58,774 bases of DNA from NCBI RefSeq assembly GCF_009711445.1, contig NZ_SMMC01000211.1, positions 1-58,774 of the forward strand, read 5' to 3'. Every line of letters begins with the position of its first letter. Within the stretch, counting starts at the first letter, position 1. A program made the translations under genes and the position numbers. Under the pieces are notes generated by a model. That model saw only the letters and a program-made list of their open reading frames with translations. It had not been told where the DNA came from and did no database searches. This stretch comes from Curvivirga aplysinae (GTDB lineage Bacteria > Pseudomonadota > Alphaproteobacteria > UBA8366 > Aestuariispiraceae). This document shows, piece after piece, positions 1 through 58,774 of this stretch.

Positions 1-1000
1 CATCATCAATGATTGGTTGCGTAATTGCCTGTGCCCGTTCTGCACCATCTTTCAAGACGGAATCAATATAGGCTTCATCATTCAACAAGCGTTGCATTTC
101 TTCGCCAATTGGACCCAAGACTTCTACCGCCAGTTCGGTCAGAATTTCCTTGAAATCCTTAAAGGATTTACCACCAACTTCTGCCAATGCCTGTTCAGAT
201 GTCATATCTTGAAGGGCCGCATAGATACCCACCAGGTTACGAGCCTCAGCGCGATCTTCCAAGCCATCCATTTCTGTCGGCAATGGTTCTGGATCAGTTT
301 TGGCTTTACGTAATTTCAAGGCAATCGCATCACGATCATCTGTCAAGTTGATACGGCTGTAATCAGATTGATCCGATTTAGACATTTTTTTAGACCCATC
401 ACGCAACGACATCACACGTGCAGCTTGACCCAAAATCACAGGTTCCGGTTCCGGGAAGAAATTCGACACATCCCAGTCATTATTAAACTTATTTGCAATA
501 TCACGGGTCAGTTCAAGATGCTGTTTCTGATCTTCACCAACCGGCACATGGGTCGCCTTATAAGCCAGGATATCAGCCGCCATCAGATTTGGATAAGAAA
601 ACAAACCTGTAGAGGCATTTTCACGGTTCTTGCCTGCTTTTTCCTTAAACTGGGTCATACGGTTCAACCACCCCATACGCGCAACACAGTTAAACACCCA
701 CGCCAATTCTGCATGGTTCGGATTGCGGGATTGATTAAACAATGCGGATTTTTTCACATCAATGCCAGATGCAATAAAGCTTGCTGTCACTTCACGGATA
801 GATTTACGCAAAGCCGATGGATCTTGCCATGTGGTTATCGCGTGCATATCAACGACACAGAAAACACATTCGTAATCCTGTTGCATACGCACCCAGTTAC
901 GAATAGCCCCTAGATAGTTTCCTAAATGCAGGTTACCTGTCGGTTGCACACCAGAAAAAATACGGTTTGTTGGTAATTTATCAGAATAATCTTTTGTCAT
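1..1000 (-). CDS. trpS: Tryptophan--tRNA ligase (3' end cut by window edge)
   Basis: Charges tRNA-Trp with tryptophan in the cytoplasm (class Ic aminoacyl-tRNA synthetase). Reading from the ATG at 1000, the protein has the class I HIGH-like signature PTGNLHLGN at about residues 20-28 and the KMSKS loop at about 205-209. The 333 codons in the window nearly equal the usual 330-340 aa, so only the last few residues lie outside. In many alphaproteobacteria trpS sits beside murJ; here murJ is about 45 kb away in the same window. No T-box-like leader is evident upstream. The family assignment is secure. Confidence 0.96.
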
Positions 1001-1073
1001 TTATAAAACTGCCGCATTGCTGCAAACAGCCCCACTCAAAGGTTTTGGACGCCCGAAGGGTTTCACAGAAAAA

Positions 1074-1088
1074 GGAACAGAATGTTCC
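1074..1088. promoter_or_regulatory. Short palindrome upstream of trpS
   Basis: A perfect inverted repeat, GGAACA-GAA-TGTTCC, lies 74 bases before the trpS start. Its position suggests an operator, but no cognate regulator is known from the window. It does not fit the alphaproteobacterial LexA spacing (GTTC-N7-GTTC). It could be chance. Confidence 0.25.
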
Positions 1089-1233
1089 CGATTAAAATTT
1101 GCTTACAAGAAAGCAACGCCCACGGTTATGACGACCTGCCCCCTATCGGTCAAGGGGAATTCCAAATAACTATATTTTCCAACAAATTGTGGTATATATG
1201 TAACATTAAAACCGAAATGAATTGGCGAAATAG

Positions 1234-1695
1234 ATGACATGGTTACAGCTTAAATTCCCGCCTCCATTGGTGGCTTTGGTCTTTCTGATACATCTGGGAC
1301 TAGTCGCCTATATGTATCCAGACACTATTTTTAGCTTTCCTTATCAATCCTATATTGCCGTGATTATTGGTTTAATTGGATTAGCCTTGGGAATTACGGC
1401 TTCTATCGAATTTCGTAAAATCAAAACTGCTGTAAATCCAAGGAAGCCGGAACTGGCACAAAGCCTAGTCACAAATGGTGTTTTTAAATATAGCCGAAAC
1501 CCCATGTATCTTGGATTGGTGATTATTATCTGTGCGGCTGTGATTTTTGCCGGGAATTTTATTACCTTAATGCATCCAATCCTGCTTGTAATGTATTTAC
1601 ATTTTTTCCAAATACGGCCTGAAGAGCGTATTTTACTAGATAAATTCGGGGAAGATTATCTTGTTTACATGACACATACGCGTCGTTGGATTTAA
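1234..1695 (+). CDS. Isoprenylcysteine carboxyl methyltransferase / PEMT-like membrane methyltransferase
   Basis: Small integral-membrane protein of 153 aa with about four hydrophobic segments. It has the family motif RNPMYLG at about 88-94 and the C-terminal EE pair (RPEER) with a following amphipathic tail, which form the S-adenosylmethionine site in ICMT/PEMT-like enzymes. The bacterial substrate is unknown; lipids or small thiols are possible. It stands alone between divergent trpS and convergent trxA, so the context gives no pathway. The ATG at 1234 gives the expected length. The family is well supported and the substrate is not. Confidence 0.8.
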   Translation: MTWLQLKFPPPLVALVFLIHLGLVAYMYPDTIFSFPYQSYIAVIIGLIGLALGITASIEFRKIKTAVNPRKPELAQSLVTNGVFKYSRNPMYLGLVIIICAAVIFAGNFITLMHPILLVMYLHFFQIRPEERILLDKFGEDYLVYMTHTRRWI

Positions 1696-1700
1696 AACAG

Positions 1701-1728
1701 AAAAGGGCCGCTAGAACGCGACCCTTTT
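1701..1728 (-). terminator. Intrinsic terminator between trxA and the methyltransferase gene
   Basis: AAAAGGGCCGC, a 6-base loop and GCGACCCTTTT form an 11-bp stem. The single mismatch becomes a G-U wobble in the minus-strand RNA, so the hairpin is best for ending trxA, although it probably also acts on the convergent gene. Confidence 0.75.
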
Positions 1729-1775
1729 CAAATTCGTAAGCTTCAAAAGCTAAACACAATCATATGCGATGCATA

Positions 1776-2096
1776 TTATTTGTTAGAGTTAATCCACTCT
1801 TCCAATTGTGTTTTTGGCAATGCGCCAACTTTTGTAGCAACAACTTCACCGTCTTTGAACATCATCAATGTTGGAATACCACGCACACCGAATTTGGATG
1901 GTGTATCTGGGTTTTCATCAATGTTGATCTTTGCAATCTTAACTTCGCCTTTCATGTCAGAAGCAATTTCTTCCAAAGCCGGGCCAATCATCTTACAAGG
2001 GCCACACCATTCAGCCCAGTAATCAACTACAACTGGTTGGTCAGCATCAAGAACAGCACTTTCGAATTCGTCGTCTGTTACATTTACAGTGGACAT
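1776..2096 (-). CDS. trxA: Thioredoxin
   Basis: General cytoplasmic protein disulfide reductase, 106 aa. It has the classic WCGPCK active site (Cys31, Cys34) and the cis-proline segment RGIPT near residue 75. The ATG at 2096 is chosen over a longer upstream extension because it is preceded by AAGGAGC at good spacing and gives the canonical 105-110 aa length. It follows addA on the same strand with a 55-base gap, an arrangement common in alphaproteobacteria, and ends at a strong hairpin. Assignment secure. Confidence 0.97.
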
Positions 2097-2151
2097 TTCT
2101 TTGCTCCTTAAAATGTCTTCAATCATCCGACATGTAGACGGATTATGGTTT

Positions 2152-5100
2152 CTACTTTTTCCTAATGTAGGGAGTGGGTGAAAACAGGTCAAGTTGTCCT
2201 TTGTCCAATTCCATAATTCTTGGCCCATCTGTCCATAAAAGTGCACATCGAATATCATGGTCTGGATAGATTTTATCCAACACCGCACGATAACTAGCCA
2301 TTTGTTTTAAATAGGCTTCTGGCACATCTGCTGGGTCCATCGGACTTGGTCGCAGGGTTTTGTAATCTACGATAAAAACTTCTGTGCCTGAAACGATCAA
2401 ACGGTCAATCTGGCCCGAAACCAGTTGTGTTTTATCCCCTTCAATCAATCCCACCACAGGGACTTCCGCACGACTATCAGGCCCGAAAAGAGAGGCGAAT
2501 TCAGGCTTTTCCATCACCGCCATTACCTCATCTGCCAGCTCAATTTGATAGGCCTCATCAATGCCATGGGCAGGTTGAGCCAAGAATTTCAACGTAGCAT
2601 CCCGCCGTTTTGCCAAAGGTAAATCCGGCACGCTTTGAAGCAGGCGATGCACCAATCGACCACGTTTATAATATTTCTGCGCCTTCACTTGTCGCGGTGA
2701 ACGCACAGGCGGATTTGCAACTTCCACAGTTGCCGCAGATGGAATCAAAGGACGCGGAGGCATAGGTTCTGCCCCCGGTGCCACACGCATCCAAAACGGC
2801 ATTTCTTCTTGCACCGTTTCGGCAACGATCTCTTCTTCTTTTTGAATGATTTCAGCAGTATGCGCTTCCTCATATATCCAGGCTTTCCCAGTCCAGCTAT
2901 CCATACTGTCAATAGGGGCAGCAAAATCTACCTCTGTTCCAATCTTTCTCAGGCCCTGTTCAATCAATTCATGCCAACAATCCGCCGATGCCCCATTGGT
3001 CCCAGCCGATCCACAAACCAACAATCGATCTTCCGCACGGGTCAAAGCCACATAAAGCAATCGACGATATTCCTGATTTTGGGCTTTCTTTAAATCTGCC
3101 TTTGCCTTTTCCCCAACGGCTTCCTGATAATGCCCGCTTGGGGTCCAGATAGGGAATTGTTTATCCCCCTCTTTTACCCAGTACATTTTATCACGCATCA
3201 TAGGAACAGAGGTTGTATCCGGCATAATCACGATCGGCGCCTGAAGACCTTTTGATCCATGCACCGTCATAATTTTTACTTCATCTCGAACACCTGCTTC
3301 CAAGTCACGTTTCACTTCGGATTGACCTGCATGGAACCAGTGTAAAAAGCCTTGTAAGGACGGCGCATTGCCTTGTTCGTAACTCAAAGCCATGGCAAGA
3401 AATTCTTCTAGCGGATCTTCGACTTCCCGACCTAATCTCGCCACCATCGCTTCACGTCCAGTTAAACTACGATCTTCTTTTTTATCCAATGCAGGACAAG
3501 AACGGGCCAGAATACTTGAGAATAACTCAAAAGGACGAATAAAATCCGTGCGGGCCAATAAATCAGAAAGCCAATTTACCACAGGCCCGAAACGTGGATG
3601 ATCTCGTCCGGTTTCCCGTAAATTAAACCACAAGGATCGACTTCCTCGTTTATGGGCCAATTTAAACAAATCATCATCATTAAGACCCAAAAGAGGTGTC
3701 TTTAACAAAGTTGCAAGCGATAAATCATCATCCGGCATAATCAGGAATTGCGCCAATACCATCAAATCCATCACCACAATCTGTTCTGACAGGATCATCC
3801 GGTCCACACCCGCCACGGGGATATTTTTACGTTTTAGGGCACGCACCAATAAATCCACAAAGGCATCACGGCGACGCACCAAAACCATAATATCCCCAGC
3901 GCGCACTTTTCGAGCCTTGGCTGGTAAATCTTCTTGTCCAATCCAATTCGCCACTTGATTTGCCAATGCATCCGCCAATCTTTGTTTTGGACTGGCATCG
4001 CGTTCGGTTTCCGTTGGTAGCAACCACGGATCAGGATCAACTGTACGATCTGCTTGCACCACCGGCCATATTTCCACACGCCCCCCATGTCCTTGACGGA
4101 AGGCATTGTGATGGATTTCACGTTCTAACGGCACCACCCCATCTCGTGCGACCGGATTTTCAAAGATAGCATCCACCGTTTTTAGAACCGCATTGGTGGA
4201 TCGGAAACTGGTATCCATCGGAACCATATCCCAATCCTGCCCAACCTCTTTTACAAGATCAGCAAACACGCCTTGCATACGATTAAATTCACGTGGATCA
4301 GCCCGCTGGAAACTAAAAATGGATTGTTTCTCATCCCCAACGGCAAAGATGGTTCTAAATACATCACGCTCAAATTTTTCAGGACGGGTATTATATTGTC
4401 CTTCGCCTGTAAAAAATTCACGGGTTAAGGTTTCCACCACTTGCCATTGTTCCGGGTTGGTATCTTGCGCCTCATCAATCAAGACATGATCAAGACCGCC
4501 ATCCAGTTTGAACATGACCCAAGCAGCTGCCCCATCTTCTTTAGTCAGCAGGTTTACAGATTTCAAAATCAGATCGTCAAAATCCAGAAGATCACGTGCC
4601 TGTTTTTCTGTCTCATAAGCCCGTAGCATAGCTTCGCCCAAACGCAACACACCCGCCGACGCCGTTGCCGTTACTTGGCGTGCGATGCGATCTTGCACAC
4701 GAATGATACGATCTTGCTCATTTAACATCACATCTAAAAGGTCAGGACGATCTTCACCCCGTTTCTTAGTCATGACATTCGCTTTAGGATCAAGCTTCTG
4801 AGTCAAAAAGACGGATCGATAAGTTTCATATCCAACCACACGTCCAGCTTCGTCAGTCTCAAGCCACGATGCCAATTTTTCTGCGGAAGACTGATCCGTT
4901 TTTGTGCCCCCTTGCAGATGTATCATGGCATCACGTAATGCATTGCGATCAAAGGCCCCTTCTTTACTAGCCTCCTTAATTACGTCTTCTTCACTCACCC
5001 CACGCACGGCATCTAGCAAATTAAAAAGCTCACCTTCAACTCTATTCAGGCAATCTAGGGGACTTTCATCAGGACGTTGATCTAATAACCGTTTGAGGCG

Positions 5101-5718
5101 CCCCCGTTCATAGATCAAGCCACGCATCAATTGGGCAAAGCTCTCTTCATTACTATGGCGGGTAACAACTTTGAGCGCAGATTGTAAAACACCGGCCTGG
5201 TCCGCCGCCCGCAAGATGGTATCTTGGGCGCGCATCAACATTTCATTGGCAGACCGATCATCCAGAATTTGGAAATTAGGTGATACACCCGCTTCTAAGG
5301 GGAAGCGTCCAAGCAAAGACTGGCAGAAACTATGGACCGTTAATATCTTGAGGCCCCCCGGTGTATCCAAAACACGGGCGAATAGCTGTCGGGCAAGCTG
5401 CATATCATCCTGATTGGGCGCAATCCCCATCAGTTGATGCAATTCCTGAAACAGCTTCTCTTCTTCCATCGTCGCCCATTCACCAAGTTTTTCATTCACT
5501 CGGTTGGACATCTCCGCCGCCGCGGCCTTGGTAAAGGTGATACATAGGATTTTTTCAGGCCAAGCGCGCATTAACAACAAAGACAATACACGATCTGTAA
5601 GAACCTTGGTTTTACCACTTCCCGCACTTGCCGACACCCAAACCGAATTAAACGGATTAGACGCACGACGTTGCAAAATATTTGGATCAATGGGGGTGTG
5701 AGATACAGTATCAGACAT
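2152..5718 (-). CDS. addA: ATP-dependent helicase/nuclease AddA (double-strand break repair)
   Basis: The UvrD-like helicase plus nuclease subunit of AddAB, the functional counterpart of RecBCD, which resects double-strand ends for RecA loading. The protein is 1188 aa. Walker A (ASAGSGKT) is at about 30-37, the DEAQD Walker B motif at about 412-418, and the C-terminal RecB-type nuclease carries VFIVDYKT at about 1117-1124. It starts three bases after the addB stop, so the two are co-translated. Length and motif order match alphaproteobacterial AddA, with no sign of damage. Confidence 0.96.
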
Positions 5719-5721
5719 GAT

Positions 5722-8700
5722 TTAATCTTCCCCCTCTTCTGCAATACGCCATTCACCTTCCCGCGCCAGATGTTCGAAATCATTATAGCGGCTGGCATAG
5801 CGCATCTTTGGGGTGGCTAGATAAGGTGTCTTTTCATCAGCAAATTTATGCACAAGTTTCTGCACACCTTCTTCGGCTTCTTCTACTAATTCAGCTAAAG
5901 ATTTATCTTTGATACGAACTGGATGTTCTTTACCTGCCGGATCACCACCGGATAACTTCCAGAAAGAAAGTTCCGCCACATCAAGATCTTCTCCATTTGG
6001 TATTTCTTTAAAACCTGCCTTGGCGGCAATGACTGCTTCCAATGGCAATTGAGGCGCATAACCAGCGGCCACCATCTTACTACTTGGCGGAGAACCTGTT
6101 TTATAGTCCACAATAGACAAAGCCGATTGGTCTCTTGTTTTATCCAATCGATCTGCCTTAGCTGTGAGTATGAATTCGCCCGCAGGGGAATTAAATGTCC
6201 AAGCACCTTGAATCTCACTCAAACTATTAAGCATGACTTTGCGACGATCTTTTTCCTTTTCGACAAACCATGCGGCAATACGTTCAAATCGTGGCCACCA
6301 AAACGCCCTCACAGCAGGGTGCGCCATATGTTGTTGGAAATGTTTCTCCCCAAATTCTAACAATTTATCCAAGGCTGTTTCGGGCAAATTTTGGTTATAG
6401 GGAAAAGCTTCCATAAAATCTTCTAGGGCAGCATGGATAAAGTTACCCCGATCAGCCGCTCCTGGTTCTTGTTCCAAGGGGTCGAGCGGACGAAGGCCTA
6501 AAATCTTTTCCGCATAAATACCATAAGGATTACGCATCCATGCCTCAATCCGGGTGACGGATAGCTTGTTTGGGCGCGCGTCAATTGGCGGTGTTGGTGC
6601 GGGAGGATTAATGGTTTCACCCTCTGCTTGTCCCAATTCAATGGCCCAATCCAACCAAGGTCGGTCCGCTTTCATCAGTTGGGTCATTTCTAGTTTGTCC
6701 AAAACCACATCTAAACGACTTAACCAACGACTTGGCACCGTTGGTGATCCATCGGTCTTTTCCGCACGTGTAATCACCACTTCCCCTGCGCAGAAACATT
6801 GAGCGAAATCATGGGCACTTAACCCGATCCGTCTTTCTGGCAAAGGGAGGCCAAATTTCTGGCGCATAGGCCGAGACATCCAAGGGTCTGACTGACTTTC
6901 CGGCGGCCATATGCCTTCATTTAATCCCCCAAGGATCACAAGATCGGTATGCTGCAGACGGGCTTCCATAGGCCCCCAAATAAAGGCGCGAGGATGTCGA
7001 CCATGGGCGGCACGCACGGCTTGCCCCACCAACAAAGATTCAAACAAACTAGGATATTCTCTTGGCGGCATGGCTTTTACCAAGCTGGCATCTTCCCCCA
7101 AATCCGCAAGGAAATTCGCCAAAGTCTCGCCTGCATCCCCCGCCCAAAGACGGTCCGATCCGCTTTCTTCGTAAGACGCAGCCAAAGCCTCTGCAGCTTC
7201 CATATGGGCTTCCAAAATTACAGGTAAATCGACAGTTTCTTGATCAATCACTTCCAAAAGAGGCTTAAGGGCTGCTTCCAATCGATCCAGAAACGCAGTA
7301 AGACGCGTTACATTTTCATCACGTTTTTCTGGTTTTCGATGATCTGCCTTGGCGTAATCCTCCACTAAAGCGCGCAATCCCTTCATACCCGGTGCAGGTT
7401 TTGGTCCACGCAAACATTCAGTTTCCAATAATCGAACATCACGGCGAAATTGTGCAATATGATCGCCACAAGCCGACATTGGATGTTTTAACAAGGATAA
7501 CAAAGAAACAGGTGATAGGGATAAGGAAACCGCATCTGCCAAAAGACGCATATAGGTTGCAGGTGCTGTAGTTGAAAGTGGTTGCCCCGCTGAATCATCC
7601 ACCTGAATGCCCCAACGTTGTAATTCACTTGCCACACGACGCGCCAACATTCGATCTGGCGATACCAGCGCGACAGTCTGTTCCGGTTCTTGTAACCTTG
7701 CCCGCATTAAAAGGGCAATGGTTGCCGCTTCCGTCCCTGATGTAGGACAATCAATCTGGCAAATACCATCCAGCGCTTTTTCAGGCCAATCACTTAAGCC
7801 CCGCCATTTATCTGTGGTGCGGGCAGATCGCAACGTTTCTGTCATCAATTCTACGCGCGAAATATCACTTGCTTGATGATCTTCAATGCCGTTAAAAGTC
7901 CAAGGCTTCACATCTTCACGTGTTATGCCCATATCCTTTAACACATGGGCAAAACCATATTGCGGATGGGTTTCATCTTCTTCGACTGCAGCCCAATCTT
8001 CATCTGACAAAGACAAATCCACACCCGGCAAGATCACTTGCCCTTCGGGCAGATGAGCGATGACCCGCAATAAATTCGCCGCCGCCGGAATACTACCCGT
8101 CATCCCTGCTGCCAGAATACGTTGAGTTGGTGGTGAGGCTTCCCATGCCATAGCCTGTGCATTCAAAATGCGATTTCGGCGATCCGCCGGATCAAGCGCC
8201 CCATTTTCTTCTAAAATTGCAGGCCAGAATTTCCGCAAAATATCTAGAAATTCAATAATCTCTCGCCAGTGATCAGAAAACTCATGAGACCCTTCAATCA
8301 GGTTTTCCAAACCATCCAATGTTAATTGTTCCGTTTGCACCTGATCTAAAAGACGGGCAAGTTCTTGCGCCAAACGCGCGGCCTGTTCCACAGAGGGCGT
8401 ATGATCCCCAATAGGACGCATACGGATTAAACTGGTCAGCAATAATTGGCGATGCAGATTGGAAATCGCTGGCGGCAGTTCAATTTCTTCCATCAGGCCC
8501 AGATCGGTATGCCCTTCTGCACCCAATAAAAGCTCATCCTCATCCACATCTCCGATCGGACGCATCACAGGTAACAAGATAGGCTTGCCTTTGCCCAATC
8601 GTAAAAAAGCATCTCGTAAGGCACGACAAGCACGACGGGTTGGCAATAAAATCACCATATCGCTGATCGCAAGAGGATCTTCTTCGATATCCTTTAAAAG

Positions 8701-8841
8701 CTTTGCCGCCAGTGCATCTACAAAGGTTATATTCGGAGCGATGGTATAAACGCTTACCTCGCCCGCAACTACCGGTACCGGATGGATCGGTTGGGGCGCT
8801 TCATCAAAGGCTGTAAAAAGATCGGCTTGTTCAATAGTCAT
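5722..8841 (-). CDS. addB: Double-strand break repair protein AddB
   Basis: Partner subunit of AddA, 1039 aa. The N-terminal half resembles a degenerate superfamily I helicase (VILLPTRRACRALRDA near residues 65-80) and the C-terminal part holds a RecB-family nuclease with SIVDYKTG near 908-914. The ATG at 8841 shares its A with the TGA of the upstream nucleotidyltransferase (TGATG), indicating translational coupling; a TTG one codon earlier is less likely. It belongs to the conserved tsaE / murU-like / addB / addA / trxA block. Confidence 0.94.
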   Translation of the reverse strand: MTIEQADLFTAFDEAPQPIHPVPVVAGEVSVYTIAPNITFVDALAAKLLKDIEEDPLAISDMVILLPTRRACRALRDAFLRLGKGKPILLPVMRPIGDVDEDELLLGAEGHTDLGLMEEIELPPAISNLHRQLLLTSLIRMRPIGDHTPSVEQAARLAQELARLLDQVQTEQLTLDGLENLIEGSHEFSDHWREIIEFLDILRKFWPAILEENGALDPADRRNRILNAQAMAWEASPPTQRILAAGMTGSIPAAANLLRVIAHLPEGQVILPGVDLSLSDEDWAAVEEDETHPQYGFAHVLKDMGITREDVKPWTFNGIEDHQASDISRVELMTETLRSARTTDKWRGLSDWPEKALDGICQIDCPTSGTEAATIALLMRARLQEPEQTVALVSPDRMLARRVASELQRWGIQVDDSAGQPLSTTAPATYMRLLADAVSLSLSPVSLLSLLKHPMSACGDHIAQFRRDVRLLETECLRGPKPAPGMKGLRALVEDYAKADHRKPEKRDENVTRLTAFLDRLEAALKPLLEVIDQETVDLPVILEAHMEAAEALAASYEESGSDRLWAGDAGETLANFLADLGEDASLVKAMPPREYPSLFESLLVGQAVRAAHGRHPRAFIWGPMEARLQHTDLVILGGLNEGIWPPESQSDPWMSRPMRQKFGLPLPERRIGLSAHDFAQCFCAGEVVITRAEKTDGSPTVPSRWLSRLDVVLDKLEMTQLMKADRPWLDWAIELGQAEGETINPPAPTPPIDARPNKLSVTRIEAWMRNPYGIYAEKILGLRPLDPLEQEPGAADRGNFIHAALEDFMEAFPYNQNLPETALDKLLEFGEKHFQQHMAHPAVRAFWWPRFERIAAWFVEKEKDRRKVMLNSLSEIQGAWTFNSPAGEFILTAKADRLDKTRDQSALSIVDYKTGSPPSSKMVAAGYAPQLPLEAVIAAKAGFKEIPNGEDLDVAELSFWKLSGGDPAGKEHPVRIKDKSLAELVEEAEEGVQKLVHKFADEKTPYLATPKMRYASRYNDFEHLAREGEWRIAEEGED

Positions 8842-9566
8842 CAAATGATCTTACCATCAACCAAACGTGAACCATAATGAGATTCAGCTTCTTCCAAAGA
8901 TTTCACAGATGAAATGTCTAACCATTCTCCATCATGCACGACCCCAAATAAACGACCCGCAGCTTGTGCTTTATCAAAACTGTCACGTAAAGAGAATGCC
9001 CCTTCCGGCGTATCGTCTAACAAGCGGGGGTGCATAATTCGATAACTGGAAAAGATATATGGTGCACTATCTTCGTCGATCCGGCGTGTCAAACCACCCA
9101 TATCATCCATAAAATAATCACCTGCGCCTCCGTGACCGAATGCTTCTTCTTTGGGGATTAATAGCATCAGACAATCCATCTTTTCATCATCCCAATGGTT
9201 TATAAGATTATGAAGAGATTTTTCTGCATCCCCAATCAAGACCACATCCGCATTAGCCACAAACACGGCATCCTGTCCTAACAACGGCAATGCCTTTTTC
9301 ATACCGCCACCCGTTTCAAGAATTTCGTCTTCATGAGAAAGTTGAACAGAGGGGTCATTTTCAAAATGTGAATGAATTTTTGCCGCTAAATAATGACTAT
9401 TCACCACAAAATCCTTGGTCCCAACAGATCGCAGTAGATCCATACACCAGTCAATTAAAGGTTTACCGAGAAAAGGAACTAATGGTTTAGGAACAGTATT
9501 AGTCAAAGGGCGCATACGGGTGCCAAACCCCGCTGCCATCACCATTGCTTTTGTGATTTTTGCCAC
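8841..9566 (-). CDS. MurU-like sugar-1-phosphate nucleotidyltransferase
   Basis: Transfers a nucleotide to a sugar 1-phosphate. In this chromosomal context homologues act as MurU, making UDP-MurNAc from MurNAc-1-phosphate during peptidoglycan recycling. The 241-aa protein starts with the nucleotidyltransferase signature MAAGFGTRMRPLT (about 10-22), followed by VPKPLVPFLGKP and the metal-binding NADVV segment near 105. Downstream it overlaps addB by one base. In many relatives a kinase gene (amgK, MurNAc/GlcNAc anomeric kinase) lies between tsaE and this gene; here only 102 bases separate them. Family sure, exact substrate inferred from context. Confidence 0.82.
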   Translation of the reverse strand: MAKITKAMVMAAGFGTRMRPLTNTVPKPLVPFLGKPLIDWCMDLLRSVGTKDFVVNSHYLAAKIHSHFENDPSVQLSHEDEILETGGGMKKALPLLGQDAVFVANADVVLIGDAEKSLHNLINHWDDEKMDCLMLLIPKEEAFGHGGAGDYFMDDMGGLTRRIDEDSAPYIFSSYRIMHPRLLDDTPEGAFSLRDSFDKAQAAGRLFGVVHDGEWLDISSVKSLEEAESHYGSRLVDGKII

Positions 9567-9668
9567 TTTAAAATCCCTTCACCCATATCGAAAATGCGAA
9601 TTGATAATGTGCAGGGATTTGTCTTTTCCCGCAAGAGGTGAAGGTCAGGAAGAAATACCTAGAAACTT

Positions 9669-10166
9669 TTAATCAGTAAGACCAACAAGCTTATCCGCCC
9701 AGCGGGCATGAGTCGTGTGAATTTCAATTTGTCGAACATCCCCCCCTTGTTCTGCATGATTAAGTAATATGTCCAAGCGATCCCATGGCAGATAACTACC
9801 AAGTCGGTCCGGCCATTCAATCAAGGAAATACCTTCGCTAAAAGCTTCATCAATGCCCAATTCCAGAACTTCGTTTTCATCTTCTAAACGATAAAGGTCA
9901 TAATGATAAATATCTTCACGATCTGTTTCATACGTTTGCACTAAAGTAAACGTTGGGCTTGGTGCCTGTCCTGCCTGTTTTTGGCGCGATTGAATTAAAG
10001 CCCGGGCAAAGGTGGATTTTCCGGCACCCAAATCACCCCACAAACAAACGACGTCCCCGGCAACCAAAACATTACCAAGGCGTTCTGCGATATGTTTTGT
10101 CGCAGCCTCATCTTCCAAGGTCAGGCTGTATAATGGACGTGTAGCATCATCAAGATTTTCATTCAT
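9669..10166 (-). CDS. tsaE: tRNA threonylcarbamoyladenosine biosynthesis ATPase TsaE
   Basis: ATPase that works with TsaB and TsaD to install t6A37 on ANN-reading tRNAs. The 165-aa protein has Walker A GDLGAGKS at 44-51, the family motif YHYDLYR at 87-93 and IEWPD at 116-120. Located just downstream of divL on the same strand, the typical alphaproteobacterial order. The ATG at 10166 gives the usual length; the tail is slightly longer than that of the enterobacterial protein. Confidence 0.95.
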   Translation of the reverse strand: MNENLDDATRPLYSLTLEDEAATKHIAERLGNVLVAGDVVCLWGDLGAGKSTFARALIQSRQKQAGQAPSPTFTLVQTYETDREDIYHYDLYRLEDENEVLELGIDEAFSEGISLIEWPDRLGSYLPWDRLDILLNHAEQGGDVRQIEIHTTHARWADKLVGLTD

Positions 10167-10228
10167 CTTTCAGGGCTTTCTTTATTCAATCTATGAAAAC
10201 TTATATTGGCGCTGTATGTGCGACTTTT

Positions 10229-12529
10229 CTAGACCTTTTTCAAGACTATTGTCACCGCAAACCCTTTTTCAGAAGTGACATCCAATTGAATCTCACCCCC
10301 ATGAAGTTCGACCATATTTCGCGCAATTGATAGGTTTAATCCAACACCGGACCGCAAGGCTTGTGGATCATTTCCCATAAATCTGTTTTGGATATAATTT
10401 TGGTCTTCCTTATGATCCAACACCCAATCCGTTTGATATCGAATACATAAATGATCCGGAAAATCGGAAAGTTGAATATCAACATGATCCCCATCTGAAA
10501 GCTTAAGGATGCTTCCCAATAAGTTGGATAAAGCACGCTCCAAACGCACTTCATCGCATTTATATCGATATACACCAGGCTCACAGAAACAGGTAAGCTG
10601 CTGCTTTTCGTCTATCACAAGTGATTGATTGTCTTCGATTGACTTATCAATAAGCTGTTTGATATCACTTTCTTCCAACTCAAGTTCCATCAAATCCGCC
10701 TGGATAATCGCAAGATCAAGGATATCTTTTACCAATTGGGTTAATGTTTCTCCAGCATCTAAAATATTCTGCACATGGTTGATTTGACGTTCATTTAAAG
10801 TACCGAAATATTCTTCTTTCAAAATGGACGCAAACCCTTGAATGGCATTAATTGGCGTACGAAGTTCATAAGATACATTGGATAGAAATTGTGTTTTTAA
10901 TAAATCAGCACGCTCAAAAGCCACATTTCGTTCTTCCAAAGCCCGCTCTACCCTTTTGGTATCTGTCACATCTGAGTGGATCACTAAAACCTGTGCATCC
11001 GGCAATGGTACTAAAGCAACCTCAATAACACGGTCATCGACAAGCGCAAGGGTATAACTTTTCGCAACCCGTTCCGTAATTTGTAAAACCATATCAGATT
11101 TTGATTTCTTAATCGTGATGTCATCTTCTTTTGGCAACCATTTTTCATGATAAAAATCTACAATCTCAGTGATATGCGGGTTAGTATCCAAAAGTTCTTT
11201 TGGAAATTGCCAGAATTCCTCGAACATGCGGTTCCAAATATTTAACTTACCATCACTGCCCCAAACCGATACGGCATCAAATAGATTATTTAATGTCTCC
11301 TGCTGTACCTCGATCTGCGTATTATAGTTACTTTCCAAAGATAAAAGATCTGTCACATCTTCCAACATCCACATTAGTCCACCCAAGGGATGTGGAATGA
11401 TCAATTGATGCAATGTTCGCCCATCGGGCAAATGAAGCATTTCTTCCTTCTTTTCCAAAAGACGAGAAAATAACGCTTCTTGTTCACGTTTATACTTGGG
11501 AAAATCAATTACTTCGGGAAGTTTTCTTTTTTGTCGAAGTTTCTCCAGAACCTCGCCATATCCAAGACCGGCTGCAACGTCAGAGGAATGCAAGTCAAAT
11601 AAGCGCATAAAAGATTGATTGAAGTAAGTTAATCTTTTATCCGGTCCAAAGATAACAATAGCTGACAGCATCTCATCCAAAACCGTATCGTGGGCTGCCA
11701 AATGAGTCACTAATTGGGCTTGCACATCATCCAAGGCGGTCATATCCAAAGCGTAACCAGTTAGTAAATGTGGGAGATTAGAATGTCGTTGTTCCGTAAA
11801 TTCAAGTAATCGCCTTTTACCCTGCAAGGCGACCGAATGGCTTTCCGTTTGAATACTACTAGAACGTGCCGCACGGCGGGCCAAAGATCGGCCAGCAGCA
11901 GAAATACTACCGACACCTAATTCATGCTGATCAGAAATGACAACATCTTTGTCTTTTTCCAGATACGCCGCATAGGCTTTATTACAATCAAGCAGTGTCA
12001 AATCTTCTGCTGATCGCCACCAAATTGGATAAGGTAAACTATCAAGAATTGCCGACTGAACGCGACTTTCTTGTTCCATTTTGGCATAATTATCTGCAAG
12101 CAACGAAAGTTCACTGATATCTTGAAACCACAAAATAAGAACATATCGGCGAAGTATTCTTTTTTTCTCCCCTTTTATTGAAACTACCCGACCAGATAGT
12201 AGATCGAAACTCCCTTCAAATCCTTTGCCATCCTTCATCAAAGCGTCAAGATGCGTTAAAAATCTGGATTGCTGGTTTTCATCTATCAATTCAGCAATAT
12301 GTCCCATGGTCTGAATTTGCGAGAATCTAAGTAATTCAGCAGCTTTTTGGGACCAAAATAACATTTCTGATCCTTGCACAATCAATATCTGTGATGACTG
12401 ATCAACAAATTGATATATTCGACGTTTCAAGAAATTTGAAAACCATAGATAAAAAATAGCTGAACAGGTGATGATTACAAATAATGCGATCAACAAACTC
12501 AACCAAATCTGTGATGCTGTTACTTCCAC
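10229..12529 (-). CDS. divL: DivL-type PAS-domain pseudo-histidine kinase
   Basis: Membrane-tethered cell-cycle scaffold. In Caulobacter, DivL controls CckA according to the phosphorylation state of DivK. The protein is 766 aa (Caulobacter DivL is about 769). One N-terminal membrane helix (about 8-32) is followed by several PAS-like domains (about 35-520), a DHp helix pair and a C-terminal CA domain. The H-box reads SYELRTPIN, so the phospho-acceptor His is Tyr554 (codon 10868-10870), the DivL hallmark. The CA domain keeps the G2 loop GVGLNLSI but lacks a normal DxGxG lid and the second N-box Asn. The start is a GTG with AGGAAAT just upstream. Position next to tsaE agrees with DivL. Confidence 0.9.
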   Translation of the reverse strand: MEVTASQIWLSLLIALFVIITCSAIFYLWFSNFLKRRIYQFVDQSSQILIVQGSEMLFWSQKAAELLRFSQIQTMGHIAELIDENQQSRFLTHLDALMKDGKGFEGSFDLLSGRVVSIKGEKKRILRRYVLILWFQDISELSLLADNYAKMEQESRVQSAILDSLPYPIWWRSAEDLTLLDCNKAYAAYLEKDKDVVISDQHELGVGSISAAGRSLARRAARSSSIQTESHSVALQGKRRLLEFTEQRHSNLPHLLTGYALDMTALDDVQAQLVTHLAAHDTVLDEMLSAIVIFGPDKRLTYFNQSFMRLFDLHSSDVAAGLGYGEVLEKLRQKRKLPEVIDFPKYKREQEALFSRLLEKKEEMLHLPDGRTLHQLIIPHPLGGLMWMLEDVTDLLSLESNYNTQIEVQQETLNNLFDAVSVWGSDGKLNIWNRMFEEFWQFPKELLDTNPHITEIVDFYHEKWLPKEDDITIKKSKSDMVLQITERVAKSYTLALVDDRVIEVALVPLPDAQVLVIHSDVTDTKRVERALEERNVAFERADLLKTQFLSNVSYELRTPINAIQGFASILKEEYFGTLNERQINHVQNILDAGETLTQLVKDILDLAIIQADLMELELEESDIKQLIDKSIEDNQSLVIDEKQQLTCFCEPGVYRYKCDEVRLERALSNLLGSILKLSDGDHVDIQLSDFPDHLCIRYQTDWVLDHKEDQNYIQNRFMGNDPQALRSGVGLNLSIARNMVELHGGEIQLDVTSEKGFAVTIVLKKV

Positions 12530-12710
12530 CCTAATTTCCTGTTCACATTACATAATTATCTAAAAATTCGATTTTATATCCAAACACGGTTCGAAACTTT
12601 TTTCCACCCGTGTTTGAAGCTTTACTTGATCCTTCGTCAAAGCTGCGATAGAGAAAAATCATAAAGAAAATATTTATTATAATTTTCACGAACACGGGAA
12701 TTAATTTTTT

Positions 12711-13739
12711 ATGTCTGAAGAATCCAAAGCAACTGGTTTCATGAATTCTAAATTTGAAGAGGGAAAAATTCTATTCCCCGGTGTGATTATTACAGTGATT
12801 GTAGCCATCGCAGCTTCGTTTCTATCAGAGCATCATGGCGGCCCCGTCATGCTTTATGCTTTATTGTTAGGTACCGCTTTCCATTTTTTATCCAAAGATG
12901 AAAAAACAGCCGATGGCATCCAATTTTCTGCAAAGACAGTCTTACGCGTCGGTGTTGCTTTATTAGGCGCGCGCATCACTATTGATCAAGTTGCTGAATT
13001 AGGCTTATGGCCTTTATTAGTCGTCGTGGCCTCTATTGGTGCGACAATCCTTTTTGGCTTGATTACAGCTAAATTATTAAAACAGGATAAATGGTTCGGT
13101 GTTTTAACCGGCGGATCCGTTGCGATTTGCGGCGCATCAGCGGCAGCAGCCCTTTCCGCCGTTTTACCTAAATCGAAAGAAGCAGAAACGAATACAATTT
13201 TTGCAGTTGTCGGGGTAACAACATTAAGCACACTTGCGATGGTATTCTATCCTTTGATCGCTCAATGGTCAGATATGTCAGATGTGGGAAATGGCTTCTT
13301 TCTCGGCGCCACCATTCATGATGTCGCTCAGGTCGTTGGTGCGGGTTATTCCGTATCAGAAACGGCTGGTGATACCGCAACCGTGGTAAAACTTTTTCGC
13401 GTGGCTATGTTGGTGCCCGTGGTTCTTGTTGTCTCTATTGCCGTTAGCATGGCCGCAAAAGATATCAAAGGTGGAAAGAAAGCGGTTGGTGTTCCGGGCT
13501 TCTTAATTGGTTTTGTTATCCTCGTTCTACTTAAAAGCTTTGGTTTTTTACCTGATCAAATTGCCGACTTTCTAAAAGAAGCTTCACGTTGGTGCTTAAT
13601 CACAGCGATTGCAGCAATCGGTATTCGAACATCATTAGGAGATTTTCGATCTCTTGGTTTTGCACCTGTTGTGATGATCCTCAGTGAAACCGCATTTCTT
13701 GCTGTTATTGGATTTGTAGTTGCCTGTATCGGGTATTAA
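12711..13739 (+). CDS. YeiH-family putative sulfate/anion export transporter
   Basis: Integral-membrane protein of 342 aa with about ten hydrophobic segments, matching the YeiH family (UPF0324, Cons_hypoth698) in length and in conserved stretches such as VGVALLGARI (about 83-92), GGSVAICGASAAAA (about 134-147) and FFLGATIHDVAQVVGAGY (about 196-213). The family is annotated as putative sulfate exporters, but direct biochemical proof is limited. It is monocistronic, divergent from divL and followed by a lysE-type gene. No CysB/LysR-type partner is adjacent, unlike E. coli yeiE-yeiH. Confidence 0.85.
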   Translation: MSEESKATGFMNSKFEEGKILFPGVIITVIVAIAASFLSEHHGGPVMLYALLLGTAFHFLSKDEKTADGIQFSAKTVLRVGVALLGARITIDQVAELGLWPLLVVVASIGATILFGLITAKLLKQDKWFGVLTGGSVAICGASAAAALSAVLPKSKEAETNTIFAVVGVTTLSTLAMVFYPLIAQWSDMSDVGNGFFLGATIHDVAQVVGAGYSVSETAGDTATVVKLFRVAMLVPVVLVVSIAVSMAAKDIKGGKKAVGVPGFLIGFVILVLLKSFGFLPDQIADFLKEASRWCLITAIAAIGIRTSLGDFRSLGFAPVVMILSETAFLAVIGFVVACIGY

Positions 13740-13848
13740 TCTTGATACATTCTCTAAGCGATTTTTAAATTTCTACTTTCAAGATCCATCCTTTCCTTGA
13801 TAAGTGGTACAATCTTCAATTTTCGATCAATTTGAAAAGCAAAAGAAT

Positions 13849-14475
13849 ATGTTTGATATACCATGGCTTTTATTTATTGCAGCTTCGCTTGCAGTGATTA
13901 TATCTCCAGGACAAGATTTGATTATGGTTATGTCACGTGGTTTAGGCCAAGGATCCAAAGAAGGCGTTATTGCCGCTTTAGGGATTTCAATTGGATTGAT
14001 GGGGCATACCGTTCTTGCAGCCCTTGGTTTGGGCGCAATCCTTACAACATCGGAACTCGCTTTTACTATTCTAAAATATATCGGTGCGGCCTATCTATTT
14101 TATATTGGTATTAAACTTATTCTTTCTGGTGGTCGCCATTTTGAAACCGAAGACAACAACGATAAATCTATCAAACGCGTTTTTATTGAAGGTACCCTTT
14201 GCAATATCACTAATCCAAAAGTGACCTTGTTTTTCTTCGCCTTTTTGCCGCAATTTATTCCTGCAAATAGTGAAAATCCGACTATTGGTATTTTTGCCAT
14301 GGGTCTTTGTTATGCGTTTCTAACCTTTATTTTAAAAACACCCGTTGGTTTTTTTGCAGGTCGTTTATCGAACTGGTTTAAGCAAAATCCAAATTTCCTA
14401 AATTGGATTTTCAAATTCAGTGGCCTTACCTTGCTTGGACTTGGTTTACGGTTGGCGCTAGAAGAACGCCATTAA
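13849..14475 (+). CDS. LysE-family amino-acid/metabolite exporter
   Basis: Inner-membrane exporter of the LysE/RhtB superfamily, 208 aa with about six hydrophobic segments. The N-terminal SPGQDLIMVMSRGLGQG (about 20-36) carries the family's conserved proline and glycines, and NPKVTLFFFAFLPQF (about 120-134) is the second signature. The ATG at 13849 was preferred over a GTG 45 bases upstream because it matches the family N-terminus. Substrate cannot be read from the sequence. It converges with the LysR gene downstream, with a gap of 6 bases. Confidence 0.85.
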   Translation: MFDIPWLLFIAASLAVIISPGQDLIMVMSRGLGQGSKEGVIAALGISIGLMGHTVLAALGLGAILTTSELAFTILKYIGAAYLFYIGIKLILSGGRHFETEDNNDKSIKRVFIEGTLCNITNPKVTLFFFAFLPQFIPANSENPTIGIFAMGLCYAFLTFILKTPVGFFAGRLSNWFKQNPNFLNWIFKFSGLTLLGLGLRLALEERH

Positions 14476-14481
14476 ATAAAC

Positions 14482-15387
14482 TTATATAGCCACATATGCC
14501 TCAATATTCTTTAATAAATATTCCTTAAACATCTGAACCGCAGGTGACTGACCATGACGCGAAGGAGAAAGCAAACTTAACTGCGCGCGTCCCGTCACCC
14601 AATCCGGCAAAACATGCACTAAAGAGCCATCTTCAAGTTCCTCCCGACATGTATAAGAAGGTAAATTTACAACACCAAGTCCTTTTACAGCCACTTTCTT
14701 CAAACTGCTCATGTCATCACTGGAATAGACGTTGCCATGGACAACTTTCTTTTCCATCCCTTGCTCATTTCGTAACACCCAATGAGATGCACTTGGTTGC
14801 CACCCAACATTGAGGCTTTTTACATTTTCAAGCTCATCTGGATCATCCGGCATGCCTAGCTCCATAACATATTCAGGGCTTGCGAATAATTGCCAAGAAA
14901 CAGTTGTAAGATAACGTTGGACAACCGATGAATCGGGCAAAGGTTCTGTATGCCCCCGAATAGCTAAATCAATACCGGAAGTTACTAAGTCAACAGGTTG
15001 ATTTGTCACTTGTTGGATGAGTTCAATTTTTGGGTTTTCGCATAAAAATTTAACCACCAATTCTTGAATAGCAAATTGAGAAACCCCGACAGAGCAACTC
15101 ATAATGATACGGCCACTGATTGTGTCTTTTTTGCTGGATATGGCAGCTTCTGCCATTGCCATTTCATCCATCATCGCCTTGGCATGATTATAAAATAGCT
15201 GCCCATATTCCGTGATCTTAAATTGTCTTGAGGTACGTTGAATAAGCTTTACATCCAACCTTGCTTCCAGATTAGACACATGACGGCTCAGTCTTGATTT
15301 AGGAATACCTAAAACTCTTGCGGCTGCAGAAAAACCTTCTTTCTCCACCACATGCACAAAATAAAAATAGTCATTCAAATCAATCAT
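14482..15387 (-). CDS. LysR-family transcriptional regulator of the pirin operon
   Basis: 301-aa LysR regulator with an N-terminal winged HTH (about 5-64; SAAARVLGIPKSRLSRHVSNLE is its core) and a periplasmic-binding-protein-like effector domain (about 90-295). It is divergent from the pirin / FMN-reductase / DUF2798 operon with a 122-base shared promoter region that contains a palindrome and a direct repeat fitting LysR binding. In related gene sets such regulators respond to electrophiles or oxidants; that role is inferred here. Confidence 0.88.
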   Translation of the reverse strand: MIDLNDYFYFVHVVEKEGFSAAARVLGIPKSRLSRHVSNLEARLDVKLIQRTSRQFKITEYGQLFYNHAKAMMDEMAMAEAAISSKKDTISGRIIMSCSVGVSQFAIQELVVKFLCENPKIELIQQVTNQPVDLVTSGIDLAIRGHTEPLPDSSVVQRYLTTVSWQLFASPEYVMELGMPDDPDELENVKSLNVGWQPSASHWVLRNEQGMEKKVVHGNVYSSDDMSSLKKVAVKGLGVVNLPSYTCREELEDGSLVHVLPDWVTGRAQLSLLSPSRHGQSPAVQMFKEYLLKNIEAYVAI

Positions 15388-15403
15388 CAGAATATTCTCA
15401 TCT

Positions 15404-15461
15404 ATCGTTCTATATTTAGAACATATATTTCTTTTATTGCCTATTTTGATCTTTATCGTTC
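15404..15461. promoter_or_regulatory. Candidate LysR operator in the pirin divergent promoter
   Basis: GTTCTA-TATT-TAGAAC (15407-15422) is a perfect inverted repeat. The heptamer ATCGTTC that begins it recurs at 15455-15461 in a similar AT-rich context. The sites lie between the divergent LysR and pirin genes, as expected for one regulator acting on both. Binding is inferred. Confidence 0.5.
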
Positions 15462-15509
15462 CATTTTATATTACATCTAGTTTACAAATTTAAACAAGGT
15501 GTTCTTCTG

Positions 15510-16406
15510 ATGAATAAGTTACATAGCCCAAATATAGTTACACAAAACCCAGAAACAGTTAAAATTTCAGACAAGATAGCAAGTAAGCCTCTCAATATCG
15601 GGACAGGATTTACGGCAAAGACTTTTCGCGAAAAAGACTTTGATCAGCAAATGGATCCACTCGCCATGGTCGACCATTATGTCATGACCACCCCGACATT
15701 TGGCGCCCATCCACATGCAGGACTATCCGCTGTTTCCGTCATTTTTGAAGACAGTTCAGGCAAATTCCACAATCGGGATTCCCTTGGGAATGACTTTGAT
15801 ATCTTACCGGGGGACCTATATTGGCTAAAAGCAGGTTCAGGTGCTGTTCATGATGAGGCGCCTCGCCCCAATGCCCGTATCCATGGCTTACAAGTCTTCG
15901 TAAACCTTCCAGCAAAACATAAAAAAGATGCGCCGGCATCCAAACATGTCTCCGCCAAGGATATGCCGATTATTGAGAAAAACGGGATGAAAGTTCGGAT
16001 TGTCGCCGGGGAAAGTAATCATATTGCTGGACCAACTTCCCCAGCTTTACCGATGACCATTTTGGATGGGAAAATCCAACAAGACGCAAGTTTTCAACAT
16101 GACTTAAACGCAAAAGAAAATGCGTGGATCTACGCGGTTGAGAATGACATCACCGTAAAGACTGCAGATCAAGTCATCATACTTTCAGCAGGTGAAGCCG
16201 TCGCAATATCCAATTTAAATTCAAATGCACCACAAGATATCCAGTTTTCCAGCGCATCTATGGAAGAAGCGCATTTTGCCCTTTTTGCCGCCCAGCCTGT
16301 GGAAGAAGAATTCGTCCAAAAGGGCCCCTTCATCTTGAGCAATGAAAAAGACATTCAACAAGCAGAAGCAGATTATGCCGCGGGCTTGTTTGGGTCTTTG
16401 AATTAA
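15510..16406 (+). CDS. Pirin-family protein
   Basis: Bicupin protein of 298 aa. The N-terminal cupin shows the pirin metal-site pattern with HPHAG (about 71-75) and a downstream HDE (about 114-116). Some bacterial pirins have quercetin 2,3-dioxygenase activity and others act as redox sensors; the sequence does not decide between these. It leads an operon with an FMN-dependent reductase and a small membrane protein, under a divergent LysR gene, a set typical of quinone/electrophile or oxidant responses. Confidence 0.9.
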   Translation: MNKLHSPNIVTQNPETVKISDKIASKPLNIGTGFTAKTFREKDFDQQMDPLAMVDHYVMTTPTFGAHPHAGLSAVSVIFEDSSGKFHNRDSLGNDFDILPGDLYWLKAGSGAVHDEAPRPNARIHGLQVFVNLPAKHKKDAPASKHVSAKDMPIIEKNGMKVRIVAGESNHIAGPTSPALPMTILDGKIQQDASFQHDLNAKENAWIYAVENDITVKTADQVIILSAGEAVAISNLNSNAPQDIQFSSASMEEAHFALFAAQPVEEEFVQKGPFILSNEKDIQQAEADYAAGLFGSLN

Positions 16407-16433
16407 TACAAATCTGGATTTAAGGATAAAAAA

Positions 16434-16970
16434 ATGAAAATCGTTACTTTTGCCGCAAGCAACAGCAGTAAATCTATCAATAAAGAATTGATAAGATATG
16501 CAGCCACATTCCTGACAGGCCATGATATTGAAATGATTGATATCAATGATTTCAAACTACCAATCTACAGTGCCGATTTGGAAGAAAAACATGGTGTCCC
16601 GGATGCTGCATCCGACTTTTTAAATCATATCGAACAAGCCGATGCCTTGCTTATTTCCTATGCGGAGCATAACGGCAACTACACAGCTGCCTATAAAAAC
16701 CTGTTTGATTGGGCCAGTCGGAAGAAGCTGGATGTTTATCATAAGAAGCCAATTATTATGTTATCCACTTCACCCGGTCCAAATGGGGCAAATACCGTGC
16801 TAAGCATGGCGAAAAATACCGCCCATTTTTATGATGGTACTGTCATCGCTTCTCTGTCCATTCCAAGTTTTTATGATAATTACGATCAGGAAAATATGGA
16901 ACTAAAAGATGAATCCTTAAAAACAGAATTCGTGAATGTCTTAAACACATTTAACAACGTTAAGATATAG
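16434..16970 (+). CDS. NADPH-dependent FMN reductase / flavodoxin-like quinone reductase
   Basis: 178-aa flavodoxin-fold protein of the NADPH-dependent FMN reductase family. The phosphate-binding loop is in TFAASNSSKSINKEL (about 4-18), and NGNYTAAYKNLFDWASR (about 78-94) is the conserved flavin-site segment. It probably reduces quinones or FMN. It lies 27 bases after the pirin gene and 12 bases before the DUF2798 gene with GGGAGAT-type ribosome binding sites, so it is the second gene of that operon. Confidence 0.85.
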   Translation: MKIVTFAASNSSKSINKELIRYAATFLTGHDIEMIDINDFKLPIYSADLEEKHGVPDAASDFLNHIEQADALLISYAEHNGNYTAAYKNLFDWASRKKLDVYHKKPIIMLSTSPGPNGANTVLSMAKNTAHFYDGTVIASLSIPSFYDNYDQENMELKDESLKTEFVNVLNTFNNVKI

Positions 16971-16982
16971 GGAGATATAAAC

Positions 16983-17213
16983 ATGATCCCTAACAAATAT
17001 CGCTTTTATGTATTTTCCTTTATCATGTCCCTGTTGATGTCTGGGGCTATGTCATTCGCTTTTTTGGTGATGGAAAATATAAGCTGGACAGTCATTATGG
17101 AGAAATGGCCATTCTCTTGGTTTGTTTCCATGCTCATTGCCTTTCCCATGAGCCTGTTTATTGTCCCTCTCACAGACAAACTGGTATCTAGGCTAATGAT
17201 GCAGGATGCATAG
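16983..17213 (+). CDS. DUF2798 small membrane protein
   Basis: 76-aa protein with two transmembrane helices (about 8-30 and 42-64) separated by a short loop, matching the DUF2798 family in size and in the segment FSFIMSLLMSGAMSF. Function unknown. It is the last gene of the LysR-controlled pirin operon, 12 bases after the reductase gene, and ends 4 bases from a convergent EamA gene. Confidence 0.8.
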   Translation: MIPNKYRFYVFSFIMSLLMSGAMSFAFLVMENISWTVIMEKWPFSWFVSMLIAFPMSLFIVPLTDKLVSRLMMQDA

Positions 17214-17217
17214 AAAT

Positions 17218-18186
17218 TCAGCCGATATTCTTCTTTTTCTCCTGACGGCGCCGCACCACTTCACGATGCAAAATATAAAGGCCACTGGCCACAATTAACA
17301 AACTGCCCATCACTGTTGTTGAAGTTGGGATGGCGCCCCAGAAGAGCCACCCCCAAAGCACTGCAAAAGGAAGCGAGCTATATTCAAAAGGCGCCACTGC
17401 ATTGGCACGCCCCAAACGGTAAGCCTGACTGATACAGAAGAAACCAGCCGCTGAAATAAAGCCCAGCGCAATGATCAACCCTATCTGCGTTAAGGTCGGC
17501 ACAGACCAGGCACGCAACAAATATTGCGCACTAGGATGGGAAATTTCATCCATCCAACCGCTACCCAAAGTCAATCCGACAACCCCACTTAAAGTAATAA
17601 AGGCCAGTTGCGAATAGAACGTCATGCCCAAAGCAGATTCTGTTGATCCCAATTTACGAGCAAGCAGGCTTTGCGCGCTATAAGCCACAGCAGATAAAAG
17701 CGCGAGGATCATCGCGGGCTCAATACCACTGGATCCGGGTTGTGCGACCAATATCACCCCACCAAACCCGACAAAGATCGCCAACCAGCTTCGGATACCT
17801 ACTTTTTCGCCAAGGAATGGGATGGATAATGCCACCACAAAAAGTGGACTTGTATAATAAAGCGGCATGGCATCCGCCAACGGTAAAACCGCCAATGCCA
17901 TAGAAAATAAGGAAAAACACAGAAAACCTGCAAGCCCACGTAAAAACGCCCAGACCGGCTGTTTTGATATAAAAGCATTTCTACCCTGTAGATAAAACAT
18001 AATCGGGGAAATGATCATCAATGTGACCACACCGCGCAGGAAGATCACTTCTTGTAAAGCGATCTGATCACTAAAGAATTTCATAATCACATCTTGGACA
18101 GAAAATACCATCAACCCTAAAACCAGATATAAAATACCTTGTGAAGTTGTATCATCCACACTCTGTTTTAACGCTGTATCTGACAT
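17218..18186 (-). CDS. EamA/DMT-family exporter
   Basis: Drug/metabolite transporter superfamily protein, 322 aa, with ten predicted transmembrane helices in two EamA repeats (about 18-150 and 160-310). The N-terminal half carries the family segment AFLRGLAGFLCFSLFS, and the second repeat ends in a short basic tail (REVVRRRQEKKKN). Substrate unknown. A second DMT gene lies at 39903-40799, but the two are not adjacent and appear unrelated beyond the superfamily. Confidence 0.86.
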   Translation of the reverse strand: MSDTALKQSVDDTTSQGILYLVLGLMVFSVQDVIMKFFSDQIALQEVIFLRGVVTLMIISPIMFYLQGRNAFISKQPVWAFLRGLAGFLCFSLFSMALAVLPLADAMPLYYTSPLFVVALSIPFLGEKVGIRSWLAIFVGFGGVILVAQPGSSGIEPAMILALLSAVAYSAQSLLARKLGSTESALGMTFYSQLAFITLSGVVGLTLGSGWMDEISHPSAQYLLRAWSVPTLTQIGLIIALGFISAAGFFCISQAYRLGRANAVAPFEYSSLPFAVLWGWLFWGAIPTSTTVMGSLLIVASGLYILHREVVRRRQEKKKNIG

Positions 18187-18354
18187 TTATTTTCTGTCCA
18201 ATCCTGAAATCTTATTAGAACTGATGTTGCGCTTGATCATAATTTAAGACCTGAATATTTACGACAGGATACTTCCTCTTCGCGCCGCACCTTCAAATTT
18301 CTCCCTAACCCATTCATTGCATATGCAGGACAGATTTTATGAGGGGGATATTCT

Positions 18355-19890
18355 ATGGTTGCCCATATCCGAACCGTGGCTTTTCAAGGCATTGAGACAG
18401 TTGATGTAGATGTTCAAGTACAATTATCATCGGGTCTTCCGGCTTTTTCTATTGTTGGATTAGCCGATAAAGCCGTATCCGAGGCGAGAGAACGTGTACG
18501 TTCAGCGCTGACGGCATTGGGTTTATCCCTGCCTGCCAAAAGGATCACTGTGAATTTATCCCCTGCCGATCTGCAAAAAGAGGGCAGCCATTATGATCTG
18601 CCCATCGCGTTGGGTTTATTGGCCTCTATGGAAATCATGCCCTTGGAAGAATTAGACCAATATATTGTGATGGGAGAATTGGGGCTAGATGGGGGATTGG
18701 CTGCCGTATCAGGTGTGTTGCCCACAGCGATTTCCGCCAATGCGGCTGAGAAAGGTTTAATTTGCCCTGCTGCTAATGGCGGTGAAGCCGCCTGGGCAGG
18801 CGATATGGAAATCTTGGCGCCTCGCCATTTGATGGAACTTATCAATCATTTCAAATCCGGACAATTACTCACCCGCCCGAAAGCCGTCCAAAATCACGAA
18901 ACAACCACATTACCCGATCTCATAGATATCAAAGGCCAAGAAACCGCCAAACGGGCGTTGGAAATTGCGGCTGCAGGAGGACATAATATGTTAATGATCG
19001 GGCCACCCGGTGCAGGTAAATCCATGCTTGCGTCTCGATTACCAAGTATCTTACCACCGCTGGACAGTCGGGAAGCTTTGGAATTATCCATGATACGATC
19101 AGTGGCAGGTCAAATTGCCCAAAACGATAATGACACAGGTTTTATGAGTTTAACCCGCCCTTTTCGCGACCCACATCATTCAACATCGGTGCCTGCCTTG
19201 GTTGGCGGCGGACAAAAAGCAAAGCCCGGTGAAATCAGTCTCGCCCATAATGGTGTGCTCTTTCTGGATGAATTACCGGAATTCGCCCGTGGTGCCTTAG
19301 AAGCGTTGCGCCAACCCCTTGAAAGCAGCCGTGCCGTGGTTGCCCGTGTTAATGCGCATATCACTTATCCTGCCCGTGTTCAATTGATTGCGGCAATGAA
19401 CCCTTGTCGATGCGGTCATCTGGCGGATATCGATATGGCCTGCAGCCGTGCCCCAAAATGCGGCGGAGATTACCAAGCCAAAATATCCGGCCCGCTTTTC
19501 GACCGCATTGACATTCATATCGACGTCCCCGCGGTGAGTGCTGCGGATCTGGTGTTACCTCCCCCCAAAGAAAGTAGTGTTGATGTTGCAACACGTGTCT
19601 TGGCAGCGCGCATAATACAAATCAAACGCCTTGAAAGACTGGCTCCGGATCAAAACTGGCGCTGCAATGCTGAAATCGACGGACAAATATTAGAAGAAAT
19701 CGCAGCGCCTGATGAAACAGGTCGCAAATTATTGGCCGAAGCTGCCAATCAAATGAAATTATCGGCCCGCGGGTATCATCGTATCTTACGTGTGGCACGC
19801 ACCTTAGCCGATCTTCAAGCTGAAGATCATGTGCAAAAACATCATATCGCCGAAGCCATCGGATATCGCCGCCATCAACTAAGACAGTAA
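18355..19890 (+). CDS. comM: YifB/ComM-family AAA+ Mg-chelatase-like ATPase
   Basis: Hexameric MCM-like AAA+ protein; ComM promotes branch migration during natural transformation in other bacteria. The protein is 511 aa. The ChlI domain (about 15-140) is followed by the AAA+ module with Walker A GPPGAGKSM (about 218-226) and FLDELPEF (about 303-310), and a C-terminal Mg-chelatase domain with a zinc-like Cys cluster (NPCRCGH near 352). ATG at 18355 after GAGGGGG. It stands alone; no other competence gene is in the window. Confidence 0.92.
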   Translation: MVAHIRTVAFQGIETVDVDVQVQLSSGLPAFSIVGLADKAVSEARERVRSALTALGLSLPAKRITVNLSPADLQKEGSHYDLPIALGLLASMEIMPLEELDQYIVMGELGLDGGLAAVSGVLPTAISANAAEKGLICPAANGGEAAWAGDMEILAPRHLMELINHFKSGQLLTRPKAVQNHETTTLPDLIDIKGQETAKRALEIAAAGGHNMLMIGPPGAGKSMLASRLPSILPPLDSREALELSMIRSVAGQIAQNDNDTGFMSLTRPFRDPHHSTSVPALVGGGQKAKPGEISLAHNGVLFLDELPEFARGALEALRQPLESSRAVVARVNAHITYPARVQLIAAMNPCRCGHLADIDMACSRAPKCGGDYQAKISGPLFDRIDIHIDVPAVSAADLVLPPPKESSVDVATRVLAARIIQIKRLERLAPDQNWRCNAEIDGQILEEIAAPDETGRKLLAEAANQMKLSARGYHRILRVARTLADLQAEDHVQKHHIAEAIGYRRHQLRQ

Positions 19891-19956
19891 CAAGCCGGAT
19901 CATTCTTCAACAAAATTGAATTTTTACATATGGCTTTTTCCATGGTGGCATTGTAG

Positions 19957-19976
19957 TTTTCCGTTATGACGGAAAA
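19957..19976. promoter_or_regulatory. Inverted repeat spanning the start codon of the XRE-cupin gene
   Basis: TTTTCCGT-TATG-ACGGAAAA is a perfect 8-bp inverted repeat whose loop contains the ATG of the regulator. The core TCCGTTAT recurs in front of kbl, so it may be an autoregulatory operator, or a hairpin limiting translation. Inference only. Confidence 0.45.
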
Positions 19977-20538
19977 TACAGATACGACATTAACGCGTTT
20001 GCCGGCCCGATTGAAGGAAGCAAGACGTGACAAGGGGCTTTCACTGGAAGCTGTTGCGAATTTAAGTGGGGTTTCACGTTCCATGCTCAGTCAGATTGAG
20101 CGCGGGGAAAGTAGCCCTACCATCTCAACATTGTGGAATTTGACCCAGGCTTTACAAATTGATTTTGCGGGCTTACTGGCCGAAAACAAACAATCCGACA
20201 GCATCGAAGTTTTAAAGAATTCCGAAACCCCCAGCATTGATAATATGGGTAATTCCTGTCGCATTCGAATTTTATCTCCACCCGAAGCCGCCGGGGGCCA
20301 CGAGGTCTATGATATCCGGTTTGAAGCTGAAGGCAGTCTTGAAAGTCATCCCCATGTGCAAGGGGCAAAAGAACATCTGACCGTCTTAGAAGGATCCATT
20401 CGGGTTACATCCGGTTCTGCCACTTCAGAATTAAGTCAAGGTGACACCGCCAGATATGCAGGTGATTTGGCCCATTCAATATCTGCGATTAATGGTCCGG
20501 CGCGGATTTTCCTGATCGTGAAAGATGCTGGCACTTAA
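19966..20538 (+). CDS. XRE-family HTH plus cupin transcriptional regulator of threonine degradation
   Basis: 190-aa regulator with an N-terminal helix-turn-helix (about 12-66; LSLEAVANLSGVSRSMLSQIE is the core) and a C-terminal cupin sensor domain (about 110-185). It lies 99 bases upstream of kbl-tdh on the same strand, and such XRE-cupin genes often control adjacent amino-acid catabolic operons. Its own start codon and the kbl promoter share the TCCG(T/C)TAT element, suggesting it binds both. No good Shine-Dalgarno precedes the ATG at 19966, so translation may be leaderless or weak. Confidence 0.87.
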   Translation: MTENTDTTLTRLPARLKEARRDKGLSLEAVANLSGVSRSMLSQIERGESSPTISTLWNLTQALQIDFAGLLAENKQSDSIEVLKNSETPSIDNMGNSCRIRILSPPEAAGGHEVYDIRFEAEGSLESHPHVQGAKEHLTVLEGSIRVTSGSATSELSQGDTARYAGDLAHSISAINGPARIFLIVKDAGT

Positions 20539-20556
20539 AATTCCACCAAACAAGAA

Positions 20557-20605
20557 TTTTATCCGTTATATTGTATTTCTTTTATTGCGGATTTTTATCC
20601 GCTAT
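20557..20605. promoter_or_regulatory. Candidate operator repeats before kbl
   Basis: TTTTATCCGTTAT (20557-20569) and TTTTATCCGCTAT (20593-20605) are near-identical direct repeats 36 bases apart. The second is part of the perfect palindrome GCGGAT-TTTT-ATCCGC (20587-20602). They lie in the 99-base gap between the XRE-cupin gene and kbl and share the core seen at the regulator start. Confidence 0.5.
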
Positions 20606-20637
20606 GTTAGATGTTGATTTCGAGATGGGAGATCAGC

Positions 20638-21825
20638 ATGACAAACACGTTCTATACACATATTGAAGACACACTTATTCAGATCGAAAAAGACGGGCTT
20701 TATAAAACCGAAAGACAGATAACATCGTCCCAATCCGGTCAAATTACAGTAGGCGACAAACAGGTTATTAACTTATGTGCCAATAACTATCTGGGCTTGG
20801 CAAATCATCCTGATCTGATCAAAGCTGCAAAAGATGCGATGGACCCAAAGGGTTTTGGTATGGCGTCAGTGCGATTTATTTGTGGCACACAGGATATCCA
20901 TCGTGAATTAGAACAAAAGCTTGCAAATTTCTTGAACCAAGATGACTCCATCCTTTTCGCTGCATGTTTTGACGCAAATGGCGGTTTATTTGAACCCTTA
21001 CTTGGACCGGAAGATGCAATTGTCTCAGATTCTTTAAATCATGCCTCCATCATCGATGGTATCCGATTATGTAAAGCCAAAAGATATCGTTATGCCAATA
21101 ATGATATGGTCGATCTGGAAGATAAATTAAAACAAGCACGCCAAGAGGGTGCACGTCATATTATGATCGCAACCGATGGCGTTTTCTCCATGGATGGCTA
21201 TCTTGCAAACTTGCCTGCCATCAGAAAACTCGCAGATCAATATGAAGCTGTTTTGATGGTCGATGATTGTCATTCCACAGGTTTTATGGGACCGCGCGGT
21301 GCTGGAACCGCAGATCATTTCGGCGTGAATGTTGATATTGTGACAGGCACCTTGGGTAAAGCTTTAGGCGGCGGTATTGGTGGATATATTGCAGGCCCAC
21401 AACCTGTTATCGATCTATTGAGACAACGGGCGCGACCTTATTTATTTTCAAATTCCCTACCCCCATCAATCGTGGCTGCGGGATTGGAAGCGATCAAATT
21501 AATTGAAAATGGATCGGACCTTCGTCAGCGACTATTTGACAACACATCTTATTGGCGACAAGGGTTAACCGAACTTGGTTTTGAATTGCTTGATGGGGAT
21601 CATCCGATCGTCCCCGTGATGTTGGGTGATGCAAAATTGTCCCAACAAATGGCGAATAAATTGTTTGATGAAGGCGTTTATGTAACCGGCTTCTTCTTTC
21701 CAGTGGTGCCACATGGCAAAGCACGGATCAGAACACAGATGAATGCCGCCCTAACAAAAGATGATCTGGATACTGCCCTAACCGCTTTTAGTAAGGTTGG
21801 TAAAGAATTGGGGATTATATCATGA
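20638..21825 (+). CDS. kbl: Glycine C-acetyltransferase (2-amino-3-ketobutyrate CoA ligase)
   Basis: PLP enzyme of the alpha-oxoamine synthase family that cleaves 2-amino-3-oxobutyrate with CoA to glycine and acetyl-CoA, the second step of the threonine dehydrogenase pathway. The protein is 395 aa from the ATG at 20638, preceded by GGGAGA. PLP lysine is Lys241 in [22 protein letters not shown] (about 46-57), [10 protein letters not shown] and the C-terminal arginine segment [10 protein letters not shown] are all present. The stop overlaps the tdh start (ATGA). Confidence 0.96.
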
Positions 21826-22862
21826 GCCATAGAATGAAAGCTCTTGAAAAATCCAAACCGGAAGAAGGCTTATGGATGATTGAGGCACCAATACCAATCA
21901 TTGAACCCCATGAAGTTTTAATTCGTATCCATAAAACCGCGATTTGCGGCACAGATATTCATATCTGGAACTGGGATTCTTGGGCCGCAGATACCGTCCC
22001 CTATCCGATGATTACCGGACATGAATTTGCGGGTGAGATCGTGGAATTGGGATCAGATGTAACAGGTTTGGAAATCGGACAAAGATGTTCCGGCGAAGGT
22101 CATCTGATTGGTACAGACAGCCGTCAAAGCCGTTCCGGTAAATTCCACCTTGATCCCGGCACACGTGGGATCGGCGTGAATGAACAAGGTGCCTTTGCAG
22201 AATATCTAAAAATCCCTGCCTTTAATGTTATTCCTCTGCCGGATGATATTCCTGATGATATTGGCGCCATCCTTGATCCACTGGGGAATGCGGTACATAC
22301 AGCTTTAAGCTTTGATTTGCTTGGGGAAGATGTATTGATTACTGGTGCAGGCCCTATTGGCATTATGGCCGCGGCCGTGGCACGGCATGCCGGTGCCAGA
22401 AATGTTGCCATCACAGATATCAATCCACATCGACTGGAACTGGCGCAACATGTTGTCCCATCTGTAAGGACTGTCAATGTGGCGGAAGAAGAATTGAAAG
22501 ATGTGATGACAGAACTTGGCCTGAAAGAAGGTTTTGATGTGGGCCTTGAAATGTCAGGCAATCAAAAGGCGCTTGATCAGATGGTGGATGTGTTAGTGAT
22601 GGGTGGCAAAATTGCCCTTTTAGGTATCCCCCCTGGGGAATCTCCGGTTGACTGGTCACGTATTGTATTTAAGGCCATCACCATCAAAGGCGTTTATGGT
22701 CGTGAGATGTTTGAAACCTGGTATAAAATGATTGCCATGTTGCAAAATGGCCTGGATGTCAGCCATGTTATCACCCATCGTTTAAATGTGAATGATTTCA
22801 AAGAAGGTTTCACCACGATGAAATCCGGACATTCAGGCAAAGTCATTCTTGACTGGACGTAG
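21822..22862 (+). CDS. tdh: L-threonine 3-dehydrogenase, structural-zinc cysteines missing
   Basis: Oxidises L-threonine to 2-amino-3-oxobutyrate with NAD+, coupled to Kbl. The 346-aa medium-chain dehydrogenase shows catalytic zinc ligands Cys42 (AICGTDIH) and His67-Glu68 (GHEF), a Rossmann glycine motif [10 protein letters not shown] near 169-178 and the TDH-specific [10 protein letters not shown] near 294-303. The four cysteines that bind the structural zinc in E. coli Tdh are replaced (about Thr98, Ser100, Ser103, Asp111) although neighbouring residues align well. Translationally coupled to kbl by a 4-base overlap. Confidence 0.94.
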
Positions 22863-22871
22863 ACATAAAAG

Positions 22872-22922
22872 AAGGCAGAAGCATCATTCTTGAATATATA
22901 TTCGAGATAGTGCTTCTGCCTT
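22872..22922. terminator. Bidirectional hairpin between tdh and the DUF4198 gene
   Basis: AAGGCAGAAGCA (22872-22883) pairs with TGCTTCTGCCTT (22911-22922), with an inner palindrome GAATATATATTC. It sits between two convergent genes and likely ends both transcripts. The U-tracts are short. Confidence 0.65.
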
Positions 22923-22971
22923 AATATACTCTGATGCTAGACAATTTTCAGAGTGAATATGTAAAGGGCAA

Positions 22972-23739
22972 TTATTTCATATCTTCTGCTTTAACCCAGA
23001 TTAAAGCCCCTTTTTCGATGACATAATCTTTGCCATCTTCAGCTTTCAATGTTTCGCCATCTTCGATCAATGCCGCAAATCCCCACCAGCCAGACTTTGG
23101 CATGTTATAGGAAAATACTCCATTGGCATCTGCTTTGATCACCTGAGTGATAAAGCTGTCATTTGGTGCTTTAACATTGTCTTCGTTTTTATGTTCTACT
23201 TCGATTTCCGCAAAAGGCACAGGCTTGCCATCTTGTAAGACAATGCCACGGAACGCATTATTGGTCCAAAGGCCGTAAGGGCGACTTAAGGGTTGAATTT
23301 CAACAGGCAATCCAACCAATTCATCCCAAGCATCACCGCCACCATTTGTCACGACTGTCTTTGTATAATGGACGATAAATTTACTTTCAGCAGGCTCAAA
23401 ATAAGGGACTGGCTCCACATAAAAAGTGTAGTCACCCATACGCTTTAACTTTTGGCTTGCATGCCATTTCAAATTCTCAAAACCAGATACCTGATCAAGT
23501 TCTGATAAAAGGTCTGTTTTCTGGCCTTTATGCATTACCCCAAAAGATTTTGGGCGTTCCATCTTCATCAAAGGCCCATTTTCAAATGGATGTGTGAAGG
23601 TCATTTCAAGGGACACTTCTTTTCCATTGTCACCACCAAGAACATTTTTATCCGCTGTAATCTCCACAAAATGCGCAGATGCAGAATAACTCACAAGGGA
23701 AAAAGCCAAACCAAATGCAATTGACGCGATATTCTTCAT
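22972..23739 (-). CDS. DUF4198 periplasmic protein, NikK-like (nickel/cobalt uptake)
   Basis: 255-aa exported protein with a clear signal peptide (about 1-22, ending ASA-HF) and a DUF4198 beta-sandwich. DUF4198 proteins linked to nikR or nikMNQO genes are proposed NikK components that help nickel uptake. The mature N-terminus begins with His, and the body is rich in acidic residues. It is divergent from nikR with a 124-base promoter region. No transporter subunit is in the window, so its partner must be elsewhere or it acts alone. Function is inferred from family and neighbour. Confidence 0.75.
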
Positions 23740-23757
23740 AATATTAAATCCTAAAGT

Positions 23758-23813
23758 TCATACTTTTTTCGTAAAAATCATACTCGTTTATACTTGTCAA
23801 TCCAGTTGTATGA
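23758..23813. promoter_or_regulatory. Phased repeats in the nikR divergent promoter
   Basis: TCATACT occurs at 23758 and 23778 and TTATACT at 23788, spaced 20 and 10 bases, i.e. on the same helix face. A GTATGA, the reverse complement of TCATAC, is at 23808-23813. GTATGA/TCATAC is the known E. coli NikR half-site, but the canonical order and N16 spacing are not met here. Confidence 0.45.
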
Positions 23814-23863
23814 TAATTATATGAAAATTATGAAAAAATTACGGTGATCGGGAGAGAAGAAAA

Positions 23864-24271
23864 ATGGAAAGAATTACGATATCGTTGGATGATGACCTGT
23901 TGGAGAAGTTCGATCTCTATATTCAGGATAAGGGTTACACCAATCGATCCGAAGGTTTCCGGGATGCAATCCGACATCTCTTATCTCATTCCGATGAATT
24001 GGAACCCCAAGACGAAGAATGCATTGGCTGCGTCAGTTATGTGTATGATCATAAAGAACGTATGCTGTCGTCTAAACTGGTTGAAACACAGCATCACCAC
24101 CATGGCATCCAGACAGCAACATTGCATCTTCATGTAGATGAAAGTAATTGCTTTGAAGCCACCGTATTACGAGGCAAAACATCCGAAGTTAAGGCAATGG
24201 CGGATCAAGTTACGTCCCAGACAGGTGTCAAAAATGGGCACCTGCATTTGGTGCCCATTAAACCAATTTGA
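23864..24271 (+). CDS. nikR: Nickel-responsive transcriptional regulator NikR
   Basis: Ribbon-helix-helix repressor with a C-terminal ACT-like nickel domain, 135 aa. The DNA-binding part is RITISLDDDLLEKFDLYI (about 3-20), and the high-affinity nickel ligands His77, His88, His90 and Cys96 line up with E. coli His76, His87, His89 and Cys95. It is divergent from the DUF4198 gene, its likely target. GGAGAGAAG precedes the ATG. Confidence 0.95.
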   Translation: MERITISLDDDLLEKFDLYIQDKGYTNRSEGFRDAIRHLLSHSDELEPQDEECIGCVSYVYDHKERMLSSKLVETQHHHHGIQTATLHLHVDESNCFEATVLRGKTSEVKAMADQVTSQTGVKNGHLHLVPIKPI

Positions 24272-24284
24272 TTTTCAGCCTGCT

Positions 24285-24578
24285 TTATTGTGGTGGCGTC
24301 AGGATTTGTACAGTCCAGTCACCTGACCCAACACGTAAGGCATGAATAGATTGCAGGTCAGGATCTTGCCGCCAGTTTCTGGCATCTTCCAAAGTTGGAA
24401 ATTCAAGAATAACTGAGGCCTCATATGTTTCAGGTTGGCCTTCCAGCACTTCTACCTTTGGTGTGGAGACTAATAATTTTCCATGATGCTTTTTTAATGG
24501 AATAGGGGCTTTTTCCCGATATTTAGCCAAAGCTTCCTGATCCAGATTACGGCCAAAGGCCAGACAATAAATAGACAT
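24285..24578 (-). CDS. DUF1330 domain protein
   Basis: 97-aa ferredoxin-like-fold protein of the DUF1330 family, recognisable by GKLLVSTPKVEVLEG (about 34-48) and the FPTLEDARNWRQDPDLQ segment (about 60-76). No enzymatic role is established for the family. It is divergent from a LysR gene with a LysR-type box between them, so it is probably regulated by that protein. Confidence 0.8.
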   Translation of the reverse strand: MSIYCLAFGRNLDQEALAKYREKAPIPLKKHHGKLLVSTPKVEVLEGQPETYEASVILEFPTLEDARNWRQDPDLQSIHALRVGSGDWTVQILTPPQ

Positions 24579-24647
24579 TCAATTTCCTTTCTTTGATGAA
24601 TTCCTTGCAAAGATAGGTATGATTAATCCGTGCGAAAATTATTGATA

Positions 24648-24668
24648 TTTGCAAATCTAATGTGCAAA
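24648..24668. promoter_or_regulatory. LysR-type box between the DUF1330 and LysR genes
   Basis: TTTGC-N11-GCAAA fits the LysR T-N11-A rule and lies just before the LysR start chosen at 24678. Related TTGCAAA and TGCGAAAA sequences occur at about 24605 and 24631. Confidence 0.45.
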
Positions 24669-24677
24669 AATGTCAAT

Positions 24678-25547
24678 ATGAAAGATTGGGATGATTTAAA
24701 ATTTATATTGGCTATTTATCGCAGTGGTGGGTTAAGCGCCGCAGCACGCGATCTTGGCGTCAACCATGCCACGGTTTCCCGTCGCCTAACGGCTTTTGAA
24801 GCGCGAAAATCTTTACGTCTGTTTGACCGTTTTTCAGATGGTATGAAACCAACCTCAACAGGTTTGAAAGTGATTGAAGCCGCCCAACAGATGGAACAAC
24901 ATTATCATGCCATTGATTTGGAATTAACAGCGCAAACAGATGATCTATCCGGCCCCTTGAAACTGGCCGTACCCCAACTGATCCTCAAATTTTCATTGCT
25001 GGATATTCTTACTGAATTCAAAGAGAAATACCCGCAAATAGACCTTCAAATCATTGCCACAAATGAAGCCAATATTCACAGAAGAGAAGCCGATGTAACC
25101 ATCTGCGGAACAGATAAGCCGGAAAACAGTCTATGGGGACGCAAATTGCTCAGCCAGAAGCGAGGTTTCTATGGATCATCAGATTATCTGAAAAACCGAA
25201 ATCCCGAAGCCCCTTTAAAGCTGGTGAATTTTATCTGGTATGGGGATAAAGTATTGCCCCAAATTAAAACCCATTACCCCAATGCAGAAATCATTGCCAA
25301 ATTCGATGATATGGTGGCCGCCTTAAGTGCCATTGAAAATGGCATGGGTGTCGGGCGCATCCCCTGTATTATTGGGGAAAACGCCCCAAACCTGATCCGA
25401 TTATCCAAAACAGATTTGGAAGATTACTCTGATCTATGGTTGTTAACCCATCCGGATTTACGCAAAACACCTAAAATCAAAACCTTTATGGATTTCGTTG
25501 GCCCTGCATTAATCAAGAAAAAGAATATATTTATGGGAATGATCTAG
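24678..25547 (+). CDS. LysR-family transcriptional regulator
   Basis: 289-aa LysR regulator. The N-terminal HTH (about 3-62; SAAARDLGVNHATVSRRLTAFE core) is followed by an effector-binding domain. ATG 24678 is chosen because LysR proteins usually start within a few residues of the WDDLKF helix, and because the longer reading would place the coding region over the TTTGC-N11-GCAAA box. Likely controls itself and the divergent DUF1330 gene. Effector unknown. Confidence 0.85.
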   Translation: MKDWDDLKFILAIYRSGGLSAAARDLGVNHATVSRRLTAFEARKSLRLFDRFSDGMKPTSTGLKVIEAAQQMEQHYHAIDLELTAQTDDLSGPLKLAVPQLILKFSLLDILTEFKEKYPQIDLQIIATNEANIHRREADVTICGTDKPENSLWGRKLLSQKRGFYGSSDYLKNRNPEAPLKLVNFIWYGDKVLPQIKTHYPNAEIIAKFDDMVAALSAIENGMGVGRIPCIIGENAPNLIRLSKTDLEDYSDLWLLTHPDLRKTPKIKTFMDFVGPALIKKKNIFMGMI

Positions 25548-25554
25548 AACGCAT

Positions 25555-26023
25555 TTATTCTATCTCTTTTAAATGACGCTTCACCCAAGCCATCTCAAAA
25601 AGATCGCCTTTCCAACGATACATAAATATCGGCGCAAGAATAGCTGCAACAAAAGGCTGCGCAGAAATTGGAATGAATCTTTTAACCTCGTTTATATCTG
25701 TTAGAGCAACAAACCCAACCAAAACACTATAGGAAACAGCATATGTAATAGATATAATTAACAACGCATTTTTTAGATGATAAGAATTACGTTTCGCATA
25801 TCTCATCCTCAAAAAAAAGACTGATGGGAATTTGTAGGAATAATATTCGGGTGAGGAAAAAAGGTATTAATAATAAAGCAACGACTGGATAATCGCTGAA
25901 TTTACCAGGTAAACCGACAAGCAGTACAGCCGAGCTAAACATCAGAATATAAAGTAAAACAAACTCGATACCCCATTCCAGAAACAGTAGTTTCAAATAT
26001 CTTGGTAATACCAATTTACGCAT
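25555..26023 (-). pseudogene. Frameshifted small membrane protein, paralogue of the upstream gene
   Basis: Two overlapping reading frames (26023 down to 25787, and 25812 down to 25555) together rebuild one 155-aa membrane protein when a single T is removed from the 8-T run (plus strand A8, 25811-25818). The repaired reading gives ISLFLRMRYAKR, which aligns with LSLYLRIRAAKS in the 157-aa gene just upstream, and TRILFLQIPISL aligns with TRLVYLQIPLSL. About four hydrophobic segments. The start overlaps the upstream stop by 8 bases with GGGGGA as ribosome binding site. The break may be a real mutation, phase variation, frameshifting or a read error. No family recognised. Confidence 0.72.
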
Positions 26024-26489
26024 CTTTTCCCCCTAACTTACGAGACTTAGCCCAAGTCACCTCAAAAAGTTCTCCCTTTAGTTTATAGGTAATATAAGGA
26101 GTAAGCATGGCACCTAAAAATTGACTTATATTCACAATAAAGTCACTTTCTAAATATCTGAGCAAACTAATACCGTCCCACTTCATTCCAGCTAAAAAGA
26201 TAAAATAAGATGCACAGTAAATAGATATTATAATCTTATAGGCATTTTTAAGCGTATAATCCCGACTTTTGGCTGCCCTGATACGCAAATATAGGCTTAG
26301 AGGAATCTGAAGATAAACTAAGCGGGTGATCATACCTACTATTGCAATGAACATTGCCGCCCCTAAACCCCAGTTACTGTCATAAAATACATTTTGTATA
26401 ATCATGAAAGATGCCCCAAATATTGAGCATAAACAAAATTCAAAAAGCAGCTCATAAGCAATTTGATATCCTAGCTTTGTCGGTTGCAT
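26016..26489 (-). CDS. Small four-helix membrane protein of unknown function
   Basis: 157-aa hydrophobic protein with about four membrane segments (roughly 8-32, 40-66, 84-102, 118-136) and a charged C-terminus (LFEVTWAKSRKLGGKDA). A tandem paralogue follows on the same strand, overlapping by 8 bases. It is 21 bases after the unknown 481-aa gene with a strong GGGAGGAAG site, so the three form one operon. I recognise no family. Duplicated small membrane proteins after a large soluble protein can be immunity proteins or membrane anchors, but no motif decides this. Confidence 0.7.
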   Translation of the reverse strand: MQPTKLGYQIAYELLFEFCLCSIFGASFMIIQNVFYDSNWGLGAAMFIAIVGMITRLVYLQIPLSLYLRIRAAKSRDYTLKNAYKIIISIYCASYFIFLAGMKWDGISLLRYLESDFIVNISQFLGAMLTPYITYKLKGELFEVTWAKSRKLGGKDA

Positions 26490-26510
26490 TTCTTCCTCCC
26501 AAAACCTTAC

Positions 26511-27956
26511 TTATCTTTCTTGACTTTTATAAAGTTGATCCACCATTGTCTTCCCTAATTTAATTCGATCACGAAGATTGCTCATATCATAATCATCTTG
26601 CGGAAAAACGCTCCTATGTGCCTCAGCAACTGCCTGATTTACAAAGGAATTATGAAGATAATTTTCCCAAAAATTATTTAAATTACTTAACCTTGCATAT
26701 ATTTTATCTTCATCAACTTCAGGGTTATTTTTAAAATATAAATCACTTAACTCCTCTACCTTGCGTTGCTCTAATTCCACAAGGGCATAATCCAGTTCTT
26801 TACCTCTTAATCCTTCCAATCCTTTAATTTCTTGGCCATGATAGAGGGATTGAAAAGTTTGGTAATTCATTTTGGCCAGTTCATGATGTACAAATTGCAG
26901 ATAATCTTCTTCGTCATCATTAACCATCCCATAGTTCCATTTATCTTCTGCAGCATAACCAAGTGCATTTTCAGAGGTAACTTCGGCAGCTGCTTTAAAC
27001 CATTTGGATTTTATCGCCCCTTCCTTATTATTAAGCGCTATATGCATTTTCCCATAATTTTCACTATTCTCCAAAATTGTCTCGCCTGGTTCGATCGGGA
27101 TTTCTAAAAGTTTTTTCTGTCCCTTTTCTTTATATGAAAGGATCAAAGGCTTTTTTTCACGCTTTTGGGTATCGTAAGGAATTTGAGATATGTTTGGCCC
27201 TTCCAGATCATATCGAACCTTTGAATCTGCATTTTTTTTCAACACATCCGCATATTTTTGCAGGATAGGCCCTGTAATACCGCTTAATTTGTGGGCAATT
27301 TCCGGATCGGCCCGATAAACTCTTTTATTCAAATCATTTAAAACGACTTCTCCCCCATTGGGATCATCCTGCATCATCCGATGAAATAAGTCTGGCAACC
27401 CGTTCGTTTCCGATGACTTCGTGACCAAGGTATTTTTCAGACTTTCATTTTCCTGCTTTGCCGCCTCACTAATTTGTGGGGGAAACTGGCTTGCCGTTGG
27501 CTTTGACATAGGACCTGTCTGGCCTTGATGAACTTCTTTGGTCAGCTGCGTAGGCGCAAATTTCGCAACAGGTCGTTTTATGGGTGCCTTTTTGAAGGAT
27601 TGTGGACGTTCTTGAAATTCAGCCCTATCAAGAGTTGGCTTGGCTTTTGGTGCCTTAAACAAAGAATCCCCATCTATGGCTTCATCTTTCAACTCAACCA
27701 TATTTGATCTCTTTTTGTTCTCTTCATTATTTACAGAAAGAGCTGTATTGAGCAAGGGTTTTTGATCCATATCCAAAGGGGCAAAAGTATCTACACTTTC
27801 ATCATATCCATCTATCTCTGTGTCTTGTGACACATCATCGTCAAAATTGTTTTCTAACAAATTTGTAGGCTTAAGGGTCTGTATACCACCCATACCACCT
27901 GATTTTTTATCCATTTGTGACGATTGTGCATCCGTACCATCTGAGATACCGCCCAT
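26511..27956 (-). CDS. Unknown low-complexity protein, paralogue of the gene at 47977-50022
   Basis: 481 aa from the ATG at 27956, chosen for AAGGAG seven bases upstream; a longer in-frame extension has no such site. The N-terminus starts MGGI and is Ser/Asp/Lys/Pro-rich and probably disordered (about 1-160). Residues about 162-227 form a conserved module shared with the 681-aa protein (NxLVTKSxExNG, MxxDDPxxG, DLxxxV, DPxxAxxLS). The remainder is charged and probably helical. No signal peptide, membrane helix or catalytic motif seen. Leads the operon with two membrane proteins. No known family recognised. Confidence 0.7.
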   Translation of the reverse strand: MGGISDGTDAQSSQMDKKSGGMGGIQTLKPTNLLENNFDDDVSQDTEIDGYDESVDTFAPLDMDQKPLLNTALSVNNEENKKRSNMVELKDEAIDGDSLFKAPKAKPTLDRAEFQERPQSFKKAPIKRPVAKFAPTQLTKEVHQGQTGPMSKPTASQFPPQISEAAKQENESLKNTLVTKSSETNGLPDLFHRMMQDDPNGGEVVLNDLNKRVYRADPEIAHKLSGITGPILQKYADVLKKNADSKVRYDLEGPNISQIPYDTQKREKKPLILSYKEKGQKKLLEIPIEPGETILENSENYGKMHIALNNKEGAIKSKWFKAAAEVTSENALGYAAEDKWNYGMVNDDEEDYLQFVHHELAKMNYQTFQSLYHGQEIKGLEGLRGKELDYALVELEQRKVEELSDLYFKNNPEVDEDKIYARLSNLNNFWENYLHNSFVNQAVAEAHRSVFPQDDYDMSNLRDRIKLGKTMVDQLYKSQER

Positions 27957-28004
27957 ATTTTGCTCCTTAATAAAATTACAGAAATCCGAATTTAAAACGA
28001 GATC

Positions 28005-28032
28005 AATATAGGAACAAAACTTCAATTGTCAA
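28005..28032 (-). promoter_or_regulatory. Sigma-70-type promoter of the unknown operon
   Basis: On the minus strand TTGACA (28032-28027) and TATATT (28010-28005) are separated by 16 bases. The spacer contains TTTTGTTC, which also occurs in the promoter region of the paralogous gene at 50056-50086. Confidence 0.6.
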
Positions 28033-28082
28033 TAAAAAAGAACATAAAGTGATCATTTCTGTATATTATGAGTTATTGAATC

Positions 28083-28112
28083 AAAAAAAGGACGCCTGAT
28101 AAGGCGCCCTTT
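28083..28112 (-). terminator. Intrinsic terminator of the acid phosphatase gene
   Basis: Minus-strand RNA forms AAAGGGCGCCU-UAUC-AGGCGUCCUUU followed by U residues. The one imperfect pair is a G-U wobble on this strand only, which fixes the orientation. Confidence 0.8.
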
Positions 28113-28137
28113 CTTTATCTGATTTTAAGCGTAAAAC

Positions 28138-28980
28138 TTATTCAGCAGGTTCCCAATAGGTCATCGCATCCAGTTTCTTTTGACGACGCTCTTCAACTGG
28201 GAGTTTCCAGTTATGGTCAAAAGTCGCAGATTCCCAAGTTCCATACATTGGATTAGCAAACATAAACCATTTCGTCCCCCACATATGTGCGAATTTTTCC
28301 ATAGCCGCTTCACGATCTGCCATAGACCCTTTTGCTGCATCTGTGAAATCACCAAAGTTATCGCCAAAATTCATAATCACACGATAATTATCCGCCACAT
28401 ATGCACGACGTGGACTTTTCTTGGAAGATTTCCATTCTTCCTTTTCGCCACGCAAGATCACTGTGTCTTCGCTTTCATCAATCGGATATCCCAACGCTTT
28501 TAGATTATTGCGTGTTGCTTCTTCCAAAGGTGCCTTACGGTTTGACACATAGAAGATTTTCACCCCACGGGATTCTGCCAGTTTGATAAAATCCAAAGAC
28601 CCTGGAATAGCGCCGGAAATTTCCGCATTTACAAAAGGCGCCCATGTTTTGGAACTGTAACTTTTACCTGCTTTGATCAACCATGCTTGATAGGCGGAAT
28701 TGTCCATCACAGTTTCATCTAAATCCAAAATAACCGCAGGTGGTTTGGAACTGAAATCACCTGTTTGTTCTTCTGGGACCGCGGTCCAGCTTTTATCTGC
28801 GATCGCCACATCCAGCATCAAGGATGCAAGTTTATAAGTGCCAATAGCATTTGCCTTATATTCAACAGATGTTTGCGTCCAAACTGTCGCATCCAGTAAA
28901 TCATTTTGTCCATGATCATCCGCCATCGCAGGTGAAAGTAATGTTGTGGATACCGCCAAAGTCGCCAATAACTTTTTCAT
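28138..28980 (-). CDS. Secreted class C acid phosphatase / 5'-nucleotidase, e(P4) family
   Basis: HAD-superfamily phosphomonoesterase, 280 aa, exported by a signal peptide (about 1-20, cleavage after AMA). The DDDD signature is complete: ILDLDETVMDNS (Asp86, Asp88) and a C-terminal GDNFGD (about 205-210). It lacks the lipobox of Haemophilus e(P4), so it is probably a soluble periplasmic enzyme. It would release phosphate from nucleotides. Monocistronic, with its own terminator. Confidence 0.9.
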   Translation of the reverse strand: MKKLLATLAVSTTLLSPAMADDHGQNDLLDATVWTQTSVEYKANAIGTYKLASLMLDVAIADKSWTAVPEEQTGDFSSKPPAVILDLDETVMDNSAYQAWLIKAGKSYSSKTWAPFVNAEISGAIPGSLDFIKLAESRGVKIFYVSNRKAPLEEATRNNLKALGYPIDESEDTVILRGEKEEWKSSKKSPRRAYVADNYRVIMNFGDNFGDFTDAAKGSMADREAAMEKFAHMWGTKWFMFANPMYGTWESATFDHNWKLPVEERRQKKLDAMTYWEPAE

Positions 28981-29158
28981 AATAGAACCCCGTTTTTTAT
29001 AAACTTTTTGAAAAGAAACAATTATGTTACACTTTTATGACAATATGCCTAGTGAAAAATACTTCCCCGATAATAACCACTAAAAAACAACATTCATTGC
29101 TATTAAAAATTAATAGAACCCCCTATAGTCACTTTCGACGAATAATCGGAGTAAATCT

Positions 29159-30352
29159 ATGCCTTCTAATAACACAAGATTAAAAGTGCTTTTCGCAGGC
29201 ATTTGTAGCCTTGTGTTACTCATGGCCATAGCCCGATTTTCATACACCTCCCTCCTTCCTGTTATGCTGGAACAAACCAGCCTTGACCATGCTTGGGGCG
29301 GATGGCTCGCAACTTTGAATTATATCGGCTATATGGCAGGTGCGCTGATCGCAGCCTCGATCAGTAATTTACGTCTCAAAGACACTCTCTATCGTTGGGG
29401 TCTCATTTTGGCAATTTTAACCACCGCCGGTATGGGGTTGGCAGATAATATATGGCTTTGGACTGCATTACGCGTTATTTCCGGCCTTACCAGCGCGGCA
29501 GGATTACTACTAGCCTCTGGCTTGATCTTGAACTGGCTTTTACGTCATGGATTTCGCGGGGAGTTGGGCATCCATTTTAGTGGCATTGGCATCGGGATCG
29601 CCCTTCTGTCAATCGTTGCAGAAATTTATCTATTACCTCTTGCTTGGCAGGATCAATGGTATTGGCTGGGTGCAGCTGGCCTTATCCTGATCATCCCTGC
29701 TTGGCTTTGGATGCCAAGACCACCCAAAGTTATGCCTTTAGATCACCAAAAGAAATTACGTGATAATCCACCCGGCAAACAATTCATTCAAATCCTGACG
29801 GTTGCTTATTTCTGTGCCGGGATTGGTTATGTAGTTAGTGCCACATTTATTGTTTCCATCATCAATGATTTACCGGGACTGGAAGGACAAGGGGCATGGG
29901 CCTTTGCCTTAATCGGTTTAGGGGCAGCGCCTGCCTGTATCCTTTGGGATTATATTTCCAGAAGCATTGGCCATGTGGGCGCAATGCTCATCGCTTATCT
30001 AATACAAGTGCCATCTATCATCCTGCCAGCCCTTATTGTGACTGTGCCCAGCGCCCTGATTTCCGCATTTCTATTCGGATTTTCGTTCTTGGGGATTGTA
30101 TGTATCGTCCTGACTATGGGTGGGCTTTATTATCCATCTAAACCTGCCAAGATGATGGGGAAAATGACCCTATCTTATGGCTTGGCGCAGATAATCGGGC
30201 CTGCAATTATAGGCTATTTTGCAACCAGCTATGGCAGTTACGACTTTGGCCTCTACATAGCAGCAGGGGCGATGATCTTTGGTAGTATATTGATTATCTG
30301 GCTAAAACTAATCGAAAAGAAAAATTTCAAAGCCGTTTTAGCAGAATTATAG
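29159..30352 (+). CDS. YbfB/YjiJ-family MFS transporter
   Basis: Major facilitator superfamily protein, 397 aa, twelve predicted helices. The N-terminus (LVLLMAIARFSYTSLLPVM) and GWLATLNYIGYMAGAL fit the YbfB/YjiJ subfamily, whose substrates are largely unknown. It converges with the nitrile hydratase accessory gene, overlapping its end by 6 bases. No regulator is adjacent. Confidence 0.86.
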   Translation: MPSNNTRLKVLFAGICSLVLLMAIARFSYTSLLPVMLEQTSLDHAWGGWLATLNYIGYMAGALIAASISNLRLKDTLYRWGLILAILTTAGMGLADNIWLWTALRVISGLTSAAGLLLASGLILNWLLRHGFRGELGIHFSGIGIGIALLSIVAEIYLLPLAWQDQWYWLGAAGLILIIPAWLWMPRPPKVMPLDHQKKLRDNPPGKQFIQILTVAYFCAGIGYVVSATFIVSIINDLPGLEGQGAWAFALIGLGAAPACILWDYISRSIGHVGAMLIAYLIQVPSIILPALIVTVPSALISAFLFGFSFLGIVCIVLTMGGLYYPSKPAKMMGKMTLSYGLAQIIGPAIIGYFATSYGSYDFGLYIAAGAMIFGSILIIWLKLIEKKNFKAVLAEL

Positions 30353-30703
30353 AAGAACGGGTTCCCCATGAGGCGTATCTATATACGCTTGTCGCCATTG
30401 TTCTTTACGCAACTGCATATCCCCCAAAGACACCATCTTCTTGGCGGCCACCATTTCTTCCAGACAATTGATCCAGTGAAGATAATAAGTATCACCTAAG
30501 TCAGGGTCCCCTGCCGCTTGGGCTTTTTTAATTTGCTGGCTGAATTCTTCAACCCATTCCTGCCATGTGAAATAGCCGTCCTCGCAAAGCTTAACTGCCA
30601 TAGCAAAGGCCTGTGCCTGCCAGGGTTCTGAAAAAACTGGCCCCTCTTCATCCTTTGGTAAAAGCGGCATATTCAGACAGATATTTTGTTGTGCTTCGCT
30701 CAT
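30347..30703 (-). CDS. Nitrile hydratase accessory (activator) protein
   Basis: 118-aa protein resembling the N-terminal part of nitrile hydratase beta subunits, as P14K/NhlE-type activators do. These escort cobalt-loaded alpha subunit and drive metallation by subunit exchange. Diagnostic segments are FSEPWQAQAFAMAVKL (about 23-38), FTWQEWVEEFSQQI and YYLHWINCLEEMV. The ATG at 30703 shares one base with the nthB stop (TGATG), so it is translationally coupled as the third gene of the operon. Confidence 0.88.
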   Translation of the reverse strand: MSEAQQNICLNMPLLPKDEEGPVFSEPWQAQAFAMAVKLCEDGYFTWQEWVEEFSQQIKKAQAAGDPDLGDTYYLHWINCLEEMVAAKKMVSLGDMQLRKEQWRQAYIDTPHGEPVLL

Positions 30704-31365
30704 CACATTTTCTCCAAATAAGGCCGCCAAAGATCCACATGTATCTCCACATCCCCGTCGGGACCCCAGATATCCTTGCCATCAAATTTCACATTATAAA
30801 GATGATCGGCCACCTTATTGCCCTTAGAATTTTCATCAGGATAGATAAAGGAACCGAAATATTCGACAATCTCTCCCACATGACCGCGTACATATCGTGG
30901 GGCACGCGTGTGACCCGTCGGGTTCATCATCTTAACTCTAACCCTATCGCCAATTTGGAAGGTTTGAGATTGATCGGTGGGGAAGTCACAAGGGCCACCC
31001 TTATCCAATATGGCTGCGACTTGATCAGGTCCAACACGTTTATCCTGAATATCTTGAGGCACAGGTTGTTGCATCTTACCAGTCTCTATTTCTTCCTGTG
31101 TCGCAAGACCTGTTTCGACCAGTAACTTTTCCACGCCTGCCATCCAGTTTTCGTAATAGCTATTGGACAGGTAATCTATTGGATGTTGTCTTTCTCTGGC
31201 ATGACGGGAAATATCAATATTCCATTGCCCTAAAAAGCCGGTCGTTAAAGTAAGACCTAATGCGCGCTTTTCCCATTCTGCATGGAATAGCGGCTCTTCC
31301 TTTTCGGCTTCGGGATTGATGGGGCCAAGCCCATGCATTCCACCTAAATCATGTGGGCCATTCAT
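30703..31365 (-). CDS. nthB: Nitrile hydratase subunit beta
   Basis: 220-aa beta subunit of the alpha-beta nitrile hydratase, which hydrates nitriles to amides. It begins MNGPHDLGGMHGLGPI, the hallmark of the beta N-terminus, and ends with the SH3-like barrel (GDRVRVKMMNPTGHTRAPRY at about 140-159, then HLYNVKF). It lies one base after the alpha gene stop and overlaps the activator gene. No amidase gene is in the window to use the amide product. Confidence 0.95.
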   Translation of the reverse strand: MNGPHDLGGMHGLGPINPEAEKEEPLFHAEWEKRALGLTLTTGFLGQWNIDISRHARERQHPIDYLSNSYYENWMAGVEKLLVETGLATQEEIETGKMQQPVPQDIQDKRVGPDQVAAILDKGGPCDFPTDQSQTFQIGDRVRVKMMNPTGHTRAPRYVRGHVGEIVEYFGSFIYPDENSKGNKVADHLYNVKFDGKDIWGPDGDVEIHVDLWRPYLEKM

Positions 31366-31366
31366 C

Positions 31367-31999
31367 TTATACTTCCCCCGGATTTAAAGCTTCTTCCACA
31401 CCGATCATGCTATTACGGGAAACCAGTTCTTCTAATTGCTCCTCGGTCCAACCATCTGTTCCTTCTGGACGTTGAGGCATTACCAGAAAACGCATCTCGG
31501 ATGTGGAATCCCAAACCTTGATTTTCTTACCTGCAGGTAATTCTGTACCAAATTCTGCCAAGACAGATTTCGGATCAGACACCACACGCGCCCGATATGG
31601 GGCCGATTTATACCAAACAGGTGGCAAACCAAGCACAGTCCAAGGGTAACAGGAACATAAAGTACAAACGACGACATTATGTATATCATCTGTATTCTCT
31701 ACGATTTTCATATGTTCACCCTGACGACCTGTATAACCAAGTGACGCAATCGCAGCTGTGGCATCATCCAATAGCCAGTCTTTAAATTCAGCATCAGTCC
31801 AAGCCTTGGCAATCACCTTAGCCCCATTTCGCGGCCCCACTTTTGTTTCATAAATTTCAACAATCTCATCAATGGCCGCCGGATCAACCAAACCTTTTTC
31901 AACCAAAAGGCTTTCTAATGCTTTGACCCTAAGTGCTGGGTCTTTTGGTGGTTCCGTATGGTCATGTCCATGATGATGTTTATGTTCTTTTTGCCCCAT
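31367..31999 (-). CDS. nthA: Nitrile hydratase subunit alpha, cobalt type
   Basis: 210-aa catalytic subunit. The metal-binding claw is [10 protein letters not shown] at about 110-119; Thr in CTLCSC marks the cobalt type (iron enzymes have Ser). Two of these cysteines are post-translationally oxidised in the family. The N-terminus is His-rich ([11 protein letters not shown] within residues 4-14), beyond the usual family start, and could bind metal. First gene of the alpha-beta-activator operon; GGTGAG precedes the ATG. Divergent from a diguanylate cyclase. Confidence 0.96.
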
Positions 32000-32124
32000 G
32001 CCCGCTCACCTTATGTTAAATTTTTCATTATAATTAAGATAATTACGTTTTTTTTGTTTCTTAATTTAAACATCTATCCAATAATATAGGAATAAAATAA
32101 ACAGGATCAATTTGAACAAGTCAT

Positions 32125-33708
32125 ATGACGGAACAGCAAGAGATAAAAAAACCAATCAAATTCAAGATCAGTATTCTGATCGCCGTCATGCTTTTGATTG
32201 TTACTTCTATCTCAGCAGTGAGTTCCTATATTTTTTTCTGGGAAGAATTTCAAAAACTTGAAAAGCAAGATGCAGACCTGAACCGGGATCGCATCCGTAT
32301 TGGTTTCTTTGATAAACTGGAAACCCTTCACCTATCCGCGCTTCATTTATCTTCCGCAAATGACACTTATAGCTTTGTGAAAGGCATGTTTGATTGGCAA
32401 CATGACTCCTACATTAAGTCTTATCTGACCAAGGCCACCTTCTGGAACAATAATATCGATGTCATGATCTTTATGAATTTGGAAGAAGAAGCCGTTTGGG
32501 CCAAAGAATTTAACTCAGATACGGGTATGACACATCCTGTGAATGAAGATATTCTTTCCTTCTATAAAAGTTTCAAACCTTTTAGTAAGGCCGGCAAATA
32601 TGGCTTATACGTAAAGGAAAGTCGTGTTTTCATGGCCTCAACACGTCCCATATTCAAAAGTAATAGTTCAGGGGAACGTATCGGTTATTTGACAGTAATG
32701 CGCGCCGTCGATACAGAATTTATAAATGCTTTCAACGTGGAATTTGGATCAAAAGTCACCGTGAAGGTTATTCCAAAAAATGTGCCCACCCTAAAAAATT
32801 TGCACCCAAAAGATGGTTGGGGACAATTTACTGAAACAGATGAACGCGTGAGTTTCTTTAATATCAGCAGTCTTAATAGTGACTATATCGTCAATATTAA
32901 TGTCTATTCCGAAAGAGATATAACACGCAAAGCACAATTAGCGGTTCTATGGAATGCGGCTGTAATCCTTGCTGGCATGGCACTGGTTTTCTTTGGTCTA
33001 TTAAAAAGTCTGGATTTTATAGTTGTGACAAGATTGAAAGCCATGGCAAAAACCATACTGAATATCGGGCAGGACGAAAATCATAGAATTAGATTAAATG
33101 ATGATGGTCAAGACGAAGTCAGTCTAATTGCCCATGAAGTGAACAAGATGCAAGATCGTATCCTTGAGCTCGCTTTAAATGACCACCTGACAAACTTGCC
33201 AAATCGCCGCCTATTTGAGGATCGCATGGCTTCTGCCTTGGAACGCGGGCGTCGGGAAAACACACATATCGCCCTTCTTTTTCTTGATCTGAATGGTTTT
33301 AAAACTGTGAATGACACTATGGGGCATCAAGCGGGGGATGAACTACTGGTTCGTGTGGCAAGACGATTGAAATCTATCACTCGTGCAACAGATAGTCTGG
33401 CCCGCCTTGGCGGCGATGAGTTTGGTTTAATTATGGAACTAAGTCCAGATGAAGATTTACAGGCCGTTGATGCTGTTTGTGAAAAAATCGTCACTACGCT
33501 TGAACGTCCCTTCCTCATTCAAGACAAGCCGATAAATATCTCAACGTCGATTGGCATTTCCATTTATCCAGATCATGCCGAAGATGCGACCACCATGATC
33601 CGATATGCAGATATTGCCATGTATGCCTCAAAAGCCCTGAAAAACACTAAAGATCCAGATAAAAAGCCTTGGTGCTATTTTACGTCGGAAATGGAAATGA
33701 AAGACTAA
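32125..33708 (+). CDS. Membrane-bound diguanylate cyclase (sensor-HAMP-GGDEF)
   Basis: 527-aa protein that makes cyclic di-GMP. Membrane helices at about 15-36 and 272-294 flank a periplasmic CHASE4-like sensor domain; a HAMP-like linker (about 295-350) leads to the GGDEF domain (about 355-515). The active site is intact, G429-G430-D431-E432-F433, and the inhibitory site RATD (420-423) sits five residues upstream, so product feedback is expected. No EAL domain. Signal unknown. Divergent from nthA. Confidence 0.93.
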   Translation: MTEQQEIKKPIKFKISILIAVMLLIVTSISAVSSYIFFWEEFQKLEKQDADLNRDRIRIGFFDKLETLHLSALHLSSANDTYSFVKGMFDWQHDSYIKSYLTKATFWNNNIDVMIFMNLEEEAVWAKEFNSDTGMTHPVNEDILSFYKSFKPFSKAGKYGLYVKESRVFMASTRPIFKSNSSGERIGYLTVMRAVDTEFINAFNVEFGSKVTVKVIPKNVPTLKNLHPKDGWGQFTETDERVSFFNISSLNSDYIVNINVYSERDITRKAQLAVLWNAAVILAGMALVFFGLLKSLDFIVVTRLKAMAKTILNIGQDENHRIRLNDDGQDEVSLIAHEVNKMQDRILELALNDHLTNLPNRRLFEDRMASALERGRRENTHIALLFLDLNGFKTVNDTMGHQAGDELLVRVARRLKSITRATDSLARLGGDEFGLIMELSPDEDLQAVDAVCEKIVTTLERPFLIQDKPINISTSIGISIYPDHAEDATTMIRYADIAMYASKALKNTKDPDKKPWCYFTSEMEMKD

Positions 33709-33853
33709 ATTATCTATCAAGATTACGATCTTACGTTTAGCTATATCAATCCGGTTGGTTGATTTTCCAAAAACTCTAGAGGCTGAAATACTGGAAAATC
33801 TCGTATTTGAGATAAAAAACTTCAAAAAATTGGCGGTTTTTGGCCTTCAAATA

Positions 33854-33882
33854 CTTGCATGAACCGATTTTCCTTCCTATAT
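33854..33882 (+). promoter_or_regulatory. RpoH (sigma-32)-type promoter of dnaK
   Basis: CTTGCA (33854-33859), 16 bases, then CCTATAT (33876-33882) agrees with the alphaproteobacterial RpoH consensus (CTTG...CYTATNT) and lies about 100 bases before dnaK. Confidence 0.6.
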
Positions 33883-33981
33883 ACCCATCGAACAAAAACA
33901 TACATGTACAACAAGGGACTTCCGAGTTGGGTGCCGATGGTTCGGGCCTGTATGTGAAGTCTGCTGCAAAGTGAGGATTAC

Positions 33982-35907
33982 ATGAGCAAAGTAATTGGTA
34001 TCGACTTAGGTACAACAAACTCCTGTCTGTCTGTAATGGACGGCGGTTCTGCAAAAGTTATCGAAAATGCTGAAGGTGCACGCACAACACCATCCATGAT
34101 CGCATTCGCCGAAGATGGCGAGCGTCTTGTTGGTCACGCTGCGAAACGTCAGGCAGTAACAAACCCGGATAACACATTATATGCTATTAAGCGTTTAGTT
34201 GGTCGTCGCTTCGAAGATCCAGAAGTAGAAAAAGATCGCAAAAATGCTCCTTTCAAAATCATTAAAGCTGACAATGGCGATGCATGGGTAGAAGCACGCG
34301 GCGACAAATACGCCCCTTCTCAAATTTCCGCTATGGTTCTGCAAAAAATGAAAGAGACAGCAGAATCTTATTTGGGTGAAGAAGTTTCACAAGCAGTGAT
34401 CACAGTTCCTGCTTATTTTAATGACAGCCAACGCCAAGCAACAAAAGATGCTGGTAAAATCGCTGGTCTTGAAGTTCTGCGTATCATCAACGAACCAACA
34501 GCTGCGGCTTTGGCTTACGGCCTAGAGAAAAAAGGTTCCGGCATCATTGCAGTTTATGACTTGGGTGGTGGTACATTTGACGTATCCATCCTTGAAATCG
34601 GCGATGGCGTATTTGAAGTAAAAGCAACCAATGGTGACACATTCCTTGGTGGTGAAGATTTCGACCAAGCAATCATCGATTACTTGGCAGATGAATTCAA
34701 AAAAGAAAACGGTGTTGATCTTCGTGAAGACCGCATGGCATTACAACGTTTGAAAGAAGCAGCTGAGAAAGCAAAGATTGAACTTTCTTCTGCAACACAA
34801 ACAGATGTGAATCTTCCATTCATCACAGCTGATGCTTCTGGTCCAAAACATTTAAACATCAAGATGACACGCGCGAAGCTTGAGTCTCTTGTTGCTGATC
34901 TTGTGAAACGCACAATCGAACCATGTAAAGCAGCCTTGAAAGACGCTGGCCTGAAGGCTTCTGAAGTTGATGAAGTGATCATGGTTGGTGGTATGACACG
35001 TATGCCAAAAGTTGGTGAAATTGTTGAAGAATTCTTCGGCAAAGAAGCACATCGTGGCGTTAACCCTGACGAAGTAGTTGCAATTGGTGCTGCTATTCAG
35101 GGCGGTGTGTTACAAGGCGACGTAAAAGACGTATTGTTGTTGGATGTCACACCATTATCTTTGGGTATCGAAACATTAGGCGGCGTATTCACACGCTTGA
35201 TCGATCGCAACACAACAATCCCGACCAAGAAATCCCAAGTCTTCTCTACAGCTGAAGACAACCAATCCGCTGTTACAATCCGCGTCTTCCAAGGTGAACG
35301 TGAAATGGCAGCTGACAACAAAATCTTGGGTCAATTCGACTTGGTTGGATTACCACCTGCACCACGCGGTGTGCCACAAATTGAAGTAACATTCGATATT
35401 GATGCCAACGGTATCGTGCATGTATCTGCGAAAGATAAAGGCACAGGCAAAGAACAACAAATTAAGATCCAGGCTTCTGGTGGTTTGAACGATGATGAAA
35501 TCGATCAAATGGTTAAAGACGCTGAAGCAAATGCGGATAGCGATAAGAAGCTTAAAGAAGTTGTCGAAGCACGTAACCAAGCTGACGGTCTTGTTCACAG
35601 CACAGAAAACGCGCTAAAAGAACATGGCGACGCTGTTTCTGAAGAAGAGAAATCTGCGATTGAAGCTGATATTGCTAAATTGAAAGAAGCAATGGAAGGT
35701 GATGAGCCAGAAGCAATTAAAACAGCAACAGAAACCCTGATGCAATCTTCCATGAAACTTGGCGAAGCAATGTATAAAGCATCCCAAGGGGAAGCTGGTG
35801 CTGAAGGCGGTGCAGAGGCAGGCGCTTCTGACGATGCAGCGGCTGATGAAAATGTTGTTGATGCTGACTTCGAAGAAGTTGACGACAACAAAAAAGACAA
35901 ATCCTAA
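33982..35907 (+). CDS. dnaK: Molecular chaperone DnaK (Hsp70)
   Basis: ATP-dependent chaperone, 641 aa. Phosphate-1 loop [11 protein letters not shown] (about 5-15), phosphate-2 [11 protein letters not shown] (about 193-203), the substrate-binding domain with [13 protein letters not shown] (about 391-403) and an acidic C-terminus ending [11 protein letters not shown]. The start follows GTGAGGATTAC. Codon use is noticeably more biased to highly expressed codons than that of neighbours. Upstream is a heat-shock promoter, downstream is dnaJ. Confidence 0.99.
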
Positions 35908-35942
35908 GCCTCACGCTTTATGGATCTAGGATGACGGATATG

Positions 35943-35984
35943 GGCCGGATGCAGGATAACTCTAATTTCCAGCACCCGGCCTTT
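35943..35984 (+). terminator. Imperfect hairpin between dnaK and dnaJ
   Basis: GGCCGG-A-TGC pairs with GCA-C-CCGGCC, followed by TTT. A partial terminator or RNA-stability element that lowers dnaJ relative to dnaK is likely; it is not followed by a long U-tract. Confidence 0.5.
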
Positions 35985-36028
35985 CCGCATCGACGTTCGA
36001 ATTAAATTTAGATTCTGGAATTTAAGCC

Positions 36029-37180
36029 ATGAGCAAGCAGGATTATTATGAAACACTTGGTGTTGACCGCGGCGCAGACGCGGCCTCACTGAAATCTGCC
36101 TATCGTAAAATGGCGATGAAATATCATCCAGACCGCAATCCGGATGACAAAGAAGCCGAAGCAAAGTTCAAAGAAGTGAACGAAGCTTATGAAATCCTGA
36201 AGGATGATCAAAAACGTTCTGCCTATGATCAATATGGTCATGCTGCTTTTGAACAAGGTGGCGGTTTTGGTGGTGGCGGCTTCGGTGGTGGCGCCGGCTT
36301 TGGTGGCTTCACTGATATCTTCGAAGAAATGTTTGGTGATTTCATGGGTGGTGGTGGCCGTCGTGGCGGCGGACAACAAAACTTCCGTGGGTCCGACTTA
36401 CGCTACAATCTTGAAATCAGTTTAGAAGATGCCTATCACGGCCGTACGATTGAGATTAACGTACCAACATCAGTGGAATGTGAAAGCTGTGACGGAAGCG
36501 GTGGTGAAGATGGGGCACAACCTAAAACCTGTGGCACATGTCATGGTCATGGTAAAGTACGTGCGCAACAAGGTTTCTTCACAGTAGAGCGCACTTGTCC
36601 CACCTGTAATGGTCAAGGCAGCGTTATCGACAAACCTTGTAAAGTCTGCCATGGAAGTGGTCGCCAACAGAAAGAGAAAAACCTTTCTGTGAATATCCCT
36701 CAAGGGGTGGATGAAGGCACACGCATTCGTTTAAGTGGTGAAGGTGAAGCAGGGCTTCGTGGCGCACCATCTGGGGATTTGTATATCTTCTTAAACATCG
36801 CCCCGCATCGTATCTTCCAACGTGAAGATGCGCATATCTTCTGTGAAGTACCAATTTCAATGGCAGATGCGACTTTAGGTGCCGAAATTGAAGTGCCGAC
36901 CATTGATGGCGGTCGTGCCAAAGTGAAAATTCCGGCTGGCACGCAAACAGGTCAACAATTCCGTTTACGTGGTAAAGGGATGAGTATTCTTCGCTCCCAA
37001 AATCGTGGTGATATGTATATCGAAGCGAAAGTTGAAACCCCACAAAACCTGACCAAGCGTCAGAAAGAATTGCTAGAAGAATTCCGTAAGGAAAGTGGCG
37101 GTTCTAACAAACAGCATCAACCTGAAACGGATGGTTTCTTCTCTAAAGTAAAAGAATTCTGGGACGATTTAACAGAATAA
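36029..37180 (+). CDS. dnaJ: Co-chaperone DnaJ
   Basis: Type I Hsp40, 383 aa, stimulates DnaK ATPase and delivers substrates. The J domain has HPD at 33-35; a Gly/Phe-rich linker (about 76-110) is followed by four CxxCxGxG zinc repeats ([32 protein letters not shown]) and two C-terminal beta domains. It follows dnaK by 121 bases, in the usual operon, and ends at a strong terminator. Confidence 0.98.
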
Positions 37181-37197
37181 TCCTAGATTTTAATTAC

Positions 37198-37236
37198 AAA
37201 AAAAGCGTTTGCTGTGATGGTGAGCGCTTTTTTTTT
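37198..37236 (+). terminator. Intrinsic terminator after dnaJ
   Basis: AAAAAAAGCG (37198-37207) pairs with CGCTTTTTTT (37225-37234), continuing into a T-run. It closes the dnaK-dnaJ operon. Confidence 0.85.
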
Positions 37237-37289
37237 GATCTATGTCTGTTAATCAAGAGCTAGCTTTCATCAAAGAGAGATGAATTTTA

Positions 37290-38156
37290 ATGCTAGAATT
37301 AATGACACAGATAGGTCTTCAAAGCCTAGAAACAATCTGGATAGCATTTTCCAGTATGTTCTGGCCTGCATGTTTTTTCTTTTTGCTAGCGCTAATCCTG
37401 AAACAGGGGAAATTACTCTCTGACATTCAAAAAGCAGCGAAAGAAACGTCCCTTAATCTGCAATTAATTTTATTCAATGCGGTCATAGTTGCACCAATCA
37501 TCGCCTTTTCATTAGAAGGTTTTGAATTTTTCTTCAGACATCAACAATATGCTATTCTTACTCGTGACCATTGGATGAACCTACCGATACCCATCATCAT
37601 ATTTTTTACGATCTTCATAGGCGATTTTGTTGGATATTGGCGTCATCGTCTTGAACATACCATTCCTTTATGGCCCTCCCATGCCGTTCATCATTCTGAC
37701 ACCCAAATGACATGGTTAACATTGGAACGATTTCACCCTATAAATCGACTAACGACCTTTTTAATTGATACTGGTATATTGTTATTTTTAGGCATTCCAC
37801 CTTTCGCCATCATCATAAATAATATGGTTCGCCATTATTATGGTTATTTTATCCATGCGGATTTACCTTGGACTTATGGCAATATATTGGGAAAAATATT
37901 CGTTTCACCTACCATGCACCGTTGGCACCATTCGGCCGATCCTAAATATTTCCAATGTAATTTTGCAACAATCTTCGCCATTTTTGATTGGGCATTTGGA
38001 ACTTACAAACTACCAGGACCATGCAACAGCCCACTAGGAATAGCAGATAAAATTCCAACAAGGTTAAGTAACCAAATTTTATATGCTTTTAAACCTTCCT
38101 CTTATTCTAAACTTATTCGATACCGATTTAAAAAATTGCAAAGCCCCAAATTTTAA
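37290..38156 (+). CDS. Sterol desaturase / fatty-acid hydroxylase family protein
   Basis: Membrane-bound di-iron oxygenase, 288 aa. The eight-histidine pattern is present: HRLEH (about 119-123), HAVHH (about 132-136) and HRWHH (about 211-215). Hydrophobic segments at about 16-36, 55-76, 96-115 and 168-190. Substrate (lipid, sterol-like or carotenoid) cannot be told. It is a single gene between the dnaJ terminator and a methyltransferase gene. Confidence 0.88.
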   Translation: MLELMTQIGLQSLETIWIAFSSMFWPACFFFLLALILKQGKLLSDIQKAAKETSLNLQLILFNAVIVAPIIAFSLEGFEFFFRHQQYAILTRDHWMNLPIPIIIFFTIFIGDFVGYWRHRLEHTIPLWPSHAVHHSDTQMTWLTLERFHPINRLTTFLIDTGILLFLGIPPFAIIINNMVRHYYGYFIHADLPWTYGNILGKIFVSPTMHRWHHSADPKYFQCNFATIFAIFDWAFGTYKLPGPCNSPLGIADKIPTRLSNQILYAFKPSSYSKLIRYRFKKLQSPKF

Positions 38157-38224
38157 GTGCTACTTATTGAAGCCCACGCAAATCATGTTAGTCTCCGACA
38201 GTTTAACAAGATATCGGTTGATCT

Positions 38225-38953
38225 ATGATAGTTTTTCCAAATGAACGTGAATCCTTTTTAGAACTTATTCCCAAGGAAGGCATTGGTTGTGAAATTGGTG
38301 TTGCTGAATGTGTTTTCTCCCAACATCTATTAGAGAAAACACACCCCAGAAAACTTCACCTTATTGATCCTTGGGTGTATCAAGAAAGAGAGGACTATCA
38401 AGCTGATCTCAACAATGTCAGCAATGATGAAGGCGAAAAGCGATATCAAGCCGCTTGCAGCCAGTTTAAACATCAAGTGGATACAGGACAGATCGAAATC
38501 CATCGTAAATTTTCTTATGATGCTGTCTCACAATTTCCAGATAACTATTTCGACTGGATCTATGTGGATGCAGTACACTCCTATGAAGGGGCAAAGAAAG
38601 ATCTTGAGGATTATCTACCAAAACTCAAAGATGACGGTATTTTGATGGGGCATGATTATGCAAATCATATTGCAGCTCAAGAAATGGGGTTTGGTGTCGT
38701 AGAAGCCGTTGATGATTTTTGTCTTGAAAATAATATGAATTTTGTTGTTTTAACTTATGATGCCTTTCCGAGCTTCGTGTTAACGAAATCCGACAACAAA
38801 AAAGTCACAGAATATTTAACACTTTTGACGAAGTTTAATTTTCCAGAAGCCATTGAAATTGTGGATTATCCAAAACATAACAAACTGCAAATGGACATAT
38901 TGGATTTTAAGACCGAGAAACGATTATCCTATAAATTCTTACATCGTGAATAG
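38225..38953 (+). CDS. Class I SAM-dependent methyltransferase (Methyltransf_24-like)
   Basis: 242-aa protein. The SAM-binding glycine motif is GCEIGVAECVFSQHL (about 19-33), the acidic end of beta-2 is HLIDPW, and DWIYVDAVHSYEGAKKDLE (about 113-131) is the typical motif of this branch, often found with glycan or secondary metabolite genes. Substrate unknown. It is 68 bases after the hydroxylase gene and may be in the same transcript. Confidence 0.82.
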   Translation: MIVFPNERESFLELIPKEGIGCEIGVAECVFSQHLLEKTHPRKLHLIDPWVYQEREDYQADLNNVSNDEGEKRYQAACSQFKHQVDTGQIEIHRKFSYDAVSQFPDNYFDWIYVDAVHSYEGAKKDLEDYLPKLKDDGILMGHDYANHIAAQEMGFGVVEAVDDFCLENNMNFVVLTYDAFPSFVLTKSDNKKVTEYLTLLTKFNFPEAIEIVDYPKHNKLQMDILDFKTEKRLSYKFLHRE

Positions 38954-39049
38954 AACAGCATTACATCTTAGAAATAAATACTGTTTTCCTTCGCCTCTTA
39001 GTAAGATAGAAAGAGCCCAGTTTTAAATTTCCTCTTATGAAGGTTTCAA

Positions 39050-39874
39050 ATGTCCGATCTTAGAAAAGTTGCAATTGTTGGATGCGCGGGGCGCATGGGT
39101 CAAATGTTGGTCACCGAAGTTATCAACAATCCTAAATGCGAATTATCTGGCGCCACAGATCGGGCTGGCAGTTCAGCAATTGGCCGTGATGCGGCTGCTA
39201 TCGCCGGACTAGAACCATGCGGTGTCATCGTCGAAGATGATGCGGCGCGTGTCATTATGGAAGCAGACGTAGTTATTGATTTCACTGCCCCTGCTGCAAC
39301 TGTTGATCATCTGCGCCTGTGTGCACAGGCAAGCACAGCCATCGTAATCGGTACAACGGGCCTTACCAAAGAAGATGAAGCCAATATTGATCTAGCAGCA
39401 CGCCATGTACCTGTTGTTTATGCGGCAAATTATAGTGTTGGCGTTACCTTATTAAACGAGCTGACCCGTAAAACAGCGGAAATTCTGGATGATGATTATG
39501 ATATTGATGTGTTGGAAATGCATCATAAGCACAAAGTTGATGCCCCATCAGGCACCGCTTTGATGTTAGGTAAAGCGGCTGCGGCAGGTCGTGGTGTCGA
39601 TCATGACGAAGTTAAACAAGCTGTACGTGATGGTCAAACAGGCGCGCGTCCGCGTGGTGAAATTGGATATGCGACCCTTCGCGGTGGTGATGTTGTTGGT
39701 GAACATAGCGTTTATTTTGCCGCAGATGGTGAACGTTTAATCCTGACCCATAAAGCCTCATCCCGTCAGGTCTTTTCCAAAGGTGCCGTGCGCGCAGCCA
39801 TCTGGGCAACTGATGCTGAACGCGGTGTTTACGATATGACAGATGTCTTGGGCTTAAAACAGCCTATCGGCTAA
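39050..39874 (+). CDS. dapB: 4-Hydroxy-tetrahydrodipicolinate reductase
   Basis: NAD(P)H-dependent step of lysine/diaminopimelate synthesis, 274 aa. The nucleotide-binding loop is VGCAGRMGQML (about 10-20), and the catalytic signature EMHHKHKVDAPSGTAL (about 160-175) holds the active histidine and lysine. Length is the family standard. Stands apart from other dap genes; the dnaK-dnaJ-dapB neighbourhood is seen in some alphaproteobacteria, here with two accessory genes in between. Confidence 0.97.
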   Translation: MSDLRKVAIVGCAGRMGQMLVTEVINNPKCELSGATDRAGSSAIGRDAAAIAGLEPCGVIVEDDAARVIMEADVVIDFTAPAATVDHLRLCAQASTAIVIGTTGLTKEDEANIDLAARHVPVVYAANYSVGVTLLNELTRKTAEILDDDYDIDVLEMHHKHKVDAPSGTALMLGKAAAAGRGVDHDEVKQAVRDGQTGARPRGEIGYATLRGGDVVGEHSVYFAADGERLILTHKASSRQVFSKGAVRAAIWATDAERGVYDMTDVLGLKQPIG

Positions 39875-39902
39875 GACTTTATTAAAGGGATTGTCGATTT
39901 AT

Positions 39903-40799
39903 CTATCTTTTCCGACTGACGGCAATCCCACTCAAGATCAATCCAAGCCCAATAAAGGCTGTTGATTGTGGCTCTTCACCCAAGAACAACATCCCCCAAA
40001 GCAAACCAAATAACGGCACCATATAGTTATTAAGGGATAAGAAAGCCGCCCCACGCACTTTTACAATACGAAGTAAAATAATCTGCGCCAAAGCAGTTGA
40101 GAGCACCCCCAGAGCGACGATAGACCCAATGGCTTGAACAGTTGGATTTAACATCCATGGCTGATCAATCATCAAACTTGCCGGAATAGCAAAGACGCAA
40201 GAGGCAATCATGATCGTTGCGGCGGTCGCACGACGGTCCGGTTTATGGGACAATTTTTTATTCACAATTGAAGAAATACCATAGCATATCGCCCCTGTCG
40301 CCACGGCCAATTGATATAAAACGCCTTCACCCAGATTTTGTAACGCATCTGCCCCAATCAGGAAAACAACCCCTGTGAAACCAACAATAATACCAATCAC
40401 CCGACGTAAAGAAAGTTTCTCATCATCTGTCGTGAAATGCACCATGATCAGAGTGCAGATTGGCACAATTGCCATCAAAATCGAGGCCAACCCACTATCT
40501 ATTCCCTTTTCACCCCATCCAATCAACGTGAATGGTACAGCATTTCCGATCACCGCGATGACAAAAGCCCAAAACCAAGTATCCTTATCCTTTGGTAAAT
40601 TCTGACCTGCCATGCGCGCGGTGATATAAAGGAAAATAGCAGCAATCGCCAGACGTCCGGCCGTGATAGTAATCGGTGGCACGGTATCCACCGCCACCTT
40701 AATAAACATAAAAGAACCACCCCAGATCGCGGCTAAAATGACCAACATGCCGTAATCCAGCACAGATTGGTCTTGTGTTGTCATCGTCTGTGTTGTCAT
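39903..40799 (-). CDS. EamA/DMT-family exporter
   Basis: 298 aa from the ATG at 40799, chosen for the GCGGGG just upstream; an ATG 15 bases earlier has no site. Ten predicted helices in two EamA repeats, the N-terminal one containing AAIWGGSFMFIKVAVDTVPP (about 22-41). Substrate unknown. Convergent with dapB. Confidence 0.85.
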   Translation of the reverse strand: MTTQTMTTQDQSVLDYGMLVILAAIWGGSFMFIKVAVDTVPPITITAGRLAIAAIFLYITARMAGQNLPKDKDTWFWAFVIAVIGNAVPFTLIGWGEKGIDSGLASILMAIVPICTLIMVHFTTDDEKLSLRRVIGIIVGFTGVVFLIGADALQNLGEGVLYQLAVATGAICYGISSIVNKKLSHKPDRRATAATIMIASCVFAIPASLMIDQPWMLNPTVQAIGSIVALGVLSTALAQIILLRIVKVRGAAFLSLNNYMVPLFGLLWGMLFLGEEPQSTAFIGLGLILSGIAVSRKR

Positions 40800-40943
40800 T
40801 CCCCGCAACCCCATTGAAATTATTATATGAATTTATTTTATTTCTTAGATTTAAAAGACTTTAGGCGCGTTGTTTTTTAAGGACAAGCCTTATTCAGGCA
40901 CAACACTGTGTTAAATTGAACAAGCTAAGATTTTTGAGGTTTT

Positions 40944-41441
40944 TCAAGCAGATGTCCATATCAAAGCACCCCCGACCCGATATTCATCCACCGCTTGCTG
41001 GATATCATCAGCTAGTTTCTTACATGCTTTTGGCCCTAGAAAACTGCCTACAAATATATCTTTCCCATGGCTCCGCAATCGAACAGCGGAGGATTTCCCA
41101 CGCCTTTTGATCGCTGCAACCTGTAACCAATTAGGTTCAATTGAAGTTACTTTTTCTTCGCCTTTTGGAGAAACACGGCGAATTTCCAACCCTTGGGATG
41201 TCAGGCGAATATGTTCCAAACGCCGAGCTTCGTTCATATTCACCTTAAAAGCATAATACAGCAGGATAAAATCCAACCCCGCAAAGCCCAAAATAGGCCA
41301 TGCCCCGATTAGAAAGAAAGCAAAACTGATAAAAAACAAGATGATAGCGATAAATAAAAGCAAGTTGCGAAAGCCGCGTGGCGACAAGCTTCGATGAGGT
41401 CGAAGCTTCACATCCAGATATACTTCTACATCTTTCGTCAT
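40944..41441 (-). CDS. DUF2244 membrane protein
   Basis: 165-aa integral membrane protein with two adjacent hydrophobic helices (about 25-65) and a C-terminal soluble beta-rich part (LEHIRLTSQGLEIRRVSPKGEEKV). Matches DUF2244, an alphaproteobacterial-rich family linked by genome context to respiratory oxidase and nth loci. Here it lies near nth, separated by the SbmA-like gene. Function unknown. Confidence 0.8.
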   Translation of the reverse strand: MTKDVEVYLDVKLRPHRSLSPRGFRNLLLFIAIILFFISFAFFLIGAWPILGFAGLDFILLYYAFKVNMNEARRLEHIRLTSQGLEIRRVSPKGEEKVTSIEPNWLQVAAIKRRGKSSAVRLRSHGKDIFVGSFLGPKACKKLADDIQQAVDEYRVGGALIWTSA

Positions 41442-41647
41442 GTGATCCACCAGTTAAACAAGCTGTCTTATTTCTGCCTTATTAGGAGTGTAGCAAAATC
41501 ACGTGGGTAAAACTATGTCAAATTCACGTGAAACCTGCCCTTTCTCCCTAGACAAAACAGGGCGAAACATATCACATTACGGATCAAATCGCTGGGTTGA
41601 TCACAAAATTCATATTTTAACCAAATTCAATAGATGGAGAATGCTGC

Positions 41648-42700
41648 GTGTTTCATTATTTCTACAAGTCAAAAGAATGGGCATTTTGGGCCTATGGTGG
41701 CGGCGCAGTTCTTATTTTCTCTCTCTGGCTTCAAGTTGAGCTAACCGTTGCCATCAATGGATGGTATGGTGATTTTTACAACTTATTACAAACTGCAGGT
41801 GAATATACGGATAAATCCGATGAAGGGATTATGTTATTCTTCCAAAAGTTAATCGGATTAGATTATCTAACTGGTACCGCAGAAGTTGAGCATCCTTCCT
41901 TCCTTGTTCTTGCTTTTCCATATGTCTTCTTAGCCTTATTCACCAACTGGTTTACGCGTATTTATGGTTTGCGTTGGCGTCAAGCAATGACCTTTGGCTT
42001 CATCCCACGCTGGCGTACGGTTGAAGAAGAAATCGAAGGCTCATCACAGCGTATTCAGGAGGATTGCAACCGATTTGCACGCATTGTTGAGTCATTAGGT
42101 TTACAAGTTGTTCGCGCCGTAATGACATTAATCGCCTTTATTCCAATTCTATGGGAGTTAAGTGATAAGGTAGATGTTCCCGTTCTTCGCGATATTGAAG
42201 GATCCCTTGTTTGGGGTGCATTGATTGTGTCACTCGGAGGGTTATTAATCTCTTGGATTGTCGGTGCGAAACTGCCAGGACTTGAATATAACAACCAAAA
42301 AGTCGAAGCTGCCTTTCGTAAAGACCTCGTCTTAGCAGAAGACAATAAGAAAGATTACGCACGCCCTGAAACATTATTTGAATTGTTCACTGGTATTCGT
42401 TTCAACTATCAACGCCTGTATCTACATTATGGATATTTTGACCTATGGGTAACATCTTATGATCAGTTCATGGTTATTGTGCCTTACTTGGTAATGGGTC
42501 CGGGCTTATTCACAGGCGCAATTACGCTTGGAGTTATGGTACAGGTTTCAAACGCATTCCAGAAAGTACACGGCGGATTTGCTTTATTCTTACATAACTG
42601 GACAACGATTACGGAATTACGTTCAATTTATAAACGCTTGCATGAATTTGAGGATAACTTACAAAAATACGAAAAACCTCAATTCAAACCAGCTGATTAA
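41648..42700 (+). CDS. SbmA/BacA-like peptide transporter
   Basis: Inner-membrane protein of 350 aa (E. coli SbmA is about 406), with the SbmA/BacA domain throughout. SbmA and BacA import antimicrobial peptides and other cargo by proton coupling; BacA is needed for chronic infection or symbiosis in rhizobia and Brucella. Diagnostic segments are INGWYGDFYNLLQ (about 36-48), RWRQAMTFGFIPRW and PGLEYNNQKVEAAFRKDLV (about 209-227). The start is a GTG with GGAG eight bases upstream. It ends 31 bases before nth. Confidence 0.88.
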   Translation: MFHYFYKSKEWAFWAYGGGAVLIFSLWLQVELTVAINGWYGDFYNLLQTAGEYTDKSDEGIMLFFQKLIGLDYLTGTAEVEHPSFLVLAFPYVFLALFTNWFTRIYGLRWRQAMTFGFIPRWRTVEEEIEGSSQRIQEDCNRFARIVESLGLQVVRAVMTLIAFIPILWELSDKVDVPVLRDIEGSLVWGALIVSLGGLLISWIVGAKLPGLEYNNQKVEAAFRKDLVLAEDNKKDYARPETLFELFTGIRFNYQRLYLHYGYFDLWVTSYDQFMVIVPYLVMGPGLFTGAITLGVMVQVSNAFQKVHGGFALFLHNWTTITELRSIYKRLHEFEDNLQKYEKPQFKPAD

Positions 42701-42731
42701 TTAAAACAAAAACTCGATCAGGATCGAAAAA

Positions 42732-43364
42732 ATGAAACGTGAATTGGTAGAGGAATTTTTCCAATGCCTGCACGATAAAGACCCGGACCCACAGGGGGAG
42801 TTGAATTATACCAACCCCTATACCCTGTTGGTGGCGGTGGCCTTGTCGGCGCAAGCAACTGATGTCGGGGTGAACAAGGCGACTGAAAAACTTTTTCAGA
42901 TCGTCTCAACCCCCGAAGATATGATGGAATTAGGCGAAGCCGGCCTGAAAAACCATATTAAAACCATTGGCTTGTTTAATTCCAAAGCCAAGAATGTCAT
43001 GAAAATGGCAGAGCTTTTGATCCGTGATTATAATAGTGAGGTGCCAGAGGACCGTGCAGAACTTGAAAAACTTCCCGGTGTAGGTCGAAAAACCGCCAAT
43101 GTGGTCTTGAATATCGCATTCGGGCACCCTACTATTGCGGTAGATACTCATCTTTTCAGGGTCAGCAATCGAACTGGATTGGCACCAGGTAAAACACCAT
43201 TAGAAGTCGAAAAAAAGCTGGATCGCAAAATTCCCAAACATTGGAAATTGCATGCGCATCACTGGCTTATTCTTCATGGTCGTTATGTCTGTAAAGCAAG
43301 AAAACCGGACTGTCCGTCCTGTGTGATCAAGCATATATGCCGATTTAAGGGGAAAACTGTTTAA
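42732..43364 (+). CDS. nth: Endonuclease III
   Basis: DNA glycosylase/AP lyase for oxidised pyrimidines, 210 aa. The helix-hairpin-helix LPGVGRKTANVVLN (about 112-125) carries the catalytic lysine, VDTHLFRV (about 136-143) the catalytic Asp, and the C-terminal [4Fe-4S] pattern C-x6-C-x2-C-x5-C (CKARKPDCPSCVIKHIC) is intact. 31 bases after the SbmA-like gene, so perhaps co-transcribed. Confidence 0.97.
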   Translation: MKRELVEEFFQCLHDKDPDPQGELNYTNPYTLLVAVALSAQATDVGVNKATEKLFQIVSTPEDMMELGEAGLKNHIKTIGLFNSKAKNVMKMAELLIRDYNSEVPEDRAELEKLPGVGRKTANVVLNIAFGHPTIAVDTHLFRVSNRTGLAPGKTPLEVEKKLDRKIPKHWKLHAHHWLILHGRYVCKARKPDCPSCVIKHICRFKGKTV

Positions 43365-43418
43365 CCCAAACCTGAACAGACTACCGATATATACCTTTTG
43401 CTAATTTTGAGTGTGACC

Positions 43419-44360
43419 ATGCCTGACATCACCCTACCTGAAAATGATCAACCATATGTTTTATACCAAGCATCTGAAACAGATAATCTATCTGAACTGG
43501 ATGTAGAGAAAGTAAAAGCACTTTACAAAGAACATGGGGCGATCCTTTTTCGCGGTTTTGAATGGGATGTCCCAGATTTTAAAGACCTGACATCCAAGTT
43601 TTGTTCCCATGGTGCCCATAACAGCAGTATTGGCCGTGATATTGTGGATCGCGAACATATCATCCAATCCGTTAATCTAGGCAATGAAGCCTTTCCCTTA
43701 CATCCTGAAATGTCCGCTCAACCATGGAAGCCGGATGTATGCTGGTTTGCTTGTCAGAAACCAACAATCTCAGGCGGGGAGACAACAATTTGTGATGGTG
43801 TTGAAATCATAAAAGCCCTACCGAATGAAATGGTGGAAGAACTGAAATCCAAAAAAATCAAATATGTTCTACCAACAGAAATGGATGAGATTAAATATTG
43901 GTTAAACACCAACAATGTCACCCGTGAAGCGCTTGATAATATGCCAGAAGATTGTCCTTTTGAATTCTTCAAAATGGAAAATGCGCTTTATAAGTCTTAT
44001 GTAACTGATTTCTTCCACGAAACCATGTTCCAATCCAAACTGGCTTTTGGGAATTTCATCTTATTTGCCCGTTATTTAAACAATCGCATGAATTATCCGC
44101 TTTATGAAGATAACAGCATTATTCCAGAAGAAATTTCGGCTAAAATCAAAGAGGTTTCTGACCCGTTAACAGCCCCGATCAATTGGGAAAAGCACGATAT
44201 TATCATGATCGATAACAGTCGCTTCCTTCATGGTCGCAACGAAGTGATGCCAATGGATGACCGTTATATCCTGACCTATTTCGGTTATCTCAATTTTGCA
44301 GAACTTTCACCAAGAGACCAAAAGCAACGTTGGCGTAAACCGGGCTTCTTCCGCTTTTAG
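43419..44360 (+). CDS. TauD/TfdA-family Fe(II)/2-oxoglutarate dioxygenase
   Basis: 313 aa from the ATG at 43419 (an upstream TTG is less likely). The iron site uses HxE, as in clavaminate-synthase-like members, in PLHPEMS (about 93-99), with the distal His in DNSRFLHGRNEV (about 270-281). The segment GGETTICDG (about 119-127) is typical. Substrate unknown. It converges with the lipoprotein gene. Confidence 0.85.
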   Translation: MPDITLPENDQPYVLYQASETDNLSELDVEKVKALYKEHGAILFRGFEWDVPDFKDLTSKFCSHGAHNSSIGRDIVDREHIIQSVNLGNEAFPLHPEMSAQPWKPDVCWFACQKPTISGGETTICDGVEIIKALPNEMVEELKSKKIKYVLPTEMDEIKYWLNTNNVTREALDNMPEDCPFEFFKMENALYKSYVTDFFHETMFQSKLAFGNFILFARYLNNRMNYPLYEDNSIIPEEISAKIKEVSDPLTAPINWEKHDIIMIDNSRFLHGRNEVMPMDDRYILTYFGYLNFAELSPRDQKQRWRKPGFFRF

Positions 44361-44369
44361 ATATCAAGG

Positions 44370-44870
44370 TTAACTTGTTTGTGGATTGCTGTGACGCATA
44401 TGATCGCGCAGCATTTCCGCAAAGCAGGCCCGTTGCTCATCTTCGGTCAAGAACTGACTACGCAGGTCTGTAAATTTTACTTTGATATCCGTCCCGATCG
44501 TCGTTGACACCGGATAAAGGAACAAGTCCAGATGACAGACCCCTTCTTTCCATTCACGGCGATATTGCCAAACTTCGATCTGCCCATCACGACGGGCAAA
44601 AATCGGGGCACCGATTGTCTCATTCACCATAGATAGGCTGGCGCCTAAAAACTGATCCGGATTGTCATCCACTTCGATCACACGAAGAACAACTTCTTCC
44701 TCTTCAAGTTTTACTTTAGGCTTTGGTTCCACAACCACCTCTTCAATCACTTCGACTTCCGGCACAACTTCCGGTGTAGATGTCGTTACAGGCGCAGGTT
44801 TATCCGGTTGCCCCCCGCAAGCCGCCAATAAAAAAGTTAATCCGGTAAAAAGAAAAAAACGCGTTATCAT
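44370..44870 (-). CDS. Small lipoprotein of unknown function
   Basis: 166-aa protein with a lipoprotein signal peptide and the lipobox LAAC (Cys18), then a Pro/Glu/Val-rich linker (about 25-60) and a compact C-terminal domain containing SLSMVNETIGAPIFARRDG (about 80-98), which recalls SmpA/OmlA-type repeats, although similarity is weak. The start overlaps the stop of the EI24 gene by 4 bases (ATGA), so they are co-expressed. Confidence 0.78.
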   Translation of the reverse strand: MITRFFLFTGLTFLLAACGGQPDKPAPVTTSTPEVVPEVEVIEEVVVEPKPKVKLEEEEVVLRVIEVDDNPDQFLGASLSMVNETIGAPIFARRDGQIEVWQYRREWKEGVCHLDLFLYPVSTTIGTDIKVKFTDLRSQFLTEDEQRACFAEMLRDHMRHSNPQTS

Positions 44871-45643
44871 TGATTTTCAATCAAATCCTTACGGCCTGTC
44901 ATTTCAATTACAGACGCACCCTCTTCAAAACCGCCTTCTTTTTCTGCCATCTTCATAAATAAATGGCTCATCATCGCAGTGGCAACCAAAGGCGTTAGCA
45001 AGTTCAAAAATGGGATAGTCATCATGAAAGCGCAAATAAATCCAAGCAACATCACTGTCCCTCTATGCTTTTTACGCATTTTTCTCGCTTGGTTCGGTAA
45101 CATCCGGCGATGGGCAACCTGTTCGAAATATTCACGTCCCATCAAATAGCCATTGATTAAATAATAGAGAACCAGACCAAGGCCTAAAATCCAGAATGTC
45201 ATCACATAAAATGGTAAGGCGATTATATTAACCGCTACAACAATACCCAAGAATTTCAGCGCATTGATAATTGCTTCGACCGTTGAAGTATCACGGGCTT
45301 TGCCCAAAAGCGGATAATGTTTTTCTTCAACGGCTTCACAGACATCATCCAGAAAAATCCCCATACTGGCCGTCATCACCGCGGGGAACAAGAAATAGGT
45401 CAGAAAGATGGATATAAAAATACCACCGGATACAGCCAGAAAATCAAATGTATCGCCCATCCATGTAATAACATCACCGATGAAAAACGGCAGTTCTGTC
45501 CAAGTAACTGCCCCTAACGCAGACCAAATAACCATCCATGTAAGGATGAAAATACCGATCGCAGTGAGCAAGGATTTAATTAACACGGACATAAAACGTG
45601 GGTCCGTCATTTGACCCAATGTTTTGGAAAAAGCAGAGAACAT
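44867..45643 (-). CDS. EI24/CysZ-like integral membrane protein
   Basis: 258-aa protein with four to six hydrophobic segments, matching the EI24 (CysZ) domain: LTYFLFPAVMTASMGIFLDDV at about 80-100 and GYLMGREYFEQVAHRRM (about 165-181) are typical. CysZ imports sulfate in enterobacteria, but alphaproteobacterial members are not characterised. Upstream partner of a lipoprotein gene with which it overlaps. Confidence 0.85.
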   Translation of the reverse strand: MFSAFSKTLGQMTDPRFMSVLIKSLLTAIGIFILTWMVIWSALGAVTWTELPFFIGDVITWMGDTFDFLAVSGGIFISIFLTYFLFPAVMTASMGIFLDDVCEAVEEKHYPLLGKARDTSTVEAIINALKFLGIVVAVNIIALPFYVMTFWILGLGLVLYYLINGYLMGREYFEQVAHRRMLPNQARKMRKKHRGTVMLLGFICAFMMTIPFLNLLTPLVATAMMSHLFMKMAEKEGGFEEGASVIEMTGRKDLIENQ

Positions 45644-45882
45644 ATCAACCCTATTTCTGTTCAGAAAAATCTTTATCTCTAATTATGTAAGGATAACCGT
45701 GAAAAGGCGCAAGCTTTCAGACCCTATTTAATTAAAATCCGCCCTATTTCCGCCTTATTTTCTGTCTACCTTAATTCTAGCCTTGAAGTGGCAAATCCGA
45801 TAAGTTGCCGTTTGGGGTTAATCCAAAGCCAAATCAAGGTTAGGATTTTCGGGTTTAAAAGTGATTTAGGAATTCCATTGAT

Positions 45883-47439
45883 ATGAATTTGATGCGCGCC
45901 GTTGCCACCATCGGAGGCTGGACCATGATCAGCCGAATTCTTGGCTTTACCCGCGATATGTTGATCGCCAATGTGGTGGGTGCAGGCATGGTTGCGGACG
46001 CCTTTTTCATTGCCTTTAAATTCCCCAATCTATTTCGCCGCCTCTTTGGTGAAGGCGCGATGAATGCGGCTTTCGTCCCGCTTTATGCCAGAAAACTGGA
46101 AGAAGACGGACAAGACGCCGCGCGTAAATTTGGCTCGGAAGTGGCCGCTGTTTTATTAACCGCTATGCTATTCCTGACCATATTAGCCTTTATCTTTATG
46201 CCTTATGTGATGTCGGTTGTGGCCCCCGGATTTAAAGATGATCCGGCAAAATTCCTGCTCACCATTTCTTTGGCACAAATCACTATCCCTTATCTGTTAT
46301 TCATGACGTTATGTGCACAATTTTCAGGTATGTTAAACAGTGTGGGTCGATTTGCCGCGGCGGCGGCTGCACCCGTTTTATTAAATGTGGTGATGATCAT
46401 CGTTTTGGTTTTGGTGAATAACCATATTTTAGACGCACCGGGTCATGCCATGGCATGGGGTGTTGCCATTGCAGGTTTGATCCAATTCCTGTTTTTAGGC
46501 ATTGCCTGTCATAAGGCAGGTATTCTTCCCTCTTTCACAATGCCGCGCTTAACACCGGATGTAAAAAGGCTTCTGATCTTAATGGCGCCCGGGGTTTTAG
46601 GTGCGGGTGTTGTACAGATCAATGTGATGGTCGGCGATATTTTGGCAAGTTTCCTGCCGGAAGGAGCCGTCTCCCTTCTTTATTACGCAGATCGTATCAA
46701 TCAATTACCACTTGGGGTGATTGGGGTTGCGGTTGGTGTGGCCCTTTTGCCCTTGATGACCCGTCAATTACGCGCCGGCGAAGAAGATGCCGCGATGCAT
46801 AGTATGAACCGTGCTTTGGAAATTTCTTTGCTATTAACTGTCCCCGCTGCCGTCGCCCTTGCTATGATACCTTGGCCAATTATTGCGGTTTTATTTGAGC
46901 GCGGCGCCTTTAGTACAGAAATCAGTTATGCCACCTCCCGTGCCCTACAAGCTTTTGCAATTGGGTTGCCTGCCTTTGTATTAATCAAAGCTTTAAGCCC
47001 CGGCTTCTTTGCCCGTGAAGACACAAAGACCCCTGTAAAAATTGCCATCTTCAACGTGACCCTCAACATCATTCTGGCCTATATCCTGATGCAATATATG
47101 AGCTATGTTGGGATTGCCCTTGCCACCAGTATCACCAGTTGGATCAATGTTTTTGCCCTCGCCATTATCCTGTATAGAAGAGGTCATTTAAAACTGGATC
47201 GCCGCCTTCTGCAGGCGGGTTGGAAGATAGTTTTATCTGCGACCTTAATGGGAACAGCCCTGATCTTTACCTTCCATCAATTCTCATTCACTTTTCTTAC
47301 CAGCGGCTTCTTAACCCGCTTTGGTATCTTGGTCGGCCTGATCACCCTAGGTCTAGCAAGTTATGGCCTCATGATCCATTTCACAGGTGCTGCAAAGATT
47401 TCTGATGTGAAAGCGATGTTACGTCGCCGTAAGACTTAA
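45883..47439 (+). CDS. murJ: Lipid II flippase MurJ
   Basis: MOP-superfamily flippase that moves lipid II to the periplasmic side, 518 aa, about fourteen helices. The N-terminal RILGFTRDMLIANVVGAG (about 19-36) and FKFPNLFRRLFGEGAMNAAF (about 45-64) are the family signatures; essential charged residues in these segments are present. In many alphaproteobacteria murJ adjoins trpS, here separated. ATG 45883, monocistronic before the Sel1 gene. Confidence 0.97.
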   Translation: MNLMRAVATIGGWTMISRILGFTRDMLIANVVGAGMVADAFFIAFKFPNLFRRLFGEGAMNAAFVPLYARKLEEDGQDAARKFGSEVAAVLLTAMLFLTILAFIFMPYVMSVVAPGFKDDPAKFLLTISLAQITIPYLLFMTLCAQFSGMLNSVGRFAAAAAAPVLLNVVMIIVLVLVNNHILDAPGHAMAWGVAIAGLIQFLFLGIACHKAGILPSFTMPRLTPDVKRLLILMAPGVLGAGVVQINVMVGDILASFLPEGAVSLLYYADRINQLPLGVIGVAVGVALLPLMTRQLRAGEEDAAMHSMNRALEISLLLTVPAAVALAMIPWPIIAVLFERGAFSTEISYATSRALQAFAIGLPAFVLIKALSPGFFAREDTKTPVKIAIFNVTLNIILAYILMQYMSYVGIALATSITSWINVFALAIILYRRGHLKLDRRLLQAGWKIVLSATLMGTALIFTFHQFSFTFLTSGFLTRFGILVGLITLGLASYGLMIHFTGAAKISDVKAMLRRRKT

Positions 47440-47486
47440 AATTATGCTAACCCTTACATAACTGAGTAATCATTAAACGGGAGAAG

Positions 47487-47969
47487 ATGATGCGCCTCAA
47501 ATTCTGTGCTTTGTTGTTACTATATCTTGGCTTGACCTCTCCTGCCTTTGCAGGATTTGAAGAAGGCAAAGCCGCCTATGACGCAGGTGATTTCGAGACA
47601 GCAAAACAAGAATGGCTTCCCCTCGCCAAAGCAGGAGATGCAGAAGCACAGTTCTGGATGGGGAAATTATATCATCCATCCAAAAAGGAATTTATCGATA
47701 TTGATCAGGCAATCTATTGGTATTCCCTCGCCGCAGAACAGAATTACAAAAAAGCGCAGAAGCATCTTTCCGCCGCATATGTTTTCAAAAGACCCGCTTC
47801 AAAATACATTTATGATGTTATTAAGTGGGCGATTATCGTCTATAGACAGCATAATGATCCAGACCTAAAAAATGCACTAAATGCACTTAAAGAATCTATA
47901 CCCATAGAAATATATAACGATGGCGTAAAAATGGGGGAAGAGTGGCTAGACAGCCACTCTAACAAATAA
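47487..47969 (+). CDS. Secreted Sel1-repeat protein
   Basis: 160-aa protein with a signal peptide (about 1-22, ending AFA-G) and at least two Sel1/TPR-like repeats (KQEWLPLAKAGDAEAQFWMGKLYHP and YWYSLAAEQNYKKAQKHL regions, about 39-92). Such small periplasmic proteins mediate protein contacts; the partner is unknown. Two ATGs follow GGGAGAAG, at 47487 and 47490, either could be used. It meets the convergent 681-aa gene with a gap of 7 bases. Confidence 0.8.
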   Translation: MMRLKFCALLLLYLGLTSPAFAGFEEGKAAYDAGDFETAKQEWLPLAKAGDAEAQFWMGKLYHPSKKEFIDIDQAIYWYSLAAEQNYKKAQKHLSAAYVFKRPASKYIYDVIKWAIIVYRQHNDPDLKNALNALKESIPIEIYNDGVKMGEEWLDSHSNK

Positions 47970-47976
47970 AACTAAA

Positions 47977-50022
47977 TTATAAGTTTAGTTGATCTAAGAA
48001 TTTCTGTCCTCCCTTCTCCAACACACCCTCCGTTGCTTTATTGCCGCCTATTTTCTCATTTCCTTTTTTGGCCGCTTTACCAATCATAAAGCCTCTCGCA
48101 TAATTGCCAATCAAGGCTTGAGAAAAGGCGCGGCCTGCGTTGAGGCTGAGGGTCGGGTTTTTCTCTAGGAAAGTGCGGATGGCAACGGGATTGGTGAGAT
48201 CAACGCCTGCCTCTCGATAGAGCTGGGTCATGCTTTGTTGTTGGGCTTGTTGGCCGGCAGCAAAGGCATCGGTGACAGATTTCACTTTACCTGCCCCCTT
48301 CGCTGTCTTCACCATCATGGAAGGTACACGTGCCACTGGTGCCCATGACACAAGTTCAAACCCTGCTTCCAACGCCTGTTTTACCTTCCCTTTTTCCAAG
48401 GCTTTCTGAATTTCTACGCCACGTGGATCATAGTCTGGATTTGGAATACCGGGATACTGAGCCAGATGCTGATAGGATTTTGCCAAGGCCTCTGCCCCAT
48501 CCTCAATGACTTTGTTCAATTCATCTGGATTTGAACCATCAGGGAGACCTCGTTCCCGCATGATTTTTCGTTGTCGTGTCAGTTTATGAGCAAGGTTAGT
48601 TTTCTCTGCCAGCATAAGTTCACGTTGAGCCAAAGCTTCACGCGGATGAATATTCTCATTATCCATAATGGGAATTGAAAGTTGTATATCAATCTCTTTC
48701 AATCGCGCCATACGATGCCTTAACAAGACATAATCCGTTAACTCTGTAGATTTTGCATGAAAATCATCAATGGCGTCACTGCGTTCTTCGAAATAAGTTG
48801 CTTCGTCACCTTCTTTCACATTGGCCCAATAACGGCGATTTTCTTCTACCTTATCGACAACTTTCGGGTCCTCTAAATCTTCATCACTTAAAACCCGGGT
48901 AATATAGCGATATTTATTCGGATCCACCCGATGAAGCAAACTGGCCCGGATCAAGTTATCATCAGGATATTGTTCCAGAATCTGTTTTTCCAAAACTGCC
49001 TTTTTGTCATCATGATAAGGATCATTAAATAACCCACCTTTCCACTCCGAAATCTGATTATTCAGTTGAACCGCGGGATGCACTTCCTCGGCTTTTAAGA
49101 ATTTAGGTATACCCGATCTGCTATAGGCCAAAGACACGACCTGAGAAAGTCTTGCCGCAGTTTGTGGATCTTCCTTATCCACTTTGGTCACAAGATCCTC
49201 AATCACGGCACGCCCTGCCACAGGATCATCTTTCAACATGGTTTCAAAAACACCCTGAAAACCGTTCACCTCACCAGATTTAGTCACCAACAAATTTGCA
49301 AGGCGAGTATTTTCAGTGCGGGCTTCTTCACTTATCAATGGTTCAGATGTAGCCTGTTGCTCTTTGGCTTTTGGAACCTTTTGTTGCGGCAAAAGTTGTT
49401 TCGCAGGCGCTTGTTGCCCCAGTGTTTGCTTCTGCTGTGCTAAATTGACTTCAGCTGTCTTGGCAGACGGTTTTTTTATGAATGGTGTTTTTGCCATAGG
49501 AACTTTTGGGGCAGCAGATTTCACATGCGGCATTTTAACCAAAGAGGAAGCTTGCATAGATACAGACTCTGCTTCCTTTTCTGCTGCCTCATTTCGTTGA
49601 TCCATCAATTTATATTCTTGCTGACGAGCCTTTTCTTGAAACGCCTTTTGGTCTGCTGCCATCTTGGATTTGATTTTGCGGCCTTCTTGTTGTTGCTGTT
49701 GGAAAATCTCTACCTGATCGGGTTCTTCTACCTCAACATCCAACATATCCGGATCATCCAATATGGGTTGAGAAACAGAATTTATTTTTGTTGTTGATTT
49801 GTTCTTATAATTATTTAAAGTAAAATCAGATGAATTATCAGAGAAAGTAGATTTTGTAAAAGAAGAGCTATCCGTTTCTTCTTCCATCCCACCAGAAAAA
49901 TCGAAAGAAGAAAGATTTTGTCCACGCGTTAAGAGCCCACCTTTTTCTTCACTTCCTTGCTTCATATAGTCATTTGAATAATTGCTATTCTTGTTATTTG
50001 TTTCTGTGGCCATCCCACCCAT
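47977..50022 (-). CDS. Unknown low-complexity protein, paralogue of the gene at 26511-27956
   Basis: 681 aa from the ATG at 50022, chosen for the AGGAGGTAA site upstream. Starts MGGM; about 1-100 is Ser/Asn/Asp-rich and about 105-225 is Gln/Lys/Ala-rich, coiled-coil or disordered. Residues about 230-293 are the module shared with the 481-aa paralogue (about 28 identities in 65). A C-terminal third (about 560-680) is Ala/Gly-rich with hydrophobic stretches (SWAPVARVPSMMV). No signal peptide or catalytic motif. Unlike its paralogue it has no membrane genes behind it. No known family recognised. Confidence 0.7.
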   Translation of the reverse strand: MGGMATETNNKNSNYSNDYMKQGSEEKGGLLTRGQNLSSFDFSGGMEEETDSSSFTKSTFSDNSSDFTLNNYKNKSTTKINSVSQPILDDPDMLDVEVEEPDQVEIFQQQQQEGRKIKSKMAADQKAFQEKARQQEYKLMDQRNEAAEKEAESVSMQASSLVKMPHVKSAAPKVPMAKTPFIKKPSAKTAEVNLAQQKQTLGQQAPAKQLLPQQKVPKAKEQQATSEPLISEEARTENTRLANLLVTKSGEVNGFQGVFETMLKDDPVAGRAVIEDLVTKVDKEDPQTAARLSQVVSLAYSRSGIPKFLKAEEVHPAVQLNNQISEWKGGLFNDPYHDDKKAVLEKQILEQYPDDNLIRASLLHRVDPNKYRYITRVLSDEDLEDPKVVDKVEENRRYWANVKEGDEATYFEERSDAIDDFHAKSTELTDYVLLRHRMARLKEIDIQLSIPIMDNENIHPREALAQRELMLAEKTNLAHKLTRQRKIMRERGLPDGSNPDELNKVIEDGAEALAKSYQHLAQYPGIPNPDYDPRGVEIQKALEKGKVKQALEAGFELVSWAPVARVPSMMVKTAKGAGKVKSVTDAFAAGQQAQQQSMTQLYREAGVDLTNPVAIRTFLEKNPTLSLNAGRAFSQALIGNYARGFMIGKAAKKGNEKIGGNKATEGVLEKGGQKFLDQLNL

Positions 50023-50055
50023 AGAGTTACCTCCTAATGAAATTATTTTGTATTC

Positions 50056-50091
50056 TTTTTGTTCTTTATTATATTGAGAACAAAAAGTCAA
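50056..50091. promoter_or_regulatory. Perfect inverted repeat in the promoter of the 681-aa gene
   Basis: TTTTTGTTCT (50056-50065) and AGAACAAAAA (50077-50086) are perfect 10-bp arms around 11 AT-rich bases. The arm abuts a TTGACT that could be the -35 (50091-50086, minus strand), so a repressor bound here would block it. Confidence 0.5.
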
Positions 50092-50115
50092 TATTTCAAA
50101 TAATTCAGAGAAGAA

Positions 50116-51255
50116 TTAGTAAAAAACCTGATCTAGCTGTTCCAGCATTTCCGCATCTTGGACGAATTTATTCATGTCAATGACGCGGCCTTTTTCGAGC
50201 CAGCCAGCACTATGCAAGATCAAATCGGCCTTGGACCAGAGAGATGATTGCATCAATTGGATGCCATCATAACCCGATTGGGCATCATGGATTTTGGAAC
50301 AGGTAAGCATACCATCCCCACGCCCCGGGATGCCGAGACGATCCATTAATTGCGCGCCACCCATCTGAACAAACTGGGTTTCTGCACAACCAAAATTCGG
50401 CAACATGGATTGCATGGAAAATGGGACGCCATAGATACCGCCCATCACCGCCACGCCCGGTTGGTAATATTGGCTTAACGCCACCCCCATCATGACTTCA
50501 GCTAGACCTTGGGCCAAAGTTTCCTGCACCGTGACCATACTGGTACAGCCCATCATCATATAGGAAGACACCATGGAAGCCTGCCCCAAAACACTTGCTT
50601 CGCGCAGGCATTTTAACGGGTTAGATTGCGCGACCAAAGGTGGTGTTGTGTTGATCATATGAAGAAGTTTGGTTTCCCCTGCCACAAATGTGGTTGCATC
50701 CGCCTCTTCCGCCACGGCCTTTAGTGCTATTTCATTGATCACACAGCCCATCATAGGTTTGGTGGAATGTTTGAGATGGGCGTCGGCCATATCCAGATGT
50801 TTGGTTTTATCGGTGCGATCATGGATAATGCATAATAAATAACCACTGGTCCCAATCTTTGGGAATTCCTCACATAGCTTTACCAAATCCACATAATCAT
50901 CATAGGTACCAAATTGCGTATAACCATCCCAGCGCCGCACATTCGGCGCCCCAAACATAGGGGCAAAGATCGGTGTATTTTGACCGTCCACCTTACCTAC
51001 GGTTAGGGATTTATCGTCACTTACCCCGCGCCAAATAAAAGATGTGGGTGCCTTATTGATATAGCTTTTCAGGATATCAAAAGAAATGCGCACCCGTTCC
51101 CCTTGAACGGATGCGCCCATTTCTTTTAAAGCTGTCAGGGATTGTAGATCATCCCGTAAGTCCATGCCGACCTCTTCGAGGATCTGTGCGGTTAGTCCCT
51201 CGATATAATCCAGTTTTTCATCACTAAAGCAGGGAAAAGCCGGTAGGTCTTGCAT
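50116..51255 (-). CDS. MttB-family (COG5598) methyltransferase, C-terminally short
   Basis: 379-aa TIM-barrel protein of the trimethylamine:corrinoid methyltransferase family, without pyrrolysine; non-Pyl members act on quaternary amines such as glycine betaine and transfer methyl to a corrinoid protein. Typical segments are FSDEKLDYIEGLTAQILEEVG (about 10-30), GQASMVSSYMMMGCTSMV (about 224-241) and HSAGWLEKGRVIDMNKFV (about 349-366). Family members I know are about 470-520 aa; this one stops about where the last 90-100 residues would begin. It follows cobW by 21 bases. Activity is doubtful. Confidence 0.78.
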   Translation of the reverse strand: MQDLPAFPCFSDEKLDYIEGLTAQILEEVGMDLRDDLQSLTALKEMGASVQGERVRISFDILKSYINKAPTSFIWRGVSDDKSLTVGKVDGQNTPIFAPMFGAPNVRRWDGYTQFGTYDDYVDLVKLCEEFPKIGTSGYLLCIIHDRTDKTKHLDMADAHLKHSTKPMMGCVINEIALKAVAEEADATTFVAGETKLLHMINTTPPLVAQSNPLKCLREASVLGQASMVSSYMMMGCTSMVTVQETLAQGLAEVMMGVALSQYYQPGVAVMGGIYGVPFSMQSMLPNFGCAETQFVQMGGAQLMDRLGIPGRGDGMLTCSKIHDAQSGYDGIQLMQSSLWSKADLILHSAGWLEKGRVIDMNKFVQDAEMLEQLDQVFY

Positions 51256-51276
51256 CTTCGTCTTTTGCTTTCGACG

Positions 51277-52341
51277 TTACGCTTTTAGCGCTGCTTCAAT
51301 CGCGGCTTGATCAAGGCCATGTTGACCAATCACCACCAATTGGGTTTGACGTGTTTCCCCATCATTCCAGGCACGATCGAAATAACGGTTAAAGCGTGGC
51401 CCAACCCCTTGGATCACTTCACGGCGTTCAACGCCCGGACGGTGAATAAAGCCTTTCACACGCAATACGTCATGTTCTTTCACAATATCAATGATTTTTG
51501 CTTGGAAGGCATCCGCATCATCCACATCACCTAGTTGAACCGTGAAGCTTTCAAATTCATCATGATTATGGTCGTGGTGATGGTCATGATCGTGATCATC
51601 ATCGTCGTGATCGTGGTCATGATGGGAATGACGTGCATCCAAATCATCTTCAGCGGCTGCATTCATACCAAGCAAGACTGTTGGATCAACTTTCTTTTCG
51701 CTAGAGGAATGCACAAAACGCACACCATCACGTAAGGTTTTCTTCAATTCTGTTTCGATCGTGGACATTTCATCATTGTCCAACAAATCAGCTTTGTTCA
51801 AAACAACCATATCCGCGCATAATAATTGATCTTCGAACACTTCTTCCAACGGATTGTCATGATCCAAATTCTCATCCGCTTCGCGCATTTTTTGAACTGC
51901 ATCTTCATCATCCGCAAAACGGCCTTCTTTGACCGCTTTTGAATCAACAACGGTGATCACGCCATCCACGGTAACTTGCGCGCGGATTTCAGGCCAGTTA
52001 AAGGCTTTTACCAATGGTTTTGGCAAGGCAAGACCAGATGTTTCAATCAAGATATGGTCCGGCTTATCGTCACGATCCAATAAAGCTTCCATGCTTGGCA
52101 GGAAATCATCCGCCACGGTGCAGCAAATGCAACCATTGGCCAATTCAATCACGTCTTCGTCACTGCAACCTTCAATGCCACAGCCAACCAACATTTCCTT
52201 ATCAATGCCAAGATCACCAAATTCGTTTATCAAGAAAGCCAGTTTCTTACCATTTGCATTTTCCACCATATGACGGATCAAGCTGGTTTTACCTGCCCCC
52301 AGAAAACCTGTGATCACAGTAGCTGGAATTTTTTGAGCCAT
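51277..52341 (-). CDS. cobW: CobW-family (COG0523) GTP-dependent metallochaperone
   Basis: 354-aa G3E GTPase thought to supply cobalt for cobalamin synthesis. Walker A GFLGAGKTS (about 12-20), the metal site CICC at 71-74 and NKADLL are present. A His/Asp repeat (about 235-265; plus strand about 51560-51635) made of alternating GAT/CAT codons links the two domains. It is in the cobUCS gene line and ends 21 bases before the mttB-like gene. COG0523 contains several specificities, so cobalt is inferred from context. Confidence 0.85.
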   Translation of the reverse strand: MAQKIPATVITGFLGAGKTSLIRHMVENANGKKLAFLINEFGDLGIDKEMLVGCGIEGCSDEDVIELANGCICCTVADDFLPSMEALLDRDDKPDHILIETSGLALPKPLVKAFNWPEIRAQVTVDGVITVVDSKAVKEGRFADDEDAVQKMREADENLDHDNPLEEVFEDQLLCADMVVLNKADLLDNDEMSTIETELKKTLRDGVRFVHSSSEKKVDPTVLLGMNAAAEDDLDARHSHHDHDHDDDDHDHDHHHDHNHDEFESFTVQLGDVDDADAFQAKIIDIVKEHDVLRVKGFIHRPGVERREVIQGVGPRFNRYFDRAWNDGETRQTQLVVIGQHGLDQAAIEAALKA

Positions 52342-52444
52342 GATTAAATCCTTAAATCAAATTATTGTTGCTTGTTTCTTTGTTTCTGACCTCTAGATAG
52401 TCAGGTCCGACCCAAGCTTCAAGCCATAAACTTTTACCCCAAAT

Positions 52445-52972
52445 TTAGCGGCTATCTTTCATCACCAAGGGTAGGCCGGCTGCAACAAAAGTGACGATAT
52501 CTGATACAGATGCGACTTGTTGATTCATCCAACCGCTTTCATCCCTGAACTGACGTCCCAATTTGTTGTCTGGCACAATGGAAAGCCCCACTTCGTTTGA
52601 CACAAAAACCAGATGCCCTTTGGCATCTTGAATGGCTTCTATCAGATCGTTGCGCTTCACTTCCAGATCATGCTCCGCCAACAGATGATTGCTGAGCCAT
52701 AGGGTCAGACAATCCACCAATAAAATTCGGTCTGCCTGTGCATGCATGCGAATGATGGTTGAAAGTTCCAGCGGAGCTTCCAAGGTCATCCAGGTTTCAT
52801 CGCGTTCATCTTGATGACGTTTGACCCGATCTTGCATTTCCGGGTCAAATATTTGCGCGGTCGCCAGATAGAATTTTTGTAAATCTTCTTGTTCGGCAAT
52901 CTTATCCACAAGGCCCAAAGCATGGGATGTTTTACCGGAACGTGCCCCACCTAATACCAGTTGAACTGTCAT
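52445..52972 (-). CDS. cobU: Adenosylcobinamide kinase / guanylyltransferase
   Basis: Bifunctional CobU/CobP, 175 aa: phosphorylates adenosylcobinamide then adds GMP. P-loop GGARSGKT at 8-15 and the RHQDERDETWMTLEAP segment with His53, the likely guanylylated residue. 104 bases separate it from cobW; it follows cobC by 11 bases. Confidence 0.95.
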   Translation of the reverse strand: MTVQLVLGGARSGKTSHALGLVDKIAEQEDLQKFYLATAQIFDPEMQDRVKRHQDERDETWMTLEAPLELSTIIRMHAQADRILLVDCLTLWLSNHLLAEHDLEVKRNDLIEAIQDAKGHLVFVSNEVGLSIVPDNKLGRQFRDESGWMNQQVASVSDIVTFVAAGLPLVMKDSR

Positions 52973-52983
52973 CTATTTTATCC

Positions 52984-53619
52984 TTATGCCTCATCACGAT
53001 TGCGACGTGGCAACCAGTTTATAAAGCCCAACCGCCAATGGGTGGTATCTTCCCCTTGAATATGGTCCAGACGGGTCACAGACACATTTTCAACGGAATA
53101 GGCCAAGGCAGCTTCGGCCCCACAATTGGTTGCAATGCCCAACGCAGAACGGATCGTCCCGCCATGGGTCACCGCAATAATATCTTTACCTTCAAAGGCA
53201 TTGCTATGTTTAGTAATGGCAGGTCCGACACGGGCCATCAAGTCCACAAAGCTTTCCCCTGCAGGGGGACGTTCAATAGCAGGTGCCAACCAATATCGAT
53301 GGGCAATACCATCTCTTAAAGTATCGAAATCTGCATAGGTAACGCCTTGCCAGTCGCCAAAGCTTTGTTCCCGAAAATCTGCTTCTTCAATACGTGCGGA
53401 GAACTTCAAACCGCCCGCTTCCAGCGCATCTGCCGTTTGATGTGTGCGTTGTAAGTTGCTGGTGATACAGATCGCATCTTGCGGCAACATATCAGCCACA
53501 TGTTTAAACATATTTTCATCGGAACAATCACAAGGCAAATCTTGTTGGCCGTAGATGCGACCTTCATTGCTTATTACAGGTGCATGACGCACCCACCACC
53601 AACGTGTTACTGCTGTCAT
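52984..53619 (-). CDS. cobC: Histidine phosphatase CobC (alpha-ribazole phosphatase-like)
   Basis: 211-aa phosphoglycerate mutase-like phosphatase. The catalytic RHAP motif has His12, with SNEGRIYGQQDLPCD following, and a second active-site segment VTHGGTIRSAL (about 151-161). Placed between cobS and cobU, it probably removes phosphate from alpha-ribazole phosphate or from cobalamin 5'-phosphate. Context is strong; substrate is inferred. Confidence 0.88.
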   Translation of the reverse strand: MTAVTRWWWVRHAPVISNEGRIYGQQDLPCDCSDENMFKHVADMLPQDAICITSNLQRTHQTADALEAGGLKFSARIEEADFREQSFGDWQGVTYADFDTLRDGIAHRYWLAPAIERPPAGESFVDLMARVGPAITKHSNAFEGKDIIAVTHGGTIRSALGIATNCGAEAALAYSVENVSVTRLDHIQGEDTTHWRLGFINWLPRRNRDEA

Positions 53620-53631
53620 AATCTTCCCATC

Positions 53632-54486
53632 CTATTTGATAAGCCAATCGCTTAAGGAAAAGCCCAAAGTATTTCCAACCGCCATCACGGTTAGGTAAGT
53701 TGTAATTTCCACCACCTGACAAAGGGCCCCCAGACTGTCTCCGTTGGTACCGCCTAGTTTGGCTTTCATAATTTGCATAAAACCAACGCCCGCCACTAAT
53801 GGCACGGCTGCAATAAACACAGCTGCTTGCACCGGAATAAATGCAGAAAATGGAAGAAGGCCCAAGACTAATGCGATCAACGCGATAGGCATGGCCGTTT
53901 TTCCTGCCGTCGCAGCCATGCCTGTTTTTCCAGCTGGTGCCTGCAATGCCATCACCATGGACATCGACGCCCGTCCCAAACCATGGGCCGATACCATCAC
54001 TACCAAAATCAGGATCGGATTATAGAAACTCGCCAAGGCCCCCGCCCGCAAGGCAATATTCAACACCAATGCCAGTGCACCATAGGCCCCAACACTGCTA
54101 TCACGCATAATAGACAGACGTTTCTCAACGCTATGTCCGCCCCAATAGCCATCAGCCACATCGCTAAAACCATCCTCATGCAAGGCGCCAGTCACAAATA
54201 CCGTCGCAACAATTGCCAAAACAGCCGCCAGCCATCCGGTTAAGCCAAGGAAAGTCGCCAAGATAAAGACACCTGCCCCAATTGCCCCGACAAGCCAACC
54301 CACAATAGGGAAAGCCCAAGCCGCCACACTGATCTGGCGTCCATAGTAAGGCATTGGAATACGGGAAAGAAATAGAAAGGCCGTGGCGATATCTGCCCAG
54401 ATTGGCAGGCCACGTGGCGTTTCATTTTCTGGCCCCTTTCGGCCTTCAGGCAAATCCTTGCCGCTTTTTTCTCTTTCTTCATTCAT
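53632..54486 (-). CDS. cobS: Adenosylcobinamide-GDP ribazoletransferase (cobalamin synthase)
   Basis: Integral-membrane enzyme of 284 aa that joins AdoCbi-GDP to alpha-ribazole, the final assembly of the lower ligand. Signature GALHEDGFSDVADGYWGG (about 100-117) carries the catalytic aspartates and is followed by SVEKRLSIMRDSSVGAYG. The N-terminal 30 residues are charged and extend beyond E. coli CobS. First gene of the minus line cobS-cobC-cobU-cobW, divergent from cobT. Confidence 0.95.
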   Translation of the reverse strand: MNEEREKSGKDLPEGRKGPENETPRGLPIWADIATAFLFLSRIPMPYYGRQISVAAWAFPIVGWLVGAIGAGVFILATFLGLTGWLAAVLAIVATVFVTGALHEDGFSDVADGYWGGHSVEKRLSIMRDSSVGAYGALALVLNIALRAGALASFYNPILILVVMVSAHGLGRASMSMVMALQAPAGKTGMAATAGKTAMPIALIALVLGLLPFSAFIPVQAAVFIAAVPLVAGVGFMQIMKAKLGGTNGDSLGALCQVVEITTYLTVMAVGNTLGFSLSDWLIK

Positions 54487-54572
54487 AACTAAAGGATATA
54501 CCGCTAACAGGTATTAGAAATCCAGCCGAAAACAATGCTGGGCCAAATAATTTTAATTTGATGGTAGCGACA

Positions 54573-55598
54573 ATGTCTGACACACCCATAGAAGCCAATT
54601 TTGATGAAATCCGCGACATTATCCGTGGTTTTCACGGTCCCAATGAAAAAGCGCAGAAAATTGCGCAAGATCGTGAAGGTCAATTGACCAAGCCACCGGG
54701 GGCTTTGGGTCGTTTGGAAGAAATCAGTGAATGGTTCGCCACATGGCAAGCAAAAGACAGCCCTTCTATTGAACGTCCACGTGTTGCTGTTTTTGCCGGT
54801 AATCATGGTGTGGCAAAACAAGGCGTTTCTGCTTTCCCACAAGAAGTCACCGTGCAGATGGTTGCCAATTTCAAAAATGGCGGCGCGGCAGTGAACCAGC
54901 TTTGTCGTACCCATGATGCAGAATTACGTGTCTATGAAATGGCGCTGGATCAACCAACCCATGATTTCACCGAACAACCTGCGATGAGCGAAGAAGAATG
55001 CGCAACCGCCATTGCCTATGGCATGATGGCCGTAGAAGAAGGCGTTGATGTGCTTTGCATTGGGGAAATGGGCATTGCCAATTCAACAAGCGGGGCGGCA
55101 TTGGCCTATGCCTTGTTTAACGGCGAAGCTGCTGATTGGGTCGGTCCGGGCACAGGTGTTGAAGGCGATGCCTATGACAACAAAATCCGCGTAGTACAGG
55201 AAGCCGTTGGTAAATATTTCCATCAACGTCATGATCCACTTGAAATCTTACGTTGTCTTGGTGGTTATGAAATTGCCGCAATGGTTGGTGCTATTATTGC
55301 CGCTCGTATGGGGCGTGTACCCGTGATTTTGGATGGATATACAACATGTGCGGCGGCGGCTGTGTTATACCAGATGGACCCTGCGGCCTTAGACCATTGC
55401 ATTGTCGGTCACCTATCTGCAGAACCTTCCCATATCCAGCTATTGGAAGAAATCGATAAAGAACCGTTATTGAATTATGGTATGCGTTTGGGCGAAGCCT
55501 CCGGTGCCGCCCTTGCCCTTGGTATCGTTAAATCCGCAATTGCTTGCCATACAGGCATGGCAACTTTTGCGGAAGCTGGTGTTTCGGATAAAGATTAA
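54573..55598 (+). CDS. cobT: Nicotinate-nucleotide--dimethylbenzimidazole phosphoribosyltransferase
   Basis: Makes alpha-ribazole phosphate, the lower ligand precursor, 341 aa from the ATG at 54573. KPPGALGRLEEI (about 37-48), FAGNHGVAKQGVSAFPQEVT, GEMGIANST and GMRLGEASGAALAL with the catalytic Glu308 are all present. Divergent from cobS with an 86-base gap too short for a cobalamin riboswitch, and none is visible. A strong terminator follows. Confidence 0.97.
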   Translation: MSDTPIEANFDEIRDIIRGFHGPNEKAQKIAQDREGQLTKPPGALGRLEEISEWFATWQAKDSPSIERPRVAVFAGNHGVAKQGVSAFPQEVTVQMVANFKNGGAAVNQLCRTHDAELRVYEMALDQPTHDFTEQPAMSEEECATAIAYGMMAVEEGVDVLCIGEMGIANSTSGAALAYALFNGEAADWVGPGTGVEGDAYDNKIRVVQEAVGKYFHQRHDPLEILRCLGGYEIAAMVGAIIAARMGRVPVILDGYTTCAAAAVLYQMDPAALDHCIVGHLSAEPSHIQLLEEIDKEPLLNYGMRLGEASGAALALGIVKSAIACHTGMATFAEAGVSDKD

Positions 55599-55622
55599 AG
55601 ACCTGTCTTAAAATAAGAAGTG

Positions 55623-55657
55623 AAAAGGCACAGGATTTGGTTCTGTGCCTTTTATTT
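55623..55657 (+). terminator. Intrinsic terminator after cobT
   Basis: AAAAGGCACAG and CTGTGCCTTTT form a perfect 11-bp stem with a 9-base loop followed by ATTTT. It also faces the convergent secreted-protein gene and may act in both directions. Confidence 0.85.
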
Positions 55658-55659
55658 TA

Positions 55660-56121
55660 TCACCCTTTAATTTGTTTTAAGGCTTTTAGCCAATCTTCGA
55701 TATGGTAAGAATTTACAATCTTGCCATTTTCAACGGTGTGAATATCGATCGACATGATCTCAAACGCATTGCCTGTTGCTGGTGCACCAAATAATGGCTT
55801 TACAGGTGTACCTGTTGCCTTGCCACGTACCACATAACGATTACCGTCTTGCAATATATCAACCACTTCCCATTCCAAATCCGGGATGATGGATCCGAAA
55901 TAAGCCACAGTTTTTGCAAAACCGGCATGACCGGTTGGTTTTTCATTTGTTGTCCAGTCATCAGACAGGATTTTCTTTGTGCGATCCGCCATATCACTGG
56001 CCGTCGTATCACTTAACAATTCTGAATAAAAAGATTTCACCAAATCAATGTCATTTGCCATTGCTGTTGATGCTGTCATCCAGATAAATCCACCTAAAAC
56101 AAGGGAAAGTAATTTTTTCAT
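55660..56121 (-). CDS. Secreted SnoaL-like (NTF2-fold) protein
   Basis: 153 aa from the ATG at 56121 (GGAGAT six bases upstream), with a signal peptide (about 1-22, AMA-ND). The remainder resembles the SnoaL/ester-cyclase fold: DLVKSFYSELLS (about 24-35), the GHAGFAKTVAYFGSIIPDLEW segment and a conserved C-terminal HIEDWLKALKQI. Bacterial members are mostly uncharacterised. Divergent from a LysR gene with its box, so probably its target. Confidence 0.78.
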   Translation of the reverse strand: MKKLLSLVLGGFIWMTASTAMANDIDLVKSFYSELLSDTTASDMADRTKKILSDDWTTNEKPTGHAGFAKTVAYFGSIIPDLEWEVVDILQDGNRYVVRGKATGTPVKPLFGAPATGNAFEIMSIDIHTVENGKIVNSYHIEDWLKALKQIKG

Positions 56122-56217
56122 TTTTATCTCCAAAAATCTCTAACAGAGGCTCAAAAATGCGATAGATCGAAAGCTACATCGCTTTTTTTATTTTAGGGAG
56201 AGACTAATTTAAGTACA

Positions 56218-56242
56218 TTATGTTCACTATTTACGAACATAA
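56218..56242. promoter_or_regulatory. LysR-type operator in front of the LysR gene
   Basis: TTATGTTC-ACTATTTAC-GAACATAA is a perfect 8-bp-arm inverted repeat ending ten bases before the LysR start and about 100 bases from the divergent SnoaL gene. Fits an autoregulatory LysR recognition site. Confidence 0.6.
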
Positions 56243-56251
56243 GAGAGATTA

Positions 56252-57142
56252 ATGCATACCCATCACTTCAGATTATTGGCCTATTACACTGAAATTGTTG
56301 AATGTGGGTCCATTCGTAGCGCCAGCCGAAAATTAAATATTTCCCCTGCCGTCTTAAGCAAGGCCCTGTCGGATTTAGAAGAGTATCTGGGCATGACCTT
56401 GTTAAAACGTGGGAAACGAAAGGTCGAAATCACCCCGGATGGTCAAGAAATTTATAACCATGCCCTGACCATGGTGGACGCCGCAGCCACCGCAGTTGAT
56501 CTAGGTAAAAAAGAAAATGAAGACATATCCGGTGAGCTTAACATCACCTTACCAAGTGATTTATGCATATGTTGGTTGCCGGAAATTCTAGATGGGTTTA
56601 AGGCGAAATATCCAAAAATCAAAACCTTCTTCGCGGCCCAGGACCAAACCATTGATCTTGGCACATCTAATTTCGATATAGCGGTCCGATCAAAACATAA
56701 TATGAAGGAAAGTCAGGCGGCTGATGTCTTTTTAAACCTACCTGTTACCTTGACCTGTCATCCGGATCTGATCCCAAATTCTAAAGCTGACTTAGCAGAA
56801 ATTCTCGCGAATGTGCCCTATATCGGATTTTCACATGGTATTGTTGAAACGCAGGTTAAAGGCCTCAATAAACGCACACAGCGCATTGAAACTTTCTCTG
56901 TTTCCCCGGAATTTTCAGTAAATGTGGGATATCTAACCAAGGAACTAGCGCGCGCAAAATTCGGAATTGCGCTCATCGTTGAAGCCACAATAAAACAAGA
57001 TGAACTCAATGGCGATCTTATTAAAGTTTCTCAAGATCATGACTTCGGCTATTTAGCCATTCGATTGGTCACAAGAGATCGTCTGCATTCCCCAACCGTT
57101 CGAGCCTTTCTCAAGTACGCAAAAGATCAATATGGAAAATAA
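56252..57142 (+). CDS. LysR-family transcriptional regulator
   Basis: 296-aa LysR protein with HTH (about 4-63; SASRKLNISPAVLSKALSDLE core) and an effector domain (about 88-290). A perfect dyad sits directly upstream. Divergent from the SnoaL-like gene. It ends in a small hairpin at 57154-57170 (GAAAGGA-TAA-TCCTTTC) that may act as a terminator. Confidence 0.88.
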   Translation: MHTHHFRLLAYYTEIVECGSIRSASRKLNISPAVLSKALSDLEEYLGMTLLKRGKRKVEITPDGQEIYNHALTMVDAAATAVDLGKKENEDISGELNITLPSDLCICWLPEILDGFKAKYPKIKTFFAAQDQTIDLGTSNFDIAVRSKHNMKESQAADVFLNLPVTLTCHPDLIPNSKADLAEILANVPYIGFSHGIVETQVKGLNKRTQRIETFSVSPEFSVNVGYLTKELARAKFGIALIVEATIKQDELNGDLIKVSQDHDFGYLAIRLVTRDRLHSPTVRAFLKYAKDQYGK

Positions 57143-57253
57143 GTGGAAGGAGCGAAAGGATAATCCTTTCTTATTTATGCTTACAGATTGACATTTGAAT
57201 GGTCCTGAATTAGATAACCCGTATCTAAACAGCAGGCCTGCCCTGCGCTATTA

Positions 57254-57378
57254 ATGAGTTTTTATGTTAGAGAATGTATCAAAGTAACCTCGCTTCTGGT
57301 TCGTGAAAGAAGCAATTAACGCAACGGATGCTATCGGCTGTGCTGTTTTTGTGCGTCTGACCGTTGCTAAGTTACTTT
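57254..57378 (+). promoter_or_regulatory. Structured leader with two mini-ORFs before yjhX
   Basis: AAAGTAAC (57281-57288) pairs with GTTACTTT (57371-57378); inside lie hairpin 1, GCTTCT (57292-57297) with AGAAGC (57308-57313), and hairpin 2, GCAACGG (57321-57327) with CCGTTGC (57361-57367): a three-way-junction shape. A 21-codon ORF (57254-57319) runs over the first hairpin, and a 10-codon ORF (57328-57360) exactly fills the loop of the second. Neither has a clear ribosome binding site. E. coli yjhX/topAI is known to be controlled by a leader peptide, so an analogous leader is plausible. Confidence 0.45.
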
Positions 57379-57398
57379 CAGCATAAAGACTAAACTCA

Positions 57399-57656
57399 AT
57401 GAATATTTCAAAAGCTGAACAACGCGCTTTGCACGCGTTGGCGCAAGGCGGTTGCATTCGTTTTGAACGTGGCTCAAACGGTCATGTCACCGAAGTCACC
57501 TGCTTTAACCGTGATGGCTATGCCTTGGTCGGATTTTCCATAGAGGTTTTTAAAAAACTAAAAAAGAAAAAGCTGATCCGATCAAAAAAAGGGCAAGCCT
57601 ACCAAATTTCACATGAAGGGCGTTTAAACGTGAATGCCCAACTCGACAATCGATAA
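57399..57656 (+). CDS. yjhX: YjhX/TopAI-family protein (putative topoisomerase I inhibitor toxin)
   Basis: 85-aa protein matching UPF0386/YjhX in length and in segments EQRALHALAQGG (about 7-18) and VFKKLKKKKLIRSKKGQ (about 50-66). E. coli YjhX (TopAI) inhibits topoisomerase I and is neutralised by YjhQ. Here a GNAT acetyltransferase gene follows 109 bases downstream, the class to which YjhQ belongs. No good Shine-Dalgarno precedes the ATG, which would fit tight translational control by the leader. Toxicity in this organism is not shown. Confidence 0.85.
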   Translation: MNISKAEQRALHALAQGGCIRFERGSNGHVTEVTCFNRDGYALVGFSIEVFKKLKKKKLIRSKKGQAYQISHEGRLNVNAQLDNR

Positions 57657-57765
57657 ATCACATGTTGGCTCAAACAGGGCTGGCATCATTGCCTATTCCC
57701 AAGGGTTAAGTCTTCTATAGGCTTCATTCGACGGAATATGTATTATAGTTAAAGAAAGAAAAGCC

Positions 57766-58296
57766 ATGAAACATACCAACGAAGATATTCAAATGCTCCA
57801 AAATCTTCATCTACTTGCATTTGGTGAAGAAGAAGGGCCAATCATTTCAGACTTGGTAAAAGAATTTCTTCTACTGCCTGAGACTATCTCTATTTCCATA
57901 GAGCGGGATAATAAGGTTGCAGGAAATATCATATTTACCCCGTTTCAAATAAAGGGGCATCCGAACAAGAAATGTTATCTTCTGGCACCTGTTGGGGTAC
58001 TACCTGAATTTCAAGGACAAAAAATTGGGAAAGATTTGATCGAAAAAGGAGCTGCACATTTAAGATCAATCGGGGCGGATGCCATATTCGTCTTAGGCTA
58101 TCCAAAATATTATGCCGCCAATGGGTTTGTACCAACATATATCCTGCCACCTTATCCAGAACTCACAACATATCTGGAGGCATGGAAAATACGTGAATTG
58201 AAAAAAGGCGCCATGAATGGGATCAACGGGAAAACAATTGCTGTTGATCCAATCATGAAACCTGAATTCTGGGACACATCCAATCGACCTGAATAA
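57766..58296 (+). CDS. GNAT-family N-acetyltransferase
   Basis: 176-aa GCN5-related acetyltransferase, COG3153 (YhbS)-like. The acetyl-CoA loop is GVLPEFQGQKIGKDLIEKG (about 78-96), with VLGYPKYYAANGFVP (about 107-121) near the C-terminus. It follows yjhX on the same strand, recalling E. coli yjhX-yjhQ, but a 109-base gap with its own promoter-like TATTAT (near 57740) suggests separate transcription. Whether it is the antitoxin is unproven. Confidence 0.82.
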   Translation: MKHTNEDIQMLQNLHLLAFGEEEGPIISDLVKEFLLLPETISISIERDNKVAGNIIFTPFQIKGHPNKKCYLLAPVGVLPEFQGQKIGKDLIEKGAAHLRSIGADAIFVLGYPKYYAANGFVPTYILPPYPELTTYLEAWKIRELKKGAMNGINGKTIAVDPIMKPEFWDTSNRPE

Positions 58297-58299
58297 CTC

Positions 58300-58340
58300 A
58301 AGGACTATAAGGGAGCATTTTATGCTCCCTTATAGTCCTT
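58300..58340 (+). terminator. Perfect 19-bp stem after the acetyltransferase gene
   Basis: The arms 58300-58318 and 58322-58340 (AAGGACTATAAGGGAGCAT and its exact complement) are separated by TTT. It can end transcription, but no U-tract follows, so it may also be a palindromic repeat element. Confidence 0.6.
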
Positions 58341-58492
58341 ATATTCTAAAAGATATGATAAATTTATAAAATTATTATATTATTTTGAAAACATCTGTAT
58401 TACAGTTCGCTTCACTGAATATAAAGAAGTCGACAATTTGGTATGGGGATAAACCTTTTTCGTTGGCATGCCTCACAGAAAAAGGTCATAGA

Positions 58493-58753
58493 ATGAGTAC
58501 AAATACCAAGCAGTTGGAAGATAAACTTCAACGCCTTTCTATTGCACTAGATAGATTGTCCAAAGATAAGAAAGAAGCACGTCAAACGCTGATTTCTGAC
58601 ATTAAAAAAGTTCAACAAGACATTATAAAGGCAAAAAGTAAACCTGTGCCCAAAAGTAAACCGACCAATTTAGGAACAATTATTATTGCTTCCGTTTTTA
58701 TAGCGGTCGTAATTGGTTTTATTAGTTTTTTCTCAACTGGTGGGCGCCTATAA
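58493..58753 (+). CDS. Small tail-anchored coiled-coil protein
   Basis: 86 aa: a charged coiled coil (about 5-42), a Lys/Pro linker (KAKSKPVPKSKP) and one C-terminal helix (about 58-78) ending STGGRL. Orientation suggests a cytoplasmic coiled coil with a membrane anchor. ATG 58493 with AAAGG upstream is preferred; the longer reading begins at a TTG with no site. No family recognised. Confidence 0.6.
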   Translation: MSTNTKQLEDKLQRLSIALDRLSKDKKEARQTLISDIKKVQQDIIKAKSKPVPKSKPTNLGTIIIASVFIAVVIGFISFFSTGGRL

Positions 58754-58774
58754 ATCCATATTTATACATGATGT

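What the first reader, a model, noticed from the sequence alone, without database searches (positions are those of the whole stretch)
26511..27956. Unnamed two-member family: shared module, divergent flanks
The 481-aa protein here and the 681-aa protein at 47977-50022 share a start (MGG plus Ile or Met), a long disordered Lys/Pro/Ser-rich N-terminal half and a conserved module (481-aa about 162-227, 681-aa about 230-293) containing LVTKSxExNG and DDPxxG. The C-terminal parts differ strongly. A fixed front and variable end resembles secreted or polymorphic effector families, but could equally be a structural scaffold. I know of no named family with this module.
Basis: partly seen in the sequence, partly recalled or inferred. 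Interest (0 to 1): 0.68.

Follow-up and report, generated by a model that had tools for sequence, protein, structure and literature searches.

The report
New bacterial toxin family, swappable tails
Two odd proteins that share a front half but not a back half are, on sequence evidence, weapons that one bacterium uses against others: a new type of carrier front end that different toxin tails plug into, each stored beside its likely antidote gene, in a genome with no sign of the injection machines tested.

Summary
The shared module is real (72 bits, E about 1e-17; best of 200 shuffles 25 bits). The "two-member family" has at least four members in this genome and relatives in five or more others. 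The evidence fits polymorphic toxins: MG-start disordered leader, ~60-aa module, interchangeable C-terminal toxin, with about six tail types. The 481-aa tail is homologous to the tail of an RHS protein in Flavivirga aquatica and is followed by a multi-pass membrane protein at every complete locus, with orphan tail + immunity repeats in two genomes. The 681-aa tail recurs four times, each time ending against a convergent Sel1-type gene. Other members carry DUF6973 or PBECR1 nuclease domains. The membrane and Sel1 genes are therefore probable immunity genes. Delivery is unknown: the genome has no match to VipB, Hcp, VgrG, phage-sheath or VirB4 models, so T6SS, eCIS and T4SS have no support here, although relatives have T6SS. 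Neither the module nor either tail matches a named family, and the modelled 481-aa tail has no PDB fold match. Nothing was tested experimentally. Verdict: new carrier class of a known kind.

The parts
26511..27956 (-). Effector A, 481 aa: MGG leader (disordered by composition) about 1-160, shared module about 162-228, C-terminal toxin domain type A about 288-478
27275..27473 (-). Shared module of effector A (aa about 162-227)
26514..27095 (-). Type A C-terminal toxin domain (all-alpha model, pLDDT 81, pTM 0.81); homologues in Aestuariispiraceae relatives and at the tip of a Flavivirga aquatica RHS protein
26016..26489 (-). 157-aa multi-pass membrane protein, probable immunity protein of effector A; starts 21 nt after the toxin stop
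25787..26023 (-). 78-aa N-terminal part of a second, split copy of the membrane immunity protein
   Evidence: aligns to the N half of the 157-aa protein and of relatives' immunity proteins
25555..25812 (-). 85-aa C-terminal part of the same split second immunity copy (37% identity to the 157-aa protein)
47977..50022 (-). Effector B, 681 aa: MGG leader, shared module about 230-296, C-terminal toxin domain type B about 337-676
49135..49335 (-). Shared module of effector B (aa about 230-296)
47487..47969 (+). 160-aa Sel1-repeat protein with an N-terminal hydrophobic, signal-peptide-like segment; probable immunity protein of effector B, convergent, 7 nt from its stop
   Evidence: same arrangement at G000:C179, G012:C190, G005:C22, G013:C89

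Best explanation
The two proteins are antibacterial polymorphic toxins (effectors) of one family. The constant front (MG-start disordered leader plus ~60-aa module, consensus [IL]SxEAxxxNxRLAxxL..S..[NS]GL...PxxxxxxxxDL) is the trafficking part that takes the protein out of the producer, by a route not identified here. The variable C-terminus is the toxin. The gene abutting the toxin's 3' end protects the producer: multi-pass inner-membrane proteins for tail A, exported Sel1-repeat proteins for tail B. The predicted immunity locations suggest that both tails act on the neighbour's inner membrane or in its periplasm. Tails are exchanged or duplicated at the 3' end, leaving orphan tail + immunity pairs. 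Shown by sequence: module homology, tail swapping, orphan tails, and partner-gene linkage across genomes. Inferred: toxicity, immunity function, site of action, export.
For: Module is real and shared: BLASTP E about 1e-17; relatives' module by profile comparison E 6.6e-6, reversed control 0.09; an HMM of it finds members in 9 of 43 genomes of the order, in two families. Different tails: type A, type B, DUF6973 E 5e-20 (in the same frame after a stop), PBECR1 E 5.6e-8 in an MGG-start member, a tail of unnamed kind shared by G015 and G025 at 47% identity, and an unknown tail in G007. Tail A is the C-terminus of an RHS protein in Flavivirga aquatica (Rhs_assc_core E 4.3e-7), followed by an overlapping 130-aa four-helix membrane ORF. 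Tail A is followed by a multi-pass membrane gene at every complete locus, often with overlapping start. Orphan tail A + second immunity gene in G010 and G002, tandem immunity genes in G013 and the window. Tail B abuts a convergent gene for a Sel1-repeat protein at G000:C163, G000:C179, G012:C190 and G005:C22, and a like gene at G013:C89, where an orphan B tail lies between. Orphan 3' cassettes and strings of immunity genes are hallmarks of polymorphic toxins (PMC3482391). Sel1-like repeat immunity proteins are known for the T6SS toxin PldB (cited in PMC13133936).
Against: No toxicity, immunity or secretion data. No secretion machine found for G000: VipB, Hcp, VgrG/GPD, phage sheath and VirB4 models all give no match. 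Tails A and B match no named toxin family and tail A no solved fold. C179 has the MGG leader and tail B but no detectable module, so the module is not strictly needed. Membership of the G002 and G007 proteins by module alone is weak (E 1.5e-4 and 3.8e-3).
Confidence: 0.87

Rival explanations
1. They are cargo effectors of a type VI secretion system, the front module being a T6SS marker like MIX, FIX or RIX; the T6SS of this genome was lost or missed in the assembly. (A sub-case of the best explanation, differing in the delivery machine.)
For: All four relatives with a substantial tail A (G002, G010, G012, G013) and G005 have VipB; effector genes away from the T6SS cluster are common for T6SS orphan effectors (own knowledge); some known T6SS effectors have membrane immunity proteins, e.g. 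Tme/Tmi (PMC7046647).
Against: G000 (98.8% complete) has no VipB, Hcp or VgrG match yet carries four members; module-bearing G015 (100% complete) and G025 have no VipB. VipB is common in this family even where no module is found (G001, G009, G011), so its co-occurrence is uninformative.
Confidence: 0.25
2. They are colicin-like bacteriocins released by lysis, the disordered leader and module serving to bind and cross the target's outer membrane. (Also a sub-case differing in delivery.)
For: Gly/Ser-rich leader, membrane immunity proteins, convergent immunity gene for tail B (as for pore-forming colicins, own knowledge), and no secretion machine found in G000.
Against: No alphaproteobacterial LexA-type box within 300 nt upstream, no obvious lysis gene adjacent, neighbourhoods that look like housekeeping genes; tail A in an RHS protein shows the tail is used with a different carrier elsewhere.
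Confidence: 0.15
3. Structural or scaffold proteins.
For: Long low-complexity front, no catalytic domain recognised in the two window proteins.
Against: Swappable tails, RHS-borne tail A, PBECR1 and DUF6973 tails, orphan tails with duplicated partner genes.
Confidence: 0.03
4. Effectors aimed at a eukaryotic host rather than at bacteria.
For: Relatives include an isolate whose name suggests a sponge host (Pacificispira spongiicola); nearly all members start MG.
Against: Consistent adjacent immunity-like genes; effectors without such genes are set apart from conventional polymorphic toxins (PMC3482391).
Confidence: 0.06

Closest known systems
Polymorphic toxin systems (Zhang et al. 2012, PMC3482391)
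   Same: Constant front, variable C-terminal toxin, adjacent immunity gene, orphan 3' toxin-immunity cassettes, strings of immunity genes.
   Different: The front (MG leader + this module) matches no Pfam, NCBIfam, PHROGs or PADLOC family; no export marker is recognisable in it.
RHS-repeat toxins (Flavivirga aquatica, L025)
   Same: Tail A is homologous to the C-terminal tip of this RHS protein, and a membrane ORF follows it.
   Different: The window protein has no RHS repeats; it carries the new leader and module instead.
T6SS marker-domain effectors (MIX, FIX, RIX; own knowledge for MIX and RIX, FIX/PoNe in PMC6688995)
   Same: Short N-terminal marker with interchangeable toxin tails.
   Different: No T6SS parts found in this genome; no match to any listed marker family.
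Tme/Tmi membrane-disrupting effector-immunity pairs (PMC7046647)
   Same: Membrane-embedded immunity proteins (mostly three to six helices) encoded directly downstream of a C-terminal toxin domain.
   Different: No family match; tail A has no segment reaching the transmembrane threshold used, whereas most Tme domains have a predicted helix.
PldB (Tle5b) / Tli5b
   Same: Sel1-like repeat immunity proteins, as next to tail B.
   Different: Tail B matches no phospholipase family; its Sel1 gene is convergent.
DUF6973 (PF22322) and PBECR1 (PF18809) domains
   Same: Present as tails in other members of this family.
   Different: Not present in the two window proteins.

Membership tests
Polymorphic toxin system | Constant N-terminal region combined with different C-terminal domains | tested here: met
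Polymorphic toxin system | C-terminal domain shared with a protein carrying a different, known toxin front | tested here: met
   tail A on an RHS core
Polymorphic toxin system | Cognate immunity gene adjacent to the toxin tip, conserved with the tail | tested here: met
   (linkage shown, function not)
Polymorphic toxin system | Orphan toxin-tip cassettes downstream | tested here: met
   G010, G002, G013:C89; a similar orphan in G007 is weaker
Polymorphic toxin system | Recognisable export pathway | tested here: inconclusive
   no known marker; VipB, Hcp, VgrG, sheath and VirB4 absent from G000; T1SS, T3SS, T2SS not tested
Polymorphic toxin system | Toxicity of the tail and protection by the partner | not testable with these tools
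   needs expression assays
T6SS effectors | T6SS present in the producing genome | tested here: not met
   (assembly of 216 contigs, so absence is strong but not absolute)
T6SS effectors | Known marker (MIX, FIX, PAAR, VgrG, Hcp fusion) | tested here: inconclusive
   no Pfam or NCBIfam match in either protein; models for MIX, FIX and RIX may not be in these libraries
Colicin-like bacteriocins | SOS-type promoter and lysis gene | tested here: inconclusive
   no GTTCN7GTTC box within 300 nt upstream; lysis gene not searched genome-wide
Sel1-repeat immunity proteins | Sel1 repeats, exported, next to the toxin | tested here: met
   PF08238 E 1.9e-6 for the window protein, just under the curated cut-off (28.7 vs 30.7 bits), above it in relatives; N-terminal hydrophobic segment

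The most novel reading that the evidence does not exclude
The MG leader plus module is the substrate signal of an undescribed toxin-export route in Rhodospirillales, working in genomes that have no T6SS, T4SS or contractile injection system; tails A and B are two new toxin-immunity types, tail A an all-alpha fold without a known structural relative.
Probability: 0.3. Interest if true: 0.8.

Novelty: new variant of a known kind. Interest (0 to 1): 0.62.

Why it matters
It adds a new carrier front and at least two new toxin-immunity types to bacterial warfare proteins, in a poorly studied alphaproteobacterial lineage. Since the host genome has no match to the machine models tested, the family offers a direct way to look for an unrecognised export route: find what the shared module binds.

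Tried and rejected
Viral contigs were scanned with tail A and the module: no relatives, so a phage origin has no support. Plasmid collection: no match for either tail. Tail A across 385 alphaproteobacterial genomes: only G000 and a remnant in G005, so tail A is rare outside the family. PDB sequences and Foldseek against PDB and viral models gave nothing significant for tail A. AlphaFold of the 681-aa protein's C-terminal part from a single sequence was unusable (pLDDT 48), so the fold of tail B is open. A Tymovirus match to the 681-aa protein (E 0.0045, below cut-off) and small PHROGs hits were judged chance. A module hit in G009 (E 0.003) is a Pro-rich OmpA-like protein and was rejected. T6SS, eCIS and T4SS as the machine in G000 were tested and not found. 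A LexA box was sought upstream of 14 members and not found. Literature searches for DUF6973 and for Aestuariispiraceae secretion systems found nothing.

Full report
CHECK. Both genes are real but lie on the minus strand. The 481-aa protein (A, 26511-27956) and the 681-aa protein (B, 47977-50022) start MGGI and MGGM behind good ribosome-binding sites. They align at E about 1e-17 over A 93-228 / B 155-296, 72 bits against at most 25 for 200 shuffles. The tails do not align. No Pfam, NCBIfam or PADLOC family describes either protein.

FAMILY. The same genome (G000) holds two more members: C76 (MGGMATGEN..., module, then an in-frame stop followed by a DUF6973 domain, E 5e-20) and C179 (MGGIATEQ..., 628 aa, with B's tail at 32% identity but no detectable module). 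In relatives the tail of A (288-478) occurs in G012, G010, G002 (twice) and G013 at 38-42% identity. The relatives with a visible front (G012, G010, G013) start MGS and carry, at the same relative place, a segment that matches the window module by profile comparison (E 6.6e-6; reversed control 0.09). In G013 leader and module lie in two different frames. Three further proteins in G012, G005 and G013 start MGT, have the module and carry tail B (profile comparison of tails E 1.7e-6, reversed control 0.09). An HMM of the module found members in another family of the order (G015 and G025, E about 1e-6 to 1e-7) and, more weakly, an MGG-start protein in G002 with a PBECR1 nuclease tail (E 5.6e-8) and a MAG-start protein in G007. 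In G025 the module follows a weak peptidoglycan-binding domain (PF01471, E 2e-4) and the gene is interrupted by what reads as a transposase gene; its tail is 47% identical to that of G015.

TAILS AND PARTNERS. Tail A is homologous to the C-terminus of an RHS protein of Flavivirga aquatica (E 3e-17 within the candidate set; RHS core by TIGR03696 E 4.3e-7, just under its cut-off). At every complete locus tail A is followed, often with overlapping start, by a multi-pass membrane protein. These proteins are homologous to each other across the Rhodospirillales loci; the Flavivirga one is not detectably so. In the window the first copy is 26016-26489; a second copy is split into 25787-26023 and 25555-25812. 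G010 and G002 have orphan tail A pieces with second immunity genes, G013 two immunity genes in a row. Tail B ends 7 nt from a convergent gene for a Sel1-repeat protein with an N-terminal hydrophobic segment (47487-47969); the same convergent arrangement occurs at C179 (9 nt), G012:C190 (4-nt overlap), G005:C22 (11-nt overlap) and G013:C89, the last with an orphan tail B between effector and partner. G007 has a similar array, supported only weakly by sequence.

MECHANISM. This anatomy (constant front, exchangeable tail, tail-specific neighbour, orphan tails, strings of partner genes) is what defines polymorphic toxins (PMC3482391). Membrane immunity proteins for A and exported Sel1 proteins for B suggest that both tails act at the inner membrane or in the periplasm; compare Tme/Tmi (PMC7046647) and the Sel1-like immunity proteins of PldB (cited in PMC13133936). 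Tail A models as an all-alpha domain (pLDDT 81, pTM 0.81) with invariant N100, D125, E132, Q133 and R200 of the modelled segment and no fold match. Whether it is an enzyme or a membrane disruptor is open.

DELIVERY. G000 is estimated 98.8% complete and has no match to VipB, Hcp, VgrG/GPD, phage sheath or VirB4. G015 (100% complete) and G025, which also carry the module, have no VipB match. So the front is not tied to T6SS, although relatives with tail A have one. The four effectors of G000 sit among genes that I read by eye as housekeeping (murJ-like, hslV-like, atpC-like; not family-tested). No secretion machine is linked to them. This is the main open question.

STATUS. Sequence relations and gene linkage are shown here. 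Toxicity, immunity, site of action and export are inferred. The family is a new carrier variant of a known kind, not a new kind of system.

Noticed in passing
25555-26023 (-): Second membrane-immunity copy is split between two frames (78 + 85 aa), either decayed or an assembly error.
   Followed up: partly
G000:C76, L003:1429-2796: Third family member has an in-frame stop just before its DUF6973 tail; the contig ends about 430 nt later, and no clear immunity gene is visible.
   Followed up: partly
L065:3003-5326 (G025): A family member with a peptidoglycan-binding-like front is interrupted by a transposase-like gene between module and tail; the G015 homologue is uninterrupted.
   Followed up: yes
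L068:2884-7000 (G007): Apparent array: effector with unknown tail, convergent 453-aa repeat-like protein with signal-like N-terminus, orphan tail-B-like ORF, then another short convergent ORF.
   Followed up: partly
L025:5590-6994 (Flavivirga aquatica): RHS tip with tail A and an overlapping 130-aa four-helix membrane ORF, not detectably related in sequence to the Rhodospirillales immunity proteins.
   Followed up: partly
residues 1-6 of all members: Nearly all Aestuariispiraceae members start MG, several fitting MGxxx[ST]; whether this start has a function is unknown.
   Followed up: no
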